Shown: one piece after another, positions 1 through 64,000 of the stretch | Numbering within the stretch: position 1 is the stretch's first letter | Layout of the letters: the number at the start of each line of letters is the position of its first letter | Notes under the pieces: generated by a model | Database searches by the model: none | Told to the model about the DNA's origin: nothing | Seen by the model: only the letters and a program-made list of their open reading frames with translations | NCBI GenBank assembly: GCA_030610945.1 | Contig: JAUWQV010000002.1 | Location: 92,633-156,632, forward strand | Direction of reading: 5' to 3' | DNA: 64,000 nt | Source of the DNA: Methanocellales archaeon | GTDB lineage: Archaea; Halobacteriota; UBA148; JAUWXC01 | Program-made: the position numbers and the translations under genes

Positions 1-285
1 AAGTTTGGCCATAGAGGTGCGAATCAGCCTGTAAAAGATGTCGATACTGGAAAGATATATATTACTTCTCAAAATCACGGGTTTGCTGTGGATTCGGACT
101 CATTGAATGATACCGAGCTGCGTGTCACACAGGTAAATGTGAATGATAGCACAGTTGAGGGGCTAAGACACACATCTCTACCGATTATGAGCGCTCAATA
201 CTATCCAGAAGTAGTGCCAAGCCCAAGGGACGTGGAATTCTCATTTGATGCTTTTATGAAAATTATCGGGGGATGCGGTGCCTAA
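1..285 (+). CDS. carA: Carbamoyl-phosphate synthase small subunit, C-terminal part (runs off window start)
   Basis: Open frame from nt 1 (KFGHRGANQPVKD...ITSQNHGFAVD...HTSLPIMSAQYYPEVVPSPRDVEFSFDAF), typical CarA glutaminase C-terminus; followed directly by carB. Confidence 0.93.
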   Translation, partial: KFGHRGANQPVKDVDTGKIYITSQNHGFAVDSDSLNDTELRVTQVNVNDSTVEGLRHTSLPIMSAQYYPEVVPSPRDVEFSFDAFMKIIGGCGA

Positions 286-3200
286 GCGTCCGGACATCAA
301 GAAAGTCCTAATAATTGGCTCAGGCCCCATCCAGATTGGACAGGCAGCAGAGTTCGACTTTTCCGGTACGCAGGCATGCAAGGCGCTTCGAGAAGAGGGC
401 GTAAGCGTCGTGCTCGTCAATTCAAATCCTGCAACCATTATGACAGATCCTGAGACGGCGGATACAATCTACATCGAGCCTTTACGTGCTGAAATCGTCG
501 CAGAAATAATCGCGAAGGAACGGCCAGACGGTGTTCTTGCGGGAATGGGTGGCCAGACAGGTTTAAACATTACCTCTGAACTTGCTGAAAAAGGCGTTCT
601 TGACAGATATGATGTCAAGGTTTTGGGCACGCCACTGGAAGCAATTTATGATACCGAGGATAGGGACCGGTTCAAGCATGCGATGGAGCGCATTGGCGAG
701 AAAGTTCCAAGAAGCAGGGCAGTTTTGTCAATAGAAGAAGCAATAGACATTGCGAGAGAATTAGGGCTCCCCGTGATTGTCAGGCCCGCTTATACATTGG
801 GCGGATATGGGAGCGGGATTGCCAGGACCGAAGACGAGTTACGGGATATTGTGGAAAAGGGGCTAAAGCGCTCCAGAATTCATCAAGTGCTGATAGAGGA
901 GAGTGTGCTTGGCTGGAAGGAAATCGAGTACGAGGTGATGAGGGATGCAAAGGACACATGCATCACGGTGTGCAGCATGGAGAACGTCGACCCTATGGGC
1001 ATTCATACCGGCGAGTCCATCGTCGTAGCACCTGTGCAAACCCTCACCGATACTGAGCACCAGATGTTGCGGAGCGCTGCCATCAAGATTATCAGAGCGT
1101 TAGGCATCGAGGGAGGATGCAACGTCCAATTTGCGCTCCGGGACGATGAGTACAGAGTCATTGAAGTCAACCCAAGGGTTTCGCGCTCGTCAGCACTTGC
1201 CTCCAAGGCTACGGGATACCCCATCGCGAGAGTGGCTGCGAAGATAGCGATTGGCTTGGAGCTAGACGAAATACCAAACGACGTGACCAAGGAAACTCCC
1301 GCATCGTTTGAGCCAACCATAGACTATACCGTACTCAAGATACCAAGATGGCCCTTCGACAAGTTCGTCACCGCGGACAGGACGCTCACGACAGCCATGA
1401 AGAGCACTGGTGAGGTGATGGCAATTGGCAGAACTCTCGAGGAATCGTTACAGAAGGCCGTGCGCTCGCTGGATATAGATATGCAATTAGGAGATGGTCA
1501 GTGGAACGAGGAAGAAATAAGAGCACTGCTCCAGAAACCAACCGATGAACGTTTGTTCGTCATATATTATGCGCTGCGACATGGATTTAGCGTTGAGGAG
1601 ATTGCCAGGCTGTCAAAGATTGACCCGTTATTCATCACGAAGCTCAAGAACATCATCGACATGGAGGACGTGTTGAAGAAGGATTTATCCACCGAGACGT
1701 TGCGTATAGCCAAACGCATGGGCTTTACTGATGCACGAATTGCAGAACTAACGGGAAGAAAACGCGAGGAAATCAACGACCTGCGCAGAAAATCCAAGAT
1801 AAAGACTACCTATAAACTGGTCGATACCTGCGCCGCGGAATTTGAGGCAAAGACACCTTACTACTACTCGGCATACGAAACACAATGCGAGGTGGTGCCG
1901 TCTGATAAAAAAAAGGTGTTAATTATAGGTGCAGGCCCTATCCGCATCGGGCAAGGCATCGAGTTTGACTATTGCACCGTACATGCTGTTCTGGCTCTCA
2001 GGGAAGAGGGCATCGAAACCCACATTATCAACAATAACCCGGAGACGGTATCCACGGACTACGACACGTCTGATAAACTCTTCTTTGAACCGCTTACGCT
2101 GGAAGATGTGATGAACGTAATCGAGGCTGAGCATCCGTATGGAGTGATGGTCCAGTTCGGCGGCCAGACATCGGTGAATCTTGCTGTTCCACTGGAGCAG
2201 GAACTGAAGCGCCGGCCCGATTTAAAAACGGTAATTCTCGGCACTTCTCCCGCCTCAATGGATATTGCAGAGGATAGAGATTTGTTCAGCAAACTGCTCA
2301 AGAAATTGAACATTCCACAACCTGACAGCGACAGTGCCACTGCCTTAGATGATGCAAAAGAAATCGCCAAGCGGATAGGTTATCCTGTGCTGGTTCGCCC
2401 GTCATATGTCCTAGGCGGCAGGGCGATGGAAATCGTATACGATGAGGGGGACATAGAACGATACATGCGCGAAGCCGTTAGGGTGTCGCATGAGCATCCG
2501 GTGCTGGTGGACCACTTTTTACAGAACGCAGTTGAGATAGATGTAGATGCCGTTTCAGACGGAAAAGACGTGTTGATTGGCGCCATAATGGAGCATATTG
2601 AAGAAGCAGGCATACATTCTGGCGATTCTGCCTGCGTGATTCCACCTCAATCACTTAGTGAACAAACGCTGCAAACCGTACGAGATTATGTTAAGCAGAT
2701 TACACTGGCGTTAGAAGTCAAGGGCTTAATCAACATCCAAATGGCTGTGAAGGATGACGTGGTGTACGTTCTCGAGGCAAACCCCAGATCAAGCAGGACG
2801 ATTCCATACGTAGCCAAGGCAACCGGTGTTCCGCTGGCGAAGATCGCTGCCAAGGTGATGATAGGGCATGCGCTCAAGGAGCTGGGCTTCGCTGAAGAGC
2901 AGAAAATCAAACAAGTTTCCGTCAAAGAGGTTGTACTTCCATTCGACAAACTGCCAGGCGCAGATCCAATATTGGGCCCAGAGATGAGAAGTACAGGCGA
3001 GGTCATGGGTATCGATTACGACTTCGCCAGGGCATTCTTCAAGGCAGAGCTGAGTGCAGACAATCCGCTTCCAACAAAAGGGACGGTGTTCATCTCCGGC
3101 AGAGACGAGGACAAACCTGCATTGGTGGAGATTGCCAAGAAAATGCAAGACATTGGCCTTACGTTGATTGGCACTGCAGGAACAGCGCACTACCTAACTG

Positions 3201-3487
3201 AGCGGGGCGTTAAGATAGATGTCATCCAGAAGATACACGAGGGCAGCCCAAATGTAACAGATATGATGAGAAAAGGGGGCATAAATCTAGTTATCAACAC
3301 GCCAACCTCCAAAGCAGCCCTCAAGGATGGCCATGAAATCAGGCGTGCAGCCGTGGATTACAATATCCCATACATCACGACAATACAGGCAGCAAGGGCG
3401 GCAGCAAACGCAATAGTTGCTATTAAAAAAGGGAAAACTACGATCAAATCGATACACGAGTATCACCGTGAGTTATTTAATCGATAA
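278..3487 (+). CDS. carB: Carbamoyl-phosphate synthase large subunit
   Basis: 1069 aa, two ATP-grasp halves ([50 protein letters not shown]). Confidence 0.98.
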
Positions 3488-3506
3488 ACTCGCAGGGGAA
3501 TTGAGA

Positions 3507-4673
3507 ATGAAGAAAGTAGTGTTATCCTATTCTGGCGGTTTAGATACTTCGGTTTGCATCCCCCTGCTGAGAGAGCACTATGGCTTTGACAGTGTAGTTA
3601 CGGTGACCACCGATGTAGGGCAGCCAGACCTAAAAGAAGCGGAAAAGAAGGGGAAAAAGTTTAGTGACAAGCACTACACCATCGACGCTAAAGACGAGTT
3701 CGTGCGTGACTACATTTTTTCAGCCATCAAGGCGAATGGCAATTACGAAGGATATGTCCTTGGTACCGCACTTGCTCGCCCGCTGATTGCAAAGAAAACC
3801 GTTGAGATCGCGCTTAAGGAGAAGGCAGACGCCCTCGCACATGGCTGCACTGGAAAGGGAAATGATCAATTCCGCTTTGAGGCTGTGTTTAGGACTACGA
3901 ACATGGATGTCATCGCCCCTATGCGGGATTTGAATCTAACGCGGGAAGAGGGGATCGAGTATGCAAGGGTACATGATATCCCGGTCTCAGTCACAAAGGC
4001 GAAACCATGGAGCGTGGATGAGAATCTCTGGAGCAGGAGCATTGAAGGCGGCAAACTTGAAGACCCTGGGTATGTGCCACCCGAAGAGATATTTCAATGG
4101 ACTGCGCCACTGGAAAAAACACTCAATTCACCTACAATTATGGAGATTGGATTCGAAAGAGGCGTTCCTGTCGCTTTAAATGGCAAAAGGATGGATGGCG
4201 TGGCTCTAATTCAGAGGTTGAATGAAATTGGCGGCAAGCATGGTGTGGGTAGAACTGACATTATCGAAGACAGGATTCTCGGTCTGAAGGCGAGGGAAAA
4301 TTACGAGCATCCGGCTGCAACGATCCTGCTTACGGCGCATAAAGACCTGGAGCAATTAGTCTTGACGCGCGATGAAATCAAATTTAAGATGCTGGTAGAT
4401 GCTAAATGGGCTGAGCTGGCATATCACGGCCTGGTAGATGACCCCTTGTTTACTGACCTTAGCACGCTCATCAACAAGACACAAGAACGAGTAACCGGAG
4501 AGGTTAAAGTGCAGCTCTTCAAGGGCAACGCAAGAGTGGTTGCCAGAAAGTCCCAAAAGGCATTATACTCAAAAGAGCTCGTATCCTTTGATGCCAAGAT
4601 GCCTGATTCGAAAACAGCAAAAGAATATGCAAAGTTTTACGGACTTCAAGCGCGCCTTTTTAAGAAAATGTGA
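3507..4673 (+). CDS. argG: Argininosuccinate synthase
   Basis: [23 protein letters not shown]-loop; start chosen at 3507 rather than the 3417 ORF start, which overlaps carB. Confidence 0.97.
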
Positions 4674-4677
4674 TGTG

Positions 4678-5253
4678 CTACCCATCATCTTTATAACTGT
4701 CATTGCCGACCATGGCAGCGCTTATTGAATCCAGACCATCAATCCACTCAGCAAGGCATCCCGGCGACAATTCCTTGTTGAACTCAAATGGCTGGCCAGC
4801 AACTATCTTCGCCCCCACCTGGCTGATTAATCCCAGCGCAGTCGCCTCATCTCCTCTTTTTTCTGCCTCTGCCGCCCTCTCAATCAAATCATCAATGGCC
4901 CCCGGCTCATACTTGCCCTCGATGTAGCATTGACACGAGCTGAAAACAGCAACTAATGATGACTGAATCGACTGAATCATCATGTCGATGTCCTCGCTGA
5001 TGGATTCTGCTCTGGCAAGAGTTATTCTTTCCATGTACTTAATGGCACCCAGCGCTTCCTCTGTGGAGAGCTTTTCTTTTTCAAACTTGTTCACGATTTT
5101 TAGGCATGCCAGTACAACATCCTCCTCCATATTGACGAAGATGGTGGTATCTGGCGCATTCTTGGAGTCAGCAAGGCTGAAGCCGCTCTCCCTTGCCCGT
5201 TTGACCCAGTTATTCCAGCGCTCCTCGGTGTAATATTCGATTTGTTCCGCCAT
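4678..5253 (-). CDS. DUF2150-type archaeal conserved protein
   Basis: 191 aa; MAEQIEYYTEERWNNWVKRARESGF N-terminus recalled from archaeal DUF2150 proteins. Confidence 0.65.
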   Translation of the reverse strand: MAEQIEYYTEERWNNWVKRARESGFSLADSKNAPDTTIFVNMEEDVVLACLKIVNKFEKEKLSTEEALGAIKYMERITLARAESISEDIDMMIQSIQSSLVAVFSSCQCYIEGKYEPGAIDDLIERAAEAEKRGDEATALGLISQVGAKIVAGQPFEFNKELSPGCLAEWIDGLDSISAAMVGNDSYKDDG

Positions 5254-5321
5254 TGTATCCCAATTAAATTATACCCCTATCGCATTAAAACATTTACGAT
5301 AGGAGAAGTGCATTTGCTACG

Positions 5322-5717
5322 CTAAAGGGCATTCAGAAACGTCTCTCTCCACAGTCTGGCTTTCTGCACAATTTCAGATGGAAGTCGCGAATCCACGCTT
5401 CTGTCGATTCTTTTTCCAGCATGCGGGCGCGAGGTGCTCGAATTAGGACCTATATCCCCCCTGACGATATGCTCCAGTTCGTGCGCAAAAACCTCGATTA
5501 AAACCTCCACGGGAGGATTATGCGCCAAAACTCTGGAGTTGAAGAATATCACCCATTTCCGTTCGCCCCTGACATCGGTTAGCGTGTGAACCCTCCCAAA
5601 GACGACCCTGCGCTTCGTCATGGTCATTTTTAGTGTATCGACGGAAATCTTGCGATTGCGCAACTCGGGATAAAAATCCAACGCAGTCTGGAATGCGGAT
5701 TGTAAATTATTTATCAC
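5322..5717 (-). CDS. Small putative zinc metallopeptidase-like protein (HExxH)
   Basis: 131 aa with VLIEVFAHELEHIVRGD. Confidence 0.55.
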   Translation of the reverse strand: MINNLQSAFQTALDFYPELRNRKISVDTLKMTMTKRRVVFGRVHTLTDVRGERKWVIFFNSRVLAHNPPVEVLIEVFAHELEHIVRGDIGPNSSTSRPHAGKRIDRSVDSRLPSEIVQKARLWRETFLNAL

Positions 5718-5732
5718 AATAGTCAGTATGAT

Positions 5733-6683
5733 ATGAATGATATAAAAGTTGGTGATTTTGTGGAAACGTATGACGTGATAATTATCGGTACCGGCCCGGC
5801 CGGATTGACTGCTGGGATGTACTGTGCACGGGCAAATTTGAACACGCTGATCCTCGGTGATGTGTACGACTCACAGCTTGCCAAGGCGGGGCTGGTCGAA
5901 AATTATCCTGGATTTCCAGAAGGCATTCAGGGCATTGAGTTAGCCGAAAGGATGAGCCAACAGGCTACGAAATATGGTGCGCTCATCAAGCCCACTGCCG
6001 CAAAGCGGATTAAGAAAGATGAGGTGTTTTCCGTCACGACAGTTGATGGCGTGGTCAATGGTAGATCAGTGATATTGTGCATGGGCGCGCGCCATAGGGA
6101 GCCAGATATTCCAGGGGCAAAAGAGTTTCAGGGCAAGGGTGTATCCTACTGCGCCATATGCGACGGTGCACTCTTCAAAGGCAAAGACGTGGTAGTAATC
6201 GGATACGGAAACGGCGCAGCAAAGGCAGCACTGTACCTTTCCGGCATATGCAACAAGGTGGCAGTGCTTTGTGTTTATGATTCGCTTAAGTGCGAATCTG
6301 TGTACCTCCAGCGCCTGGAGGAAGCAAAGAACGTAGATATATTGTATAACGCCTCTATCGAGTCCATAAAGGGCAAAACCGTCGTAGAAGAAGTGCAATT
6401 TAGCACCAATGGCAAATCTAAAACGCTGCCCGTAGACGCAGTTTTTATCGAGTATGGCACCATGCCAAATTCCGTTCTTGCCACAGACCTTGGCTTAGAA
6501 TTGACGAAAAATGGCTTTATTGTCGCTAACAGGCGCCTGGAAACAAATGTCGCAGGAGTTTTTGCCGCCGGAGACATCACAGGGGGGCGAAGGCAGATAG
6601 CAACCGCCGTGGGAGAAGGCTCTTCGGCCGGAATCAGTGCGATAGGCTACATTAAAAAGTCCCGCACCGTTAACTTAAAATGA
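5733..6683 (+). CDS. trxB: Thioredoxin reductase / FAD-dependent pyridine nucleotide-disulfide oxidoreductase
   Basis: DVIIIGTGPAGLTAGMYCARA, redox motif CAICD, C-terminal VFAAGDITGGRRQIATAVGEGS. Confidence 0.92.
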   Translation: MNDIKVGDFVETYDVIIIGTGPAGLTAGMYCARANLNTLILGDVYDSQLAKAGLVENYPGFPEGIQGIELAERMSQQATKYGALIKPTAAKRIKKDEVFSVTTVDGVVNGRSVILCMGARHREPDIPGAKEFQGKGVSYCAICDGALFKGKDVVVIGYGNGAAKAALYLSGICNKVAVLCVYDSLKCESVYLQRLEEAKNVDILYNASIESIKGKTVVEEVQFSTNGKSKTLPVDAVFIEYGTMPNSVLATDLGLELTKNGFIVANRRLETNVAGVFAAGDITGGRRQIATAVGEGSSAGISAIGYIKKSRTVNLK

Positions 6684-6790
6684 TGTTTGGATACATATTA
6701 ACATCACAGATAATATCATAGCCGATTCGGACAAATGAATCTCTTTGCAAATTGGGCCGGCTGTGTGTTTTTATTTTGATGGGGGAAGAA

Positions 6791-7171
6791 ATGGCAGAAA
6801 TTCGGCAGGATGTGTTGGACAATATAATGCGATGCGCCTTTGCTATTGCGGGCTTTAACATAGAGCAGGACATGAATTTGAAACTTGGTTATGCCCAGCA
6901 GGTGAACAAGGAATACCATACCTTGAGAAACAAGATGAAGGCAGGAAATTTGAGCGCCGAGGAGGCCAGGGCAGCAGTTGAACTGCTCAAGCCAGAGGTT
7001 ATGAATACAGTAACCAACAGGCAGGATTTAAGCGATGAAATGGCTGAGAAATTGACGGCAAAAATTCCATCTACACTCGACCAGGTTGCCAATCTCCTTG
7101 CAGACGAGCGGGAATTAGACATCCAGATACGCATGACATTTGAACGCCATGAAGAGAGTCCCTCCGCTTAA
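6791..7171 (+). CDS. Hypothetical small helical protein
   Basis: Start MAEIRQDVLDNIMRCAFAIAGF; no family recognised. Confidence 0.6.
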   Translation: MAEIRQDVLDNIMRCAFAIAGFNIEQDMNLKLGYAQQVNKEYHTLRNKMKAGNLSAEEARAAVELLKPEVMNTVTNRQDLSDEMAEKLTAKIPSTLDQVANLLADERELDIQIRMTFERHEESPSA

Positions 7172-7878
7172 CCGCTTTTTATAACCTCGACGAGGTCTTT
7201 GAACACATTATGCACTTGGCAAGTGAATATCAAATCGAAGACGAGAGCGATTATACCGGACAAAAAGATGGCATCAACAAGCCCCGCCCCGCCAATAGAG
7301 ATAAATACCGGCTCGGTTGGCATCCATAACAATATCTGATGAAGATGAAGCAGGTCAGCACCTATTAACACACCAAGAGTACCGCACACGTATGTCATCA
7401 GCGCAGTGTTATATTTATGAACTCGTGGATCCATTCTCAATACGAATGCAGTAGCTGCAGCGAGCATTGGAGGAATCGCGAAGAAGTGAACGATGATGCC
7501 TACGCTAGGATCAAAATGAGTGTAAAAAGATGTAACAATAGCAACGATTCCCGTTATCAGCGCTGTTTCCTTGAGGGGCAAACGCTTTTGCACCAGTATT
7601 TTAACCGAAACAATGAGGGGTATGCCAACCCCTATGATATTAAATCCTATAACCTTGTTGTGAATTTCCATAAGAGCGATATTCATCAACTCAGGCCGCA
7701 TTGCCAAGGTCGAGGAATAACTAAATAGGGGGAAAGCGATGAGCAATATAAGCTCAGAGAACGTGAATCCAACCTTGTAGAAGTATAGTGCCATCAATTC
7801 TATTGCCATCAAAATGACAAATGCCAATATGAAGAGTTCGAAAAATGCGAGGTTGTTGTAAAAGACGATGTCAAGCAT
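7168..7878 (-). CDS. Multi-pass membrane protein, probably DUF1614 family
   Basis: 236 aa hydrophobic; C-terminal ISIGGAGLVDAIFLSGIIALV resembles DUF1614. Confidence 0.55.
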   Translation of the reverse strand: MLDIVFYNNLAFFELFILAFVILMAIELMALYFYKVGFTFSELILLIAFPLFSYSSTLAMRPELMNIALMEIHNKVIGFNIIGVGIPLIVSVKILVQKRLPLKETALITGIVAIVTSFYTHFDPSVGIIVHFFAIPPMLAAATAFVLRMDPRVHKYNTALMTYVCGTLGVLIGADLLHLHQILLWMPTEPVFISIGGAGLVDAIFLSGIIALVFDLIFTCQVHNVFKDLVEVIKSG

Positions 7879-7931
7879 ATACTTGAATAACGTTTATCTT
7901 CATAAAAAGATAACTTAAAAAAGTCTTAAAA

Positions 7932-8061
7932 GCGGGGGTCGCCAAGTCTGGTCAATAACCTTTTTGGTCAAGCTTTTTGCTTGCAAAAAGGTTGGGCTAA
8001 AGGCGCAGCGTTCAGGGCGCTGTCCCGTAGGGGTTCGAGGGTTCAAATCCCTTCCCCCGCA
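7932..8061 (+). tRNA. tRNA-Leu(CAG), class II, with a predicted 45-nt intron in the D-loop (7956-8000)
   Basis: Acceptor GCGGGGG/CCCCCGC+A; D-stem GCC/GGC; anticodon arm CAGCG-TTCAGGG-CGCTG; variable arm TCCCGTAGGGGTTC; T-arm GAGGG-TTCAAAT-CCCTT. Removing 7956-8000 leaves an 85-nt standard Leu tRNA. Confidence 0.9.
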
Positions 8062-8124
8062 CCTTTTTCTTTAGAGAAGATTTAGAGAAGAAAAAGCTGC
8101 ACCAAAAAGAAATCCTGTTTTGAT

Positions 8125-8172
8125 GAAACTTTTTTGAAAAGTTTCCGAGGGTTCAAATCCCGCTCGCCCGCA
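8125..8172 (+). pseudogene. Orphan tRNA 3' end (T-arm plus acceptor strand) fused to a 9-bp hairpin
   Basis: GAAACTTTTTTGAAAAGTTTC hairpin followed by CGAGGGTTCAAATCCCGCTCGCCCGCA; 16 nt CGAGGGTTCAAATCCC identical to the tRNA-Leu T-arm region; no 5' half visible. Confidence 0.55.
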
Positions 8173-8174
8173 TC

Positions 8175-9587
8175 TCACCTGCTCTTACACAGACGGCCTA
8201 ACTTCACTCGTTGCACACACTTCTCGCCCAGAACCTCTAATGGATACTCGCCGGTCACGCACGCCAAGCACAAATCCTCTGCAGGAATTCCAATGGATTT
8301 GACCAGACCGTCAATGCTGATATATCCCAGCGAGTCGACGCCAAGTGCCAATGCGACGCCTTCAACACTCTTGTGAGCTGCTATTAACTCCTTGCGTGTT
8401 ACCATGTCTATTCCAAAATAGCAGGGCGCTATGATAGGAGGGGTCCCTATTCTTACATGCACCTCTTTTGCGCCAGCGCTACGGATTAGGTCAACGATTC
8501 TCTTTGATGTGGTGCCCCTGACAATGCTGTCATCGATTAATGCCACCCTCTTGCCCTCGATGTTCGACCTGATGGCATTCAGCTTTAGCCGGACGGCGAT
8601 TTCCCGCATTTCCTGACCTGGCATGATGAATGTTCGTCCCACGTAGCGGTTCTTCATCAGCCCTTCGATATAATCCAAACCGGACTTTATAGAGTACCCA
8701 ATGGCAAAGGTGATGCCAGAATCCGGCACAGGACATATCGCATCTGCCTTTTTATCATGCTCATCTACCAACGTCTCCCCTATCCTACGCCTTACATCAT
8801 ACACGAGTTTTCCATCTAGAATGGAATCAGGCCTGGCAAAATACGTGTACTCAAAAAAGCAGTGTGCAGCATTCTTAGAACGGCATATCTGTTTACTTTT
8901 AAACTCACCATCTCTCAAAATGACGAGCTCCCCCGGACGTACATCCCTGATGAGCGTTCCGCCTAGCACATCTATTGCAGCGCTTTCAGAAACAACGACG
9001 TGCCCCCCATCTATCTTGCCGATGCATAGTGGCTTTATTCCCAATGGATCCCTAATCGCTGCCACCATGCCATCAAAGAGAAACGTTAGCGAATATGACC
9101 CCGCCAGACGCTGCATCAAGCTACGGATAGCACCCTCTAAATCAGATTTGAGCAATTCCTTGACGAGCAAATATGCAATTACTTCGGTATCAGACTCTGT
9201 CGTAAAAATTCGTCCCTCTGCCTCCAGGTCAGCCCTTAGCTCCTTGGAATTGACCAGATTACCATTATGCGCGATGGCGATAGCCCCGTCCTTATAGTTG
9301 ATTAACAATGGCTGACTGTTTTCAATCCTGGAGGTACCCGTAGTTGAATACCTGACATGTCCAACGCCAAGAGGGCCAGATAATTTGCTCAATCTTTTCG
9401 TGTTAAAAACCTTGGATACCAAACCCATTTCTTTAATGATGTGAGCGCGCTTGCCATCAAAGGTGGCGATGCCCGCTGATTCCTGCCCCCTGTGTTGGAG
9501 GGCATACAGCGCATAATAAATGTATGGAGCAACCGGCTTCTCTGGAGAGGCTATCGAAACCCCCACCACACCGCACCCATCTTTCAA
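8175..9587 (-). CDS. purF: Amidophosphoribosyltransferase
   Basis: CGVVGV N-terminal Cys nucleophile, LQHRGQESAGIATFD, VALIDDSIVRGTTSKRIV. Confidence 0.97.
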   Translation of the reverse strand: MKDGCGVVGVSIASPEKPVAPYIYYALYALQHRGQESAGIATFDGKRAHIIKEMGLVSKVFNTKRLSKLSGPLGVGHVRYSTTGTSRIENSQPLLINYKDGAIAIAHNGNLVNSKELRADLEAEGRIFTTESDTEVIAYLLVKELLKSDLEGAIRSLMQRLAGSYSLTFLFDGMVAAIRDPLGIKPLCIGKIDGGHVVVSESAAIDVLGGTLIRDVRPGELVILRDGEFKSKQICRSKNAAHCFFEYTYFARPDSILDGKLVYDVRRRIGETLVDEHDKKADAICPVPDSGITFAIGYSIKSGLDYIEGLMKNRYVGRTFIMPGQEMREIAVRLKLNAIRSNIEGKRVALIDDSIVRGTTSKRIVDLIRSAGAKEVHVRIGTPPIIAPCYFGIDMVTRKELIAAHKSVEGVALALGVDSLGYISIDGLVKSIGIPAEDLCLACVTGEYPLEVLGEKCVQRVKLGRLCKSR

Positions 9588-9605
9588 TATAAGCCACCCA
9601 CTCCA

Positions 9606-9788
9606 TTACGTCTTAGAAAGTTTAACTGTTTTTTTCATCCAACTATATGCCCGTCTCTTACTCGTTTTTCCAAATCCGCAGGAAGCACATTGCTTCTTGC
9701 TGATATTATATGAAACATTGCCACAACGCCTACATGTGGTGTGCGTCCTTTTTTGTCTTTTTCCCATTGACGGTGTTCCTTTCGTCAT
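9606..9788 (-). CDS. rpl37e: Ribosomal protein L37e
   Basis: 60 aa; [47 protein letters not shown] zinc ribbon. Confidence 0.97.
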
Positions 9789-9800
9789 TATTCATTTCTC

Positions 9801-10034
<234 letters not shown>

Positions 10035-10094
10035 TTATGTTAACCCATAATTTTATTTTTAATCACGCTTTATGTTTATTGAGAAATAATACTT

Positions 10095-10646
10095 TTGGGT
10101 GAGAGGGTGAGAATTAAAACCAGACACCATTTAAGAGATGATGCCAAGCAAAAGATGGTGAACCAAGTAAAATCAAGATTTGGCGTAGAGGTCGAGCAAC
10201 TTTTCGCCGGTAAAAAATTTGAAATTGCTGAAACTGGTAGTGAATACGACATCATACTTATAGATAACGAGCCGAGTCTTTTTTTAATTGGAGAGAAAGT
10301 TTTTCCAACCGTCAAGGGAGCGTTAAAACTCAAGTTGAAACGAAATAGAGTCGTTGTCGACATGGGCGCTGTCAGGGCGGTATCCAAGGGTGCAGATATC
10401 ATGTGCCCCGGTATTGTAGATGCAGACACGGCAATACAAAAAGGAGATTTTGTTATCGTAGTAGATGAAGTGCACAACAAACCCCTTGCAATAGGGAGGG
10501 CATTAATCTCAGGCGAAGATATGATGAGAGATAAGGGCAAGGCAATTAAATCAATTCACTACGTTGGGGACAGTATATGGAAACTTGATGTCGGATTAAT
10601 AGAAACAAGTTTAAATATGTCTCAACCATATGATAGTAAAAGGTGA
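10095..10646 (+). CDS. PUA-domain RNA-binding protein
   Basis: VVVDMGAVRAVSKGADIMCPGIVDADTAIQKGDFVIVVDEVHNKPLAIGRAL. Confidence 0.85.
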   Translation: MGERVRIKTRHHLRDDAKQKMVNQVKSRFGVEVEQLFAGKKFEIAETGSEYDIILIDNEPSLFLIGEKVFPTVKGALKLKLKRNRVVVDMGAVRAVSKGADIMCPGIVDADTAIQKGDFVIVVDEVHNKPLAIGRALISGEDMMRDKGKAIKSIHYVGDSIWKLDVGLIETSLNMSQPYDSKR

Positions 10647-10651
10647 TAATT

Positions 10652-11026
10652 ATGCCAAAAAGTTTTCTGAATAAAATAATTGGCCCTAAATCCAAGCTGC
10701 CCGGAGAAGAGTACACCGAATTAGACCTGGGGCAATATGAAGCGGTTTTGGAAGAAATGCCAGCAGAGACATACGTCAGAGTTGCGCAGTTAACGAGTTT
10801 AAATGAGCTCCCAGAGCTGAAGAAAGAGGTATATGATGGGAACATCGTAGTGGCTGATATTTCGCTCATCAAAAATGATAAACTGACGTCTGAGCGGGCG
10901 ATTAAAGACCTTAAGCAAGTAGCTATGGACGTACATGGAGATATCGCTGGCATCGGGGACGATTATGTAATGGTAACTCCCACGTCAGTGAGAATCAACA
11001 GGACCAAGATTCTTGGTGGAAAATAG
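10652..11026 (+). CDS. sepF: SepF-like cell division protein
   Basis: YVRVAQLTSLNELPELKKEVYDGNIVVADISLIKNDKLTSERAIKDLKQVAMDVHGDIAGIGDDYVMVTP. Confidence 0.85.
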   Translation: MPKSFLNKIIGPKSKLPGEEYTELDLGQYEAVLEEMPAETYVRVAQLTSLNELPELKKEVYDGNIVVADISLIKNDKLTSERAIKDLKQVAMDVHGDIAGIGDDYVMVTPTSVRINRTKILGGK

Positions 11027-11610
11027 TGCCTCATGAATTTGAGATGAAGAGCTCTTGCCCGATGTGTGGCGAAGAACTCGTTTTCCGCTGGCATCCTGAT
11101 GAAATTCCCTATTTTGGCGAAATCATGCACATTAGCGCTACTTGTAAGTGTGGATTCAAGCATGCTGACACGTTAATCTTAGGCGTGCAAGAGCCAGTTA
11201 GGTATGAGTTGATGGTGTCATCTTCAGAAGACCTTGATGCGAGGGTGATCCGGTCTACCTCCGGCACAATTAGAATTCCAGAACTTGGCATAGATGTTGA
11301 GCCTGGCCCTGCGTCAGAATCCTTCGTGACGAACATCGAGGGTGTTCTCGAGCGCATCAAAGATATAGTAAAAATGACGAGAAGATGGACCGAGGGCGAT
11401 GTTAAATTGAAGCGCATCGATGAAGTCCTAGGCACAATAGAGGGCGCGAAATCAGGCGATGCGCAGCTTACCATCATTATAGAAGACCCACTGGGAAATA
11501 GCGCCATCCTTTCCGAACGCGCAACTCATCGAAGTCTCACAAAGGAAGAGATATCCAAACTAAAAACCGGAATGGTCGTACTTGATGTGAGCAAGAAGGG
11601 TCCAACATAG
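11026..11610 (+). CDS. ZPR1-type zinc finger protein
   Basis: SSCPMCGEELVFRWHPDEIPYFGEIMHISATCKCGFKHADTLIL. Confidence 0.9.
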   Translation: MPHEFEMKSSCPMCGEELVFRWHPDEIPYFGEIMHISATCKCGFKHADTLILGVQEPVRYELMVSSSEDLDARVIRSTSGTIRIPELGIDVEPGPASESFVTNIEGVLERIKDIVKMTRRWTEGDVKLKRIDEVLGTIEGAKSGDAQLTIIIEDPLGNSAILSERATHRSLTKEEISKLKTGMVVLDVSKKGPT

Positions 11611-11617
11611 TTGCTGA

Positions 11618-12610
11618 TTATGCAATCTGCAGGTCCCCGACTATAATCCCCTTTTCGACAACTTGTCCTACGATTTTTCCATCTGTAATCTTTAATGCGC
11701 TCTTCGCGTCCTTTTCTGGAAGCACCACCAAAAATCCCATGCCCATGTTGAAGGTTTTGTACATCTCTTCATCGCTTATGTTGCCTTCTTCTTGTAAGAA
11801 CTTGAATATCGGATTTGGTGCCAGTGGGTCATCAAAATTAAAACCATACTTGGTGAGACGTTTCAACTTTAACAAGCCGCTTCCAGTGATGTGCGCCAAC
11901 CCATGCACCTCGCAGTGTTTTATCAAATCCAATATCCCCATATAGATGCGCGTTGGAGTCAGCAATTCCTCCCCAATGCTCTTCTTGGTCGGCGGAAATG
12001 CATCCTCATACGAGTGCCCAGCTTTTTCAATCACCATTCTCGCCAGCGTTAACCCATTGCTATGTATTCCAGAACTGGACAAACCCAAGAGCAAGTCGCC
12101 AATTTCTACGCTTTCGCCAGTGATTATTCTATCCTTTGGAACAATGCCAACACAGGTGCCAGCCAGGTCAAATCCATTGATGATATCTGGCAGCGTTGCC
12201 GTCTCGCCTCCAATGATGGAAATGTTCGATATCTCTGCCCCTTCCTGCAGCCCGATTCCAATTTTTTCCATTATGGATTCATCGGGTTTTTCCATTGCAA
12301 GATAGTCCACAAATGCAAGCGGCTCTGCTCCTATCGCTAACAAATCATTCACGTTCATCGCTATGCAGTCGATGCCCACAGTATCCCATTTTTTTATCGC
12401 ATTGGCAACCAAGACCTTGGAGCCGACACCATCTGTGGTCATTGCTAGCGCATACTCGCCCAAGTCAATTAATCCAGCATAGTGCCCTATTTCTGCCAAG
12501 GGCGCGCCAAATCCTTTTCGCCTAAACCTCAGACGTTTTGTCAGTCTTGCGATAGCTTTCTCCTCTTCGATAATGTTGACTCCTGCTCTGGCATATGTCA
12601 TTTCGTTCAT
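11618..12610 (-). CDS. purM: Phosphoribosylformylglycinamidine cyclo-ligase
   Basis: [16 protein letters not shown]...[13 protein letters not shown]...[16 protein letters not shown]. Confidence 0.96.
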
Positions 12611-14022
12611 CGTTCTGCACCTAGGTTGAACTCGTCATGTAGCGCTATCACAGCCTTTTCCACATCCTTCCCGTCGACGACGAATGAGATGTTTACTTCA
12701 GATGAACCCTGGGAAATCATCCGCACGTTGGCACCTGCTTGCCCCAGAGCAGAGAACACCCGTCCAGCTACACCAGGAGTGCCGGCCATGCCAGCGCCAA
12801 CGACAGCGATAGTACAGACATCTTTGTCATGCACAATGCTTTTCACGACATCTTCCCTGAACTCTGATTGGAGGGCATTAATTGCCTTGCTCAGACTTGC
12901 TTCATCCACTACAATAGATATGTTCGCCTCGGATGAACCCTGGGAAATCATCATGATATTCACATCCGCCTTGGCAAGTGCTGTGAAGACTCGTGCAGCA
13001 ACGCCTGGGGTACCAGCCATGCCAGCACCGCTAACATTGACCAATGCAACATTTCGTATGATTGTAACCGCTTTGACTACATCTTTGATTTCTTTATGGT
13101 CCTTTACGATAGTCGTACCCGGGTGCATAGGATTAAACGTATTTTTTACCCTGACTGAAATTCCTTTTTGAATTGCCGGCTCTATGGTTTTGGGATGAAT
13201 TACCTTTGCGCCAAAATAGGAGAGTTCCATCGCCTCCAGATACGATATTACCGGCAACGTTCGTGCTCCTGGAACGATTTTTGGGTCAGCGGTCATGACT
13301 CCGTCTACATCGGTCCAGATCCAAATCTCGTCGGCATTTATGTCAGCGCCGATGATGGATGCGGTGTAATCAGACCCCCCTCTACCCAAGGTGGTTATAA
13401 CTCCGTTTTTGTCTACCGCTATGAAGCCGGATACAACTGGAACCTTTCTGGCTTTAATCAGCGGAAGAAGGCGCTTTTTGACATTATCGTTGGTTATGTC
13501 AAATAGAGGTCGTGCATTTTTAAAATTGCTATTGGTTACGATGCCGGCTTCTCCGCCTGTGAGCGATATTGAATCTAAACCCATGGAACGCATCGCGCCC
13601 GAGAGTATAGGGGCTAAGAGCCTCTCCCCAAATGATGAGATATAACTGTGTGACCGGTCGGTCAGTTCTCTCAAGTGGCTTATGCTAATCAGGGACTTTC
13701 TCAGGTCATTGAACTCAACGTCCAACCCTTCAATCACTGTTTTTGCTATTTCCTTATCGTCAATGGCTTCTTTTACAGCATCGTGATGCCGTTTTGTCAG
13801 TCTTTTTATGAATAAATCGATCTCTGCTGCATCTCCTTTGTCAGATGCCCTTTTTGCCTCTTCTTCCAGTTCATCTGTCACGCCAGACAGCGCCGAGACT
13901 ACGGCAACAATCTCATTCTTACCATTATAAAAGCCCTTAATGAGCGATGCTACGTTTTTTATCCTGTAGCCATCGGCAACCGAGGTTCCACCGAATTTCA
14001 TCACGAGTCTCATAGGCATCAC
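12607..14022 (-). CDS. lysC: Aspartate kinase with C-terminal ACT domains
   Basis: [57 protein letters not shown]; two ACT-type repeats ([26 protein letters not shown]). Confidence 0.96.
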
Positions 14023-14068
14023 TTTACGGTACTAATACGTGCCTCTTAACAATATAAATGGTGCGGAT

Positions 14069-14695
14069 TTAGAGGGAAAGATATGGTACAACTTTAACGA
14101 ACGCCCACGCCAGCATGCCGAAGGATGCCAACAGTACAAGCAGATATACCGTTTTACTCCAGTAAAGAATCTTTCTTCCATCCAAGACGCCAATTGGAAG
14201 CATGTTAAAAGCGGCGATGAATATGTTAATGATGACTCCATATGCTCCAATCGTGGTGATAAAACCCCCGTGCCCTATAAGAGGTAGGAACAAAAATACA
14301 AGCAGCAGATTCATGGTAGGTCCTGCAACCGCAATTTTTCCATTTTGCTCGCGCGTTATATGTGAGCCAAATATCATGACTGCACCAGGTGCAGCAAATA
14401 CAATTCCAGCTACGTATGCACATAAGATTGCGAACATCAGCATAGGAAGACTCATCCTGAACTCAGCCCAACATTCATATCTCTGTGCGACGACCTTGTG
14501 CGCCATTTCATGCAACAGAAATGCGATGCCCACTGTGAACATCGCCAGTATCATCGGTCGCACCAAGTCGGATAGAGAAACGCCCCAATACATCCACTCC
14601 TCGCGTACAAATAGAATCGCAAACGCGAGAGATATCGCCAGCCATGCGATTAAGAGGTGTTTGATTTCCGTTTCACTTGTCCTTATTCTTGCCAT
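14069..14695 (-). CDS. Membrane metalloprotease, site-2 protease/M50-like
   Basis: FLLHEMAHKVVAQRY (HExxH), C-terminal NMLPIGVLDGRKILYW. Confidence 0.82.
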   Translation of the reverse strand: MARIRTSETEIKHLLIAWLAISLAFAILFVREEWMYWGVSLSDLVRPMILAMFTVGIAFLLHEMAHKVVAQRYECWAEFRMSLPMLMFAILCAYVAGIVFAAPGAVMIFGSHITREQNGKIAVAGPTMNLLLVFLFLPLIGHGGFITTIGAYGVIINIFIAAFNMLPIGVLDGRKILYWSKTVYLLVLLASFGMLAWAFVKVVPYLSL

Positions 14696-14703
14696 GCTTC
14701 CCC

Positions 14704-15852
14704 TTAAAATCGTATTCCTGTCAGACTAAATACAACCCATGCCCCTGCAAACGTTCCAATGATGCTTCCCATGTTAGCCAGGGCTGCCACCAGAATCACC
14801 CTGAACAATCGGTTCTTCATAAGTTCGCCGAAGGTTTCGACGTTTGTTAGAGCATTTAAATCCTCACTCGTAGGCTTCCTCACCCATGCTTCCGTCAGTC
14901 CGGCAAACCATCCTGCAGCCAAGAACGGATTGAGCGAGGTCATCCATGCCACGCTGAATGCGGTAAGAATTGAAAAGGGATGACCCCTTGCCAACGCCGC
15001 ACCAGCCCCACTAAGTACACCGTTTATGACAAACCAGTATCCAAGGGCGAGGAGTAGAGTGTGAGCAGATGCTCCTGAAAGGACTAAAAGCGCAAAGATT
15101 GCTACAATGAGTGCTATGGTAGCTACTCCAAAAACCCTCGCCGTATTAACCCTTTTTAGGGGTAGCTTTGTCAATTCCTCTAACGGTGGGATTGACTCTG
15201 GATGCGAAAGGAATTTTTGAACTCCTTCCCTGTGCCCTGCCCCTATCACGGCAACAACTTTGCCCTCGTTAGATAGATTCAGCAGATTTGCTGCAATGTA
15301 TGCATCCCTCTCATCCACGAGGACCTCTGCGGCACTAGGCGAGAATTGTCTGAGTTCAGAGATGAGATGAGTGACAACATCCTCATCCGTGATCGTTTCT
15401 ATATCGATTTCTTCTTTCCCAAAGCCGATAAATGTGCTGATGAATGCAAAAAACATCTTTAGTTTTTCAACAACCCCCATTCTGCTCCAGAAGCGCTGTA
15501 ACGTTACCTGAATATCCCTGTCCACGAGTGCTATTTTGGCGCCAATCTCCTCTGCCTTGTTGATTGCTGCCAGCATTTCTGCCCCGGGTTTTATGCCGAT
15601 ATCTGCCCCAATCTTCTTCTGCGTCCAGGCGAGAAGCCACTGAGCAAGGAAGAAGTACGGTCCTTCGCCTTTTAGTAAATCCCTTATCGATAATTCCCTT
15701 GCCACTGGCGCACCTTTAAGCGCCTGATATCTCTTGGGGCACAACTCCACCGCAACTATGTTTGGCTTTTCGTGCGCGATGACAGAATCTACCTCTGCTA
15801 TACTTTTATCAGAAATGTGCGCGGTGCCCACGATGATTATCCTGTCATTCAT
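14704..15852 (-). CDS. TraB family protein
   Basis: IIVGTAHISDKSIAEVDSVIAHEKPNIVAVELCPKRYQAL; VVAVIGAGHREGV; C-terminal TM region. Confidence 0.93.
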   Translation of the reverse strand: MNDRIIIVGTAHISDKSIAEVDSVIAHEKPNIVAVELCPKRYQALKGAPVARELSIRDLLKGEGPYFFLAQWLLAWTQKKIGADIGIKPGAEMLAAINKAEEIGAKIALVDRDIQVTLQRFWSRMGVVEKLKMFFAFISTFIGFGKEEIDIETITDEDVVTHLISELRQFSPSAAEVLVDERDAYIAANLLNLSNEGKVVAVIGAGHREGVQKFLSHPESIPPLEELTKLPLKRVNTARVFGVATIALIVAIFALLVLSGASAHTLLLALGYWFVINGVLSGAGAALARGHPFSILTAFSVAWMTSLNPFLAAGWFAGLTEAWVRKPTSEDLNALTNVETFGELMKNRLFRVILVAALANMGSIIGTFAGAWVVFSLTGIRF

Positions 15853-15861
15853 AAAACATAC

Positions 15862-16944
15862 CTATTCTTGCAGGAGCTGGATTGATCGTATCAGGTCTGT
15901 TCTGGAGATGATTCCCGCTATAACTCCACTCTCCATGACCGGCACCCTGCCGATATTCCTTTGAGACATTATCCTTAGTGCCTTGATGGCATCATCCTCA
16001 GGCGCAACTGATATAATTTTTTTGGCCATAATCTCGCTTACCAGGGTTTTGCTCCTCTGTTCTAGGGAGACTTTTCGTACATCTGAAAATGTCACAACCC
16101 CTCGCAACTTATCGTCAACCACTGGATATCCCATGTGCTTCTCCTTGAACATCAGTTCGACCAACTCGCTGACTGTAGTGGTTGGCGGCACAGATATCAC
16201 GTTTTTTGTCATGATGTCCCTAACCTTAACGCCCTCCAATGTTACGGTAATCTCTGTTGTCTTTTCCTCTTCTGAGGCGCCGATGTAAACGAAAAATGCG
16301 ATCAAGATGAGGATTGGGCTAACCACCAAAAAACCAAATATCCCCATGGCGAATGCAAAGGCCTTTCCGATATATGCCGCTTTATGCGTTGCCTCCACAT
16401 ATGGCATTTGTCTTGCCAGATGCGCCCTAAGTATTCGCCCGCCATCCATCGGGAATGCTGGAAGGAGATTGAACCCGCATAGAATTATATTCATAGAACC
16501 TAGGACATAGACAAGTCGCGTGACAGGGGAGTTACCCCAGATGGGTTCTAGCAACAAATATATGAGTAAGAACGCTATGCCCAACACAAAACTCACACCT
16601 GGTCCACTTATCGCCATCTTCGATTCGATTTTAGGATCTCGTGGAATCTCTTCCATTGTTGCCACTCCACCGAATAGCAGCAATGTAATGCTCCTTATCT
16701 TGGTACCGTATTTCATCGCTACATACGAGTGCCCTAACTCGTGGAGCAGAACGCAAGCAAATAGTGCCACTGCAGTAAGTGTGCCAAATGCATACCGTAT
16801 CACCGTGGAGCCTACCTCTGCAAAACCATATGGTGCTGGACCGCTCGCGAATACCAGTGCAAATACAGGCAATATCAACAAGAACGTAATATGAAGCCTA
16901 ATCGGGATACCAATTATTTTTCCAATTTGAATCGACGTTTTCAT
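15862..16944 (-). CDS. M50 site-2 protease with C-terminal CBS domain pair
   Basis: LLHELGHSYVAMKYG, LLPAFPMDGGRILRA, then two CBS repeats; start reset to the MKTSIQIGKIIGIPIRLHITF methionine instead of 17016. Confidence 0.9.
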   Translation of the reverse strand: MKTSIQIGKIIGIPIRLHITFLLILPVFALVFASGPAPYGFAEVGSTVIRYAFGTLTAVALFACVLLHELGHSYVAMKYGTKIRSITLLLFGGVATMEEIPRDPKIESKMAISGPGVSFVLGIAFLLIYLLLEPIWGNSPVTRLVYVLGSMNIILCGFNLLPAFPMDGGRILRAHLARQMPYVEATHKAAYIGKAFAFAMGIFGFLVVSPILILIAFFVYIGASEEEKTTEITVTLEGVKVRDIMTKNVISVPPTTTVSELVELMFKEKHMGYPVVDDKLRGVVTFSDVRKVSLEQRSKTLVSEIMAKKIISVAPEDDAIKALRIMSQRNIGRVPVMESGVIAGIISRTDLIRSIQLLQE

Positions 16945-17014
16945 TTTCCCATATCCAATAACCCAATAAACTATATATCTTCTTAGTTCAAGATAGGAGT
17001 TAGAGGAATGTAAC

Positions 17015-17293
17015 ATGAGGGTAGAGTTAACATCAGTACTTGGTTTGAACGTTTATACAGACAGAGGGAAGTATGTTGGAAAAGTCAACGACGCTGTAAT
17101 CGATGCTAATGAGAAAAAAATAACGGGCCTGGCGGTTTCCAATCTGAATCCAGACCTGTTTAATGTCCAGAGCAAGGGCGTTATAATCCCATATCGGTGG
17201 GTAATCTCGGTTGGAGATGTCGTTGTAATAAAACAGGTAGCCAGTTACTTCAAAGAGAAAATCGTAGAAGAGGTAGAAGCACCCCCGGGATAG
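17015..17293 (+). CDS. PRC-barrel domain protein
   Basis: SVLGLNVYTDRGKYVGKVNDAVIDANEKKITGLAVSN...VIIPYRWVISVGDVVVIK. Confidence 0.88.
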   Translation: MRVELTSVLGLNVYTDRGKYVGKVNDAVIDANEKKITGLAVSNLNPDLFNVQSKGVIIPYRWVISVGDVVVIKQVASYFKEKIVEEVEAPPG

Positions 17294-17294
17294 T

Positions 17295-18044
17295 ATGGTA
17301 TCCCCAAAACTGATGAAGCAACGGGAGATTTATGCAAGCATTAATGCGACACCCCCGATTGTTGTCAGGGTAGATGGAAGAAATTTTAAAGCCACTTTGA
17401 AACGTCTGAATTTTCAAAAACCATATGATAAGGCATTTGCGACTGCTATGGCGAACTCGGCTGAGCACCTGATGAAGGAGGACGGCCTTAGCCCAAAATT
17501 TGCCTACACATTTTCAGATGAAATTAGCGTGTTTTTTCTTAAACTGCCATTTCAAGGGCGTGTTGAGAAACTAGATTCCGTCACCTCTTCTTTGTTGTGC
17601 AGCACGCTGACATTGGCACTGGATGTGCATGCCCCCATATCCTTTGATGCAAGGACCATTCCACTCTCGAGAGAAGATATCAGCGATTACCTGGAGTGGC
17701 GCCAGACAGAAGCATGGAGAAACCATGTGCATTCATATGGGCATTACACGCTGGTAAATGAAGGCATGTCCAAGAGAGAAGCTGCATCAAAGCTGGCTGG
17801 TGTAAGTTCACAGAAGATACAGGATATGCTATTCAAAAAAGGCATCAATCTAGCAAAAACACCGGCATGGCAGCGGCGCGGTATTTTGATACTGAAAAAG
17901 ACGTATATGAAGCCGGGATACGACCCAAAGAAGGGCGCAAGAGTGGTAACTAAAAGAAGTCAAATTATCCAAGATTGGGAACTCCCACTCTTCAGCTCAA
18001 AAGAGGGAAAAAAGTTAGTCAATAAGTTACTGATGGAGAGGTAA
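17295..18044 (+). CDS. thg1: tRNA(His) guanylyltransferase (Thg1)/Thg1-like 3'-5' polymerase
   Basis: PIVVRVDGRNFKATLKRLNFQKPYDKAFATAM...KFAYTFSDEISVFF; ARTIPLSREDISDYLEWRQTEAWRNHVHSYGHYTLV. Confidence 0.93.
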   Translation: MVSPKLMKQREIYASINATPPIVVRVDGRNFKATLKRLNFQKPYDKAFATAMANSAEHLMKEDGLSPKFAYTFSDEISVFFLKLPFQGRVEKLDSVTSSLLCSTLTLALDVHAPISFDARTIPLSREDISDYLEWRQTEAWRNHVHSYGHYTLVNEGMSKREAASKLAGVSSQKIQDMLFKKGINLAKTPAWQRRGILILKKTYMKPGYDPKKGARVVTKRSQIIQDWELPLFSSKEGKKLVNKLLMER

Positions 18045-18299
18045 CTACACTGCAACACGCCTCAACTCTACATTCCAAGTGGTAGCGTTAGAGTAACTCC
18101 ACCGCTCTATTTTGAGTTTTGGATACATTTTGGACAGGACGCCAAGGTTGACACCTACTTCCCTGGGAGTTAGGCCTAAGTCACGTGCAATGTGTTTGGC
18201 CTTAAAAAAGCGCTTGCCGTGTTTTACATATTTGAGTAAATAGTCGATTAGTCTTTGCTGCGTTTCGTTGTATATCTTGCTCATGTGTGCTTTGCTCAT
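18045..18299 (-). CDS. DUF7123-like winged-helix protein
   Basis: 84 aa; QRLIDYLLKYVKHGKRFFKAKHIARDLGLTPREVGVNLGVLSK. Confidence 0.6.
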   Translation of the reverse strand: MSKAHMSKIYNETQQRLIDYLLKYVKHGKRFFKAKHIARDLGLTPREVGVNLGVLSKMYPKLKIERWSYSNATTWNVELRRVAV

Positions 18300-18353
18300 G
18301 CCATCCCCTTTAATAACGTCAACATTCCTAATATATAGGTGTTACGCATCATA

Positions 18354-19862
18354 TCACTCTTTCTCCTTCTCGACACCGACCACAGCGAAAAATCGCTTCG
18401 TCACGGCCTCTTCTGCCAAACGCATAAGTGTTTGCTTGTCCTTTACGCCACTGAACATGCCTAACGGTATTTGCGCTGCTCCCGCAGTGGTATGGCCTCC
18501 TGCCGAGCCGATTTCACCAAAGGCTTTGTCCATGATGTTCCCAATGTTCAACCGTATGTCATTGCTCCTGCCAGAGATGTAAATCTTGTCTTCACCAAGC
18601 CCAAACACAATAGTGGTAGTTATGCCCTCCAGGCCCAGCAAGTAATCTGCCGCCTGTGGAATTGTATCCCGATCTCTTACTGACCCTATGTTTGAAATGA
18701 GATAGCTCCCCTTAATGCGCCTGTTCTTGATCGCCTCACCCAAAACGTCCAATGTCTCGGCAGACATTGACGGCGACCCAATCTGCCCCAGTACATCATG
18801 ATCCACCAGTGGATACAAAAATGCCGCTGCATTTAAATCAGCTGGATCAACACCCCTCTTAAAGTCCTGTGTGTCTGTTCTTATGCCATAAAGCAACGCG
18901 GTTGCAACCTCCTTGTTGATTGGTATATCCAGATCTCGCAGATAGCTAGTCATTATGGTCGCAGTTGCACCTATGTTTGGTCGAACGTCCAAGTATTGGG
19001 CAGTACCCTTTTCAGCCTCAACAGGGTGGTGGTCAATTACGATATCCACCTCGGCATCTTCCGGCAATGCATTGTTCACGCCGGGAATGGCGACATCGAC
19101 AAGTGCTATCTTGTCGAATTCGTCTAAATTGAGTTTTTCCGTTTGCTGTAGTGGAATGTTGAGCAGGTTCACAAGCGCCCGATTCTCTTGATGGCCTATC
19201 TCTCCACGATATACCACTTCCGCGTCGACATTAATATGCGCCGCCATATATTTCAAGGCCAGTCCGCTTGCGATTGCATCTGGATCTGGATTATCGTGAA
19301 TGATAATTCCCAACTTCTTCTTGCCAACGCTTTTTATCAGTTTAAGCAATTCCCGTCCATGCCGGACCGACTCTACCATTTCTAAATATTTCACGGCAGC
19401 ATCTGCTATGACCAATGATGGCAAGAAGACCACGTCAGCGCCAGCAGTTTCCAATTCCTCTTTTGTCACAGGGTCTGCCGCCCGGACTACTGTGAGGATG
19501 TTTGGGACTGCTTTTTTAATTATTTTAAGCGCTTCTTTGTTTGCCCTGGTGTCTGGGCTGAGAATCATCACTGCACTTAGTTCAGCCAAATGGGCCTTCT
19601 TTAAGGTCTTTGGGTCGTTGATGTTGCCCAATATTGCCTCAAACTTTTGGTCCCTGAGCGTCTCAACCCGCTTGGCATCGCTATCGACAATGATAAATTC
19701 TTTGCCTTCTTTTCTTAGTTCGTTGGCAACCGCAAAACCCATACTGCCGCAGCCAAGAATAGCATATGTACGTTTGGCTTTTGGCTTCGGCGCCCTCGCT
19801 AATTTCTTGCTTTTTCCTTTTACCTTGCCCGCATCTTTAGGAGTAATGCCTATTCCCTCCAT
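18354..19862 (-). CDS. TrkA-N (RCK) plus DHH/DHHA1 phosphoesterase fusion protein
   Basis: N-term YAILGCGSMGFAVANELRKEGKEFIIVDSDAKRVE; central IIIHDNPDPDAIASGLAL and DIVIDHHPV; C-term GSAGGHTTAGAAQIP. Confidence 0.93.
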   Translation of the reverse strand: MEGIGITPKDAGKVKGKSKKLARAPKPKAKRTYAILGCGSMGFAVANELRKEGKEFIIVDSDAKRVETLRDQKFEAILGNINDPKTLKKAHLAELSAVMILSPDTRANKEALKIIKKAVPNILTVVRAADPVTKEELETAGADVVFLPSLVIADAAVKYLEMVESVRHGRELLKLIKSVGKKKLGIIIHDNPDPDAIASGLALKYMAAHINVDAEVVYRGEIGHQENRALVNLLNIPLQQTEKLNLDEFDKIALVDVAIPGVNNALPEDAEVDIVIDHHPVEAEKGTAQYLDVRPNIGATATIMTSYLRDLDIPINKEVATALLYGIRTDTQDFKRGVDPADLNAAAFLYPLVDHDVLGQIGSPSMSAETLDVLGEAIKNRRIKGSYLISNIGSVRDRDTIPQAADYLLGLEGITTTIVFGLGEDKIYISGRSNDIRLNIGNIMDKAFGEIGSAGGHTTAGAAQIPLGMFSGVKDKQTLMRLAEEAVTKRFFAVVGVEKEKE

Positions 19863-19964
19863 ATCACAGCGCGTTCGTCAACGAAGTCATTCATCTTTAG
19901 TCTATATTTAAACCTATTGCTATCCTCCGCAACATATATAACTACAGACGATACACGTTGAGGA

Positions 19965-20065
19965 GGGCCGGTAGCTTAGCCAGGCGGAGCGATGGGCTCT
20001 TAACCTTTGTCAAAAGTACAGTGAGAGAGACCCATAGGTCAGGGGTTCAAATCCCTTCCGGCCCG
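19965..20065 (+). tRNA. tRNA-Lys(CTT) with 27-nt intron after position 37 (20003-20029)
   Basis: Acceptor GGGCCGG/CCGGCCC+G; anticodon arm ATGGG-CTCTTAA-CCCAT interrupted; T-arm AGGGGTTCAAATCCCTT. CUCU/AGAG forms the 4-bp central helix of a canonical BHB. Confidence 0.95.
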
Positions 20066-20158
20066 CTATAGTTGCACATTATGTAAAACAGTATGCGTAG
20101 GGCCTTCAGCGCACCAGCTATCCATGGCATTTACAAACCCAAAAGCCCGCATCATCGC

Positions 20159-20449
20159 TCAATCGGAGCGATTTAGAAAAATCTCAATAGAGGAAACGTT
20201 GATTTTGTCGCCTTTCTCTCCCTCTAGCTCTTCGGTTCCGATTTTAATATCTTTGACTTTTACGTCCTGCATGAATCGATTTCTTACTACCTCTGCGGTG
20301 TCAACTGCTCTCGAAATCGCTCTGCCTCTTGCTTTGATGGTTATATCTTTTTGCCCATCGTTGAACTGCGTCACCACTGCTAACACGTAATTCATCACAG
20401 GTTTGTTCCCGACGTATATTATGTTGTCTTCAAGTTTATCTTTTGCCAT
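20159..20449 (-). CDS. albA: Alba DNA/RNA-binding protein
   Basis: [51 protein letters not shown]. Confidence 0.97.
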
Positions 20450-20605
20450 CTCTGACCTCTCCTTAGTTACTAATTGACGTTGCTAACTCTAAACGATGTT
20501 GTTATTATTAAGTTTTTCTCATTCAAGCCCACGCACCCAAACCAAAAAGAACTTGATAGATTAAAACGCTTTACAACTGTCAGTGCTAACGCAGGAGATG
20601 TAACA

Positions 20606-21610
20606 ATGGGTGCCACAATTATAGTAGGCGGATTTTTTGGAGATGAAGGAAAAGGTAAGATTGTAGCGCACGTAGCCCACAGAGACAAACCCTATATAAT
20701 TGCAAGAGGTGGTGTAGGGCCAAATGCAGGACATACTGTCGAGAAGGGCAAGGAAAAACACGGCGTCAGGATGGTTCCTTCTGGTTTTATCTATAAAGAT
20801 GCACAACTGTTAATCGGTGCTGGCGTTTTAGTCGACCCGCATGTCTTGTTGCGCGAGATTTCCGAGTTAGGAGTCAGAGACAGAATTGGTATCGATTTTC
20901 GTTGCCCTATCATTGAGGAAAAACACATCGTGGAGGACAAGGGAACTGCGCGGCTGGCAGATGTAATTGGAACTACGGGCACTGGTTGTGGGCCTGCCAA
21001 CAAGGACAGAGTGATGAGGTGCGCACGACAGGCAAAGGAGATAGATACGTTGAAGGATTATACCACCGATGTCGCCTTGCAAGTCAATGAGGCATTGGAT
21101 GCCGGTCAAACAGTAACTATTGAAGGGTCCCAGGGATTTGGCATATCACTGTTTTATGGCACATACCCATTCGTGACGTCCAAAGATACGTCTGCTTCCC
21201 AAATAGCAGCAGATGTAGGCGTTGGTCCCACAAGGATAGACGATGTAATCGTTGTATACAAGGCATTTCCAACACGAGTTGGTGCAGGGGAGTTTTCAAC
21301 CGAGATGTGCCCAGAGGAGGCAAAACGCTTGGGCATCGAGGAATTTGGTACTGTGACTGGGCGCCCCAGGCGCATTGGGCAATGGGATGGAAAAATGGCG
21401 CGCTATTCTGCCATGGTCAACGGTGCGACGCAGGTGGCACTAACGGGCTTGGATAAACTCGACCTTTCGTGCAAGGGCGTTACCGATTATGATAAACTTA
21501 GTGATAGTGTTAAAGAATTCGTGCGCAAAGCTGAACAAGATATTGGCGTTCCAATCACGATTCTATCCACAGGTCCAGAGATGTCGGAGACAATAGACCT
21601 ACGAAGGTGA
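20606..21610 (+). CDS. purA: Adenylosuccinate synthetase
   Basis: [55 protein letters not shown]. Confidence 0.96.
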
Positions 21611-21622
21611 GGCCGAGTTAAT

Positions 21623-22036
21623 ATGCTGGACCTATGCCCTAAAAAAATATGGGTAGCCATTATGGCAATTATAATATTGGGTAGTGGCACTGCTGGATGG
21701 CTATCGCACATTTCTGTCTTGACAAATAGGAGCGACTGTTCTGTCGGTGACAATATCAATATCACGGTCAAAAATACTGGGATGTGGTACATATATGGGG
21801 TGCCGTCAATTGCTATGTACAACAGCGAGGGCTGCGAGATATACGGAGACGTGCCCTTTAACTTTTCTGGTGCCTTTCCATCACAAACCATCGCTACATT
21901 TTATTTTAGCCCTGCAGAACCGGGCACATATAGAATCGTGGCAAGAATATATATTGTAAGACATGGAACCGAGGTTAGCACAGGGCTGGGCGGACTGAAT
22001 AGGTTAGAAGCTGAAACGTTCGTCGATGTAGTGTGA
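21623..22036 (+). CDS. Hypothetical exported/membrane-anchored beta-rich protein
   Basis: N-terminal TM segment (KKIWVAIMAIIILGSGTAGWL) followed by CARDB-like SVGDNINITVKNTG. Confidence 0.6.
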   Translation: MLDLCPKKIWVAIMAIIILGSGTAGWLSHISVLTNRSDCSVGDNINITVKNTGMWYIYGVPSIAMYNSEGCEIYGDVPFNFSGAFPSQTIATFYFSPAEPGTYRIVARIYIVRHGTEVSTGLGGLNRLEAETFVDVV

Positions 22037-22045
22037 GTGAGAAGG

Positions 22046-23305
22046 ATGAAAAGGAATCTGCTTGACGTTGTAACTAAGGTCTTAGACCAAGGGCCAATTT
22101 GTGACAATTGTATGGGACGGCAATTTGCCAAATTGTCGACCGGGCTGAGCAATAAAGAGAGGGGCACAGCGATCAGAACAGTTCTGGCGATGCTTAGAGA
22201 CCAGGAGATACATAAAGCTAAGAAATGTTGGGTTTGCAATGGGCTATTTGACTCCCTGGATGTCTGGGTCCAGAGAGCGGTAAAAGCCCTTTCAGGTTAT
22301 GAATATAATACGTTCCTTGTGGGCACCAAGGTGTCTGGATTGCTTGCCGAGAATGAGGAGATTTTATGGGCAGAATCAGGCACAACTCACGCAGAACCAC
22401 TCAAGTCAGAGCTGAACAGGGAAGTAGGTAAATTGATTCAGCCCCAGACGGGCAAAGAAGTGGACTTTGAGCGGCCAGACATAGTTGTTACACTCGACTT
22501 AGCAGAGGAAAAGGTCGAATTACAGGTCAATCCGATATTCATCTATGGAAAATATAGAAAGTTGGTCAGAGGGATTCCACAGACTGCATGGCCCTGCCCC
22601 CAGTGTGGGGGCAATGGATGCAAGAGTTGCAAGAATACTGGAAAAATGTACCAGACATCAGTAGAAGAGTTAATCGCTCCCTCAGTCCTCAAATTATCAG
22701 GTGGAGCAGATGCCGTGTTCCATGGTGCGGGCAGGGAAGACGTGGATGCGCGCATGCTTGGAACCGGCAGACCTTTTGTATTAGGGATTAAAGAACCGGT
22801 GCGCAGGCATTTTAACCTTGCTAATCTAAGAGATATAATCAATAAGCATGCAAAGGGTAAAGTTAAGGTTAGCAGCCTAAAGTTTGTAGACAAAGAAGCA
22901 GTTGAAGCCGTCAAGAGCGAATATTCGGATAAAGTTTATAGGCTTAGAATTGTATTTAAAAAAGCTGTCCCACGTGAAAAGCTTGAAGCCGCGTTAGATA
23001 AATTAACCAAGACTGCCATCAAACAGAGAACTCCATTAAGGGTGGCACATCGGCGAGCCGATAAGATTAGAACAAAGAGAGCGCGTTCTGCGACGCTCAA
23101 AGCCATGAGCAATAACAAGGCAAGCATCTGCATTGAATGTGAAGGCGGGTTATATGTTAAGGAACTAATTTCTGGCGACGATGGAAGGACAAAACCAAGT
23201 CTTTCCAAGTTAGTTGGAGCAGATGCGCAGGTATTGGAATTAGATGTCATAAAGGTCAAGGAGGCATTACATGCCAAAGTCCGCAGGAATAAGAAGAAAA
23301 AGTAG
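22046..23305 (+). CDS. pus10: tRNA pseudouridine(54/55) synthase Pus10
   Basis: [80 protein letters not shown]. Confidence 0.95.
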
Positions 23306-23570
23306 GTATAAGCTTAAAAAATCAATAAGGGAAAGAGGAATTTCACCCCCCAGTAGAGCCATACAAGAATTTGAAGTAGGGCAACGTGTCCACGTAGACA
23401 TCGACCCCAGCGTTCACAAGGCAATGCCTCATCCGAAGTTTCAGGGCAAGACCGCCAAGGTGATTGGGCGAAGAGGAAGAGCATATATACTTGAAGTAAG
23501 GGATGGAAATATGATAAAGAAAATAATTGCCAATCCACAACATCTCAAACCGCAAAAGGTGGCCTCATGA
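23271..23570 (+). CDS. rpl21e: Ribosomal protein L21e
   Basis: [76 protein letters not shown]. Confidence 0.97.
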
Positions 23571-23914
23571 TAGTAAAAGAAGTTGTAAGTGAGAAATTGC
23601 TGACCCTTGCAGAGGCAAAGAATATTCTTAACCGAATCAAGAAAGCAAGAGTGAAAGAGGAAGAATTAAGGTATGAACAGCGCAGGGCGCTCGAGCATGC
23701 GAATAAGTTCGCGAAGACTGATGCAAAATCCTCAAGGATGCTGGTGAATGAGCTTTTAAAACTTGAGAAGATGAAAGAGAATATCGCCATTAGAATTGCG
23801 GATATCATGCCAAAAACAAGGGACGAGCTAAGGTCGATATATGCAAAAGAGCGATATACACTGGGTAAAGAGGAACTGGAACAAATACTGAACCTCGTCA
23901 AGAAACACTTGTAG
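23567..23914 (+). CDS. rpoF: DNA-directed RNA polymerase subunit F (Rpb4)
   Basis: 115 aa; [13 protein letters not shown]...[26 protein letters not shown]; located between L21e and DUF655 as commonly seen in archaea. Confidence 0.88.
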
Positions 23915-23941
23915 GGCATAAAAGAGGCTTGGAGGACGACG

Positions 23942-24502
23942 ATGCAGAACGATGAGAGAGAGGACTATGTGCGAGTTTTAGATTACCTCCCTTATGGACA
24001 TCCCGGCGATTCTAGGCCAGTGTACCAGAAGAAACCCATTGTTCATAGTGTCGGCGAACATCACTTCACGTTGTTGGAGTTAATCCCAAAGGAAGGTGTG
24101 GTACCAGAACCCCACAAACGAGTCTATGTTGGAGAAGGGGATAGAAACGAAATTGACCATGTCAAGCGCCGCTTAAGATATGATGAGCTTACGCATGGCG
24201 CTAAGATCGAGCTGCCCTATGTACTTGAAAAAATCGTTCTTGAAAATGAAGATAAATTTGTCGCGTTTTTCAATAAAGCGCAGCCATTGACAACCCGGCT
24301 ACATCAATTGGAGTTGCTACCTGGCATTGGTAAAAAGCTAATGTGGGCAATCCTCGATGAGCGGAAGAAAGGCGACTTTAAAAATTTCAAAGATATTGCA
24401 GACAGGGTTAAGGGCCTGCACCATCCAGAAAGGCTTATCATTCATAGAATTGTGGAAGAGCTGAAAGATGAGCATCTGAAGTACAAGGTTTTTACGAGGT
24501 AG
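23942..24502 (+). CDS. DUF655 family predicted RNA-binding protein
   Basis: YVRVLDYLPYGHPGDSRPVYQKKPIVHSVGEHHFTLLELIPKEGV; LELLPGIGKKLMWAILDERKKG HhH motif. Confidence 0.92.
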   Translation: MQNDEREDYVRVLDYLPYGHPGDSRPVYQKKPIVHSVGEHHFTLLELIPKEGVVPEPHKRVYVGEGDRNEIDHVKRRLRYDELTHGAKIELPYVLEKIVLENEDKFVAFFNKAQPLTTRLHQLELLPGIGKKLMWAILDERKKGDFKNFKDIADRVKGLHHPERLIIHRIVEELKDEHLKYKVFTR

Positions 24503-24504
24503 GA

Positions 24505-25287
24505 TTGAATCCGGTTAAGAAAATGCGGCTAGGCCAACACTTTTTAATCGATTCGCGAGTCGTTGAACGCATTATCAATTATGCCGATATTCATAAGACA
24601 GAGACAATTCTGGAGATTGGTGCCGGTTTGGGCAATTTGACTCAAAAACTCGCTGCCAAGGCCGCCAAGGTAGTTGCCATCGAATCAGACCCTCGCCTGG
24701 TGGAAGCGCTTGGTAATTTGGAGTTGCCCAATGTCACAATTATTTACGATAACGCCCTAAAAGTAGACTTTTCAGAATTTGACAAAGTTGTGTCGAATTT
24801 GCCCTATTCTATCTCCTCTGAAGTCACCTCTAAGCTTCTTAGGTATCCGTTTAAATTAGGAATTCTGATGTACCAATATGAATTTGCCCAGCGAGTGATT
24901 GCCATGCCTGGCACAAAAGACTACGGCCCCATCTCAGTAGAGGCACAATATTGTGCAGATGTTGAGGTCTTAGAAATGGTGCCAAGAACTGCATTCCGCC
25001 CGCCGCCAGAGGTGCGATCTGCCATCGTGAAAATAGTTCCGCGACCGCCTTCTTTAGAGGTAGCAGATAAGGGTCTATTCTTCAATTTTGTATCGGCTGT
25101 ATTCACACAGCGGAGAAAGCGTATGAAAAATGCGATAATCAATGCTGCACATATATTGAATATGAAAGATGTTAAGAAAGCAGTTAACCTGCTGCCCAAA
25201 GAGCTGATGCACAAACGACCAGAACAATTATCGCCAGAAGAGTTTGTTATTTTATTTAATTTGATGTACGAGGCCAAGTATGAGTAG
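24505..25287 (+). CDS. ksgA: 16S rRNA (adenine1518/1519-N6)-dimethyltransferase
   Basis: LGQHFLIDSRVVERIINYADIHKTETILEIGAGLGNLTQKLA; VVSNLPYSISSEVT. Confidence 0.95.
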   Translation: MNPVKKMRLGQHFLIDSRVVERIINYADIHKTETILEIGAGLGNLTQKLAAKAAKVVAIESDPRLVEALGNLELPNVTIIYDNALKVDFSEFDKVVSNLPYSISSEVTSKLLRYPFKLGILMYQYEFAQRVIAMPGTKDYGPISVEAQYCADVEVLEMVPRTAFRPPPEVRSAIVKIVPRPPSLEVADKGLFFNFVSAVFTQRRKRMKNAIINAAHILNMKDVKKAVNLLPKELMHKRPEQLSPEEFVILFNLMYEAKYE

Positions 25288-25861
25288 GTACAAAAACAAA
25301 GAGATTTTGGTCCTGCCAGAAGTCTACACACCAGCTGAAGATTCGTTCTTGTTGGTTGAGGCAGTGCTAAGAGAATTGCGCCCCTCAGACAGGGTTTTAG
25401 AAATTGGCACTGGCTCAGGCATTGTTTCAGCATGTGTAAAAGAGCGTGCATCCGTCATCGCCACAGACATTAACCCATACGCTGTAAAATGCGCCAGATT
25501 AAATGGAATAGACAGCATAAGAGCGGATTTATTCAATGGCATCAAGGGTAGATTTGATTTGGTGGTGTTCAACCCGCCGTATTTGCCCTCTGACAAGAAG
25601 CTTAACGACTGGCTCGATTGCGCGTGGGACGGTGGAGAAGACGGACGAGCTATTATCAGCCGATTCTTGTGCCATGTACAGGACCACTTAACAGAAAGTG
25701 GCAGGTTCCTATTGCTGGTGTCATCCTTGAGTGGAGTTGATGCAATCATGGATAAAATGGCATCACTTGGATTCATTGTTGAAGAGGTATTGAGCGAAAA
25801 GTACTTTTTCGAGCGGTTAACAGTCCTAAAGGGCAGGGTGGCAAATAAGAGCAGGAGGTGA
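25280..25861 (+). CDS. HemK/Mtq2-type class I methyltransferase
   Basis: VYTPAEDSFLLVEAV...VLEIGTGSGIVSA; LVVFNPPYLP (NPPY). Confidence 0.9.
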   Translation: MSRYKNKEILVLPEVYTPAEDSFLLVEAVLRELRPSDRVLEIGTGSGIVSACVKERASVIATDINPYAVKCARLNGIDSIRADLFNGIKGRFDLVVFNPPYLPSDKKLNDWLDCAWDGGEDGRAIISRFLCHVQDHLTESGRFLLLVSSLSGVDAIMDKMASLGFIVEEVLSEKYFFERLTVLKGRVANKSRR

Positions 25862-25864
25862 ACC

Positions 25865-26305
25865 ATGGGCATAATTACCAAGACTCTTGATTTCGAGACG
25901 CGAGGCAATACAGACATCATTAACATCACGGATGATGTTCAAAAAGCGCTGGATAGAGCAAATCTAAAAGAGGGTATTATCACCGTCTTTGTGCCAGGCG
26001 CGACGGGTGCGGTAACTACGATAGAGTATGAATCAGGCTTGATGGAAGATTTAACACATGCAATAGAGAGGATCGTACCCCAAGGCATAGAGTACAAGCA
26101 TAATCTCAAATGGGGAGATGGTAATGGACACTCCCATGTGAGGGCTTCATTGATAGGTCCCAGCGTGACAATCCCTTTCTCGAATGCGACATTGATGCTG
26201 GGCACATGGCAGCAAATCGTGTTCATCGATTTTGATGTTCGCCTCAGAGCGCGCAAGATAATTCTACAAATTATAGGAGATAATCAAAATTCTTTTAAGG
26301 AATGA
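25865..26305 (+). CDS. YjbQ/UPF0047 family protein
   Basis: VPGATGAVTTIEYESGLMEDL; WGDGNGHSHVRASLIGPSVTIPFSNATLMLGTWQQIVFIDFDVRLRARKI. Confidence 0.93.
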   Translation: MGIITKTLDFETRGNTDIINITDDVQKALDRANLKEGIITVFVPGATGAVTTIEYESGLMEDLTHAIERIVPQGIEYKHNLKWGDGNGHSHVRASLIGPSVTIPFSNATLMLGTWQQIVFIDFDVRLRARKIILQIIGDNQNSFKE

Positions 26306-26365
26306 GTGTAATGCATAAGAACGCGTTCGCTTTGCGAATGCTTACACGAAGTGTATCCGTTCCTT
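26297..26365. repeat. Multi-module palindromic element overlapping the stop of the YjbQ-family gene
   Basis: Outer arms AAGGAA (26297-26302)/TTCCTT (26360-26365); GTGTAA (26306-26311)/TTACAC (26342-26347); inner hairpins TTCGCtttGCGAA (26326-26338) and TACACgaaGTGTA (26343-26355). Confidence 0.75.
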
Positions 26366-26393
26366 ATCGTTAAAGTACATCGAAGGGATTGTA

Positions 26394-26759
26394 ATGGCGA
26401 CCATGAAAGAAAATCTTGAGCAAATCCTGAAGGAAGCTAGAGGAGAGAACGTAGAATCATTGGCAATTATAACTCGCGACGGCTTGACCATAACATCAGA
26501 CGTTTCGGCAGGCCTGGATGAAGAAATTCTTGCCGCGATGATGGCAACTATATATAAAGCAGCTGAAATCGCAGCATCTCGATTGAAAAAAAGCACCGCC
26601 AAACGCATAATCACCGAGTTCAATGACGAGAGTGTTATAATTACATCAATAGAGCCAAAAGCATTGCTGGTAACTATAGTCAAATCCAAAGGCGATTATG
26701 AGCTGGTTTGCAAGAAGATAGATACTACTGCAGAAAAAATAGAGAAAGTTTTCAGTTGA
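26394..26759 (+). CDS. Roadblock/LC7 domain protein
   Basis: ENLEQILKEARGENVESLAIITRDGLTITSDVSAGLDEEILAAMMATIYKAAEIAASRL. Confidence 0.87.
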   Translation: MATMKENLEQILKEARGENVESLAIITRDGLTITSDVSAGLDEEILAAMMATIYKAAEIAASRLKKSTAKRIITEFNDESVIITSIEPKALLVTIVKSKGDYELVCKKIDTTAEKIEKVFS

Positions 26760-28353
26760 GTGGTTTACACATATACGGGCCACTGCGCTCGTAACCAAGT
26801 TTTTTGTAGTACTCTCTCACCCCAATTCCACTGGTAACCGCAATTTTTGTGAATCCTTCCTCCGCGGCAATGCGTTCTGCCTCGCGCAATAACTCTTCTC
26901 CATAGCCCCTGTGTTGCCATCCATCCTTTGACCCAGAACCTATTGGAGCCATTGGACCGTAGATATGCAGTTCACGGACCAATGCGGCACCCTTCAACTC
27001 TGGCCTATGTGGATGATATGGAAATCTGAGCCTTAAAAATCCTATCAGAATATCATTCTTCGTATCCTCAAAGGATATGAAATGTTCTGTGCCGCCACAC
27101 GCGTCATATTTCTCGACCGTCAATTTGATGTCCTCTGGCTCAGGCCTCATCCCTCTCAACAGCGCATGGCCAACCTCACGACATCTTATGCACCGACATC
27201 TTTCGCCCAGTTCGTGTAACCTGGCTGTTGCAAGTTGCCTGATGTTGCCCTTTGTTACTCCTGCCACAATTAGTTGGGCTGGAATATCCCGCTGGATTCG
27301 CTGCAATCTTGTCCATCTAGGAAGCAGCATCTTCATCCTGGCGATTAGTTCTACGGCAACATCATTCGTCAACGGTTCATATTCGCCATTCTGCCACATT
27401 TCATACAACTGCGTCCCCCCTACAACCAGCGTCGGGTATATTTTTAGATAGTCTGGCTTAAATCTGGGGTCAGCGAATACACGCTGAAACATTTTAAGAT
27501 CTCTCTCAAAAGATGAGCCGGGCAATCCAGGCATTAAATGAAAGCCCACCTTGAGGCCACTATCTCGTAACAAGGTATTTGCATCCACAACATCTGCAAC
27601 AGTATGCCCCCTCTGCATCCGCTTCAGCACAAAATCATAGACATTCTGAACGCCTAACTCTACTTTAGTGGCGCCCATTTTTAGCATTCTATCCACATGG
27701 TTTCTCTTCGCCCAATCTGGCCTCGTCTCAAATGTGATTCCCACATTCCTAACGTGTGTAGCTTCATTGTCCATCTGTGCGTCCTCTAACAAGACGGTTA
27801 TGCATTTTTCACCGCCAAAATCGTTCATCGCCTCAAAGCATCGTCGCACAAACCACTCCTGGTAGCACAGGGAGCGAGAAGTGAAGGTGCCGCCCATGAC
27901 AATCAACTCCACTTTGTCAATAGGATGTCCAATTTGTTGCAGCTGCGCAAGGCGAGCTGTCACCTGACGGTAGGGATCAAAATCCTGCTGGAACGCACGC
28001 AGCGCCGCAGGCTCATGACCAGTATAGCTCTGGGGCGACTCGAATATTGAATTGGGGCCACCTGGGCAGGGGATGCATAATCCGTGCGGGCATTTATATG
28101 GCGATGTCATCACCGCTACCACAGCAACGCCCGAAATGGTTCTAACTGGTTTTCTCTGCAGCACCCCTCTAACAAGCTCTTTCTCATCATCCTCAGCAAC
28201 GGCAAGTATGTCCGAATTCCTGGGAATCTTTGAGAGATTATGCCGTGCACTGATCGTCTTCTTTGCGCTACTTAATTCTTCCAACGACAGGGCATCCCCA
28301 GCGAGGATTGCCTCTAATAATTCCCTGCACGCAGATTTGAATTCGTCCGCCAT
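26752..28353 (-). CDS. elp3: Elp3-like tRNA uridine(34) acetyltransferase (radical SAM plus GNAT)
   Basis: SPYKCPHGLCIPCPGGP; GTFTSRSLCYQEWFVRRCFEAMN; C-terminal GNAT WQHRGYGEELLREAERIAAEEGF. Confidence 0.96.
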   Translation of the reverse strand: MADEFKSACRELLEAILAGDALSLEELSSAKKTISARHNLSKIPRNSDILAVAEDDEKELVRGVLQRKPVRTISGVAVVAVMTSPYKCPHGLCIPCPGGPNSIFESPQSYTGHEPAALRAFQQDFDPYRQVTARLAQLQQIGHPIDKVELIVMGGTFTSRSLCYQEWFVRRCFEAMNDFGGEKCITVLLEDAQMDNEATHVRNVGITFETRPDWAKRNHVDRMLKMGATKVELGVQNVYDFVLKRMQRGHTVADVVDANTLLRDSGLKVGFHLMPGLPGSSFERDLKMFQRVFADPRFKPDYLKIYPTLVVGGTQLYEMWQNGEYEPLTNDVAVELIARMKMLLPRWTRLQRIQRDIPAQLIVAGVTKGNIRQLATARLHELGERCRCIRCREVGHALLRGMRPEPEDIKLTVEKYDACGGTEHFISFEDTKNDILIGFLRLRFPYHPHRPELKGAALVRELHIYGPMAPIGSGSKDGWQHRGYGEELLREAERIAAEEGFTKIAVTSGIGVREYYKKLGYERSGPYMCKPLN

Positions 28354-28490
28354 CTGTCACCATTCTCCCAATGCCATATTTTAGCGCCAATCTTAAAGGT
28401 GCCATCGGCGCTACATCAAGGCATACAATTGATGTTCCTATTACCTTTAATCATTCGTGTATAGCGCTATTTCCCCCACAACCTGGCCAT

Positions 28491-28505
28491 AAACCTTTAA
28501 GGTTT
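28491..28505. promoter_or_regulatory. Perfect palindrome AAACCTTTAAGGTTT 11 nt upstream of the ACT-domain gene start
   Basis: Direct reading; sits in the promoter-proximal region of 28517. Confidence 0.5.
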
Positions 28506-28516
28506 AAGTTGTTTAT

Positions 28517-29035
28517 ATGTCGTTGGATGGTCTTATGAGGGTGACAATGAATCTGGAACTGAAAGATATGCCAGGGCAGTTAGTATTGGCCTTGCAACCA
28601 ATATCTGAGTTCGGGGGAAATATCGTCTCGGTGCTACATCAGAGGGACAAGAAAACTCCAAGAGGCTTGATTCCTGTACAAATCACCTTCGAGATGGATG
28701 GAAAAAAACTGGAGAGATTAATTAATAGAATGAAGAGCAATGGAATTACCATCGCTCAGATTGGCGAGGACAGACTTCGCGAGAAAGCCACCATGATACT
28801 CATCGGGCACATCATTCACTCAGACATAAGGGACACCATAGACAGAATCGATAGCACGGGATACGCAGAGGTCAAGGATTTAGCAGTATCCATGCCAGGA
28901 GTGGCCCAGCACTCAGCTGCAAGGATAGTGATCAATGCCGCAGGAAAAAAGGAGATGCAAAACGCCATCCAATTGCTCAGGGACATTGCGCGTGAAAAAG
29001 AATTGCTGTTGATTGAATCCATCGAAGAGGCTTAA
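28517..29035 (+). CDS. ACT-domain amino-acid-binding protein
   Basis: VTMNLELKDMPGQLVLALQPISEFGGNIVSVLHQRD; adjacent to homoserine dehydrogenase. Confidence 0.85.
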   Translation: MSLDGLMRVTMNLELKDMPGQLVLALQPISEFGGNIVSVLHQRDKKTPRGLIPVQITFEMDGKKLERLINRMKSNGITIAQIGEDRLREKATMILIGHIIHSDIRDTIDRIDSTGYAEVKDLAVSMPGVAQHSAARIVINAAGKKEMQNAIQLLRDIAREKELLLIESIEEA

Positions 29036-29036
29036 A

Positions 29037-30050
29037 ATGAAAAAAGTTCGCATCTTGATAATCGGATTTGGAGTAATAGGAAGCGGCGTTGCAAGAGCTA
29101 TTTCTGAAAAGAGAGAATTTATAAGTGATAAATATGGCATCGATTTTGAAGTGGTAGGAATCGGGGAGCGTGACGGCTGCATCGTCTGCCCAGAAGGAAT
29201 TGACGCAATGGAGGCGTATAAATTAAAACAGGATGGTACGCTGAATAAGCATCCCTGCTGGAAGGATGGTGTGAGCAGCATCGACCTTATAAAAGGCGCT
29301 AACGCGGATATCGTGATAGAGGCAACGCCCACAAACATCAACTCTGGTGAACCAGGTTTATCGCATATGATGGCTGCCTTTAATACAAAAAAGCACGTTG
29401 TAACCTCTAACAAAGGTCCTCTGACGATTGCATTTCAAAAATTAAAAAAGACTGCAGAGAAGAACGGCGTTCAATTTAGATTTGAGGCTGCTGTAGGAGG
29501 GGCGATGCCTGTGCTAAACCTCGTGAGAGAGACACTGCAAGCGAATGAAATACTCAGCATCGAGGGCATTTTGAACGGCACATGCAATTACATACTGACC
29601 AGGATGTCCACCGAAGGGCTGCCATATGAACACGTCCTGTCCGAGGCACAGGAGCTTGGCATCGCAGAAGCTGACCCCACCTATGATGTTGATGGTATTG
29701 ATACCGCCTGTAAGTTGGTGATTCTCGCAAATGCGATCCTCGGCATGAATGTAAGCTATAAAGATGCAGATGTAACAGGAATTACCCAGATATCGCCCGG
29801 GGCGTTGAAACTGGCTTCTGATGACGGCTACGTTATAAAGTTGATTGGCGAGATCAAGGACAGAAACAGGCCAAGGGTTGCGCCCCGCCTGGTCCCAAAG
29901 GATCATCCACTTGCAGTCGGCGGAACCTTGAATGTTATATCTCTCCGCACAGACTTGGCCGGAGAAATCACGGTAACTGGCAAGGGTGCTGGCGCGATTG
30001 AAACTTCATCCTCAATATTAAGCGATTTGATAAGCATATACAAAGCTTAA
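29037..30050 (+). CDS. hom: Homoserine dehydrogenase
   Basis: KKVRILIIGFGVIGSGVARAI; VTSNKGPLTIAF; EAAVGGAMPVLNLVRETL; GILNGTCNYILTRM. Confidence 0.95.
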   Translation: MKKVRILIIGFGVIGSGVARAISEKREFISDKYGIDFEVVGIGERDGCIVCPEGIDAMEAYKLKQDGTLNKHPCWKDGVSSIDLIKGANADIVIEATPTNINSGEPGLSHMMAAFNTKKHVVTSNKGPLTIAFQKLKKTAEKNGVQFRFEAAVGGAMPVLNLVRETLQANEILSIEGILNGTCNYILTRMSTEGLPYEHVLSEAQELGIAEADPTYDVDGIDTACKLVILANAILGMNVSYKDADVTGITQISPGALKLASDDGYVIKLIGEIKDRNRPRVAPRLVPKDHPLAVGGTLNVISLRTDLAGEITVTGKGAGAIETSSSILSDLISIYKA

Positions 30051-30063
30051 ATTCTGGTGGAAG

Positions 30064-31719
30064 ATGAAATTCATCGAATTCGCCAACGTGTGTGAGAAAA
30101 TAGAGGGCACGGCGAGCAATATTGAGATGACCAAGATCGTTGCCCAGTTTTTGAAGAGTGCAGACGACTTAGAAATCGTTACGCGTTTTATTATCGGGCG
30201 CATTTTCCCTGCATGGAGTTCAGAAGAGTTAGGCGTGGGCCCAAGTCTGCTTTATAATGCGATTTCGATGGCTACCGGCGTTAAGGAAACGCAGGTCAAA
30301 GATATGGTGCGCGATTTGGGCGATATTGGCCTGGTATGTGAGAAGTTATGTGAAAAACGAATACAACAGACTTTGCTTCCAGCCGAATTGACCACCTTAC
30401 AGGTCTACAAAAACTTCAGGGATGTTGCCAAGGCGGCCGGCAAGAAGTCGCAGAAGAAGAAGACCGGGCTGCTGGCTGATTTGTTTGGATCAGCGAAACC
30501 AAAAGAGGCACGATATATTGCCAGGCTTGTGCTGGAGGAACTGCGGATAGGAGTCGGAGAGGGCATCGTAAGAGATGCTATCGCGCAGGCATTTGATGCA
30601 CCAAAGAACGAGGTGGAACGAGCATATATGCTTACCAATGATGCCGGATTGGTCGCAGTGACTGCAAAGAAGGGCGTAGAAGAACTAAAAAGGCTGGATA
30701 TAATGCCTGGTAGGCCGGTTAAGATGATGCTGGCGCAAGTGGCAAGGAGCATGGAGAGCGCTATAAACGATATGAAAGAAGTGGCAGTGGAGTGGAAATA
30801 CGATGGAGCCAGGGTACAGATACACAAGACCAATGATGAAGTTATCCTTTTCTCCAGAAAACTGGAGAATGTCACGAAATCGCTACCGGACATCGCTGGC
30901 GCAATTAAAGACGCAGTTGCATATAATCAGGCTATCCTCGAGGGTGAAGCGATTGCAGTGGGAGAGGGCGGCAAACCAAGACCGTTTCAGGACATTCTGA
31001 AGAGATTTAGGAGGAAATATGATATCGAGCAGATGGTCAAGGAGATTCCACTCCATTTGACCTTGTTTGATGCTCTGCAGGTGAACGGAAAGAGCCTACT
31101 ACATAAACCATTGAGTGAGCGGCGGCGTGTTCTTGAAAAGAGCCTAAAAAAAGAGCATGCAAAAATAGATGTAACTCCCCGGACGGTTACGAGCGATGTC
31201 AAGGTTATAGAGAACATTTATAAAGATGCGCTCTCTGCAGGGCATGAGGGTGTAATGCTTAAAAATCCAAAATCGGCATATACGCCAGGCAAGAGAGGGA
31301 AGAACTGGCTTAAAATAAAGCCAATTGCGGAGACGCTCGACCTGGTGGTTACTGGCGGCATATGGGGAGAGGGAAGAAGGGCAAATCTCATAGGTTCGTA
31401 TCTGCTGGCATGCAGGGACCCGGCTACTGGCAATCTCCTGAGCATAGGAAGGGTTGGCACCGGAATGACAGATAAGCAACTTGCCGAATTGACCGGATTG
31501 TTCAAAGACATCATCATATTCGAGAAAGGGAAAGACATAGAGCTGAAGCCTGAGGTCGTGTTTGAGGTAGGTTATGAAGAGATTCAGAAGAGCCCCAACT
31601 ATGAGTCGGGGTTTGCCCTTCGCTTTCCCAGGCTGGCCAGTATAAGAGAAGACAAGTCAGTAGAAGATGCTGATTCTATTGAAAGAGTGCGAGAATTGTA
31701 TAAAATACAGAGGGGGTAA
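30064..31719 (+). CDS. lig: ATP-dependent DNA ligase
   Basis: EWKYDGARVQIHK adenylation motif; ILEGEAIAV; HEGVMLKNPKSAYTPGKRGKNWLKIKP. Confidence 0.96.
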   Translation: MKFIEFANVCEKIEGTASNIEMTKIVAQFLKSADDLEIVTRFIIGRIFPAWSSEELGVGPSLLYNAISMATGVKETQVKDMVRDLGDIGLVCEKLCEKRIQQTLLPAELTTLQVYKNFRDVAKAAGKKSQKKKTGLLADLFGSAKPKEARYIARLVLEELRIGVGEGIVRDAIAQAFDAPKNEVERAYMLTNDAGLVAVTAKKGVEELKRLDIMPGRPVKMMLAQVARSMESAINDMKEVAVEWKYDGARVQIHKTNDEVILFSRKLENVTKSLPDIAGAIKDAVAYNQAILEGEAIAVGEGGKPRPFQDILKRFRRKYDIEQMVKEIPLHLTLFDALQVNGKSLLHKPLSERRRVLEKSLKKEHAKIDVTPRTVTSDVKVIENIYKDALSAGHEGVMLKNPKSAYTPGKRGKNWLKIKPIAETLDLVVTGGIWGEGRRANLIGSYLLACRDPATGNLLSIGRVGTGMTDKQLAELTGLFKDIIIFEKGKDIELKPEVVFEVGYEEIQKSPNYESGFALRFPRLASIREDKSVEDADSIERVRELYKIQRG

Positions 31720-31725
31720 GCAGGT

Positions 31726-32793
31726 CTATCTCCCTTTTTCCAGCTTCCTAACATATGCTGAGACGCCTGCCCCAATCGATGCTATGACAACTGCGCCAAT
31801 AATGCATGCCAAAAGAGTCTGAATTGCATTCATCGTGAAGCCAGACTTGCTGACTGATAATACATATTCACTCCCGCCCCAGAGGATTATGCCTGCTGCA
31901 GATATGAAGAACGGCAATACCCAACAGCGCCATGCCCTCTCTTTACTCAGATATGCATCGACGAGCTTACCGATGCCGGAAAGCAACCCTCCGGCTACGA
32001 ACCACCAGACCGAAGCGTTGATGAACGTTACGATTATCATCAGTCCCTGTGGTTCAAGCAGCCAGCAGTTAGCCAGTCCCTGGACGATGCCTATTAGCCC
32101 GAATATCACCGCGGCGATGTATGTCACGAACGATATTTTTCCCCCATAAAATGAGCGCTTCAAATTTTCTGCAAAGTCCTCCATGACATCGTCCAGCCCA
32201 AATCCCCTGAAGAGCAGATAAACGCCGACGAATGCCATGATGGCAATAATCGCACCTTGTGGATAGCCTGCAATTAGCGAGATGGCATAGATAATGCATG
32301 CCAGTCCAAGCGGTATAAAGAAGGTCTTGGAAACTTTCGGGTCGCTAAACAGTTCCTTGATGATATAATACGTGCTCTCAAGGTTTTGGCTTTGCTTAAC
32401 GATAATGCGCCGCACGGAACTTACTTTGGCCCTAGATTCAATGAGGGGTAGCACAAATTCATCTTCCGCGCCATCAGTCACCACTATCACCCTATCTGCC
32501 TTATACCTCTCCAGAACTGCATCGAGATGGTCGGCTATGACTAAATCTGACTGAACGCCTACATTTAGGCTACCGCTGATTAACACAACCTCTGCATCAA
32601 CCCCTCTTGCTCTAAGTTCATCATAAGTTTGAATCGCCCCAAAGATGGTGTTGAGATCTGAGTCCTCTGGGTCAGAGAGTGCTAACTGCGTTGCAGCCTG
32701 AATATTAGCATCTCTACCAATGACGGGACTTTTAATTCCAACTTTCCGACCTATATCGTCATCCCTGTCGACACAAATTACAAGAGTTTTCAC
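31726..32793 (-). CDS. DUF373 family membrane protein
   Basis: MKTLVICVDRDDDIGRKVGIKSPVIGRDANIQAATQLALSDPEDSDLNTIFGAI followed by C-terminal TM helices. Confidence 0.9.
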   Translation of the reverse strand: MKTLVICVDRDDDIGRKVGIKSPVIGRDANIQAATQLALSDPEDSDLNTIFGAIQTYDELRARGVDAEVVLISGSLNVGVQSDLVIADHLDAVLERYKADRVIVVTDGAEDEFVLPLIESRAKVSSVRRIIVKQSQNLESTYYIIKELFSDPKVSKTFFIPLGLACIIYAISLIAGYPQGAIIAIMAFVGVYLLFRGFGLDDVMEDFAENLKRSFYGGKISFVTYIAAVIFGLIGIVQGLANCWLLEPQGLMIIVTFINASVWWFVAGGLLSGIGKLVDAYLSKERAWRCWVLPFFISAAGIILWGGSEYVLSVSKSGFTMNAIQTLLACIIGAVVIASIGAGVSAYVRKLEKGR

Positions 32794-32841
32794 TTCAACC
32801 TCTACAAAGTATTGAAGAGAGGGATATAAAAAGATTCGTAC

Positions 32842-33699
32842 TTATAGCAGACCGGAACGCTGAAGTGCGAGCAGGTCGTCCGTGTCTATTTTTCCACCTT
32901 TTTTAAGCCGCTCATATATGCCCTCTGCCGTTTCCTTAGCTTTAGCCCTCTCCTCGCTTTCCTTGGCATCCCTGCTCATTTTTCTCAAGCCGGCAATCAA
33001 CTTATTAAAGTCTCTAATCTCTTTCTGATGCTTGATGAACTTGTGATGATATTCATCAGCTGTTTCCTGTGCCTTTACAAACTCCTTGTGCGCAGCATCT
33101 GCTTCAACCCGCACCGCATCTACTTCGTTAAATGCAGCAATCATCTTATCATGCTGCTCTTGCGCCATGTCAGCATATTTAGTGACTTTTTCATGATATT
33201 CCGATGCCTTGTCGCGCAACGCCTGCGCTTCTTCCAGCAGGGCCTTTAATTCTTTATCCTGCTCCAGTTGTGCTTTCTTGTTTAGGAACTCTTCCTGAAG
33301 TGTAGAAATTTTTTCGACAAGCTGCCGCTCCTTACCAGTGCTCAGCACCTCAGTTTGCTGTTTGAATTCCAGCAGATCAATTTCTCTCTGAAGCTCATGA
33401 AGTGACCACTCTCCTCCGCTTTTTCTTTTGCGCAACCTGTCCACTTTTACATAAATCTTGCCAGCATCTTCATTCAGTTCATCCCGCTTTGCTTTATAAG
33501 TGCTGACCTTTTGATTGTATTTATCCCTCGCCTCTTTGTACGCCTGCGCCTCTTTCACTAAATCTTTCGTCTTCGTATTAAGCTCATCCCTCTGCGCCGC
33601 TAACTTACTGGCTTTGGCATTCCATTCATTTCGTCCTTCTTTGGCATTCTCGGCTTCTTTTTGTACTTTTGCCTTCTTTTTCAACAGCTCTTCCAACAT
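32842..33699 (-). CDS. Archaeal coiled-coil protein
   Basis: 285 aa, long heptad-rich KKKAKVQKEAENAKEGRNEWNAKASKLAAQRDELN; adjacent to serB. Confidence 0.85.
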   Translation of the reverse strand: MLEELLKKKAKVQKEAENAKEGRNEWNAKASKLAAQRDELNTKTKDLVKEAQAYKEARDKYNQKVSTYKAKRDELNEDAGKIYVKVDRLRKRKSGGEWSLHELQREIDLLEFKQQTEVLSTGKERQLVEKISTLQEEFLNKKAQLEQDKELKALLEEAQALRDKASEYHEKVTKYADMAQEQHDKMIAAFNEVDAVRVEADAAHKEFVKAQETADEYHHKFIKHQKEIRDFNKLIAGLRKMSRDAKESEERAKAKETAEGIYERLKKGGKIDTDDLLALQRSGLL

Positions 33700-33717
33700 A
33701 CTCCTTCTCCTTTTCGC

Positions 33718-34371
33718 CTACAACAGAGGGATCAACAATCCTAGGTCTTTTTGGTCAATTATTATATCTGCCACAGTCTTTAATACAGGGTCTGCATTAA
33801 AGGCTATCGAAAGCCCAGCCTTCTCGAACATAGCTACATCATTTGCTCCATCCCCCACAACTATACAGTCCTGAGGCGACATGCCTTCTGACTTTGCTAT
33901 CTGCTCTAACACATGCACCTTCGCATTTTGCTCTGTCAGGGGCCCCTTTACCTCGCCGGTCACCATGCCGTCTTTAATTACCAGCTCGTTTGCAACTATA
34001 TAGTCCAGATTAAGTCTCTCATTGACCGTATTCACGACTATCATGAAACTTCCGGTGACTGCTACGACTGTATATCCCTTGGATTTTGCCTCCCTGAGCA
34101 AGCGCTCAGCCCCTGGCATTATTGGGATGTGCTCTGCCACCTTAATGACCTCGGTTTCAGGCAATCCACGCAAAAGCTGCACCCGTTCTCTAAGAGCTTT
34201 GCCAAAATCAATTTCGCCCTTCATCACCATGCTAGTGATTTTTGCAACCTCTTTGCCAACGCCCGCAACCTCGGCAAGTTCATCGATTATTTCGGCATCA
34301 ATAAGGGTACTATCTACATCAAATATAATCAGTTTACGTCGCCGCACCTTACCACCTAAATGGAGATTCAT
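33718..34371 (-). CDS. serB: Phosphoserine phosphatase
   Basis: [68 protein letters not shown]. Confidence 0.93.
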
Positions 34372-35623
34372 ATGCCCCCTCGCCGTCGTCGAAGCAATAA
34401 TGAACCTTTTGATAATCCTTTTTTATAGACATCACATCATTTTTAACCTTCTCAGGTTCTTCTTCCTCGAGTATGATGCGTTTGAAGAACTGGGCAATCT
34501 CCCTCATCTCAGGTTCTTTCATTCCCAGACGCGTCAATTCCTGCGTTCCCAAACGAATGCCGGATGGGTCGCCAGGATTGTTCACATCGTCCCAGGGAAG
34601 AAGATTCTTGTTGATGATGATATTTGCTTTCTCGAGATTGGATGCAACCTTCGCACCCCCTCCGCATTTTGAAACATCAGCAGCCACCTGATGCGATTGA
34701 GTAAATCCATTGTCTTTACACAATACGTCCAAACCCGCATCATATAATGCCTGGGCAAGCGCCTGAGCATTGTTTATCATCTGCTTAGCATATTCCTCGC
34801 CAAATACGAGCGTTTCTGCCAATGTTACCGCTAAGCCAGCCTTATGATGCAGGTGATGATTGCTTGTCGTTCCTGGAAAGACCGCATTATCCACAGCATC
34901 GGCAACGTCGGACTTGCATAATATCAATGCGCCCTGCGGTCCAGGAAATGACTTGTGAGTTGGGCACGTTACAATGTCTGCCCCTTCCCGCAAAGGATCT
35001 TGGAACTGTTTGCCTGCGATTAACCCTAATACATGCGCGGCATCGTAGATGATTTTCGCACCAACCTCATCTGCCGCTTTCCTTGCCTCCCTTACAGGAT
35101 GTGGAAACAGGAACAAGCTCCCCCCAAACATGATCACCTTCGGCTTTACGTCAAAGATTTTTTGGACCATTAAATCCGCGTCGATATTCATCTTTTTCTC
35201 ATCAAAGGGGTGTGTAGTAATTCGCAGCCCCCTAATGCCGGCTGCTGAATATTTGGCATGACTTATGTGCCCGCCATCCGGCACGCCCAATGACATCAAC
35301 AAGTCTTCATGCGCGGCAAGCGCCAAAAATGCGGCGAGATTCGCATTGACGCCAGATACCGGTTGAACATTCACGTGCTCCGCATCAAACAGACGTTTTG
35401 CCAATTCTATTGCCTTCGCCTCGATTTGGTCAATGTACTTGCAGCCCTGATAATACCTATGCCCCACCTTTCCCTCGGCATACCTGTGCCCTAAATCAGA
35501 GGCAAGCAACCGCCTAACAGTCGGGCTAGTAAGGTTTTCACTGGCAATCATTGGTAGCGAGTTTTTGAATAATTCGTGATGCGCATTTGTAGCATCCAGG
35601 ATATGTTGTACATCTGAATTCAT
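34349..35623 (-). CDS. glyA: Serine hydroxymethyltransferase
   Basis: [51 protein letters not shown] (PLP Lys). Confidence 0.95.
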
Positions 35624-35716
35624 GATAATCTCGTCTGGGGTTGATTAGTAGAAACCAGAGGGCTTAAAATTTTCTATGATAGTAGTTATATTTAATCGTT
35701 AAGCGCTGTTATATGG

Positions 35717-36559
35717 ATGATGGGAGAAGGCACTATGCTTAAGATAGGATTCGCAAAAATCGGCAATCTTGGGATTTCTCAAACAGTCGACCTTGCATTA
35801 GACGAAAGGGCAGAGAGGAATATCTTAACAAGGACGATTAGCACCGGCGCAAAGACTACGCTGGAGCAGGCATTAGATGCAATAAAGATGGTGCTAGACT
35901 TTACCCCTGACCTTGTCATTATTGTCACTCCCACCACATCACTACTGACCTCTGGCACGATTAAGGCATTGCACAAACCATGCATTATTATCTCGGCTGC
36001 TCCTGCGAAGAAAGCGCTCAACACGTTGAAAAAAAGTGGTTTCGGTTACATCATTTTGCCTGGCGACCCACTAATAGGCGCAAGAAGGGAGTTTCTCGAT
36101 TCTACGGAGATGACGCTTTTTAACTCGGACGTTCTGCGCGTATTGGCAGTATGCGGTGCAGTGCAATTAGTTCAAGAGGAGATAGATGCAGTCATAGAGC
36201 AGATTCAAAATGGAAAGGAAGTGAAACTGCCGCAGATCATCGCAGATGCCTCTGTAGTGGTCGATAGGGCAGGATTCTCAAATCCGTATGCGAAGGCAAA
36301 GGCATTGGCCGCGTATCAAATGGCCGAAAAGGTGGACGAGATAAATACAAGAGCATGTTTTATACTTGATGATTCGAGAGAATATACCATAACTGCTGCA
36401 TCTGCACATGAACTCATGAGAGCTGCCGCGCTTCTGGCTGACGAGGCAAGGGAGATGGAGAAGTCTGAAGATGCGGTCTTGCGAAGGCCCCATGATGACT
36501 CGGGCGCCATTATGTGCAAGGTTCGACTGCTGGACAAACCGAGAAAAGGTGGTGATTAG
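35717..36559 (+). CDS. mtd: F420-dependent methylenetetrahydromethanopterin dehydrogenase
   Basis: KIGFAKIGNLGISQTVDLALDERAERN; PGDPLIGARREFLDSTEMTLFNSDVLRVLAVCGAVQLVQEEID. Confidence 0.95.
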   Translation: MMGEGTMLKIGFAKIGNLGISQTVDLALDERAERNILTRTISTGAKTTLEQALDAIKMVLDFTPDLVIIVTPTTSLLTSGTIKALHKPCIIISAAPAKKALNTLKKSGFGYIILPGDPLIGARREFLDSTEMTLFNSDVLRVLAVCGAVQLVQEEIDAVIEQIQNGKEVKLPQIIADASVVVDRAGFSNPYAKAKALAAYQMAEKVDEINTRACFILDDSREYTITAASAHELMRAAALLADEAREMEKSEDAVLRRPHDDSGAIMCKVRLLDKPRKGGD

Positions 36560-38203
36560 ATAAAAAAGACGGAGGAGACTATTGTATACTATATCTTAGC
36601 CACAATTATGTTAGTTATCATCTACAGCGAGATTTTTATCATCCTCATGAGTTTCGAGGACAGATCGTTCAGCTTCATAGCTGCAGTATACTGGACGCTC
36701 TCCACTCTGACCACGGTAGGATTTGGAGATATAGTTTTTACTAGCGAGATTGGAATGGCGTTCTCAAGCATCGTTGCCGTCTCTGGCGTATGCATGCTCT
36801 TTGCGTTCCTCCTCCCAGTGATAATCATGCCATGGGTGGAGAGGAGAATTCAGGCAGAGCTGCCCACAAAAGTTGCACGGTCAATGAAAAATCATATATT
36901 AATATGCGGCTACAATGCGTTGATTGAGACGTTAGTCAAGGAATTGAAAACTAAAAAACACCCTTTTGTACTTATCGATAAGGATGAGCAAATTATCAAA
37001 AAACTTTCAATGGAGGTGCCTTGTGTTCATGGAGACCCAGGAGACGAAAACACACTTAAAAACGCCCAGATTAGCAACGCACGGCTCTTAATCACGAATA
37101 TACCAGATGAAGAGAGTGCTGAGGTCGTTTTGACAGCATCCAAGCTGTTTGATGGCAAGATCATTTCTATGATTGATGACTTGAGTATGGCAAGATATAT
37201 TGAGTATGCGGGAGCGGACTTGGTGGTCTCTCCCAAACACCTGCTTGGAACATATATTGGCAGAAGAGCCAGTATGCCCCTGGGCAAGGAACTGATTGAT
37301 GTCACAGAGTTCGGCAAAGGGCTCAAAGTGCTGGAATTCCCAATTCGTGCTGATTCGCTTGTTGCGGATAAAACGATTAGAGAGAGTGAAATTAGGGAGA
37401 AAAGTGGGTGTGTTATCATAGGGCTGTGGAAAGATGGGAGAATGATTCCAAATCCCAGTTCTGGCACTACAATCAGCCAGAACTCGATAATTATAGCCCT
37501 CGGAACTGATGAACAGCTGGAGAAGTTGAGCAAACTGACCGCAGAGTACAAGCGCAGCATGAAGGGGCGCTATATCATCGCTGGCTTTGGAGATGTTGGT
37601 GAACAAGCAGCAAAGGTGCTGAAAGAAAAGAAGATACCTTTTACAGTGATAGATGAGAAGGAGATTGCAGATGTTACCCAAGTGGTTGGCAGTGCAACAG
37701 ATGAAGAAGTGCTGAAGCGCGCCGGCCTTGCAGATGCATCCACGCTTATCGTGACGTTGAACACAGATCTTGACAACATTTTCACGACGCTTATCGCCAG
37801 GAAAATGAATCCAAACCTACGGATAATATCCAGGGCAAACGCCGAGCGTTCGATTGACAAGCTATACAGGGCAGGCGCAGATTATGTTCTGGCGCTATCG
37901 GTAATCGGAGGTCAAATGCTGGCAAGCATGATAGCTACAGAAGAATTTATGGCTGAAACGACTGTCGTAGAGGGGCTCAAGGTTGTGGAGTATAAAGTGA
38001 AAACACCTGCACTGGCAGGAAAAAGTATAGCCTCGACGAAGATCGGGTCAATGACCGGTTGTACTGTGGTCGCGATTGAGTATAATAGGCATTTTATTCC
38101 CAATCCCTCCTCGGAAGAGGTCATACCGCCTGGAGCAAAATTGATGTTAATTGGAACCAGGGACCAAATCCGTACGTTTGAAGAAAAATTTGTAGGAAGT
38201 TAA
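36560..38203 (+). CDS. 2TM potassium channel with two RCK (TrkA-N/TrkA-C) domains; start uncertain (first ATG is 36608)
   Basis: Selectivity filter TLTTVGFGD; HILICGYNALIETLVKEL and RYIIAGFGDVGEQAAKVL Rossmann motifs. In-frame reading from 36560 completes TM1 (IVYYILATIMLVIIYSEIF). Confidence 0.85.
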   Translation: MKKTEETIVYYILATIMLVIIYSEIFIILMSFEDRSFSFIAAVYWTLSTLTTVGFGDIVFTSEIGMAFSSIVAVSGVCMLFAFLLPVIIMPWVERRIQAELPTKVARSMKNHILICGYNALIETLVKELKTKKHPFVLIDKDEQIIKKLSMEVPCVHGDPGDENTLKNAQISNARLLITNIPDEESAEVVLTASKLFDGKIISMIDDLSMARYIEYAGADLVVSPKHLLGTYIGRRASMPLGKELIDVTEFGKGLKVLEFPIRADSLVADKTIRESEIREKSGCVIIGLWKDGRMIPNPSSGTTISQNSIIIALGTDEQLEKLSKLTAEYKRSMKGRYIIAGFGDVGEQAAKVLKEKKIPFTVIDEKEIADVTQVVGSATDEEVLKRAGLADASTLIVTLNTDLDNIFTTLIARKMNPNLRIISRANAERSIDKLYRAGADYVLALSVIGGQMLASMIATEEFMAETTVVEGLKVVEYKVKTPALAGKSIASTKIGSMTGCTVVAIEYNRHFIPNPSSEEVIPPGAKLMLIGTRDQIRTFEEKFVGS

Positions 38204-38207
38204 AGGG

Positions 38208-38984
38208 ATGTTTACTAAACCAGAGGAAGTTGTCGATGGAGTTGCCGCGTTCATCAAAACCAACGTTGAAAAGGCGCACCGAGAGGGCGTAGTCATAGGG
38301 TTGAGCGGTGGTGTCGATTCGGCTTTAGCTGCTACCCTTGCAGTTAAAGCGCTTGGCAAAGAACGTGTCTTGGGCATCTTGCTGCCAGAAAGGGATGTTA
38401 CATGCACAGAGGATGTCGAAGATGCAATGCAAGTCGCCAAGATGCTTGGCATCAAGCACAAGACGATTGATATAGCAGAAATTCACACTGCCTTTGCATC
38501 CGCACTCCCGGACTATGACCCAAATGCGAAGGTTTGCAGTGGCAATCTCAAGGCGCGAATACGAATGTGCGCTCTTTATTACTACGCGAATCTACTAAAC
38601 CTGCTCGTGATAGGAACCGGCAACAAAACAGAGATTCTTTTAGGATATACTACGAAATATGGCGATAGTGCTGCAGACATGCTCCCTTTGGGCGAGCTCT
38701 ACAAGACGCAGGTGCTGGAGGTTGCTGAACATCTTGGAGTTTCAGAGCGCATAATCAAAAAACCGCCCTCTGCAGGGCTTTGGAAGGGGCAAACCGACGA
38801 AAAGGAGCTGGGCATCTCCTATGAACTCGCCGATAGCATTTTAATAAAACTGACAGATGAGAAGAAAACGCCCGCCGAGATAAAAAAAGAACTGGGCATC
38901 TCAGAAGACGTTATAGAGCGCATCGTAAAGCGCGTTGAAAAGAACAAGCACAAGAGGGAGATGACGCCGGTTCCGGAGATTTAG
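38208..38984 (+). CDS. nadE: NAD+ synthase
   Basis: VVIGLSGGVDSALAATLAVKALG; GTGNKTEILLGYTTKYGDSAADMLPLGELYKTQV. Confidence 0.96.
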   Translation: MFTKPEEVVDGVAAFIKTNVEKAHREGVVIGLSGGVDSALAATLAVKALGKERVLGILLPERDVTCTEDVEDAMQVAKMLGIKHKTIDIAEIHTAFASALPDYDPNAKVCSGNLKARIRMCALYYYANLLNLLVIGTGNKTEILLGYTTKYGDSAADMLPLGELYKTQVLEVAEHLGVSERIIKKPPSAGLWKGQTDEKELGISYELADSILIKLTDEKKTPAEIKKELGISEDVIERIVKRVEKNKHKREMTPVPEI

Positions 38985-39023
38985 ACTAATTGAATCACAT
39001 CAAATTTATATACCTTTACTTAT

Positions 39024-39045
39024 CATAACTTATCGGTAAGTTATG
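39024..39045. promoter_or_regulatory. Inverted repeat CATAACTTA-TCGG-TAAGTTATG overlapping the toxin-gene start codon; TATA-like TTTATATA just upstream
   Basis: Perfect 9-bp arms with 4-nt spacer; right arm contains the ATG at 39043. Confidence 0.65.
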
Positions 39046-39252
39046 GAATTTATTTTCACTAGACATGCAAAAGAAAAGATGGATTGTTTGGGATATGCAC
39101 CAAGTGAAGTCAAAGAAACGATTGTTAAGGGCATGAAAATTGGCCCTGATTCAAGAGGAGGTATGCATGCTAGGATGGGTGTCCTAGAAGTTGTCTTTAG
39201 AAAGTTGGATCAAAAAGTGGTTGTGATAACTGTATTCGAAGTAAAAAGGTGA
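39043..39252 (+). CDS. DUF4258 family putative toxin
   Basis: FIFTRHAKEKMDCLGYAPSEVKETI...VVITVFEVKR, followed by overlapping antitoxin ORF. Confidence 0.8.
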   Translation: MEFIFTRHAKEKMDCLGYAPSEVKETIVKGMKIGPDSRGGMHARMGVLEVVFRKLDQKVVVITVFEVKR

Positions 39253-39590
39253 TGAATATGTTGGAAAAATGCATAATGTGTGGTAAGAAGCTGAAGAGGG
39301 AAAAGGTGGATTACGAGGTCTGTGGGATCAATCTAGGAAAGTTTCCAGCAGATGTCTGCTCCTGTGGAGAACAGTACTTCGATGAAAAGACGGCTGAAAG
39401 AATGACGGAAGCTGCTAAGAAAGCTGGAGTTTTTGGAATTGCAAAAAAGACGAAGGTCAGTTATACTGGGAAATCATTAATGGTGCGCATACCCAAGCAA
39501 ATAGCAGAGTTCGCAGATTTGAAAAAGGGAGAAGAAGTTGAAATCGTCCCAGAGGGTAGAAAGAAAATCTTGGTGAGGGTTATAGATTGA
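39249..39590 (+). CDS. YgiT/MqsA-like zinc-finger plus SpoVT-AbrB domain antitoxin
   Basis: CIMCGKKLKREKVDYEVCGINLGKFPADVCSCGEQYF; AbrB-like YTGKSLMVRIPKQIAEFADLKKGEEVEIVPEGRKKILV. Confidence 0.8.
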   Translation: MMNMLEKCIMCGKKLKREKVDYEVCGINLGKFPADVCSCGEQYFDEKTAERMTEAAKKAGVFGIAKKTKVSYTGKSLMVRIPKQIAEFADLKKGEEVEIVPEGRKKILVRVID

Positions 39591-39596
39591 ACTCAC

Positions 39597-40331
39597 TCAT
39601 TCTGCCAGAACTCTCTCAAATAGCCACCCATAATCCTGCGGCTTGGTTAGAAACTCTAGCAACTTCGGGTCCTTTCTGATAAGCCCATACATCTCCTTAT
39701 TCTTGTTCAGGCCGACATCAGGGAAGTTTGCAGGCTTTAGAAAGTGCATCTCTGGAACATCACCATAATTTTCGTTCTTGACGAATCCTGTAGTCAGCTC
39801 GAAGTATGCAACGCCTCCTTTTTCCCTTATGGGCTCGTAAACCGAGGAGAAATCCCTGGCAACCCAGTTGCACATTTTCAGCTCTTTGTTGGAAGGGTTT
39901 ATTGTTATATGGCCATAGTTGGGAGGAACAATCACCTTATCTCCCTTTGTAGCCTTGACCAGTACGACGTCCGTGATACCATCATTCTGGCGCCTCTGTA
40001 ACAAATAATGCGCACTTCCTTCCAGCACCTCATAAATCTCAGGATACGACAAATCAGTCCCAAGTACAGAAGGATGATAATGGCCCGCAGTTTTGACGTA
40101 CTCCATACCCAGCATGTGCGGCGGAATTACTGTCACATCATACCTCAGCCCGTTCTCCAGCATGATTTGCCTGTCTTTGACGCTCAGGGATAGGTCCCGA
40201 TACATATAATATAACTCTGGATTTCCTGCGCTCTTCAGCCATTTTTTATCATAGACGACATTCTTCATGTCATCCAATTTTCGCACGCTCGGCTTTGATA
40301 TCTTGTTACCAAATCTCAGGTCTCTTGTCAT
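39597..40331 (-). CDS. pgi: Cupin-type (archaeal) glucose-6-phosphate isomerase
   Basis: YDVTVIPPHMLGMEYVKTAGHYHPSVLGTDLSYPEIYEVLEGSAHYLLQ; VIVPPNYGHITINPSNKELKM. Confidence 0.9.
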   Translation of the reverse strand: MTRDLRFGNKISKPSVRKLDDMKNVVYDKKWLKSAGNPELYYMYRDLSLSVKDRQIMLENGLRYDVTVIPPHMLGMEYVKTAGHYHPSVLGTDLSYPEIYEVLEGSAHYLLQRRQNDGITDVVLVKATKGDKVIVPPNYGHITINPSNKELKMCNWVARDFSSVYEPIREKGGVAYFELTTGFVKNENYGDVPEMHFLKPANFPDVGLNKNKEMYGLIRKDPKLLEFLTKPQDYGWLFERVLAE

Positions 40332-41035
40332 GCCAGGTACACCGAGGTATCGATCTGTATGTCCTCTCGTATTTGATACTTGATAAGTTGCGTGGGCGCA
40401 GGAAACATGCCCCGTATCTTTGGTATGATGAGTTTATTGGTTACCTTATCGCCAACTCTTTCGGACTCGATGTCGAAGATGATGTCGCACGTATTGCTGA
40501 TGGTATTCACTACCTTTGGGTCATGCACACCTTTTAGAATATATAGATAAGATACACTATCGGTTTCCTTTGTTATGTCGTAAATCTGATCGATCAATTC
40601 TTTCATCCTACCATAGCTACTGTCCAGCTCCAAAAAAAAGGAGAATGTATCAATCACGCAAGTAAAATCCTTATATTTCCTCAATTTCTCGAGTTCATCC
40701 GAAAAATACTTTATGATCTCCTTGTCCCTCTTACTATTTGCAGAACCGCCACTCTTTTTATGATACTGCCCATACACATCGATGAAGGTTATATTATCCG
40801 TACTCAAACCAAAATCGAGGATGTTTTGTTTGATGTACTTTGGATCCCTGTCAGTCGCGAAGTAATACGATTTCCGCGCTGTAGCAAAGTGATATAGAAA
40901 AACCTCGGACATGGACTTTGGGTCAGTGCTGAATAAAACTACCGAGCCCCCAGGGAGGCCTCCGTTTAGATACCGATCCAGCATTTCGATGCCGGTGCTC
41001 TTCCTCTTTTCCACTTTTCCCTTTTCCACTTTCAT
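40328..41035 (-). CDS. KaiC/RadA-like protein with degenerate Walker A
   Basis: GIEMLDRYLNGGLPGGSVVLFSTDPKSMSEVFLYHFATARKSYYFATDRDP; retains YDFTCVIDTFSFFLEL-like Walker B region but no GxxxxGK[TS]. Confidence 0.75.
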   Translation of the reverse strand: MKVEKGKVEKRKSTGIEMLDRYLNGGLPGGSVVLFSTDPKSMSEVFLYHFATARKSYYFATDRDPKYIKQNILDFGLSTDNITFIDVYGQYHKKSGGSANSKRDKEIIKYFSDELEKLRKYKDFTCVIDTFSFFLELDSSYGRMKELIDQIYDITKETDSVSYLYILKGVHDPKVVNTISNTCDIIFDIESERVGDKVTNKLIIPKIRGMFPAPTQLIKYQIREDIQIDTSVYLA

Positions 41036-41099
41036 TTCACACCTGTTGAGCGTATTGATGTTATTTCTATTTGAACGTGATGTTTAAAAAAGCGATGGC

Positions 41100-43013
41100 T
41101 TAGATCACCAAGAACGCTAAGTACGCTATCGATACCATTATAATCGAGTTCTTTATGCCTGAGAAGACGCTGCCCTCCCCCATCTGCCCTGCAATCAGTC
41201 CAGAGCAGAAACCTTGAATTATGGCGGCATGGAAGAATATGCGCCTGAACGCGTCGATATCAATACCGCCCATGAAGGTTGGACCTGTAGCACCAGCAGC
41301 GCCTACCCCGCTCATCACCGGCAAAAAGGTTCCGCACATAGTAGCGATGACGAATAAGAATACAAAGAAAGACAGGTAGATAATGACGACATATATTATC
41401 ATTTGATTCGTTCTTTCCTCCCTCAATATTTCGTGATTTACCGCATCCTTGGCTGCCACCTCCAGCACCTCTCTCGTGTTCCCACTCGCTCTGTTGGCCT
41501 TTAGTATCAGCGTTATGACCCGCGATACAGAACCTGACTTGACCCTATTCGCAAATCGTTTCAATGCATTTTCGACCGATGCCCCCCACTCTATATCCTT
41601 CCATATCTTCTGAACCTCTGTGGTAAGTATACCGATGTTTGTCTTGGCGATTAACTTAAGAGACTGTGCTAATGTCATCCCAATTTCGTTGGCGCTTGCC
41701 AATTTTTTCAAGAAATTGGGCATCTCTTTTGCCATCTTTTTTTGTTTTCGTGAGGAAATCTCAAAGAAGACTGCAAATGGGAGCAAAATTACAATCAAAG
41801 CAAATATGATGTAGTCGTCCAGTACACTGATTGCTCTATCAAAGGTGGTCATCTGACCCAGATTGAGAAAGATCCCGCTGAAGAACAATAAAACTCCGGC
41901 AGGTATGCTTGCGTATAATACGCGCAGAGGGTTTTCGAATAAACTTCTGAGAGGATTCTTCAAGAACTCTTTAAATTCTATGCCTTTCCTCCCCTTCTCA
42001 AGCTTTTCGAATAGACGCTTCTCCTCTTTTGCCCTCATTGTTGGAGCCTTGTACTCATCTATCTCCTCAAGTTTGAACGATGTGACGCCTTTTTCAGTCT
42101 CGAGACTCATCGTGCTGATGAGAACGATGAACATGGCTGAACCTATCGGCAACACCGCATAGATTATTAGGTATAACATCAGCATGCTACCGGGGTTCAT
42201 GGCAGCCATTACAGTATATACTATCACGATGAATAAAGGCCCTGCCACAAAGGCGGTAACATACGACTCTGCGATTAACCCTAACAATTCTAAGAATCCC
42301 CGCTGGTCTCTAATCGCTTTATCCAGATATTGCTCTGACCTGTCAGATAGATAGGCGATAACACTGCCCCCACTCTCTATTACGGATAACAAATTCCCAA
42401 TCAAGTCTTGAAAATTCTCAGATGGAGAGGTGTCAGATATTTCTCGAAGTGCGGTCTTTAGGTCCTGACCGAATAAATCCATGTTTCTAACGATCATGCT
42501 GGCTTCTTTGGCCACCTCCCCATATGTGGGGGATTCGCTCAGTGATCTAAACACGTCGATGATGTTCATGCCACCTTGGCTGAGGGCGTACATGAACGTA
42601 GTGGCATATGGCAGCTCCCTATCAATTTTGGTTTTTCTCTCGCTGGCCGTGAAACGCGGCATCATCATCAGGAGAAGATAGGAAGCGCCCCCCAACAGAA
42701 TGGTCAGCATTGTCACCAAAAAAATGGAGAAGATGATCTCTCTATATTCCAACGTCCACCACAGGGCACGGGGGATTTCCGCTGTGATGATTGGTGGCAG
42801 GCCAAAGATGAATATGATGAGGAGGGAGAGCGTCAAGCCGATAATAGCTCCCACAAATCCCGCGATCAATGCATATAGTCTTGATCTCGCAACATACACG
42901 TCACAGGGGATTGGAGTTCGCGCCCGCCTTAGGTCCCTTTCCAGGGAGTAGTATTTCTCCATTTTTAATCTGGAACCAAATATGCGAAACGCCAATTTGC
43001 TGATCGCGTCCAT
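41100..43013 (-). CDS. Type II/IV secretion system F-domain membrane platform protein (FlaJ/TadC-like)
   Basis: 637 aa with two repeated platform units (ATTFMYALSQGGMNIIDVFRSLSESPTYGEVAKEA; LKKLASANEIGMTLAQSLKLIAKTNIGILTTEVQKIWKDIEWGASVENALKRFA). Confidence 0.88.
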   Translation of the reverse strand: MDAISKLAFRIFGSRLKMEKYYSLERDLRRARTPIPCDVYVARSRLYALIAGFVGAIIGLTLSLLIIFIFGLPPIITAEIPRALWWTLEYREIIFSIFLVTMLTILLGGASYLLLMMMPRFTASERKTKIDRELPYATTFMYALSQGGMNIIDVFRSLSESPTYGEVAKEASMIVRNMDLFGQDLKTALREISDTSPSENFQDLIGNLLSVIESGGSVIAYLSDRSEQYLDKAIRDQRGFLELLGLIAESYVTAFVAGPLFIVIVYTVMAAMNPGSMLMLYLIIYAVLPIGSAMFIVLISTMSLETEKGVTSFKLEEIDEYKAPTMRAKEEKRLFEKLEKGRKGIEFKEFLKNPLRSLFENPLRVLYASIPAGVLLFFSGIFLNLGQMTTFDRAISVLDDYIIFALIVILLPFAVFFEISSRKQKKMAKEMPNFLKKLASANEIGMTLAQSLKLIAKTNIGILTTEVQKIWKDIEWGASVENALKRFANRVKSGSVSRVITLILKANRASGNTREVLEVAAKDAVNHEILREERTNQMIIYVVIIYLSFFVFLFVIATMCGTFLPVMSGVGAAGATGPTFMGGIDIDAFRRIFFHAAIIQGFCSGLIAGQMGEGSVFSGIKNSIIMVSIAYLAFLVI

Positions 43014-43019
43014 AACACC

Positions 43020-44780
43020 TCAGAGGGCTTTACTCGCCACCTTTTTCAATACTTCTTCTGGATTGATATAATACGCTTGTATGATCTTCGTGATGTCCCT
43101 ATGATCCTTTATTCCTTTTTTCACCAGATACTCGAGAACTGTTTGTCTGTTCTTCAATTCCTGCTGCAATTCCTTTTGGGTCCACCCTCTGCGCTGCTTA
43201 ATCTCATCTAATACCAAAGAGTCACCAGCCCTCTCAAACACATCAGTCACTGGATTCCACACAAAGATGTCCGTCGTCCTAATTTTTTTCGTAGTGGGAT
43301 CGATGTCGGTTATCTCTGCGATTTTGTCCGCCCTTCTGACCCGCTTCTCTCCAATATATGTTTGGATCTGAACGCATACTATGTCCAATGCTTGGAGCAT
43401 GGTCCTGGGCACGTTGATGGGCTCGTTTTCTAACCTGTATATCACGGAGGGGACTGAATCTGCGTGCATCGTCGAGAATGTGGTATGACCAGTGGACATT
43501 GCCTGGAACAGCACGAGGGCTTCTTTGCCCCTGACCTCACCCACAAGGAGATATTCTGGCCTCTGCCGCAGCGCTGCTCTGAGCAGTTCATACATATCAA
43601 TTTCGCCAGTCTCCTCTCCAGTGAAGCTCTCCCTTGTGACCTCAGCGATCCAATTTGGATGAGGTAACTTCAACTCTCTGGTATCCTCCAGCGTAACGAT
43701 CTTTGATTTTGGTGGTATGAACAAGCAAACTGCATTCAACGATGATGTTTTGCCTGAGGCGGTGCCGCCAGCGAAGATCAAACTCTTATTATTCTCGATG
43801 CACAGCCAAAAATACGACATAATCTCGGAGGAGAAGGTATTCCAATTGATGAGATCGATGGGCGTAATCGGAATCTCCTGGAATTTCCTGATCGTGAACG
43901 TGCTGCCCTTCGTCGTCACCTCTCTCCCAAGCGTCATCTGAATACGCGATCCATCCTTCATCGTGGCATCTATCATGGGGTCCGCAATGGAGATGTGCTT
44001 TCCACACTCTTGCGCCAGTTTAATGACGAAGGCATTCAGCTCTTCTTCATCAAAAGTGATGTTGGTCTCTATGTTTTCGTAGTTTTTGTGATAAAGAAAA
44101 ACCGGAGCGTTAGGCCCATTGCATGATACGTCCTCGATAAAAGGATCGTTCATCAGTGGATTTATTCTCCCCAGCTCCAGGTAATTCCTCTTTATGTAGT
44201 ACATCAGTTTAGCAAAAGTTACCGGCGTTATCCCCCCCACATAGTCGCGTACGAGTTCTCTTACTTCCCCCACCAGTATTGTTTCTCTGTCCGCGGTTTT
44301 CCCAGCACCTTCAAGTATTAACACGTCTTGGAGCCGTTTGTGCAGTTCTTCTATCAACTCCTTTTCGAAGGGCGTTAACGCCGGCTCAACCACGTTATAT
44401 AAATATTCATTCGTTTTGTCATTGTACAAAACCGTGACAAATGCATATGGTTCGTTTACCCAGTATCGTTCTACTTCCTTGTACCCCTCGACTTCTTTGA
44501 AAACTGCAATTGGGCCGTGTTTTGAGGGGTCATATTTTTCAATCTCTATTTCACCAACGATCTTTCCCTTAAATTTATCTCCAATCTTTTCTAAAAATCC
44601 CCGTGTTTCTTTAACCTTTTTTCTCTCAACTGCCACCTTCTCGACTTTCTTGGGCCTTTTCGGTGCTTTGACGGGTTTCCTGACCGTCTTGGATATCGCT
44701 TTCTCCACCACCCCTCTAATCTTCTTGGACTTGCCGGCTTTTTTAGCGCTTCCTTTCTTACCCCTCAATTTTTTCACCAT
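43020..44780 (-). CDS. Type II/IV secretion ATPase (FlaI/VirB11-like)
   Basis: SLIFAGGTASGKTSSLNAVCLFIPPKSKIVTLEDTRELKLPHPNWIAEVTRES; RPEYLLVGEVRGKEALVLFQAMSTGHTTFSTMHAD. Confidence 0.95.
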   Translation of the reverse strand: MVKKLRGKKGSAKKAGKSKKIRGVVEKAISKTVRKPVKAPKRPKKVEKVAVERKKVKETRGFLEKIGDKFKGKIVGEIEIEKYDPSKHGPIAVFKEVEGYKEVERYWVNEPYAFVTVLYNDKTNEYLYNVVEPALTPFEKELIEELHKRLQDVLILEGAGKTADRETILVGEVRELVRDYVGGITPVTFAKLMYYIKRNYLELGRINPLMNDPFIEDVSCNGPNAPVFLYHKNYENIETNITFDEEELNAFVIKLAQECGKHISIADPMIDATMKDGSRIQMTLGREVTTKGSTFTIRKFQEIPITPIDLINWNTFSSEIMSYFWLCIENNKSLIFAGGTASGKTSSLNAVCLFIPPKSKIVTLEDTRELKLPHPNWIAEVTRESFTGEETGEIDMYELLRAALRQRPEYLLVGEVRGKEALVLFQAMSTGHTTFSTMHADSVPSVIYRLENEPINVPRTMLQALDIVCVQIQTYIGEKRVRRADKIAEITDIDPTTKKIRTTDIFVWNPVTDVFERAGDSLVLDEIKQRRGWTQKELQQELKNRQTVLEYLVKKGIKDHRDITKIIQAYYINPEEVLKKVASKAL

Positions 44781-44908
44781 TTATAGACGCCCCTCATTCC
44801 TACAACTATTCTATAACTATTTGTATGTCTAATAAAAAGGTTGCCTACATCCTCATATATTTAAGTATCAAAATGAGAGTAGATATAGTTTGAACGGAAG
44901 TTTCGGAA

Positions 44909-45793
44909 ATGAAACACAGCACGGGATTTATAGGATGCGATGGCGCGGTTGCGACGACGGTTGGGGTGATTTTAGTTATTGCGATCGCAACGACGATGAT
45001 TGCCGCGATCTATGCAGTTGGCGTGCCGATGCTGGCTGATGCCAGGCACAACGTAAACATACAAAATGCACAGCACTACTTCGGAATTCTCCAATCAGAT
45101 ATAAGCGATTTGAAGGGGCCCTTGTCCGGGGTTGGCCCCTCAAGGCGTACCACGGTAAATCTGGGCGGAGGAACTATTGCGATAATGCCGGACACTCCTA
45201 CCACGAAGATACAGGTGAGCTTCAAAAACGAGACTCAGCCTCACGACTACTACGATGTTTTCACTGGCACTGGTTTGTGTGTTGGAAACATCGAATACAC
45301 CCTGGAGGATGACACCATCATCTATGAAAATGGAGCGGTCATCTCAAGGTTTTCTTTTGGCAACCCCATCATAACCTCGCGACCAAACAACATATTCATC
45401 GCGCCAGCAGATGGCGACAATATAATAGTACATTTGCGCGTTATCAAGCTTGGGGGCGATCTTTCTTCAACGGGTGGCAGTGGCACCGCATACATCAATT
45501 CGAGATTTGTAGAATTTGACAATAAAACTGACTTTAAGGATAAACCCGTAGCAACCACCCCATGCAAAACAGTTACGATCAACATTACCAGTGAGTATCA
45601 TCAGGCGTGGGAAAGATTCTTTGAAGGTGAGTTAACGGGGGCGGGCTTGACCAAGAAGACGAGTCCCAGTAACACGGGCTTTTACATTGACACGAGTGGA
45701 AATGTAGTTACGATATATATTTATGGCAAAACGACTGGCTATGATATCTTTCTAAGCGTTCATGAAACCATTATAGAATCATCGGTGAGTTGA
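44909..45793 (+). CDS. Type IV pilin-like protein
   Basis: N-term FIGCDGAVATTVGVILVIAIATTMIAAIYAVGVPML, class III signal-like. Confidence 0.75.
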   Translation: MKHSTGFIGCDGAVATTVGVILVIAIATTMIAAIYAVGVPMLADARHNVNIQNAQHYFGILQSDISDLKGPLSGVGPSRRTTVNLGGGTIAIMPDTPTTKIQVSFKNETQPHDYYDVFTGTGLCVGNIEYTLEDDTIIYENGAVISRFSFGNPIITSRPNNIFIAPADGDNIIVHLRVIKLGGDLSSTGGSGTAYINSRFVEFDNKTDFKDKPVATTPCKTVTINITSEYHQAWERFFEGELTGAGLTKKTSPSNTGFYIDTSGNVVTIYIYGKTTGYDIFLSVHETIIESSVS

Positions 45794-46257
45794 TGATGAA
45801 AATTTTTCGTGATGAGGGCGCTCAAGCAGTCCCTTTGGGATATCTCATAGCCTTCATCATCTCCATGATGTTATTGGTCACTACCGTCCTGTCTTATCAA
45901 GCAATGGTTGCCGGCACAGCCAGGTTGGGATATGCCGATATTGGAAATGATGTGGCAGGCACGATCGTTGATATGTGTCTTGCCACGGCGACGAACGGCA
46001 ACGGAACCGTGAGTAGGACGATCGAAATCCCCTTGCAGGTGGGCGGAGACCCGTACGTCATCAAGACGGAAAACTATCCGGGTACCTCGACCCAAGCAAT
46101 TTTAATCACCGCAAGAGGTGCGAAGGTGTACGTTCCACTCAACAACATCGACCAAGGCATATCCATAGAAGGGGAAGTGCCAAGCGGTTCGGGACGGGTA
46201 ATAGTGGAGTATGATATAGCAGCTGGAAAAATCAATATCACTTCGCCACGGCGTTGA
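45790..46257 (+). CDS. Pilin-like/secreted protein
   Basis: DEGAQAVPLGYLIAFIISMMLLVTTVLSYQA N-terminal segment. Confidence 0.65.
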   Translation: MMMKIFRDEGAQAVPLGYLIAFIISMMLLVTTVLSYQAMVAGTARLGYADIGNDVAGTIVDMCLATATNGNGTVSRTIEIPLQVGGDPYVIKTENYPGTSTQAILITARGAKVYVPLNNIDQGISIEGEVPSGSGRVIVEYDIAAGKINITSPRR

Positions 46258-46266
46258 GGTGAGGAC

Positions 46267-46896
46267 ATGAGCACTTTGATACGAAAAATGAATCGGCATG
46301 ATAAAGGTATCATCAACGTAGATTTCACCATCGCCATAGTGATTTTTGTGCTCGCCTTCTCCTTTGTGTTTTATGCCCTTGCCGGATCGACTGCGCCGTA
46401 CAGGAGTGCATACAACCAGATATACCCCATTGCGAATAGAGTTGGTGACATCTTGGTGAAGGACCCTGGCTGGTGGGACAATGGAACGAGCAATGGAACC
46501 AATTGGGAGGCTAAATGGAACGCCGATCAACTGGCAGTGAGGAGAATAGGCTTCACAGTTGACGAGGAGAAGCATAATGTTCTCAACGAGACCAAGATAG
46601 ATGCACTGATGTCAAACCATACTGCGGCTGGGAATCTGACCTGGTGGGAGTATCCAGTGGATTCGACTGCTAACAACGAACTAGAAAATGCAACTAGATC
46701 ATTTGGGTTATGGGGATATAACTTCTATCTGCAAGTTCGTCCAATTAATGCCACCACCTACAATTCAAATGCAGCGGACGATGGAATTGAGGATAAAGTT
46801 CCCAAGTCAGGAGACGTCGTTCAGATTGAGAGGCTTGCATTGCTACCACATGACGACAAAGTGGACAAATATCAAATACTCCTGTGGGTGTGGTAA
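46267..46896 (+). CDS. Pilin-like/secreted protein
   Basis: HDKGIINVDFTIAIVIFVLAFSFVFYALAG N-terminal segment, NGT/N-glycosylation-rich ectodomain. Confidence 0.65.
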   Translation: MSTLIRKMNRHDKGIINVDFTIAIVIFVLAFSFVFYALAGSTAPYRSAYNQIYPIANRVGDILVKDPGWWDNGTSNGTNWEAKWNADQLAVRRIGFTVDEEKHNVLNETKIDALMSNHTAAGNLTWWEYPVDSTANNELENATRSFGLWGYNFYLQVRPINATTYNSNAADDGIEDKVPKSGDVVQIERLALLPHDDKVDKYQILLWVW

Positions 46897-46897
46897 G

Positions 46898-48106
46898 ATG
46901 AGCAAAAGTTTCCTTCAGGACCACAAAGGCCAGTTATATACGATAGAGGCGGTTCTTGCAGCGGGATTAATGTTAAGCGCAGTATTTTTCATATCAGCGT
47001 CAACGCCTGCAACCGTCACCCCAGGACAGGATTTCGCCAAGGTTCAGCTGAAGAAGTATGGTCAGGATGTGCTCATGCTTTTGTCGTATAATGAAAAAGA
47101 GTTAGCCGTGGGCGAACTGGAGTATACGTTGTATAGGGAACACGACCCTGATACATGGGGACACGATGAAGATGTAAGTAATATTACAACACTCCCAGAT
47201 GGTGATTGGACGGCCAGCTATTTGTACATAGATTATGATGTTGCAGGCGAAAACCGTACTGTGAGATTTAAATTACATGATCCCGAAAGGGATGATCCGT
47301 GGAGGAATCCTAGTGAAATTGACGGCGCACTTTATGCTGTATCTTATGCCAGTCCAGGGAGCCGCTTCATGATCTTAAGTGATAACGATTTCCTCACGTT
47401 CCCGCATGAAGGAAGAATGCTCGTACATACCATAAATATGGCTTGGTTTAAGGATGCTGAAGAGGGGGTGTCCACCCCTGTTTTGGTTTGGGTTGATATA
47501 GAACCAGAGAATCGTGATGACGTTCTGGAGATAGTTCGCCCAGAATTAGAGGGAGAGAATGAGCTGTTGCAGTATGTAATAATTGGTCAAGGGAGCTATG
47601 TTAACATACGAAAGGATCCAGCCTTTAAACCAGGAGGAAATTGGCGTATTAATGGTGAGGGAATAAGAGATATTGATGGCATTCAAATGCAAGAGCTAGG
47701 TGATGATGAATTTAGATTTACATTTGACGAAAAAGGAGGATACGCGATCACTTGGGGACCGGGAGCTTCTTTTGCTCAGCACTCTGATCCCGTCTTTGTC
47801 TGTGTCGGCAAGCCAGGTATAAAGGAGAGCACAGAAATTAGCCCGCTCGAGGCCGCTATAAGAGGAGGTCTTTCCCTCGATAAACTAAACGAGACGCTTC
47901 ATAGTTACATCCCGGAAAACGTCGAGTTCAATCTGTATTTCTACAATAGCACAGGGGAGATCATTCATATCAATGGGGGCGAGATGAAGATAACCAATGG
48001 CAATCCCACCACAGAAGCGGTGACGGTAAACGTACCTGTATTTGCGACAATAGACGGAACAAATTATGCGACTTATGAGGCGAAATTGGTGTTGTGGTAT
48101 AAATGA
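46898..48106 (+). CDS. Large pilin-like/secreted protein
   Basis: Start reset to MSKSFLQDHKGQLYTIEAVLAAGLMLSAVFFIS. Confidence 0.68.
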   Translation: MSKSFLQDHKGQLYTIEAVLAAGLMLSAVFFISASTPATVTPGQDFAKVQLKKYGQDVLMLLSYNEKELAVGELEYTLYREHDPDTWGHDEDVSNITTLPDGDWTASYLYIDYDVAGENRTVRFKLHDPERDDPWRNPSEIDGALYAVSYASPGSRFMILSDNDFLTFPHEGRMLVHTINMAWFKDAEEGVSTPVLVWVDIEPENRDDVLEIVRPELEGENELLQYVIIGQGSYVNIRKDPAFKPGGNWRINGEGIRDIDGIQMQELGDDEFRFTFDEKGGYAITWGPGASFAQHSDPVFVCVGKPGIKESTEISPLEAAIRGGLSLDKLNETLHSYIPENVEFNLYFYNSTGEIIHINGGEMKITNGNPTTEAVTVNVPVFATIDGTNYATYEAKLVLWYK

Positions 48107-48528
48107 GCCTTAGAAGGAACGATCAGGGACAAATCATCATACTCGCAGGATTTATCCTAGCGATTGGTATCATCTTTTTCAGCGTCATTCTTCATTCAGC
48201 CGCATTCGCGGGTCATCAGACAATAGAGCAAGAAACTGCTGATGTCAATTACGATTTTAAATGCTTGAAAAACGCCTATGAGGACATCTTGAAAAAAGTC
48301 TCGGATTCTGGTGCGAAAAATCCTTTCGAGGGTACGGCACTGGATGAGCTCACTGACTATGAGAATCAAATGGTCAAATTATATGCATTGGAAGGATATG
48401 CTGTCATATTCGCACCACACGATCCTTCAGAAGATTATGATAGTTTCGCGAAGACGGCGACGGCGAAAATAACCCTCTCAGATGGCGAAACAATATATAT
48501 TGAGACTGTGACCTATGAGCTTGGTTAA
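48103..48528 (+). CDS. Pilin-like/secreted protein
   Basis: NDQGQIIILAGFILAIGIIFFSVILHSAAFAGHQ N-terminal segment; ATGA overlap with previous gene. Confidence 0.65.
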   Translation: MSLRRNDQGQIIILAGFILAIGIIFFSVILHSAAFAGHQTIEQETADVNYDFKCLKNAYEDILKKVSDSGAKNPFEGTALDELTDYENQMVKLYALEGYAVIFAPHDPSEDYDSFAKTATAKITLSDGETIYIETVTYELG

Positions 48529-48551
48529 GTCGGTCGGATAAGGAGCGGCAT

Positions 48552-49262
48552 ATGAATCTATTGGATACAATTCCAAGATGGGGAGAATATCTTGCCAATA
48601 AATTAAAACAGAAAGGGATAGGGGTGCGGCTAATTAAATTTACCATTCCTTTTATCATCGCGGCTGGAGTGACTATTCTCATGTATCTAACGTTGGATGG
48701 AAATACCTTCGTCAAAATAGGATTCGCGATGAGTGTATACTTTTTTCCACCTGCAGGAAAAGAATCCGTGATCCCCTTGGCTGTTGGATGGGGAGTTCAC
48801 CCTGCTCTTGCCGCATCTTCCATTATCCTTCTAGATGTCGTCACTGCGCTATTTTTGGTATGGAACTTTGACTTCACCAAGAAGGTTCCACTAGTAGGAG
48901 GAGCGATTGAACTCACCGAAGATAAAGGAAGGAGAGTTCTGGAGAAGCGCACCTGGGTGAGGCGATTTGCTTTTACCGGGCTCGTCCTTTTCGTTATGGT
49001 GCCTTTTCAAGGAAGCGGGGCAGTTGTGGCATCGATTCTTGGCAGGATAATAGGCATGGACCCATACAAAGTTTTTATCGCAATCACCACGGGCTCGGTT
49101 ATCGGATGCTTCAGCGTAGCATATTTTGCTGACATCGTGGTGTCCGCGTTTAAGAGCAGTTTCGCTCTGGGAGTGTGTTCGTTGCTTGTTTGCATCCTCG
49201 CCTTTGGTATCGCCTACGTAGTATATAGAAAAAAGAGGGGCGAGAACGCGCCTATAGGATGA
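48552..49262 (+). CDS. Small multi-drug export family membrane protein
   Basis: [65 protein letters not shown]. Confidence 0.82.
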
Positions 49263-50259
49263 TCTCGATATCGAGCTCCTCTGCTAACTCCTTATACCGG
49301 TTTCTGATAGTTACCTCGGTCACGCCCGCTATATCTGCCACTTCTCGTTGCGTCCTGCGCTCTCCGCAGAGAATAGATGCAATATATATGGCTGCTGCCG
49401 CAACACCTGTAGGCCCTCTGCCAGACGTCAACTCCTTTTCCGCTGCTTGGCGAAGTATTTCAACTGCCTTGGACTGGACATCTCCTTTGAGATTCAACCC
49501 TGAGGTAAATCTCGGCACATAATCGGTAGGGGATGTCGGCACGAGTTTAAGCCCCAGTTCCCTGGATACGAACCTATATGTACGACCGATTTCCTTCCTG
49601 CTGACCCTTGACACCTCTGCGATTTCGTCCAGTGTCCTGGGCACAGAACACTGCCTGCATGCAGCATAAAGCGCAGCGGCTGCCACACCCTCGATACTTC
49701 TCCCCCTAATCAGGTTTTTCTCCACAGCTTTCCTGTAGACTACTGCAGCAGATTCTCTCACGTTCCTGGGAAGGCCAAGCGCAGATGCCATCCTATCCAA
49801 CTCGGATAGTGCAAATGCAAGATTGCGCTCCGTTGCATTGCTCACTCTTATCCTGCGCTGCCACTTCCTTAACCGGTATAACTGAGCCCTGCTTCCAGAA
49901 GAGATGGATTTGCCATATGAATCCCTGTTCCTCCAGTCGATCATTGTGCTCAGACCCTTGTCGTGAATGGTATAGGTCATCGGCGCACCCACGCGGCTCC
50001 GCTTCATTCGCTGGTCGTGGTCAAAGGCTCTCCACTCTGGCCCCATATCCATAAAGTCTTCCTCGACGACCAGTCCGCACTCATTACACACGAGTTCTGC
50101 TCTTTCATAGTCGTGCACAAGTTGGGCGCTTCCGCATTCAGGGCACTTGGCTTTTACACCCTCATGCTCCTTTAAAGCCCTCTCTTTTTCAATTTCTTTA
50201 ACCCTCGCAGCCTTCTCAACTTCCTTTACCTTTTCAATTTCTTCCATAATTATCACCAT
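49252..50259 (-). CDS. tfb: Transcription initiation factor IIB
   Basis: [42 protein letters not shown]; cyclin repeats [33 protein letters not shown]. Confidence 0.98.
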
Positions 50260-50261
50260 GA

Positions 50262-50495
50262 TTACAAGACGTAAACTCGCTGATTTCTCAGGGCATGCGC
50301 CTTCGTCGTGTCATAAAGCCTGACAGAAATATAAGGACGTTTAACGGGACCAAACACATCATACACCTTTCCTATCTTCTCCATACGTTCAGTGACGACC
50401 ACAGAACCGATTTTAGGAAATCCCTTTTCAAACTGACTCCGCACAATCAATCCCTTATGGCTTGAAGGATGAAGAACAGTACCCAGTCTTTTCAC
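50262..50495 (-). CDS. gar1: H/ACA RNP protein Gar1
   Basis: [20 protein letters not shown]...[26 protein letters not shown], adjacent to tfb. Confidence 0.92.
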
Positions 50496-50561
50496 GCATT
50501 TACCCCAGAGGAATATAAAGAGATGAATTACTCTTATATAAAGATTTCGTAAGGTTTAAAT

Positions 50562-51221
50562 TTACTTTAGAAACTTTTTGGGATTGACGCTGACCACTTG
50601 GACCGCTTCTTTTTCGCTCAATCCAGCACCCCTTGCGATTTCGAGTGCTCTTTGCTCAGAGATAAGGTCTGCAGGGCTATGTGCATCCGTATTGACCACT
50701 AACATGGCACCGACCTCAGTAGCAATTCTTGCAACATGACCATTGGTCAGGCAATGCCCCTTCCTGGATGTGATTTCCAGACAAATGTTATTATCACGCG
50801 CAGCCTCAGCATCCTCAATCGTGATGAGGCCAGGATGTGCTATGATGTCTATGTCTCCCAAGTGTGTGGCTACGGCATTAGTTCCAGGGGCGACAGGTTC
50901 TACCAGCGTCTCTCCATGCATGATGATAAGTTCTGCACCTAATTGTCTTGCCTGAGCAACGATTTTCTCGATTTTTACAGGCGGGATATGAGTTAGTTCG
51001 ACGCCAATGAGGACATTTATATTCCATTCCTTCCCAGCATCCTTCACCCGCTTCAGGCTCCCCAGTACAAATTCGAGATTTGAAAAGTCGACATGGTCAG
51101 TTATTCCAATTGCCGTGTATCCGTGGACTGCTGCGCGACGTACCAATTCTGTAGGCAGCAATTCACCATCGCTCAAAATTGTATGGGTGTGCAAATCAAT
51201 CATAATATCCACATCCAGCAC
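50562..51221 (-). CDS. PHP domain phosphoesterase
   Basis: MIDLHTHTILSDGELLPTELVRRAAVHGYTAIGITDHVD. Confidence 0.92.
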   Translation of the reverse strand: MLDVDIMIDLHTHTILSDGELLPTELVRRAAVHGYTAIGITDHVDFSNLEFVLGSLKRVKDAGKEWNINVLIGVELTHIPPVKIEKIVAQARQLGAELIIMHGETLVEPVAPGTNAVATHLGDIDIIAHPGLITIEDAEAARDNNICLEITSRKGHCLTNGHVARIATEVGAMLVVNTDAHSPADLISEQRALEIARGAGLSEKEAVQVVSVNPKKFLK

Positions 51222-51264
51222 AAAAGTTATAAACGTTCCTCTTATATTTGTATTGTTATAAAAG

Positions 51265-51564
51265 GTGAAAAAAGTGACAAAAATACAGCGACTGGTCCTT
51301 GACGTCCTAAAACCTCATCGACCAACAATAACAGATATGGCTAAACAGCTGAGTGTATTAAAAAATGTGACCGGTGTCAACCTCACCCTGTACGAGGTGG
51401 ACCAGGAAACAGAGAATATCAAAATTACGATTGAGGGGAACGACCTCGATTACGATAAGATAGAGAGCGCCATTGAGGAACTGGGTGCAGTAATTCATAG
51501 CGTCGACGAGGTTGCGGCCGGGTCCAAATTGGTCGAAGATGTTGAGACGCCGCAAGATAAGTAG
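51265..51564 (+). CDS. DUF211 family protein
   Basis: IQRLVLDVLKPHRPTITDMAKQLSVLKNVTGVNLTLYEVDQETENIKITIEG. Confidence 0.9.
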   Translation: MKKVTKIQRLVLDVLKPHRPTITDMAKQLSVLKNVTGVNLTLYEVDQETENIKITIEGNDLDYDKIESAIEELGAVIHSVDEVAAGSKLVEDVETPQDK

Positions 51565-51565
51565 A

Positions 51566-51856
51566 TTATTTCTTTTGGCGCAAATTTTGAATTGCGCTCG
51601 CTATGTCTCTTGCGATCTCGGATTTGGGGGCAACCTCATCCACCCATACCCGTCCGCTGATTTCCCACCATGACCCAGGATACGCCTTATGAGGCTCCAC
51701 CTCTGGGTGCAGACCTAACTTATCAGCTGCTGCCTCAATCTCGTTTAACCGTGGCTCGTGAACAGCATCTTCGCTTGAGATAATTCTGCCCCCGCTTCTG
51801 GGCTTGCTGCCATCAAGGTATACGGGCCAGATAATCGCCCTGCCCTTCTTTTTCAT
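51566..51856 (-). CDS. srp19: Signal recognition particle SRP19
   Basis: AIIWPVYLDGSKPRSGGRIISSEDAVHEPRLNEIEAAADKLGLHPEVEPHKAYPGSWWEISGRVWV. Confidence 0.95.
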   Translation of the reverse strand: MKKKGRAIIWPVYLDGSKPRSGGRIISSEDAVHEPRLNEIEAAADKLGLHPEVEPHKAYPGSWWEISGRVWVDEVAPKSEIARDIASAIQNLRQKK

Positions 51857-51900
51857 CGCGTATCATTTATAGATTAGCCGTTATTATGCTTAAATAGTAT

Positions 51901-52920
51901 GTGGTCAACACTGTTACCAAAGAGTGTGATTGCTCGCACGAGGTGGAATTAAAGATGGTGACCACGGCAATAGCGCATCCCATGCAGGCGCTCGTCAAGT
52001 ACCACGGTCTTAAAGACTGGAAACTGAGAATACCGTTTCATGACAGCATTTCCGTTAACGTTGACGCGCTCTGGACGAAAACGAGCGTTGAATTCGGCGA
52101 TTTTAAGCAGGATTATATCGAGATAAATAACAAACCAGTTCAGGGAGATGCTTTCCAGCGGTGTCTGGTCGTGGTGAACAGGGTGAGGGAACTGGCTGGC
52201 ATAGAAAACAAAGTCAAAGTGACGTCTGCGAATAGCATCGACTATGCTGATGCAAAAGGGCTGGGTTTTTCCTCTTCCGGAGGGGCTGCACTGGCAGCCG
52301 CCACATTTAAGGCCGCACGTCCCGACGAAAAGTATGGATTGGACTTAAGACTGATATCCAGAATTGCAAGAAGACTCGCGGGCTCCGCTTCCAGAAGTGT
52401 CGCAGGAGAGTATGCGCGCTGGTATGCTGGGAAGGATGACGAAAGTTCCTATGCGGAAAAGATTGCCACCAAATCGGATCTGGACCTTGGCATGGTGGTC
52501 GTTCCGCTACCATCAGATGTCAGGACAGAGGAGGCGCACTCAGAGGTCATGAGTTCACCGTTCCTAGAAGCGAGGATCAAGAGCGCCTGCACCAGGGTTG
52601 AAAAGATGGAAACCGCGATCAGGAGCGGCGATTTGGAGAGAGTTGCAGCCCTGGCAGAGGTTGACTCGCTCGAGCTGCACGGTCTGACGATGACCGGAAA
52701 GCACGGACTTATCGCATACAAACCAGAGAGCATTCAGGTAATGGGCGAAATCAGAAAGATGCGCCAGGAGGGCATACCAGCTTACTTTTCCATGCAAACC
52801 GGCCCCAGCGTGTTCATCAACACATACCCGGAACGAATTGTCGAAGTCCAACAGCGCATAGAAGCGCTTGGGCTAAAGACGATTTCTGCCAGAGTTGGAG
52901 ATGAGGTAAAAATAGTATGA
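51901..52920 (+). CDS. GHMP-family mevalonate pathway decarboxylase (diphosphomevalonate/phosphomevalonate decarboxylase-like)
   Basis: TTAIAHPMQALVKYHGLKDWKLRIPFHDSISV; DAKGLGFSSSGGAALAAATF; LAGSASRSVAGEYARW. Confidence 0.87.
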   Translation: MVNTVTKECDCSHEVELKMVTTAIAHPMQALVKYHGLKDWKLRIPFHDSISVNVDALWTKTSVEFGDFKQDYIEINNKPVQGDAFQRCLVVVNRVRELAGIENKVKVTSANSIDYADAKGLGFSSSGGAALAAATFKAARPDEKYGLDLRLISRIARRLAGSASRSVAGEYARWYAGKDDESSYAEKIATKSDLDLGMVVVPLPSDVRTEEAHSEVMSSPFLEARIKSACTRVEKMETAIRSGDLERVAALAEVDSLELHGLTMTGKHGLIAYKPESIQVMGEIRKMRQEGIPAYFSMQTGPSVFINTYPERIVEVQQRIEALGLKTISARVGDEVKIV

Positions 52921-52942
52921 TTTACGGTCGTCGTATTTTAAT

Positions 52943-52977
52943 GAGGTTTAACCCTCAACTATAGAGCACCGTGTGGT
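52943..52977 (+). repeat. Left copy of imperfect 35-bp direct repeat
   Basis: GAGGTTTAACCCTCAACTATAGAGCACCGTGTGGT; 27/35 identical to 55081-55115. Confidence 0.6.
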
Positions 52978-53076
52978 ATAAGGTTTGTTTAAATCTAAAA
53001 TCAGAACTGCGCTTTGTTTGCTTGTAAAAATCATATTTTGGCTCCTTTGTAGCTCGCTTTAATTTAGAAGTAAAAC

Positions 53077-54981
53077 TCAGGTTTGGGTGAGTGCCTTCGC
53101 TTTTTCTATTGCTTTTTTGATATCAGCAGGTATTTTTTCTGTTGACATTTTTTCTGCTACATATTCTCCTATCTGAATTTTCCATCCTCTTCGAATTTTA
53201 TTGTTTTTTCGTAAGATTCGTTCAATTTCTTTATCCCTTTGTTTCCTTTCATCAATATCCTTTTCAGTAATCTCAAGCCCAAACAACTCATTGATGGCGT
53301 TAACCAAAATGTCAATTGGATAGTAATCTTCAATGCACCTCTTTTCCAGAATAACAAATTTTTCTTTCTTGACCCCCATTTCTTTTATTAACTTGAATGC
53401 TAGTTCTTCACCATGTTTATCTAAAATTACAAGATAATCTACTGGAGCATATTTGACAATCTCCAACCAGATTCTTAGATGATTTTTTAATTGAGATTCC
53501 CCGCCAACAGATATAATCGCCACCTTATCTTCTATACTTTCCAATCCTAATTTCTGAGCGAAAATAGGCAATACCGCCTCCTTTTCAGTTCCGCCTTCAA
53601 CAAAAATAACAAAATCTTTTAAATATATGTCACTTGGTACCACGCCAAGTTCCCAAAGTATTAGTTTGAAGTCATCTCTGTTTTCGATTCTTCTGGCCGC
53701 TGTCTCTTTACCTTCTTTCCAAATAATCCAATTGTTTTGAATATCAATTTTATCTACAAATATCGGAGAATGCGTTACGATTAGAATTTGAGTTTCTCTA
53801 GATAGTTCTTTTAAAAATTTCAAGAAACCTCTTGAAATATCTGGATGTAAATGATTTTCAGGTTCTTCTATACCGTATATCATGTCCTTTTCAATTAAAT
53901 GCCACATTAACCCCAGTACTTCTTGTTCTCCGCCACCTAACAAATGTACTGGAAGACGAAGGTCCCCATCATTAATCAAAATTTGTTCAGGATTGGGCTC
54001 CAACCGTTTATGGAAAAATTTTTCGACATACTTTCTAAATTTACCCCACTTTAATTCCTCTGGTCGACTGGTACTTATCGACAATGTTCTCATAGAGTCT
54101 AGCGTTGTTGGCTCTATGAAAGCTGTACGCTCCCCTAATGTTGCTTTTACGTTTCTTGCTGCGGGAATTAATCTAAATCGCCCTTTAATTTTGTTTGAGA
54201 TATTCGCCGATATGTCCCGAAGTAAATCTGGAGTAATAGGGGAGCTGATTTCTGGAATCTCGTGTGGTGTTGGTGCTCTCTCCACGAGTGAATATTCTTG
54301 CTGAGTTGCCCATTCCTTGCAATCTAATCCAACGGTTTCTTGCAACGATTGAATAACTCCTGCGGCTACAAGGGAATCTATTCGCGGATCACTGATATAA
54401 GCAATTTTTTTATTTTTATTAACCAATAATCTGTTACCACCAATATTTTTAGGAGAATATCCCGATTCGAAAAAATAAAACATATAGTTATCAGGTGGTA
54501 ACGGTTCGGGAGAAAATCTTGGAAAAAAGAGATTGGTAAGCTCTTCTGATGTTGACATTTTATCGTCTTTCACCAGCTCTTGACCTGCCCATTTTATGTA
54601 ATTGGTTCTCCATCCTCCCCCATAGTCAAGAACTCTGCAGATTTCTAATTCATTATACAACTCTTCAGAATTCTTCTTTATCTTCTCTAAAATCTTTTTG
54701 GGAAGCGGAATGATGCTTTCAATTTCCTTGTCGGCCAATTCAAAAGTGAAGGTAAATACCATTGGGTTGTCCACAATCCTATCAAACCATAAATAGTCGC
54801 TCGCTCCTCGTGTAGCCCCTCCGCCCGTCAAACTAAATTCAGTAAAAAACCTATCGACTGCCTCCAAAAGGAGGGATTTCCCAGAACCATTTTTCCCGAT
54901 TAAAACTACAAAATTACCTACATCTAATGACAAGTCTCGTAAACTTCCATAGTTCTCTATATGGATTTTTTTAATTCTCAT
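53077..54981 (-). CDS. OLD-family AAA ATPase with C-terminal TOPRIM domain
   Basis: IENYGSLRDLSLDVGNFVVLIGKNGSGKSLLLEAV; LLGGGEQEVLGLMWHLIEKDMIYGIEEPENHLHPD; TOPRIM FVIFVEGGTEKEAVLPIFAQKLG...VISVGG. Confidence 0.88.
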   Translation of the reverse strand: MRIKKIHIENYGSLRDLSLDVGNFVVLIGKNGSGKSLLLEAVDRFFTEFSLTGGGATRGASDYLWFDRIVDNPMVFTFTFELADKEIESIIPLPKKILEKIKKNSEELYNELEICRVLDYGGGWRTNYIKWAGQELVKDDKMSTSEELTNLFFPRFSPEPLPPDNYMFYFFESGYSPKNIGGNRLLVNKNKKIAYISDPRIDSLVAAGVIQSLQETVGLDCKEWATQQEYSLVERAPTPHEIPEISSPITPDLLRDISANISNKIKGRFRLIPAARNVKATLGERTAFIEPTTLDSMRTLSISTSRPEELKWGKFRKYVEKFFHKRLEPNPEQILINDGDLRLPVHLLGGGEQEVLGLMWHLIEKDMIYGIEEPENHLHPDISRGFLKFLKELSRETQILIVTHSPIFVDKIDIQNNWIIWKEGKETAARRIENRDDFKLILWELGVVPSDIYLKDFVIFVEGGTEKEAVLPIFAQKLGLESIEDKVAIISVGGESQLKNHLRIWLEIVKYAPVDYLVILDKHGEELAFKLIKEMGVKKEKFVILEKRCIEDYYPIDILVNAINELFGLEITEKDIDERKQRDKEIERILRKNNKIRRGWKIQIGEYVAEKMSTEKIPADIKKAIEKAKALTQT

Positions 54982-55080
54982 TTTAGGCCCCTATTAAAAT
55001 TCTAATTCAAACCATTTTTATCAATAGCAGATAGGTTCAAATCCATAAATATTTTGCCTAATTTTGTAAAGAGGTCGAGC

Positions 55081-55115
55081 GAGGTCTAGACCTCAATTAT
55101 AGAACACTGTTTAGT
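55081..55115 (+). repeat. Right copy of imperfect 35-bp direct repeat with perfect 14-bp palindromic head
   Basis: GAGGTCTAGACCTCAATTATAGAACACTGTTTAGT; head GAGGTCTAGACCTC is a perfect palindrome. Confidence 0.6.
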
Positions 55116-55147
55116 TATTTCAATCCCATGATGGCCTGATTAAGATT

Positions 55148-55771
55148 TTATAAACCTGTCACGGTCAAAAGTTGATTTGTTATACTTATGGATGCCAATT
55201 CTCCTACGACCACGCTAACAAATGCTTTCCATGTGTTGAACTTATGACATTCCCTAGATGCGAGAATGCATAAGACGAAAATCCATGCCAATACAATCAA
55301 AGCGGCTAAAAAGAATCCTATGAAAGTTATGAAAGATATGTTAATTAGTAAAATCACCTCCAATGCACTAAGTTGAGATAGGAATTCTTCAGAAATAGGT
55401 CTTACAAGTAGTGCACCAATTATGGGGATGATGATCATAGGTAATTGTGCGTAACCAGTAGCAGACAGCAATCCCATAAAGTCTGCCTTTCCGTTCAACA
55501 AACCACCAACAACGTACACACACCCCACCAAAACGAGCCACCATACAACACACCCAAAAAGAGAATGAATAAGAGATGCATCAGGCAAGAAAAGTGCTGT
55601 TAAGAATGCTGGAATGCACACTATTATGATGGCTCCAAGCAGGAAATCCCTTCCCCTCGCGCTAATCTCCTTAAATGCCCTCGTGGGGTTTCGAATGACA
55701 TCTTTTAGCACATATACCTGTTCATTCACTCCCCATATCCCTCCTTTAGAGGTTGCGGACGTCAGAGGCAA
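55148..55771 (-). CDS. Yip1-domain-like membrane protein
   Basis: VLKDVIRNPTRAFKEISARGRDFLLGAIIIVCIPAFLTALFL...GLLSATGYAQLPMIIIPIIGALL. Confidence 0.75.
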   Translation of the reverse strand: MPLTSATSKGGIWGVNEQVYVLKDVIRNPTRAFKEISARGRDFLLGAIIIVCIPAFLTALFLPDASLIHSLFGCVVWWLVLVGCVYVVGGLLNGKADFMGLLSATGYAQLPMIIIPIIGALLVRPISEEFLSQLSALEVILLINISFITFIGFFLAALIVLAWIFVLCILASRECHKFNTWKAFVSVVVGELASISITNQLLTVTGL

Positions 55772-55783
55772 GGTTAGTATAAC

Positions 55784-56161
55784 CTATTCAACCAGCACAG
55801 CATTCACAATACCATCCTGCCCTGGCCTGGATGTGATCCTTGCCTTCCCCAGCGTGGTCTTGACGATTGCGCCCTTTGTCAGGATGTTACGCCGTACATA
55901 GTGCTGGTCTGCAGGATTCTCCTCCACAGTTTCGATTTTTGCCGCCTTTGTCTTGCCTGTCTTGGGATCCGTGACGTTAGCAACGTCGCACTGGAAAAGG
56001 CGCACCTTCTTCTCGCCCCCTCTGACGCGCACATCTATCTGTCTTACTTCTCCAAGACGCGGTTGCGTGACTTCGCGCCCTAATTCATGCTTCATCTTGC
56101 CTCTTGATGATATCAGCCTACCACCAGTCATCTTGCGCGTTGATTTGCCCTGCCATTTCAT
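55784..56161 (-). CDS. rps8e: Ribosomal protein S8e
   Basis: [38 protein letters not shown]...[34 protein letters not shown]. Confidence 0.97.
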
Positions 56162-56235
56162 TTCTAGTCCTCGTGTCTAACCAACTGAAGCAGAATATTA
56201 TTTGTACCTTTCGCTCTATAGCGTGATGAGAGAAA

Positions 56236-56703
56236 ATGACCGAACTGATGCGGACAATTGCTATGCCATTTAGAAAGAGAGGGAAGACCGTCCTGATGGT
56301 GAGTGAGTTCATATTTGCCCTCTCCCTGGACCTGGGATGGTTTTCGCCAGAGCAGGCAAAGAGGGTATTACAGGTCGCAAAAGAAGCAGGACTTGTATCC
56401 GTGAAAGGTGATGAGATAAGCCCTAATTTTGATGCCACAACCGTAGAAATTCCGCTTGGATTCAAGCCAGAGTTGAGTCAACTCAAGGAGCAACCGCTAT
56501 TTGATAGAATCATCGACCTGGTCATGACGACCGGAGTGAGCAGAAAAGAGGCAATAGCGCTGGTGAACGAAAAGCAGGAGCGCATACAACTAATGATAGA
56601 AGTGACGGCTCTTCTGGTGGCGAAGGAGCGCGGAATTGACATTACCCATCTGGCGGATGAAGTGTATAAGACGCTAACTATTACTTCTTCCCGGCCAGCA
56701 TAA
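56236..56703 (+). CDS. DUF2240 family protein
   Basis: MTELMRTIAMPFRKRGKTVLMVSEFIFALSLDLGWFSPEQAKRVLQVAKEAGLV. Confidence 0.8.
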   Translation: MTELMRTIAMPFRKRGKTVLMVSEFIFALSLDLGWFSPEQAKRVLQVAKEAGLVSVKGDEISPNFDATTVEIPLGFKPELSQLKEQPLFDRIIDLVMTTGVSRKEAIALVNEKQERIQLMIEVTALLVAKERGIDITHLADEVYKTLTITSSRPA

Positions 56704-57640
56704 AATGCGCTATCAGCGCCTCTAACTGAATTCTCTCGTTTGCGCCTTCTGTCAGCCTGAAGTCGACCTCACCGATCTTGTCAAGCAGTTCGACCCTCAT
56801 CTTCTCAGATATCCCATCCAGATTTGTAGCCGCCCTGTGAATCTGGCCTATTACATCTTCTCCAGATAACCCCTGGTCGATCAGCAGCACGTCCAGCTTG
56901 TCCCTTGCCTTCATAAAATCGCCCTTCAGCGCGACTTCGATCAACTCATTTACCTCTTCCGGGCGCGCCATTGCAACTGTCTGGTATATCGTCTCCGCAT
57001 CGATTTTCTTGCCGAGAACCGCCGCTGACTGCAGCGTATTGACGGCCCTGCGCATATCCCCTCTTGCCACATACTTGATCGCCTCCAGCCCATCGTTGGC
57101 GAGCTTCAGCCCCTCCTCCTTTGCAATGTGCTCAATGCGTTTCTCGACGTCTTTATCAGATATCGGCCTGAATCGATATACCGCGCACCTGGACTGTATG
57201 GGTGCGATGATCTTCGATGAATAATTGCAACTCAATATGAATCTGCATGTGGAAGTAAATCGCTCCATCGTCCGTCTCAGCGCGGACTGCGCATCAGGCG
57301 TGAGCGCGTCGGATTCATCGAGAAATATGATTTTGAATGTTGCCTTGCCCAAAGGGGCGGTTCGTGCGAAGGTCTTAATCTTGTTCCTCACGACGTCTAT
57401 GCCCCGTTCATCCGAGGCGTTGAGTTCTATAAAATTATTTCTCCATCCCTCCCCAAACATATCTCTTGTGAGGGCAATGGCTGCTGCAGTCTTTCCCACG
57501 CCAGGAGGGCCGGCAAATAGCAAATGCGGCAAGCCGCCGGTCTTCACGTACGATTTCAAGCGCTCGACAATTGAATCCTGTCCAACTACTTCACCTAATG
57601 TTCTCGGTCGATATTTTTCGGTCCAGATTTCCTCGTTGAT
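56681..57640 (-). CDS. rfcS: Replication factor C small subunit; apparent ATC start codon
   Basis: In-frame extension of the 57559 ORF gives (I)NEEIWTEKYRPRTLGEVVGQDSIVERLKSYVKTGGLPHLLFAGPPGVGKT; GGAGGGG Shine-Dalgarno 5 nt before ATC. Confidence 0.94.
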   Translation of the reverse strand: MNEEIWTEKYRPRTLGEVVGQDSIVERLKSYVKTGGLPHLLFAGPPGVGKTAAAIALTRDMFGEGWRNNFIELNASDERGIDVVRNKIKTFARTAPLGKATFKIIFLDESDALTPDAQSALRRTMERFTSTCRFILSCNYSSKIIAPIQSRCAVYRFRPISDKDVEKRIEHIAKEEGLKLANDGLEAIKYVARGDMRRAVNTLQSAAVLGKKIDAETIYQTVAMARPEEVNELIEVALKGDFMKARDKLDVLLIDQGLSGEDVIGQIHRAATNLDGISEKMRVELLDKIGEVDFRLTEGANERIQLEALIAHFMLAGKK

Positions 57641-57742
57641 GGTAACCCCTCCAACATATGTTGTATTGGAGTTTAAGAACTTAACCTTTCGTGCTTACTA
57701 TGGGGGTGCGCAGTTGCCTGTTTTTTGTTGTGATTTGCCACC

Positions 57743-58093
57743 CTATTTTTCTTTTTTAGGCACGCATTGTTTGATTACATTGCGCCACCTATATCCTATG
57801 AAAAGAACAAGTATGATAAAGATGGTAGCAGCGAGTTCGTGTAATGAGCGTACTATTACGGATTCACAACACTGGCAAAAGCTACACCACTCGCCAAACG
57901 CCAATAAGACTAAGGCAAAACTGAAGGCGACCAGAGTCCATTGCAATAATGATTTATTCAAAAATAGCTTTGCTCTAAACAATTCAAAGCCAACCTTACG
58001 GCATGTTAGAGCAAAATCAATAGTCATTAATAAAATTAAAATGCAAAGTAAAAAGTGAGATAATTGAATCAGTTCAATGATGGATGGCGTCAT
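57743..58093 (-). CDS. Hypothetical membrane protein with Cys cluster
   Basis: 116 aa, about 3 TM segments, motif WCSFCQCC. Confidence 0.55.
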   Translation of the reverse strand: MTPSIIELIQLSHFLLCILILLMTIDFALTCRKVGFELFRAKLFLNKSLLQWTLVAFSFALVLLAFGEWCSFCQCCESVIVRSLHELAATIFIILVLFIGYRWRNVIKQCVPKKEK

Positions 58094-58232
58094 AACCCTT
58101 CCCCCTCTACAGTAGGTCGTTGTCAGGGCTATATATACGTTACGTTACTTTTTCTCTTTTTAATTATTAGCAATATCATCGAAATCTTCAATTGTAATGA
58201 TGTCAATTCAGAAACGCAATAGTCATAGGTGA

Positions 58233-61200
58233 ATGATTGTGATCAAGGAAGTACCAAGTCATTACGACCCGCAAAAGATAGAGAAGAGCGTCATCAAGTT
58301 GTGGGAAGATACACAAGCATATTCCAGCACACGAGAGCGCCGAAAAGGTGGGTGCAAATTCTTTTTCGTAGATGGTCCACCCTACACCACGGGGAGCATC
58401 CATCTTGGAACGGCATGGAACAAAATCATCAAGGATGTAGTGCTTCGCTACAAGTCGATGAAGGGATTTGACATCCTCGACAGGGCTGGATGGGACATGC
58501 ATGGACTGCCCATTGAGGTCAAGGTCGAGGAGTCGTTGGGCTTCAAGACCAAAAAAGATATCGAGGCATATGGAGTGGACAAATTCGTCGATACGTGCAA
58601 GCGCTTCGCCCTTCAGCACAAGGACCAGATGACTGCACAGTTTCAACGCTTGGGAGTGTGGCTTGACTGGGAAAATCCCTACATAACAATTGCCGATGAA
58701 TATATCGAGGCGGCATGGTGGACGCTGAAACAGGCACATGAGAAGGGGCTGCTCGAGCAGGGCAGGAGAGTCGTGAACTGGTGCCCCAGGTGCGAAACTG
58801 CGATAGCCGATTCTGAAGTCGAGTACAAGGACAGGACCGATCATTCGATTTATGTCAAATTTCCGGTTGTGGGCGAGAAGGATACATACATTGTTATCTG
58901 GACTACCACGCCATGGACAATTCCTTCTAACATCGCTGTGGCTGTGCACCCTGGCTTTGAGTATGCAAGGGTGCGCGCCAAGCGTGATGGAAAAGAGGAG
59001 ATACTTATTCTTGCTTCGGAACTGGTAGAGCGCGTCTTGAAAGAGGGCGGCTATCAGGACCATGATATCATAGAAACCATGCTGGGCGAGGATCTTGTTA
59101 GCATGGAATATCAACATCCTTTAGAGGACCTTGTCCCAAGGCAAAAGGAGTTTAAGCACAAAGTATACATGGCAGATTTCGTTACCGCCGAGAATACGGG
59201 ATGCGTGCACATAGCTCCAGGGCATGGATTAGATGACTTTCTGCTAGGTGTGGAGCATAATCTGCCCACCTTCTGCCCGGTGGGACCGGACGGACGATAC
59301 ACAGCAGATGCAGGCACATACACTGGAAAATATGTTTTCGATGCCAATTCACAGGTTATAGAGGACTTGGAGAAAGGAGGGCATCTCCTCGCCCATGGCA
59401 GGGTAACGCATAGATATGGCCATTGCTGGCGCTGTGGAACGCCCATCATATACCTGGCGACAAAACAGTGGTTTATCAAGGTCTCTTCAGTGAAGGAAAA
59501 AATGCTCGATGCCATTGAACACGTAAAATGGTATCCGGAATGGGCTGGCTCTGCAAGGTTCAGGGATTGGGTCGAGGGTGCTAGAGACTGGTGCATCTCG
59601 CGCCAGAGATATTGGGGCATTCCACTGCCGATCTGGACATGCGAATGCGGTGCGATTGAAGTCGTTGGCACGCTTGATGAACTGAAGGAAAAAGCGGAAA
59701 TGCCTCCTAACCTTCACAGGCCGCATATCGATGAGGTTACGCTCACATGCCCCAAGTGCAGAAAGACCATGCAGCGCGTAAAAGACGTGTTTGATGTCTG
59801 GTTTGACTCCGCAGTTGCATCCTGGGCTACCCTGGGATTCCCGTGCGACAGGGAAAAGTTTGGAAAGTGGTGGCCCCCTGATTTCATCACAGAGGGCCAT
59901 GACCAGACGAGGGGGTGGTTTTACTCACAGTTAGGCGCATCCATCGTAGCGTTCAACAGGGCGCCATACAAAAGCGTACTGATGCATGGCTTCACCCTTG
60001 ATGAACTCGGAAGAAAGATGTCCAAGAGCCATGGGAATGTCATAACCCCAGAAGAAGTTATCGACAAATATGGCGCGGATACGCTGCGCTTTTATCTGCT
60101 GCTGGCAAATGCCCCGTGGGAGGATATCAAGTTCAACTGGAAAGAGGTTCAAAACGTGCGCCGCGTGCTGGATATATTGTGGAATGTCTATCGATTTCCG
60201 TTGCCGTATATGGCACTTGACAATTTTGACCCTTCTGTGGTGTCGCTGACATCTGTATCCAAGAACCTCCGCCTGGAAGACAAGTGGATTCTCTCAAGGA
60301 CGCAGTCGTTAATCAAGGAAGTGGAAGAGGCGATAGAGACCTGTGAACTGCATCTTGCCACAAGAGCGCTTCAAAATTTTGTGCTTGAAGACCTCTCGCA
60401 CTGGTATATCCAGCTAATTAGGCCCAGGACATGGGTGGAGGCTGAAGACCCGGACAAATTGGCTGCATACAGGGCGATATATGATGCGCTGATAACAACT
60501 ACCAGATTACTCGCACCGTTCGCGCCCTTCATGGCAGAAGAGATATACCAGAATCTTGCGCCAGCAGGAGCGTCGGTCCACATGTGCGACTGGCCCAAGG
60601 TTGACGAGAGTTTAGTGGACAAATCCCTGGAAGCACATATGGATATCACCCGCTCAATTGTAGATGCCGCCTCTACTGCACGCCAGAAGGTGAAACGAAA
60701 GCTGAGATGGCCCGTGAAGAGAATCATAGTTGCGCCTGATGACGAAGAAGTTATAAAGGCAACTCGACTGCTTAAAGATGTGATTAAGGCACAGGCGAAC
60801 GTGAAGGAGGTTGTCCTGCTCAAAGTAGGCGAGGAATGGGATGAAGTCCGCCTGGAGGTGCTCCCGGATCAGAGCGTTATCGGACCCAAGTTCAAAGAAA
60901 ATGCAGCCAAGGTGATCCATGTATTAGAGAGAATGGACGGCAAAGCGCTCAGAAAGGAGATTGCCAAGGGATACCGACTTAAATTAGACAAGGGCGAGAT
61001 CAAAATTACAAAAGATATGGTTCATTTCAGGGAATCGCTGCCGGAGCACATTGGCGCGGCTGAATTTTCAAAGGGGCGCGTGTATGTGGATGCTGAACTC
61101 ACGGATGAAATAAAAGCGGAAGGATATGCCAAGGAAATCATTCGCAGGATTCAGGACATGAGAAAGGAACTGGACCTGAACGTGGAGGATGAGATAAACG

Positions 61201-61379
61201 TGCTTGTGCAGATCAAAAGTAAGGATGTCGTACACCTAATAGAAAACCGGAAGACGTTCATCTCCACCGAGGTAAGGGCAAAGAGGCTTGACATCACTCC
61301 TGCAATTAAGGTAAAAGGCGACCTGGTGAAGTGCTGGATTGTGGAAGGCGTTGAGATGGAGTTTGGAGTTGAGAGATAA
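58233..61379 (+). CDS. ileS: Isoleucyl-tRNA synthetase
   Basis: [53 protein letters not shown] (KMSKS). Confidence 0.98.
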
Positions 61380-61416
61380 ATAGTAGGTATTTTCTACAGC
61401 CATTTTATTTGAATAC

Positions 61417-62091
61417 TCAGTTTCCCTTTAGTATCGCCATGATATCCTCTTCCCTGAGATCACGCCATGCTTTGTAGGCATCGGCCACGGCAAAGATTGG
61501 ACCGGACCTGATGTTGAGGCAGACAAGCTTATCCACGTGCGGCTCCACCAGATTTACGGCATTTTCTGAGCCTGTGGGGACAGCAACTACGATTTCCTTT
61601 ACATCCCTTCGCTTTACGGACTCTATCGCTGCAAGCATGGAAAAACCTGAGGCCATACCGTCATCGACTAAAATGACGGTTTTACCTCTTAGGTCGGGAA
61701 AGGATTTATCGCCCCTGAACAACCTCATTCGCTTGATGATGTTCTCCTTTTCGTCCGCTATGCAACGATTAACCTCCCCTTCAGTCAAGTCCAGTGATTG
61801 TAACAAAGGCTCATTAAAAAGAGCGACTCCATCCCAACTTATCGCGCCAAAGCCCGCCTCCCTGTTCCACGGGATGTGAATTTTTCTAACGAGAATTATG
61901 TCAAAATGAAGCTTCAGCTTTTTTGACAGGATAAATCCCACGGGAACGCCCCCCGCAGGAATAGCAAGAACCCACGCCCCTGAACTTTTGTATCCTTTTA
62001 GCTTTTCGGCTAATGCCTCTCCTGCATGGGCCCTATCGCGAAATATGAAGGTGCGATTTCTGAGCGCAATGTCTTCAATAACTTTTCCCAT
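61417..62091 (-). CDS. Phosphoribosyltransferase-domain protein
   Basis: IFRDRAHAGEALAEKLKGYKSSGAWVLAIPAGGVPVGFILSKKL; GKTVILVDDGMASGFSMLAAIESV. Confidence 0.93.
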   Translation of the reverse strand: MGKVIEDIALRNRTFIFRDRAHAGEALAEKLKGYKSSGAWVLAIPAGGVPVGFILSKKLKLHFDIILVRKIHIPWNREAGFGAISWDGVALFNEPLLQSLDLTEGEVNRCIADEKENIIKRMRLFRGDKSFPDLRGKTVILVDDGMASGFSMLAAIESVKRRDVKEIVVAVPTGSENAVNLVEPHVDKLVCLNIRSGPIFAVADAYKAWRDLREEDIMAILKGN

Positions 62092-62244
62092 TAAAAGTCC
62101 TCATTAAACACGTAGCTTTTGATTTTTAAAAAGTTTGTGACGCTTACTCTTGGCCAAATAAGAACCTTGTTTAGCACGTCAATTAGTCCGATATATCGTT
62201 TCATAATGGGGAAAATATTCAAAAGAGAAGAGATATAAACCATA

Positions 62245-62700
62245 ATGAAAATGAACACGAAAAAATTAGGGATGCTGGCACTATTGGGAGTGTTGATAGT
62301 GTCATTTGTATTGATAAGCGGATGCATCCACCATGAAGATAATACCACAAAGCCAGAAACACAAAGCCAGATAATTGAAGATATCACCGTAAAAGAAGCA
62401 TATGCTTTGATCCAAAATAATACAGAGAATCAGACTTTTATAATTATGGATATTCGAACTCCGGAGGAATATACAAATGGGCACATAGAAAATGCAATCA
62501 ATTTAGATTACTATTCCAAAACTTTTAGAGACGAGCTTAATAAACTTGATAAAAACAAAACGTATCTTATTTATTGCCGAAGCGGACACCGTAGCGGAAT
62601 ATCTTTAGGCATAATGAATGAACTCGGTTTTAGAGAAGTTTACAACATGGCGGGGGGGCTTACCCAGTGGAAAGCAGAAGGATTCCCGACTACAAAATAG
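62245..62700 (+). CDS. Rhodanese-like domain lipoprotein
   Basis: Lipobox LISGC; IIMDIRTPEEYTNGHIENAINLDY; active loop YCRSGHRSG. Confidence 0.92.
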   Translation: MKMNTKKLGMLALLGVLIVSFVLISGCIHHEDNTTKPETQSQIIEDITVKEAYALIQNNTENQTFIIMDIRTPEEYTNGHIENAINLDYYSKTFRDELNKLDKNKTYLIYCRSGHRSGISLGIMNELGFREVYNMAGGLTQWKAEGFPTTK

Positions 62701-62786
62701 AATTACATAGGACTGAAATAATCAAGAACAATTTCACCTCCTGAACACCTTTATTACACTTGGCCGAGTTAGTAGTGGCGATAATC

Positions 62787-63407
62787 ATGGACTTCACAGA
62801 CTGGGAACCAATTTACCAGGAAATTTTGAAGGACTTCGACTTTGACAGGGGCAAGGATGAGCACTCAGCAGAGATTTTATCCAAATTGTTAGATAATCGC
62901 TCGCCCAGCACCCATAGGTTGCGCAAATTACTTCACCAAAAGTATATCATCGTTTGCGGGAACGCACCATCCCTTAAAGAAGAACTTGAGAGCGTCGACG
63001 TATCCAATCGTACTACCATCGCCGCGGATGGCGCAACCTCAACGCTATTGAATCAGGCAATACTCCCTGACATAGTCGTCACAGACCTGGACGGAAACAT
63101 GGATGACATCATTTCCGCTGACCGACTTGGAAGTATCATCGTCGTACATGCACATGGTGATAACATTCCCGCCATAAAGCGATATGTACCATTGCTCAAT
63201 CACGTTATCGGAAGCACACAATCCACGCCACTAAAAAACGTCCATAATTTCGGAGGCTTCACAGATGGAGACAGGTGTGCATTCATGGCGCGGCACTTTG
63301 GTGCGAAAAGCGTTACACTCCTAGGATTTGATTTTGAAGATGCTACTGTTAGCCCTATCAAGAAAAAAAAGCTCCAGTGGGCGAAGAAATTGATCAGGAT
63401 GTGCTAG
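62787..63407 (+). CDS. mptE: 6-hydroxymethyl-7,8-dihydropterin pyrophosphokinase (DUF115/MptE)
   Basis: IVCGNAPSLKEELESV; TIAADGATSTLLNQAILPDIVVTDLDG; GGFTDGDRCAFMARHFGAKSVTLLGFDFE. Confidence 0.9.
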   Translation: MDFTDWEPIYQEILKDFDFDRGKDEHSAEILSKLLDNRSPSTHRLRKLLHQKYIIVCGNAPSLKEELESVDVSNRTTIAADGATSTLLNQAILPDIVVTDLDGNMDDIISADRLGSIIVVHAHGDNIPAIKRYVPLLNHVIGSTQSTPLKNVHNFGGFTDGDRCAFMARHFGAKSVTLLGFDFEDATVSPIKKKKLQWAKKLIRMC

Positions 63408-63413
63408 TTCTAA

Positions 63414-64000
63414 TCACTTCACATAAAGGGCGACACCTATACATGCAACTGCAGTTATCATACCAACGATGAGCATCTGGACCCCATACTTCCACATGCT
63501 CTCATCGCTCGTCCTTGCTAAATGCGCCCCCAATCCAAACAGGAGTAAGAACGCCATGACCAGGGATGCCCTGAATGCCTGAATCTCGGACATCAAACCA
63601 TATGCGGTCAAGAAGAATGGCGATATGACGAACATCGATGCCAGCGCAGGACTCGCTCCAGCGACGAACGCGGCAAAAAACCATGCAAATCTGGTCGCTT
63701 TTCCATGTTTTGTGGCCTTTAGGTTAATCAACAGCGCGCTTTCCAGTTCCTTGAGGCCCCTAACGCGTTCAGCCTTCTCGGTCATGTAGGCACCGCTAAC
63801 TCCGGAGATGCCCATCGCAAGACTTGCAGTTATGCCGGTACCGATGATTATCCTGTGGCCTATAACACCTGAGACGAACGCCCCTATGATGATGCCCAGC
63901 ATCGTTAGAGCGCCGTCAAAGGAATTCATGACAAAGTATCGTCTTGCTATCTCAGACAGCCCGGTAATCTCAAAGTAGTCTCTAATTTTTTTCTTTGTTT
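63414..64000 (-). CDS. VIT1/CCC1-like membrane protein (N-terminus beyond window end)
   Basis: Reading past the annotated Met gives KKIRDYFEITGLSEIARRYFVMNSFDGALTMLGIIIGAFVSGV, open to window end. Confidence 0.82.
   Translation of the reverse strand, partial: TKKKIRDYFEITGLSEIARRYFVMNSFDGALTMLGIIIGAFVSGVIGHRIIIGTGITASLAMGISGVSGAYMTEKAERVRGLKELESALLINLKATKHGKATRFAWFFAAFVAGASPALASMFVISPFFLTAYGLMSEIQAFRASLVMAFLLLFGLGAHLARTSDESMWKYGVQMLIVGMITAVACIGVALYVK

What the first reader, a model, noticed from the sequence alone, without database searches (positions are those of the whole stretch)
7932..8061. tRNA-Leu(CAG) interrupted in the D-loop by a 45-nt hairpin that fits a non-canonical archaeal intron
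Seen: GCGGGGGTCGCCAAGTCTGGTCAA | TAACCTTTTTGGTCAAGCTTTTTGCTTGCAAAAAGGTTGGGCTAA | AGGCGCAGCGTTCAGGG... Removing 7956-8000 restores GGTCAAAGGC and an 85-nt class II Leu tRNA. The insert is a long hairpin: AACCTTTTTG/CAAAAAGGTT, then inner CAAGC-TTTTT-GCTTG. Established: archaeal introns are cut in bulge-helix-bulge motifs between the second and third nt of each 3-nt bulge. Inference: GGUC (7950-7953) can pair with GGCU (intron 3' side), leaving bulges AA|U and AA|A that cut exactly at the expected junctions, with one extra G next to the inner helix. D-loop introns are mainly known from Thermoproteales and a few other lineages, so one here would be unusual. The hairpin may alternatively be a palindromic mobile element tolerated as an intron.
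Basis: partly seen in the sequence, partly recalled or inferred. Interest (0 to 1): 0.75.

Follow-up and report, generated by a model that had tools for sequence, protein, structure and literature searches.

The report
Swappable hairpin introns in leucine tRNAs
The leucine tRNA gene in this small archaeal genome carries a real intron in its D-loop, a site conserved through a whole order of archaea, and the hairpin inside it belongs to a family of small modules that swap between tRNA genes and recur in tRNA genes of a distant archaeal group.

Summary
Removing them leaves an ordinary 85-nt class II tRNA.

Comparative evidence strongly supports an intron. In 11 genomes of the same order (including the complete genomes Met33H and Met12), 35 of 37 tRNA-Leu genes read have an insert at the identical position; in Met33H all five Leu isoacceptors do. 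The gene lacking it in G001 has exactly the predicted spliced form. None of 21 readable Leu genes outside the order has it. The bulge-helix-bulge central helix forms in 98% of cells over 29 distinct sequences. The genome encodes an alpha'2-type splicing endonuclease and RtcB. 23 of 39 tRNAs hold introns, whereas a review gives <10%, canonical positions only, for Euryarchaeota.

The larger finding is that the hairpin is an exchangeable module. Between this genome and Met33H, 8 of 23 tRNA introns changed: replaced, expanded, or precisely absent. G001 has the window's hairpin inverted. The same 28-nt core lies in tRNA genes of Woesearchaeota and Parvarchaeota MAGs.

No RNA data exist; splicing and the mechanism of movement are inferred.

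The parts
7932..7955 (+). tRNA-Leu(CAG) exon 1 (acceptor 5' strand, D-stem 5' strand, D-loop up to GGTCAA)
   Evidence: aligned with the other interrupted Leu genes of the order
7956..8000 (+). D-loop intron, 45 nt (between D-loop nt 21 and 22 in my Sprinzl numbering)
   Evidence: removal gives the 85-nt tRNA; same position in 35 of 37 Leu genes in the order; spliced form equals intron-less relatives
7950..7953 (+). GGUC, exon half of the 4-bp central helix of the bulge-helix-bulge motif
   Evidence: pairs with 7995-7998; 98.3% of cells paired in 29 distinct sequences
7995..7998 (+). GGCU, intron half of the central helix; followed by the 3' bulge AA|A (7999-8001)
7957..7993 (+). 37-nt palindromic hairpin module AACCTTTTTGGTCAAGCTTTTTGCTTGCAAAAAGGTT
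   Evidence: same module in other tRNA introns, often inverted
8001..8061 (+). tRNA-Leu(CAG) exon 2 (rest of D-arm, anticodon CAG, variable arm, T-arm, acceptor)
8118..8144 (-). second hairpin module outside a complete tRNA (TTTCATCAAAA family), matching modules of the Gly-TCC, Glu-TTC and Arg-TCT introns
8146..8172 (+). orphan tRNA 3' fragment (T-arm plus acceptor 3' strand CGAGGGTTCAAATCCCGCTCGCCCGCA) next to that module; absent from the orthologous loci of G001 and Met33H
19965..20065 (+). tRNA-Lys(CTT) with an anticodon-loop intron, the other intron-containing tRNA in the window

Best explanation
tRNA-Leu(CAG) is made from a precursor with a 45-nt D-loop intron. Exon GGUC pairs with intron GGCU, forming a bulge-helix-bulge motif with bulges AA|U and AA|A. 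A homodimeric alpha'2-type splicing endonuclease cuts at those points and RtcB joins the exons (inferred from gene content, not shown). The intron site is ancestral to this order of small-genome Halobacteriota and is used in all five Leu isoacceptors of Met33H. The hairpin between the splice signals is a module that is replaced, inverted, expanded or lost quickly, while the tRNA exons and flanking DNA hardly change. The most likely route is DNA-level recombination or gene conversion between tRNA genes carrying related palindromes; this last step is inferred.
For: Same insert position in 35 of 37 Leu genes of 11 genomes. The intron-free G001 Leu(TAG) gene and 21 Leu genes outside the order have the predicted spliced D-loop. 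Central helix 98.3% paired, one position with UA/CG/UG changes, 1 of 500 shuffles as good, slid controls 7-64% paired. Endonuclease with two PF01974 repeats, best PDB matches Archaeoglobus fulgidus alpha'2, and invariant Y261/H295/K326, which I take as the catalytic triad. RtcB present. Module turnover between this genome and Met33H: Arg-TCT intron precisely absent, a 27-nt hairpin precisely absent in Asn-GTT, the same ~45-nt expansion in two introns, and 90 nt 100% identical between a CAT tRNA anticodon intron and the Leu-CAA D-loop intron. Upstream flank of Leu-CAG 133/134 identical to Met33H although the intron differs. Inverted module in G001 Leu-CAG.
Against: No RNA data. The extra G at 7994 makes this copy's motif imperfect. 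Sequence counts are not independent, since the Leu genes are paralogues and the species related. Most genomes are metagenome assemblies, so some hairpin differences could be assembly errors, although Met33H and Met12 are complete. The recombination route is inferred from identity, not observed.
Confidence: 0.86

Rival explanations
1. The insert is not removed: the tRNA functions with an extended D-arm hairpin.
For: The insert forms a stable hairpin on its own, and no RNA data are available.
Against: Insert length varies from 28 to 216 nt among Leu genes and one clear relative has none; the central helix covaries exactly as a splice motif needs; endonuclease and RtcB are present; the same modules occur at the canonical 37/38 position of other tRNAs, where they must be spliced.
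Confidence: 0.05
2. The hairpin is an autonomous or trans-mobilised palindromic mobile element (MITE- or REP-like) that inserts in DNA at many sites, and tRNA introns are only where it is tolerated. This rivals only the movement step of the best explanation.
For: A one-letter variant of the core is scattered in intergenic DNA of Methanophagales (ANME-1) and Methanosarcinales: 55 copies, nearly all outside tRNAs. One copy sits in RNase P RNA of Met33H. Precise presence and absence between sister species.
Against: Within the window, modules occur only at tRNA genes and one tRNA fragment. TTTSATCAAAA has 9 genome hits: 5 in tRNA introns, 1 beside tRNA-Leu and 3 without a hairpin. No transposase or target-site duplication was identified.
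Confidence: 0.25
3. Introns spread as RNA: an excised intron reverse-splices or is ligated into another tRNA and is then copied into DNA. This rivals only the movement step.
For: The Arg-TCT intron is absent precisely, to the base, in Met33H; identical intron sequence lies at different tRNA positions.
Against: Inverted modules inside the same intron site and sub-intron changes such as the 27-nt hairpin in Asn and the ~45-nt expansions look like DNA-level events and do not follow from whole-intron RNA insertion.
Confidence: 0.1
4. The gene is a decaying pseudogene, with a functional copy elsewhere.
For: An orphan tRNA 3' fragment lies about 85 nt downstream.
Against: No second Leu-CAG was found in the assembly; only one was found in the complete Met33H genome, also interrupted; all arms pair and the exons are conserved.
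Confidence: 0.02

Closest known systems
Archaeal bulge-helix-bulge tRNA introns (reviewed in PMC4090602, PMC4033280)
   Same: Bulge-helix-bulge junctions; EndA-family endonuclease and RtcB encoded.
   Different: D-loop position in every Leu tRNA of a Halobacteriota (Euryarchaeota) genome, with 23 of 39 tRNAs intron-containing. PMC4090602 states that Euryarchaeota have <10%, one intron each, at the canonical position only.
[quoted passage not shown] 2010, as described in PMC4090602 and PMC10714607)
   Same: Near-identical introns in different tRNAs and at different positions.
   Different: Another phylum and another endonuclease type. Here sister genomes show module-level replacement, inversion and precise absence, and the same core sits in tRNA genes of DPANN archaea.
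tRNA-Thr intron polymorphism in Caldiarchaeum (PMC3293823)
   Same: Recent intron gain plus a scattered tRNA fragment, comparable to the orphan T-arm at 8146-8172.
   Different: There a 1.8-kb element with a recombinase is implicated; none was found here.
epsilon2 endonuclease of ARMAN-2 and crenarchaeal enzymes with a specificity loop (PMC12397907)
   Same: Lineages with introns at non-canonical tRNA positions.
   Different: This enzyme is alpha'2-like and has no loop insertion relative to intron-poor relatives. Most of its D-loop motifs are near-canonical 3-4-3, which may not need a relaxed enzyme.

Membership tests
Archaeal bulge-helix-bulge tRNA intron | Two 3-nt bulges separated by a 4-bp helix at the exon-intron junctions | tested here: met
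   this copy has one extra G next to the inner helix
Archaeal bulge-helix-bulge tRNA intron | Removal restores a standard tRNA, and intron-less homologues equal the spliced form | tested here: met
Archaeal bulge-helix-bulge tRNA intron | Genome encodes the EndA-family endonuclease and RtcB ligase | tested here: met
Archaeal bulge-helix-bulge tRNA intron | Intron is excised in vivo | not testable with these tools
   no RNA data
Group I or II intron | Conserved catalytic core | tested here: not met
   45 nt long; Rfam scan of the window gives no group I or II match
alpha'2 splicing endonuclease | Two homologous repeats in one ~350-aa chain, active site in the second | tested here: met
   triad assignment Y261/H295/K326 is mine
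epsilon2 or loop-bearing relaxed endonuclease | Three-unit ~390-aa chain, or an inserted specificity loop | tested here: not met
   348 aa, best match A. fulgidus, no insert at the chimera loop site, no insert relative to relatives
Transposed tRNA introns (Thermoproteales type) | Same intron sequence in different tRNAs | tested here: met
   90 nt identical between the CAT3 and Leu-CAA introns
MITE or REP-like mobile element | Target-site duplication, or copies dispersed outside tRNAs in this genome | tested here: inconclusive
   no dispersed copy in the window; dispersed variant in ANME-1; duplications not tested systematically

The most novel reading that the evidence does not exclude
Short palindromic modules living inside tRNA introns form a mobile-element-like family that moves between tRNA genes and has crossed archaeal phyla: an identical 28-nt core lies in tRNA genes of Halobacteriota (Met33H group) and of Woesearchaeota and Parvarchaeota. 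tRNA splicing would make each insertion harmless.
Probability: 0.4. Interest if true: 0.82.

Novelty: new variant of a known kind. Interest (0 to 1): 0.66.

Why it matters
It shows that every leucine tRNA of an archaeal lineage outside the classical intron-rich groups can depend on D-loop splicing, although its endonuclease type is described as strict, which bears on the idea that enzyme type limits intron positions. The comparison with Met33H catches intron-content turnover at high sequence identity, so the long-open question of how archaeal tRNA introns are gained and moved becomes testable on real before-and-after loci. It also warns that standard tRNA detection can miss these leucine tRNAs.

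Tried and rejected
A first assumption of an ARMAN-type (DPANN) host with an epsilon2 endonuclease was dropped after the relatives search and the PDB match. The fold of the mature tRNA with ViennaRNA does not give the cloverleaf as the minimum; this is common and was not used as evidence. Pattern TTGAYSRAAAA was too loose (25 hits against 10 in the control) and was not used. The tRNA source of the orphan T-arm fragment was not found. The hairpin was not found in phage or plasmid collections by megablast; the viral contig scan failed three times.

Full report
What is there. The window is G000:C2:92633-156632 of a 992-kb draft genome in 7 contigs, 82% complete by marker genes. Met12, the non-methanogenic archaeon from The Cedars serpentinised springs (PMC11176372, 1,067,436 bp; G004 by length), is in the same order. 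Methanocella paludicola (2,957,635 bp, PMC3146512; G027 by length) is listed only as same phylum. The finding's sequence and coordinates are exact.

Is it an intron? The Leu query matched tRNA-Leu genes across the order. Extraction gave 37 readable Leu genes in 11 genomes; 35 have an insert of 28-216 nt at exactly the same D-loop position and two have none. One of the two, G007 C46 (L131), has a different D-loop and sits on a short contig, so it may be foreign. The other, Leu(TAG) of G001, reads GCCAAGTCAGGCTAAAGGC, which is the predicted spliced form. Outside the order, 21 readable Leu genes are all uninterrupted there. In Met33H, a complete genome, all five isoacceptors CAG, GAG, CAA, TAG and TAA carry it.

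Splice signal. Exon GG(T/C)(C/T) pairs with the intron four nucleotides upstream of the 3' bulge in 98.3% of 116 cells over 29 distinct sequences. Position 12-31 shows UA, CG and UG pairs. Only 1 of 500 shuffles reaches the observed percentage paired or covariation score, and slid partners give 7-64%. Relatedness weakens the shuffle control. Inner pairing leaves 3-nt bulges AA|N and, usually, AA|A, a near-canonical motif; the window copy has one extra G (7994), shared with Met33H Leu-TAA.

Machinery. The endonuclease gene (C2:59180-59965 spans its two PF01974 repeats; 348 aa from the first ATG) is most like A. fulgidus alpha'2 enzymes, lacks the loop inserted in chimera 3p1y, which I recall as the crenarchaeal specificity loop, and has no insertion relative to relatives outside the order. 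RtcB is present. By hand count, 23 of 39 tRNA genes found have introns. Review PMC4090602 gives <10% and canonical positions only for Euryarchaeota with alpha4 or alpha2 enzymes, so this lineage breaks the generalisation.

Module turnover. All 39 tRNAs were aligned with Met33H. Exons and flanks are nearly identical, but 8 of 23 introns differ at module level (my count from the alignments): Arg-TCT intron absent in Met33H to the base; a 27-nt hairpin absent in Asn-GTT; the same ~45-nt expansion present in Leu-CAA and the CAT3 tRNA here but not in Met33H; and replaced or rearranged content in Glu-TTC, Thr-TGT, Ser-TGA and Leu-CAG. For Leu-CAG the script paired the window gene with Met33H Leu-TAA because their introns are nearly identical; the true orthologue is L116, whose upstream flank is 133/134 identical but whose intron belongs to the GTTGACGGAAAA family. 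Ser-TGA shows the opposite assignment of the two families. G001 Leu-CAG holds the window module inverted.

Spread. An exact search of GTDB genomes with the 28-nt core found 75 stretches and 76 copies. The G variant (21 copies) is in tRNA genes by automatic in-silico splicing in 12, against 3 of 55 for the T variant (Fisher p = 3e-6). By eye 18 of 21 against 1 of 55 are tRNA introns; this reading counts contig-truncated and two-intron genes, of which L221 was checked by double splicing. Rfam independently places tRNAs over the module in L161 (Parvarchaeota), L183 (Woesearchaeota) and L178. The T variant is mainly intergenic in Methanophagales. Binning errors in single MAGs are possible (for example the Planctomycetota and WOR-3 hits), but several Woesearchaeota assemblies agree.

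Judgement. Intron: shown by comparative sequence, not by RNA. Exchange of modules: shown as sequence difference between close relatives; the mechanism is inferred, with recombination or gene conversion between tRNA genes preferred because the modules in the window lie only at tRNA sequences and exon bases next to the intron differ together with it. Crossing of phyla: supported by exact identity of a 28-nt core; direction and vehicle unknown.

Noticed in passing
window 8113-8172: Hairpin module (minus strand) directly joined to an orphan tRNA T-arm and acceptor 3' fragment whose parent tRNA was not found; absent from the orthologous loci of G001 and Met33H.
   Followed up: partly
L120 (Met33H, G003:C1:76550-76900): The same hairpin module sits inside a gene that reads as RNase P RNA; most f3 relatives match only the part of the gene after it.
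   Followed up: partly
L025 (G000:C4:156784-156875): tRNA-Ile(GAT) is 92 nt long with an odd D-arm region, perhaps a further non-canonical intron; identical in Met33H.
   Followed up: no
L039 (G000:C4:156548-156675): tRNA-Ala(GGC) appears to contain two introns.
   Followed up: no
L148-L220, Methanophagales loci: The T variant of the module is often nested inside a larger inverted repeat AACCACGAGATTNCACAAGATTAACACAAAC...GTGTAATCTTGTGGT in ANME-1 intergenic DNA.
   Followed up: no
L179, L188, L198, L196 (Woesearchaeota): Module-containing introns appear to lie in the T-loop of serine-type tRNAs, a rare position, with a second intron in at least some.
   Followed up: partly
L122 (Met12, G004:C1:139250-139800): The Met12 Leu(GAG) D-loop intron is 216 nt long and made of several hairpins.
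   Followed up: no
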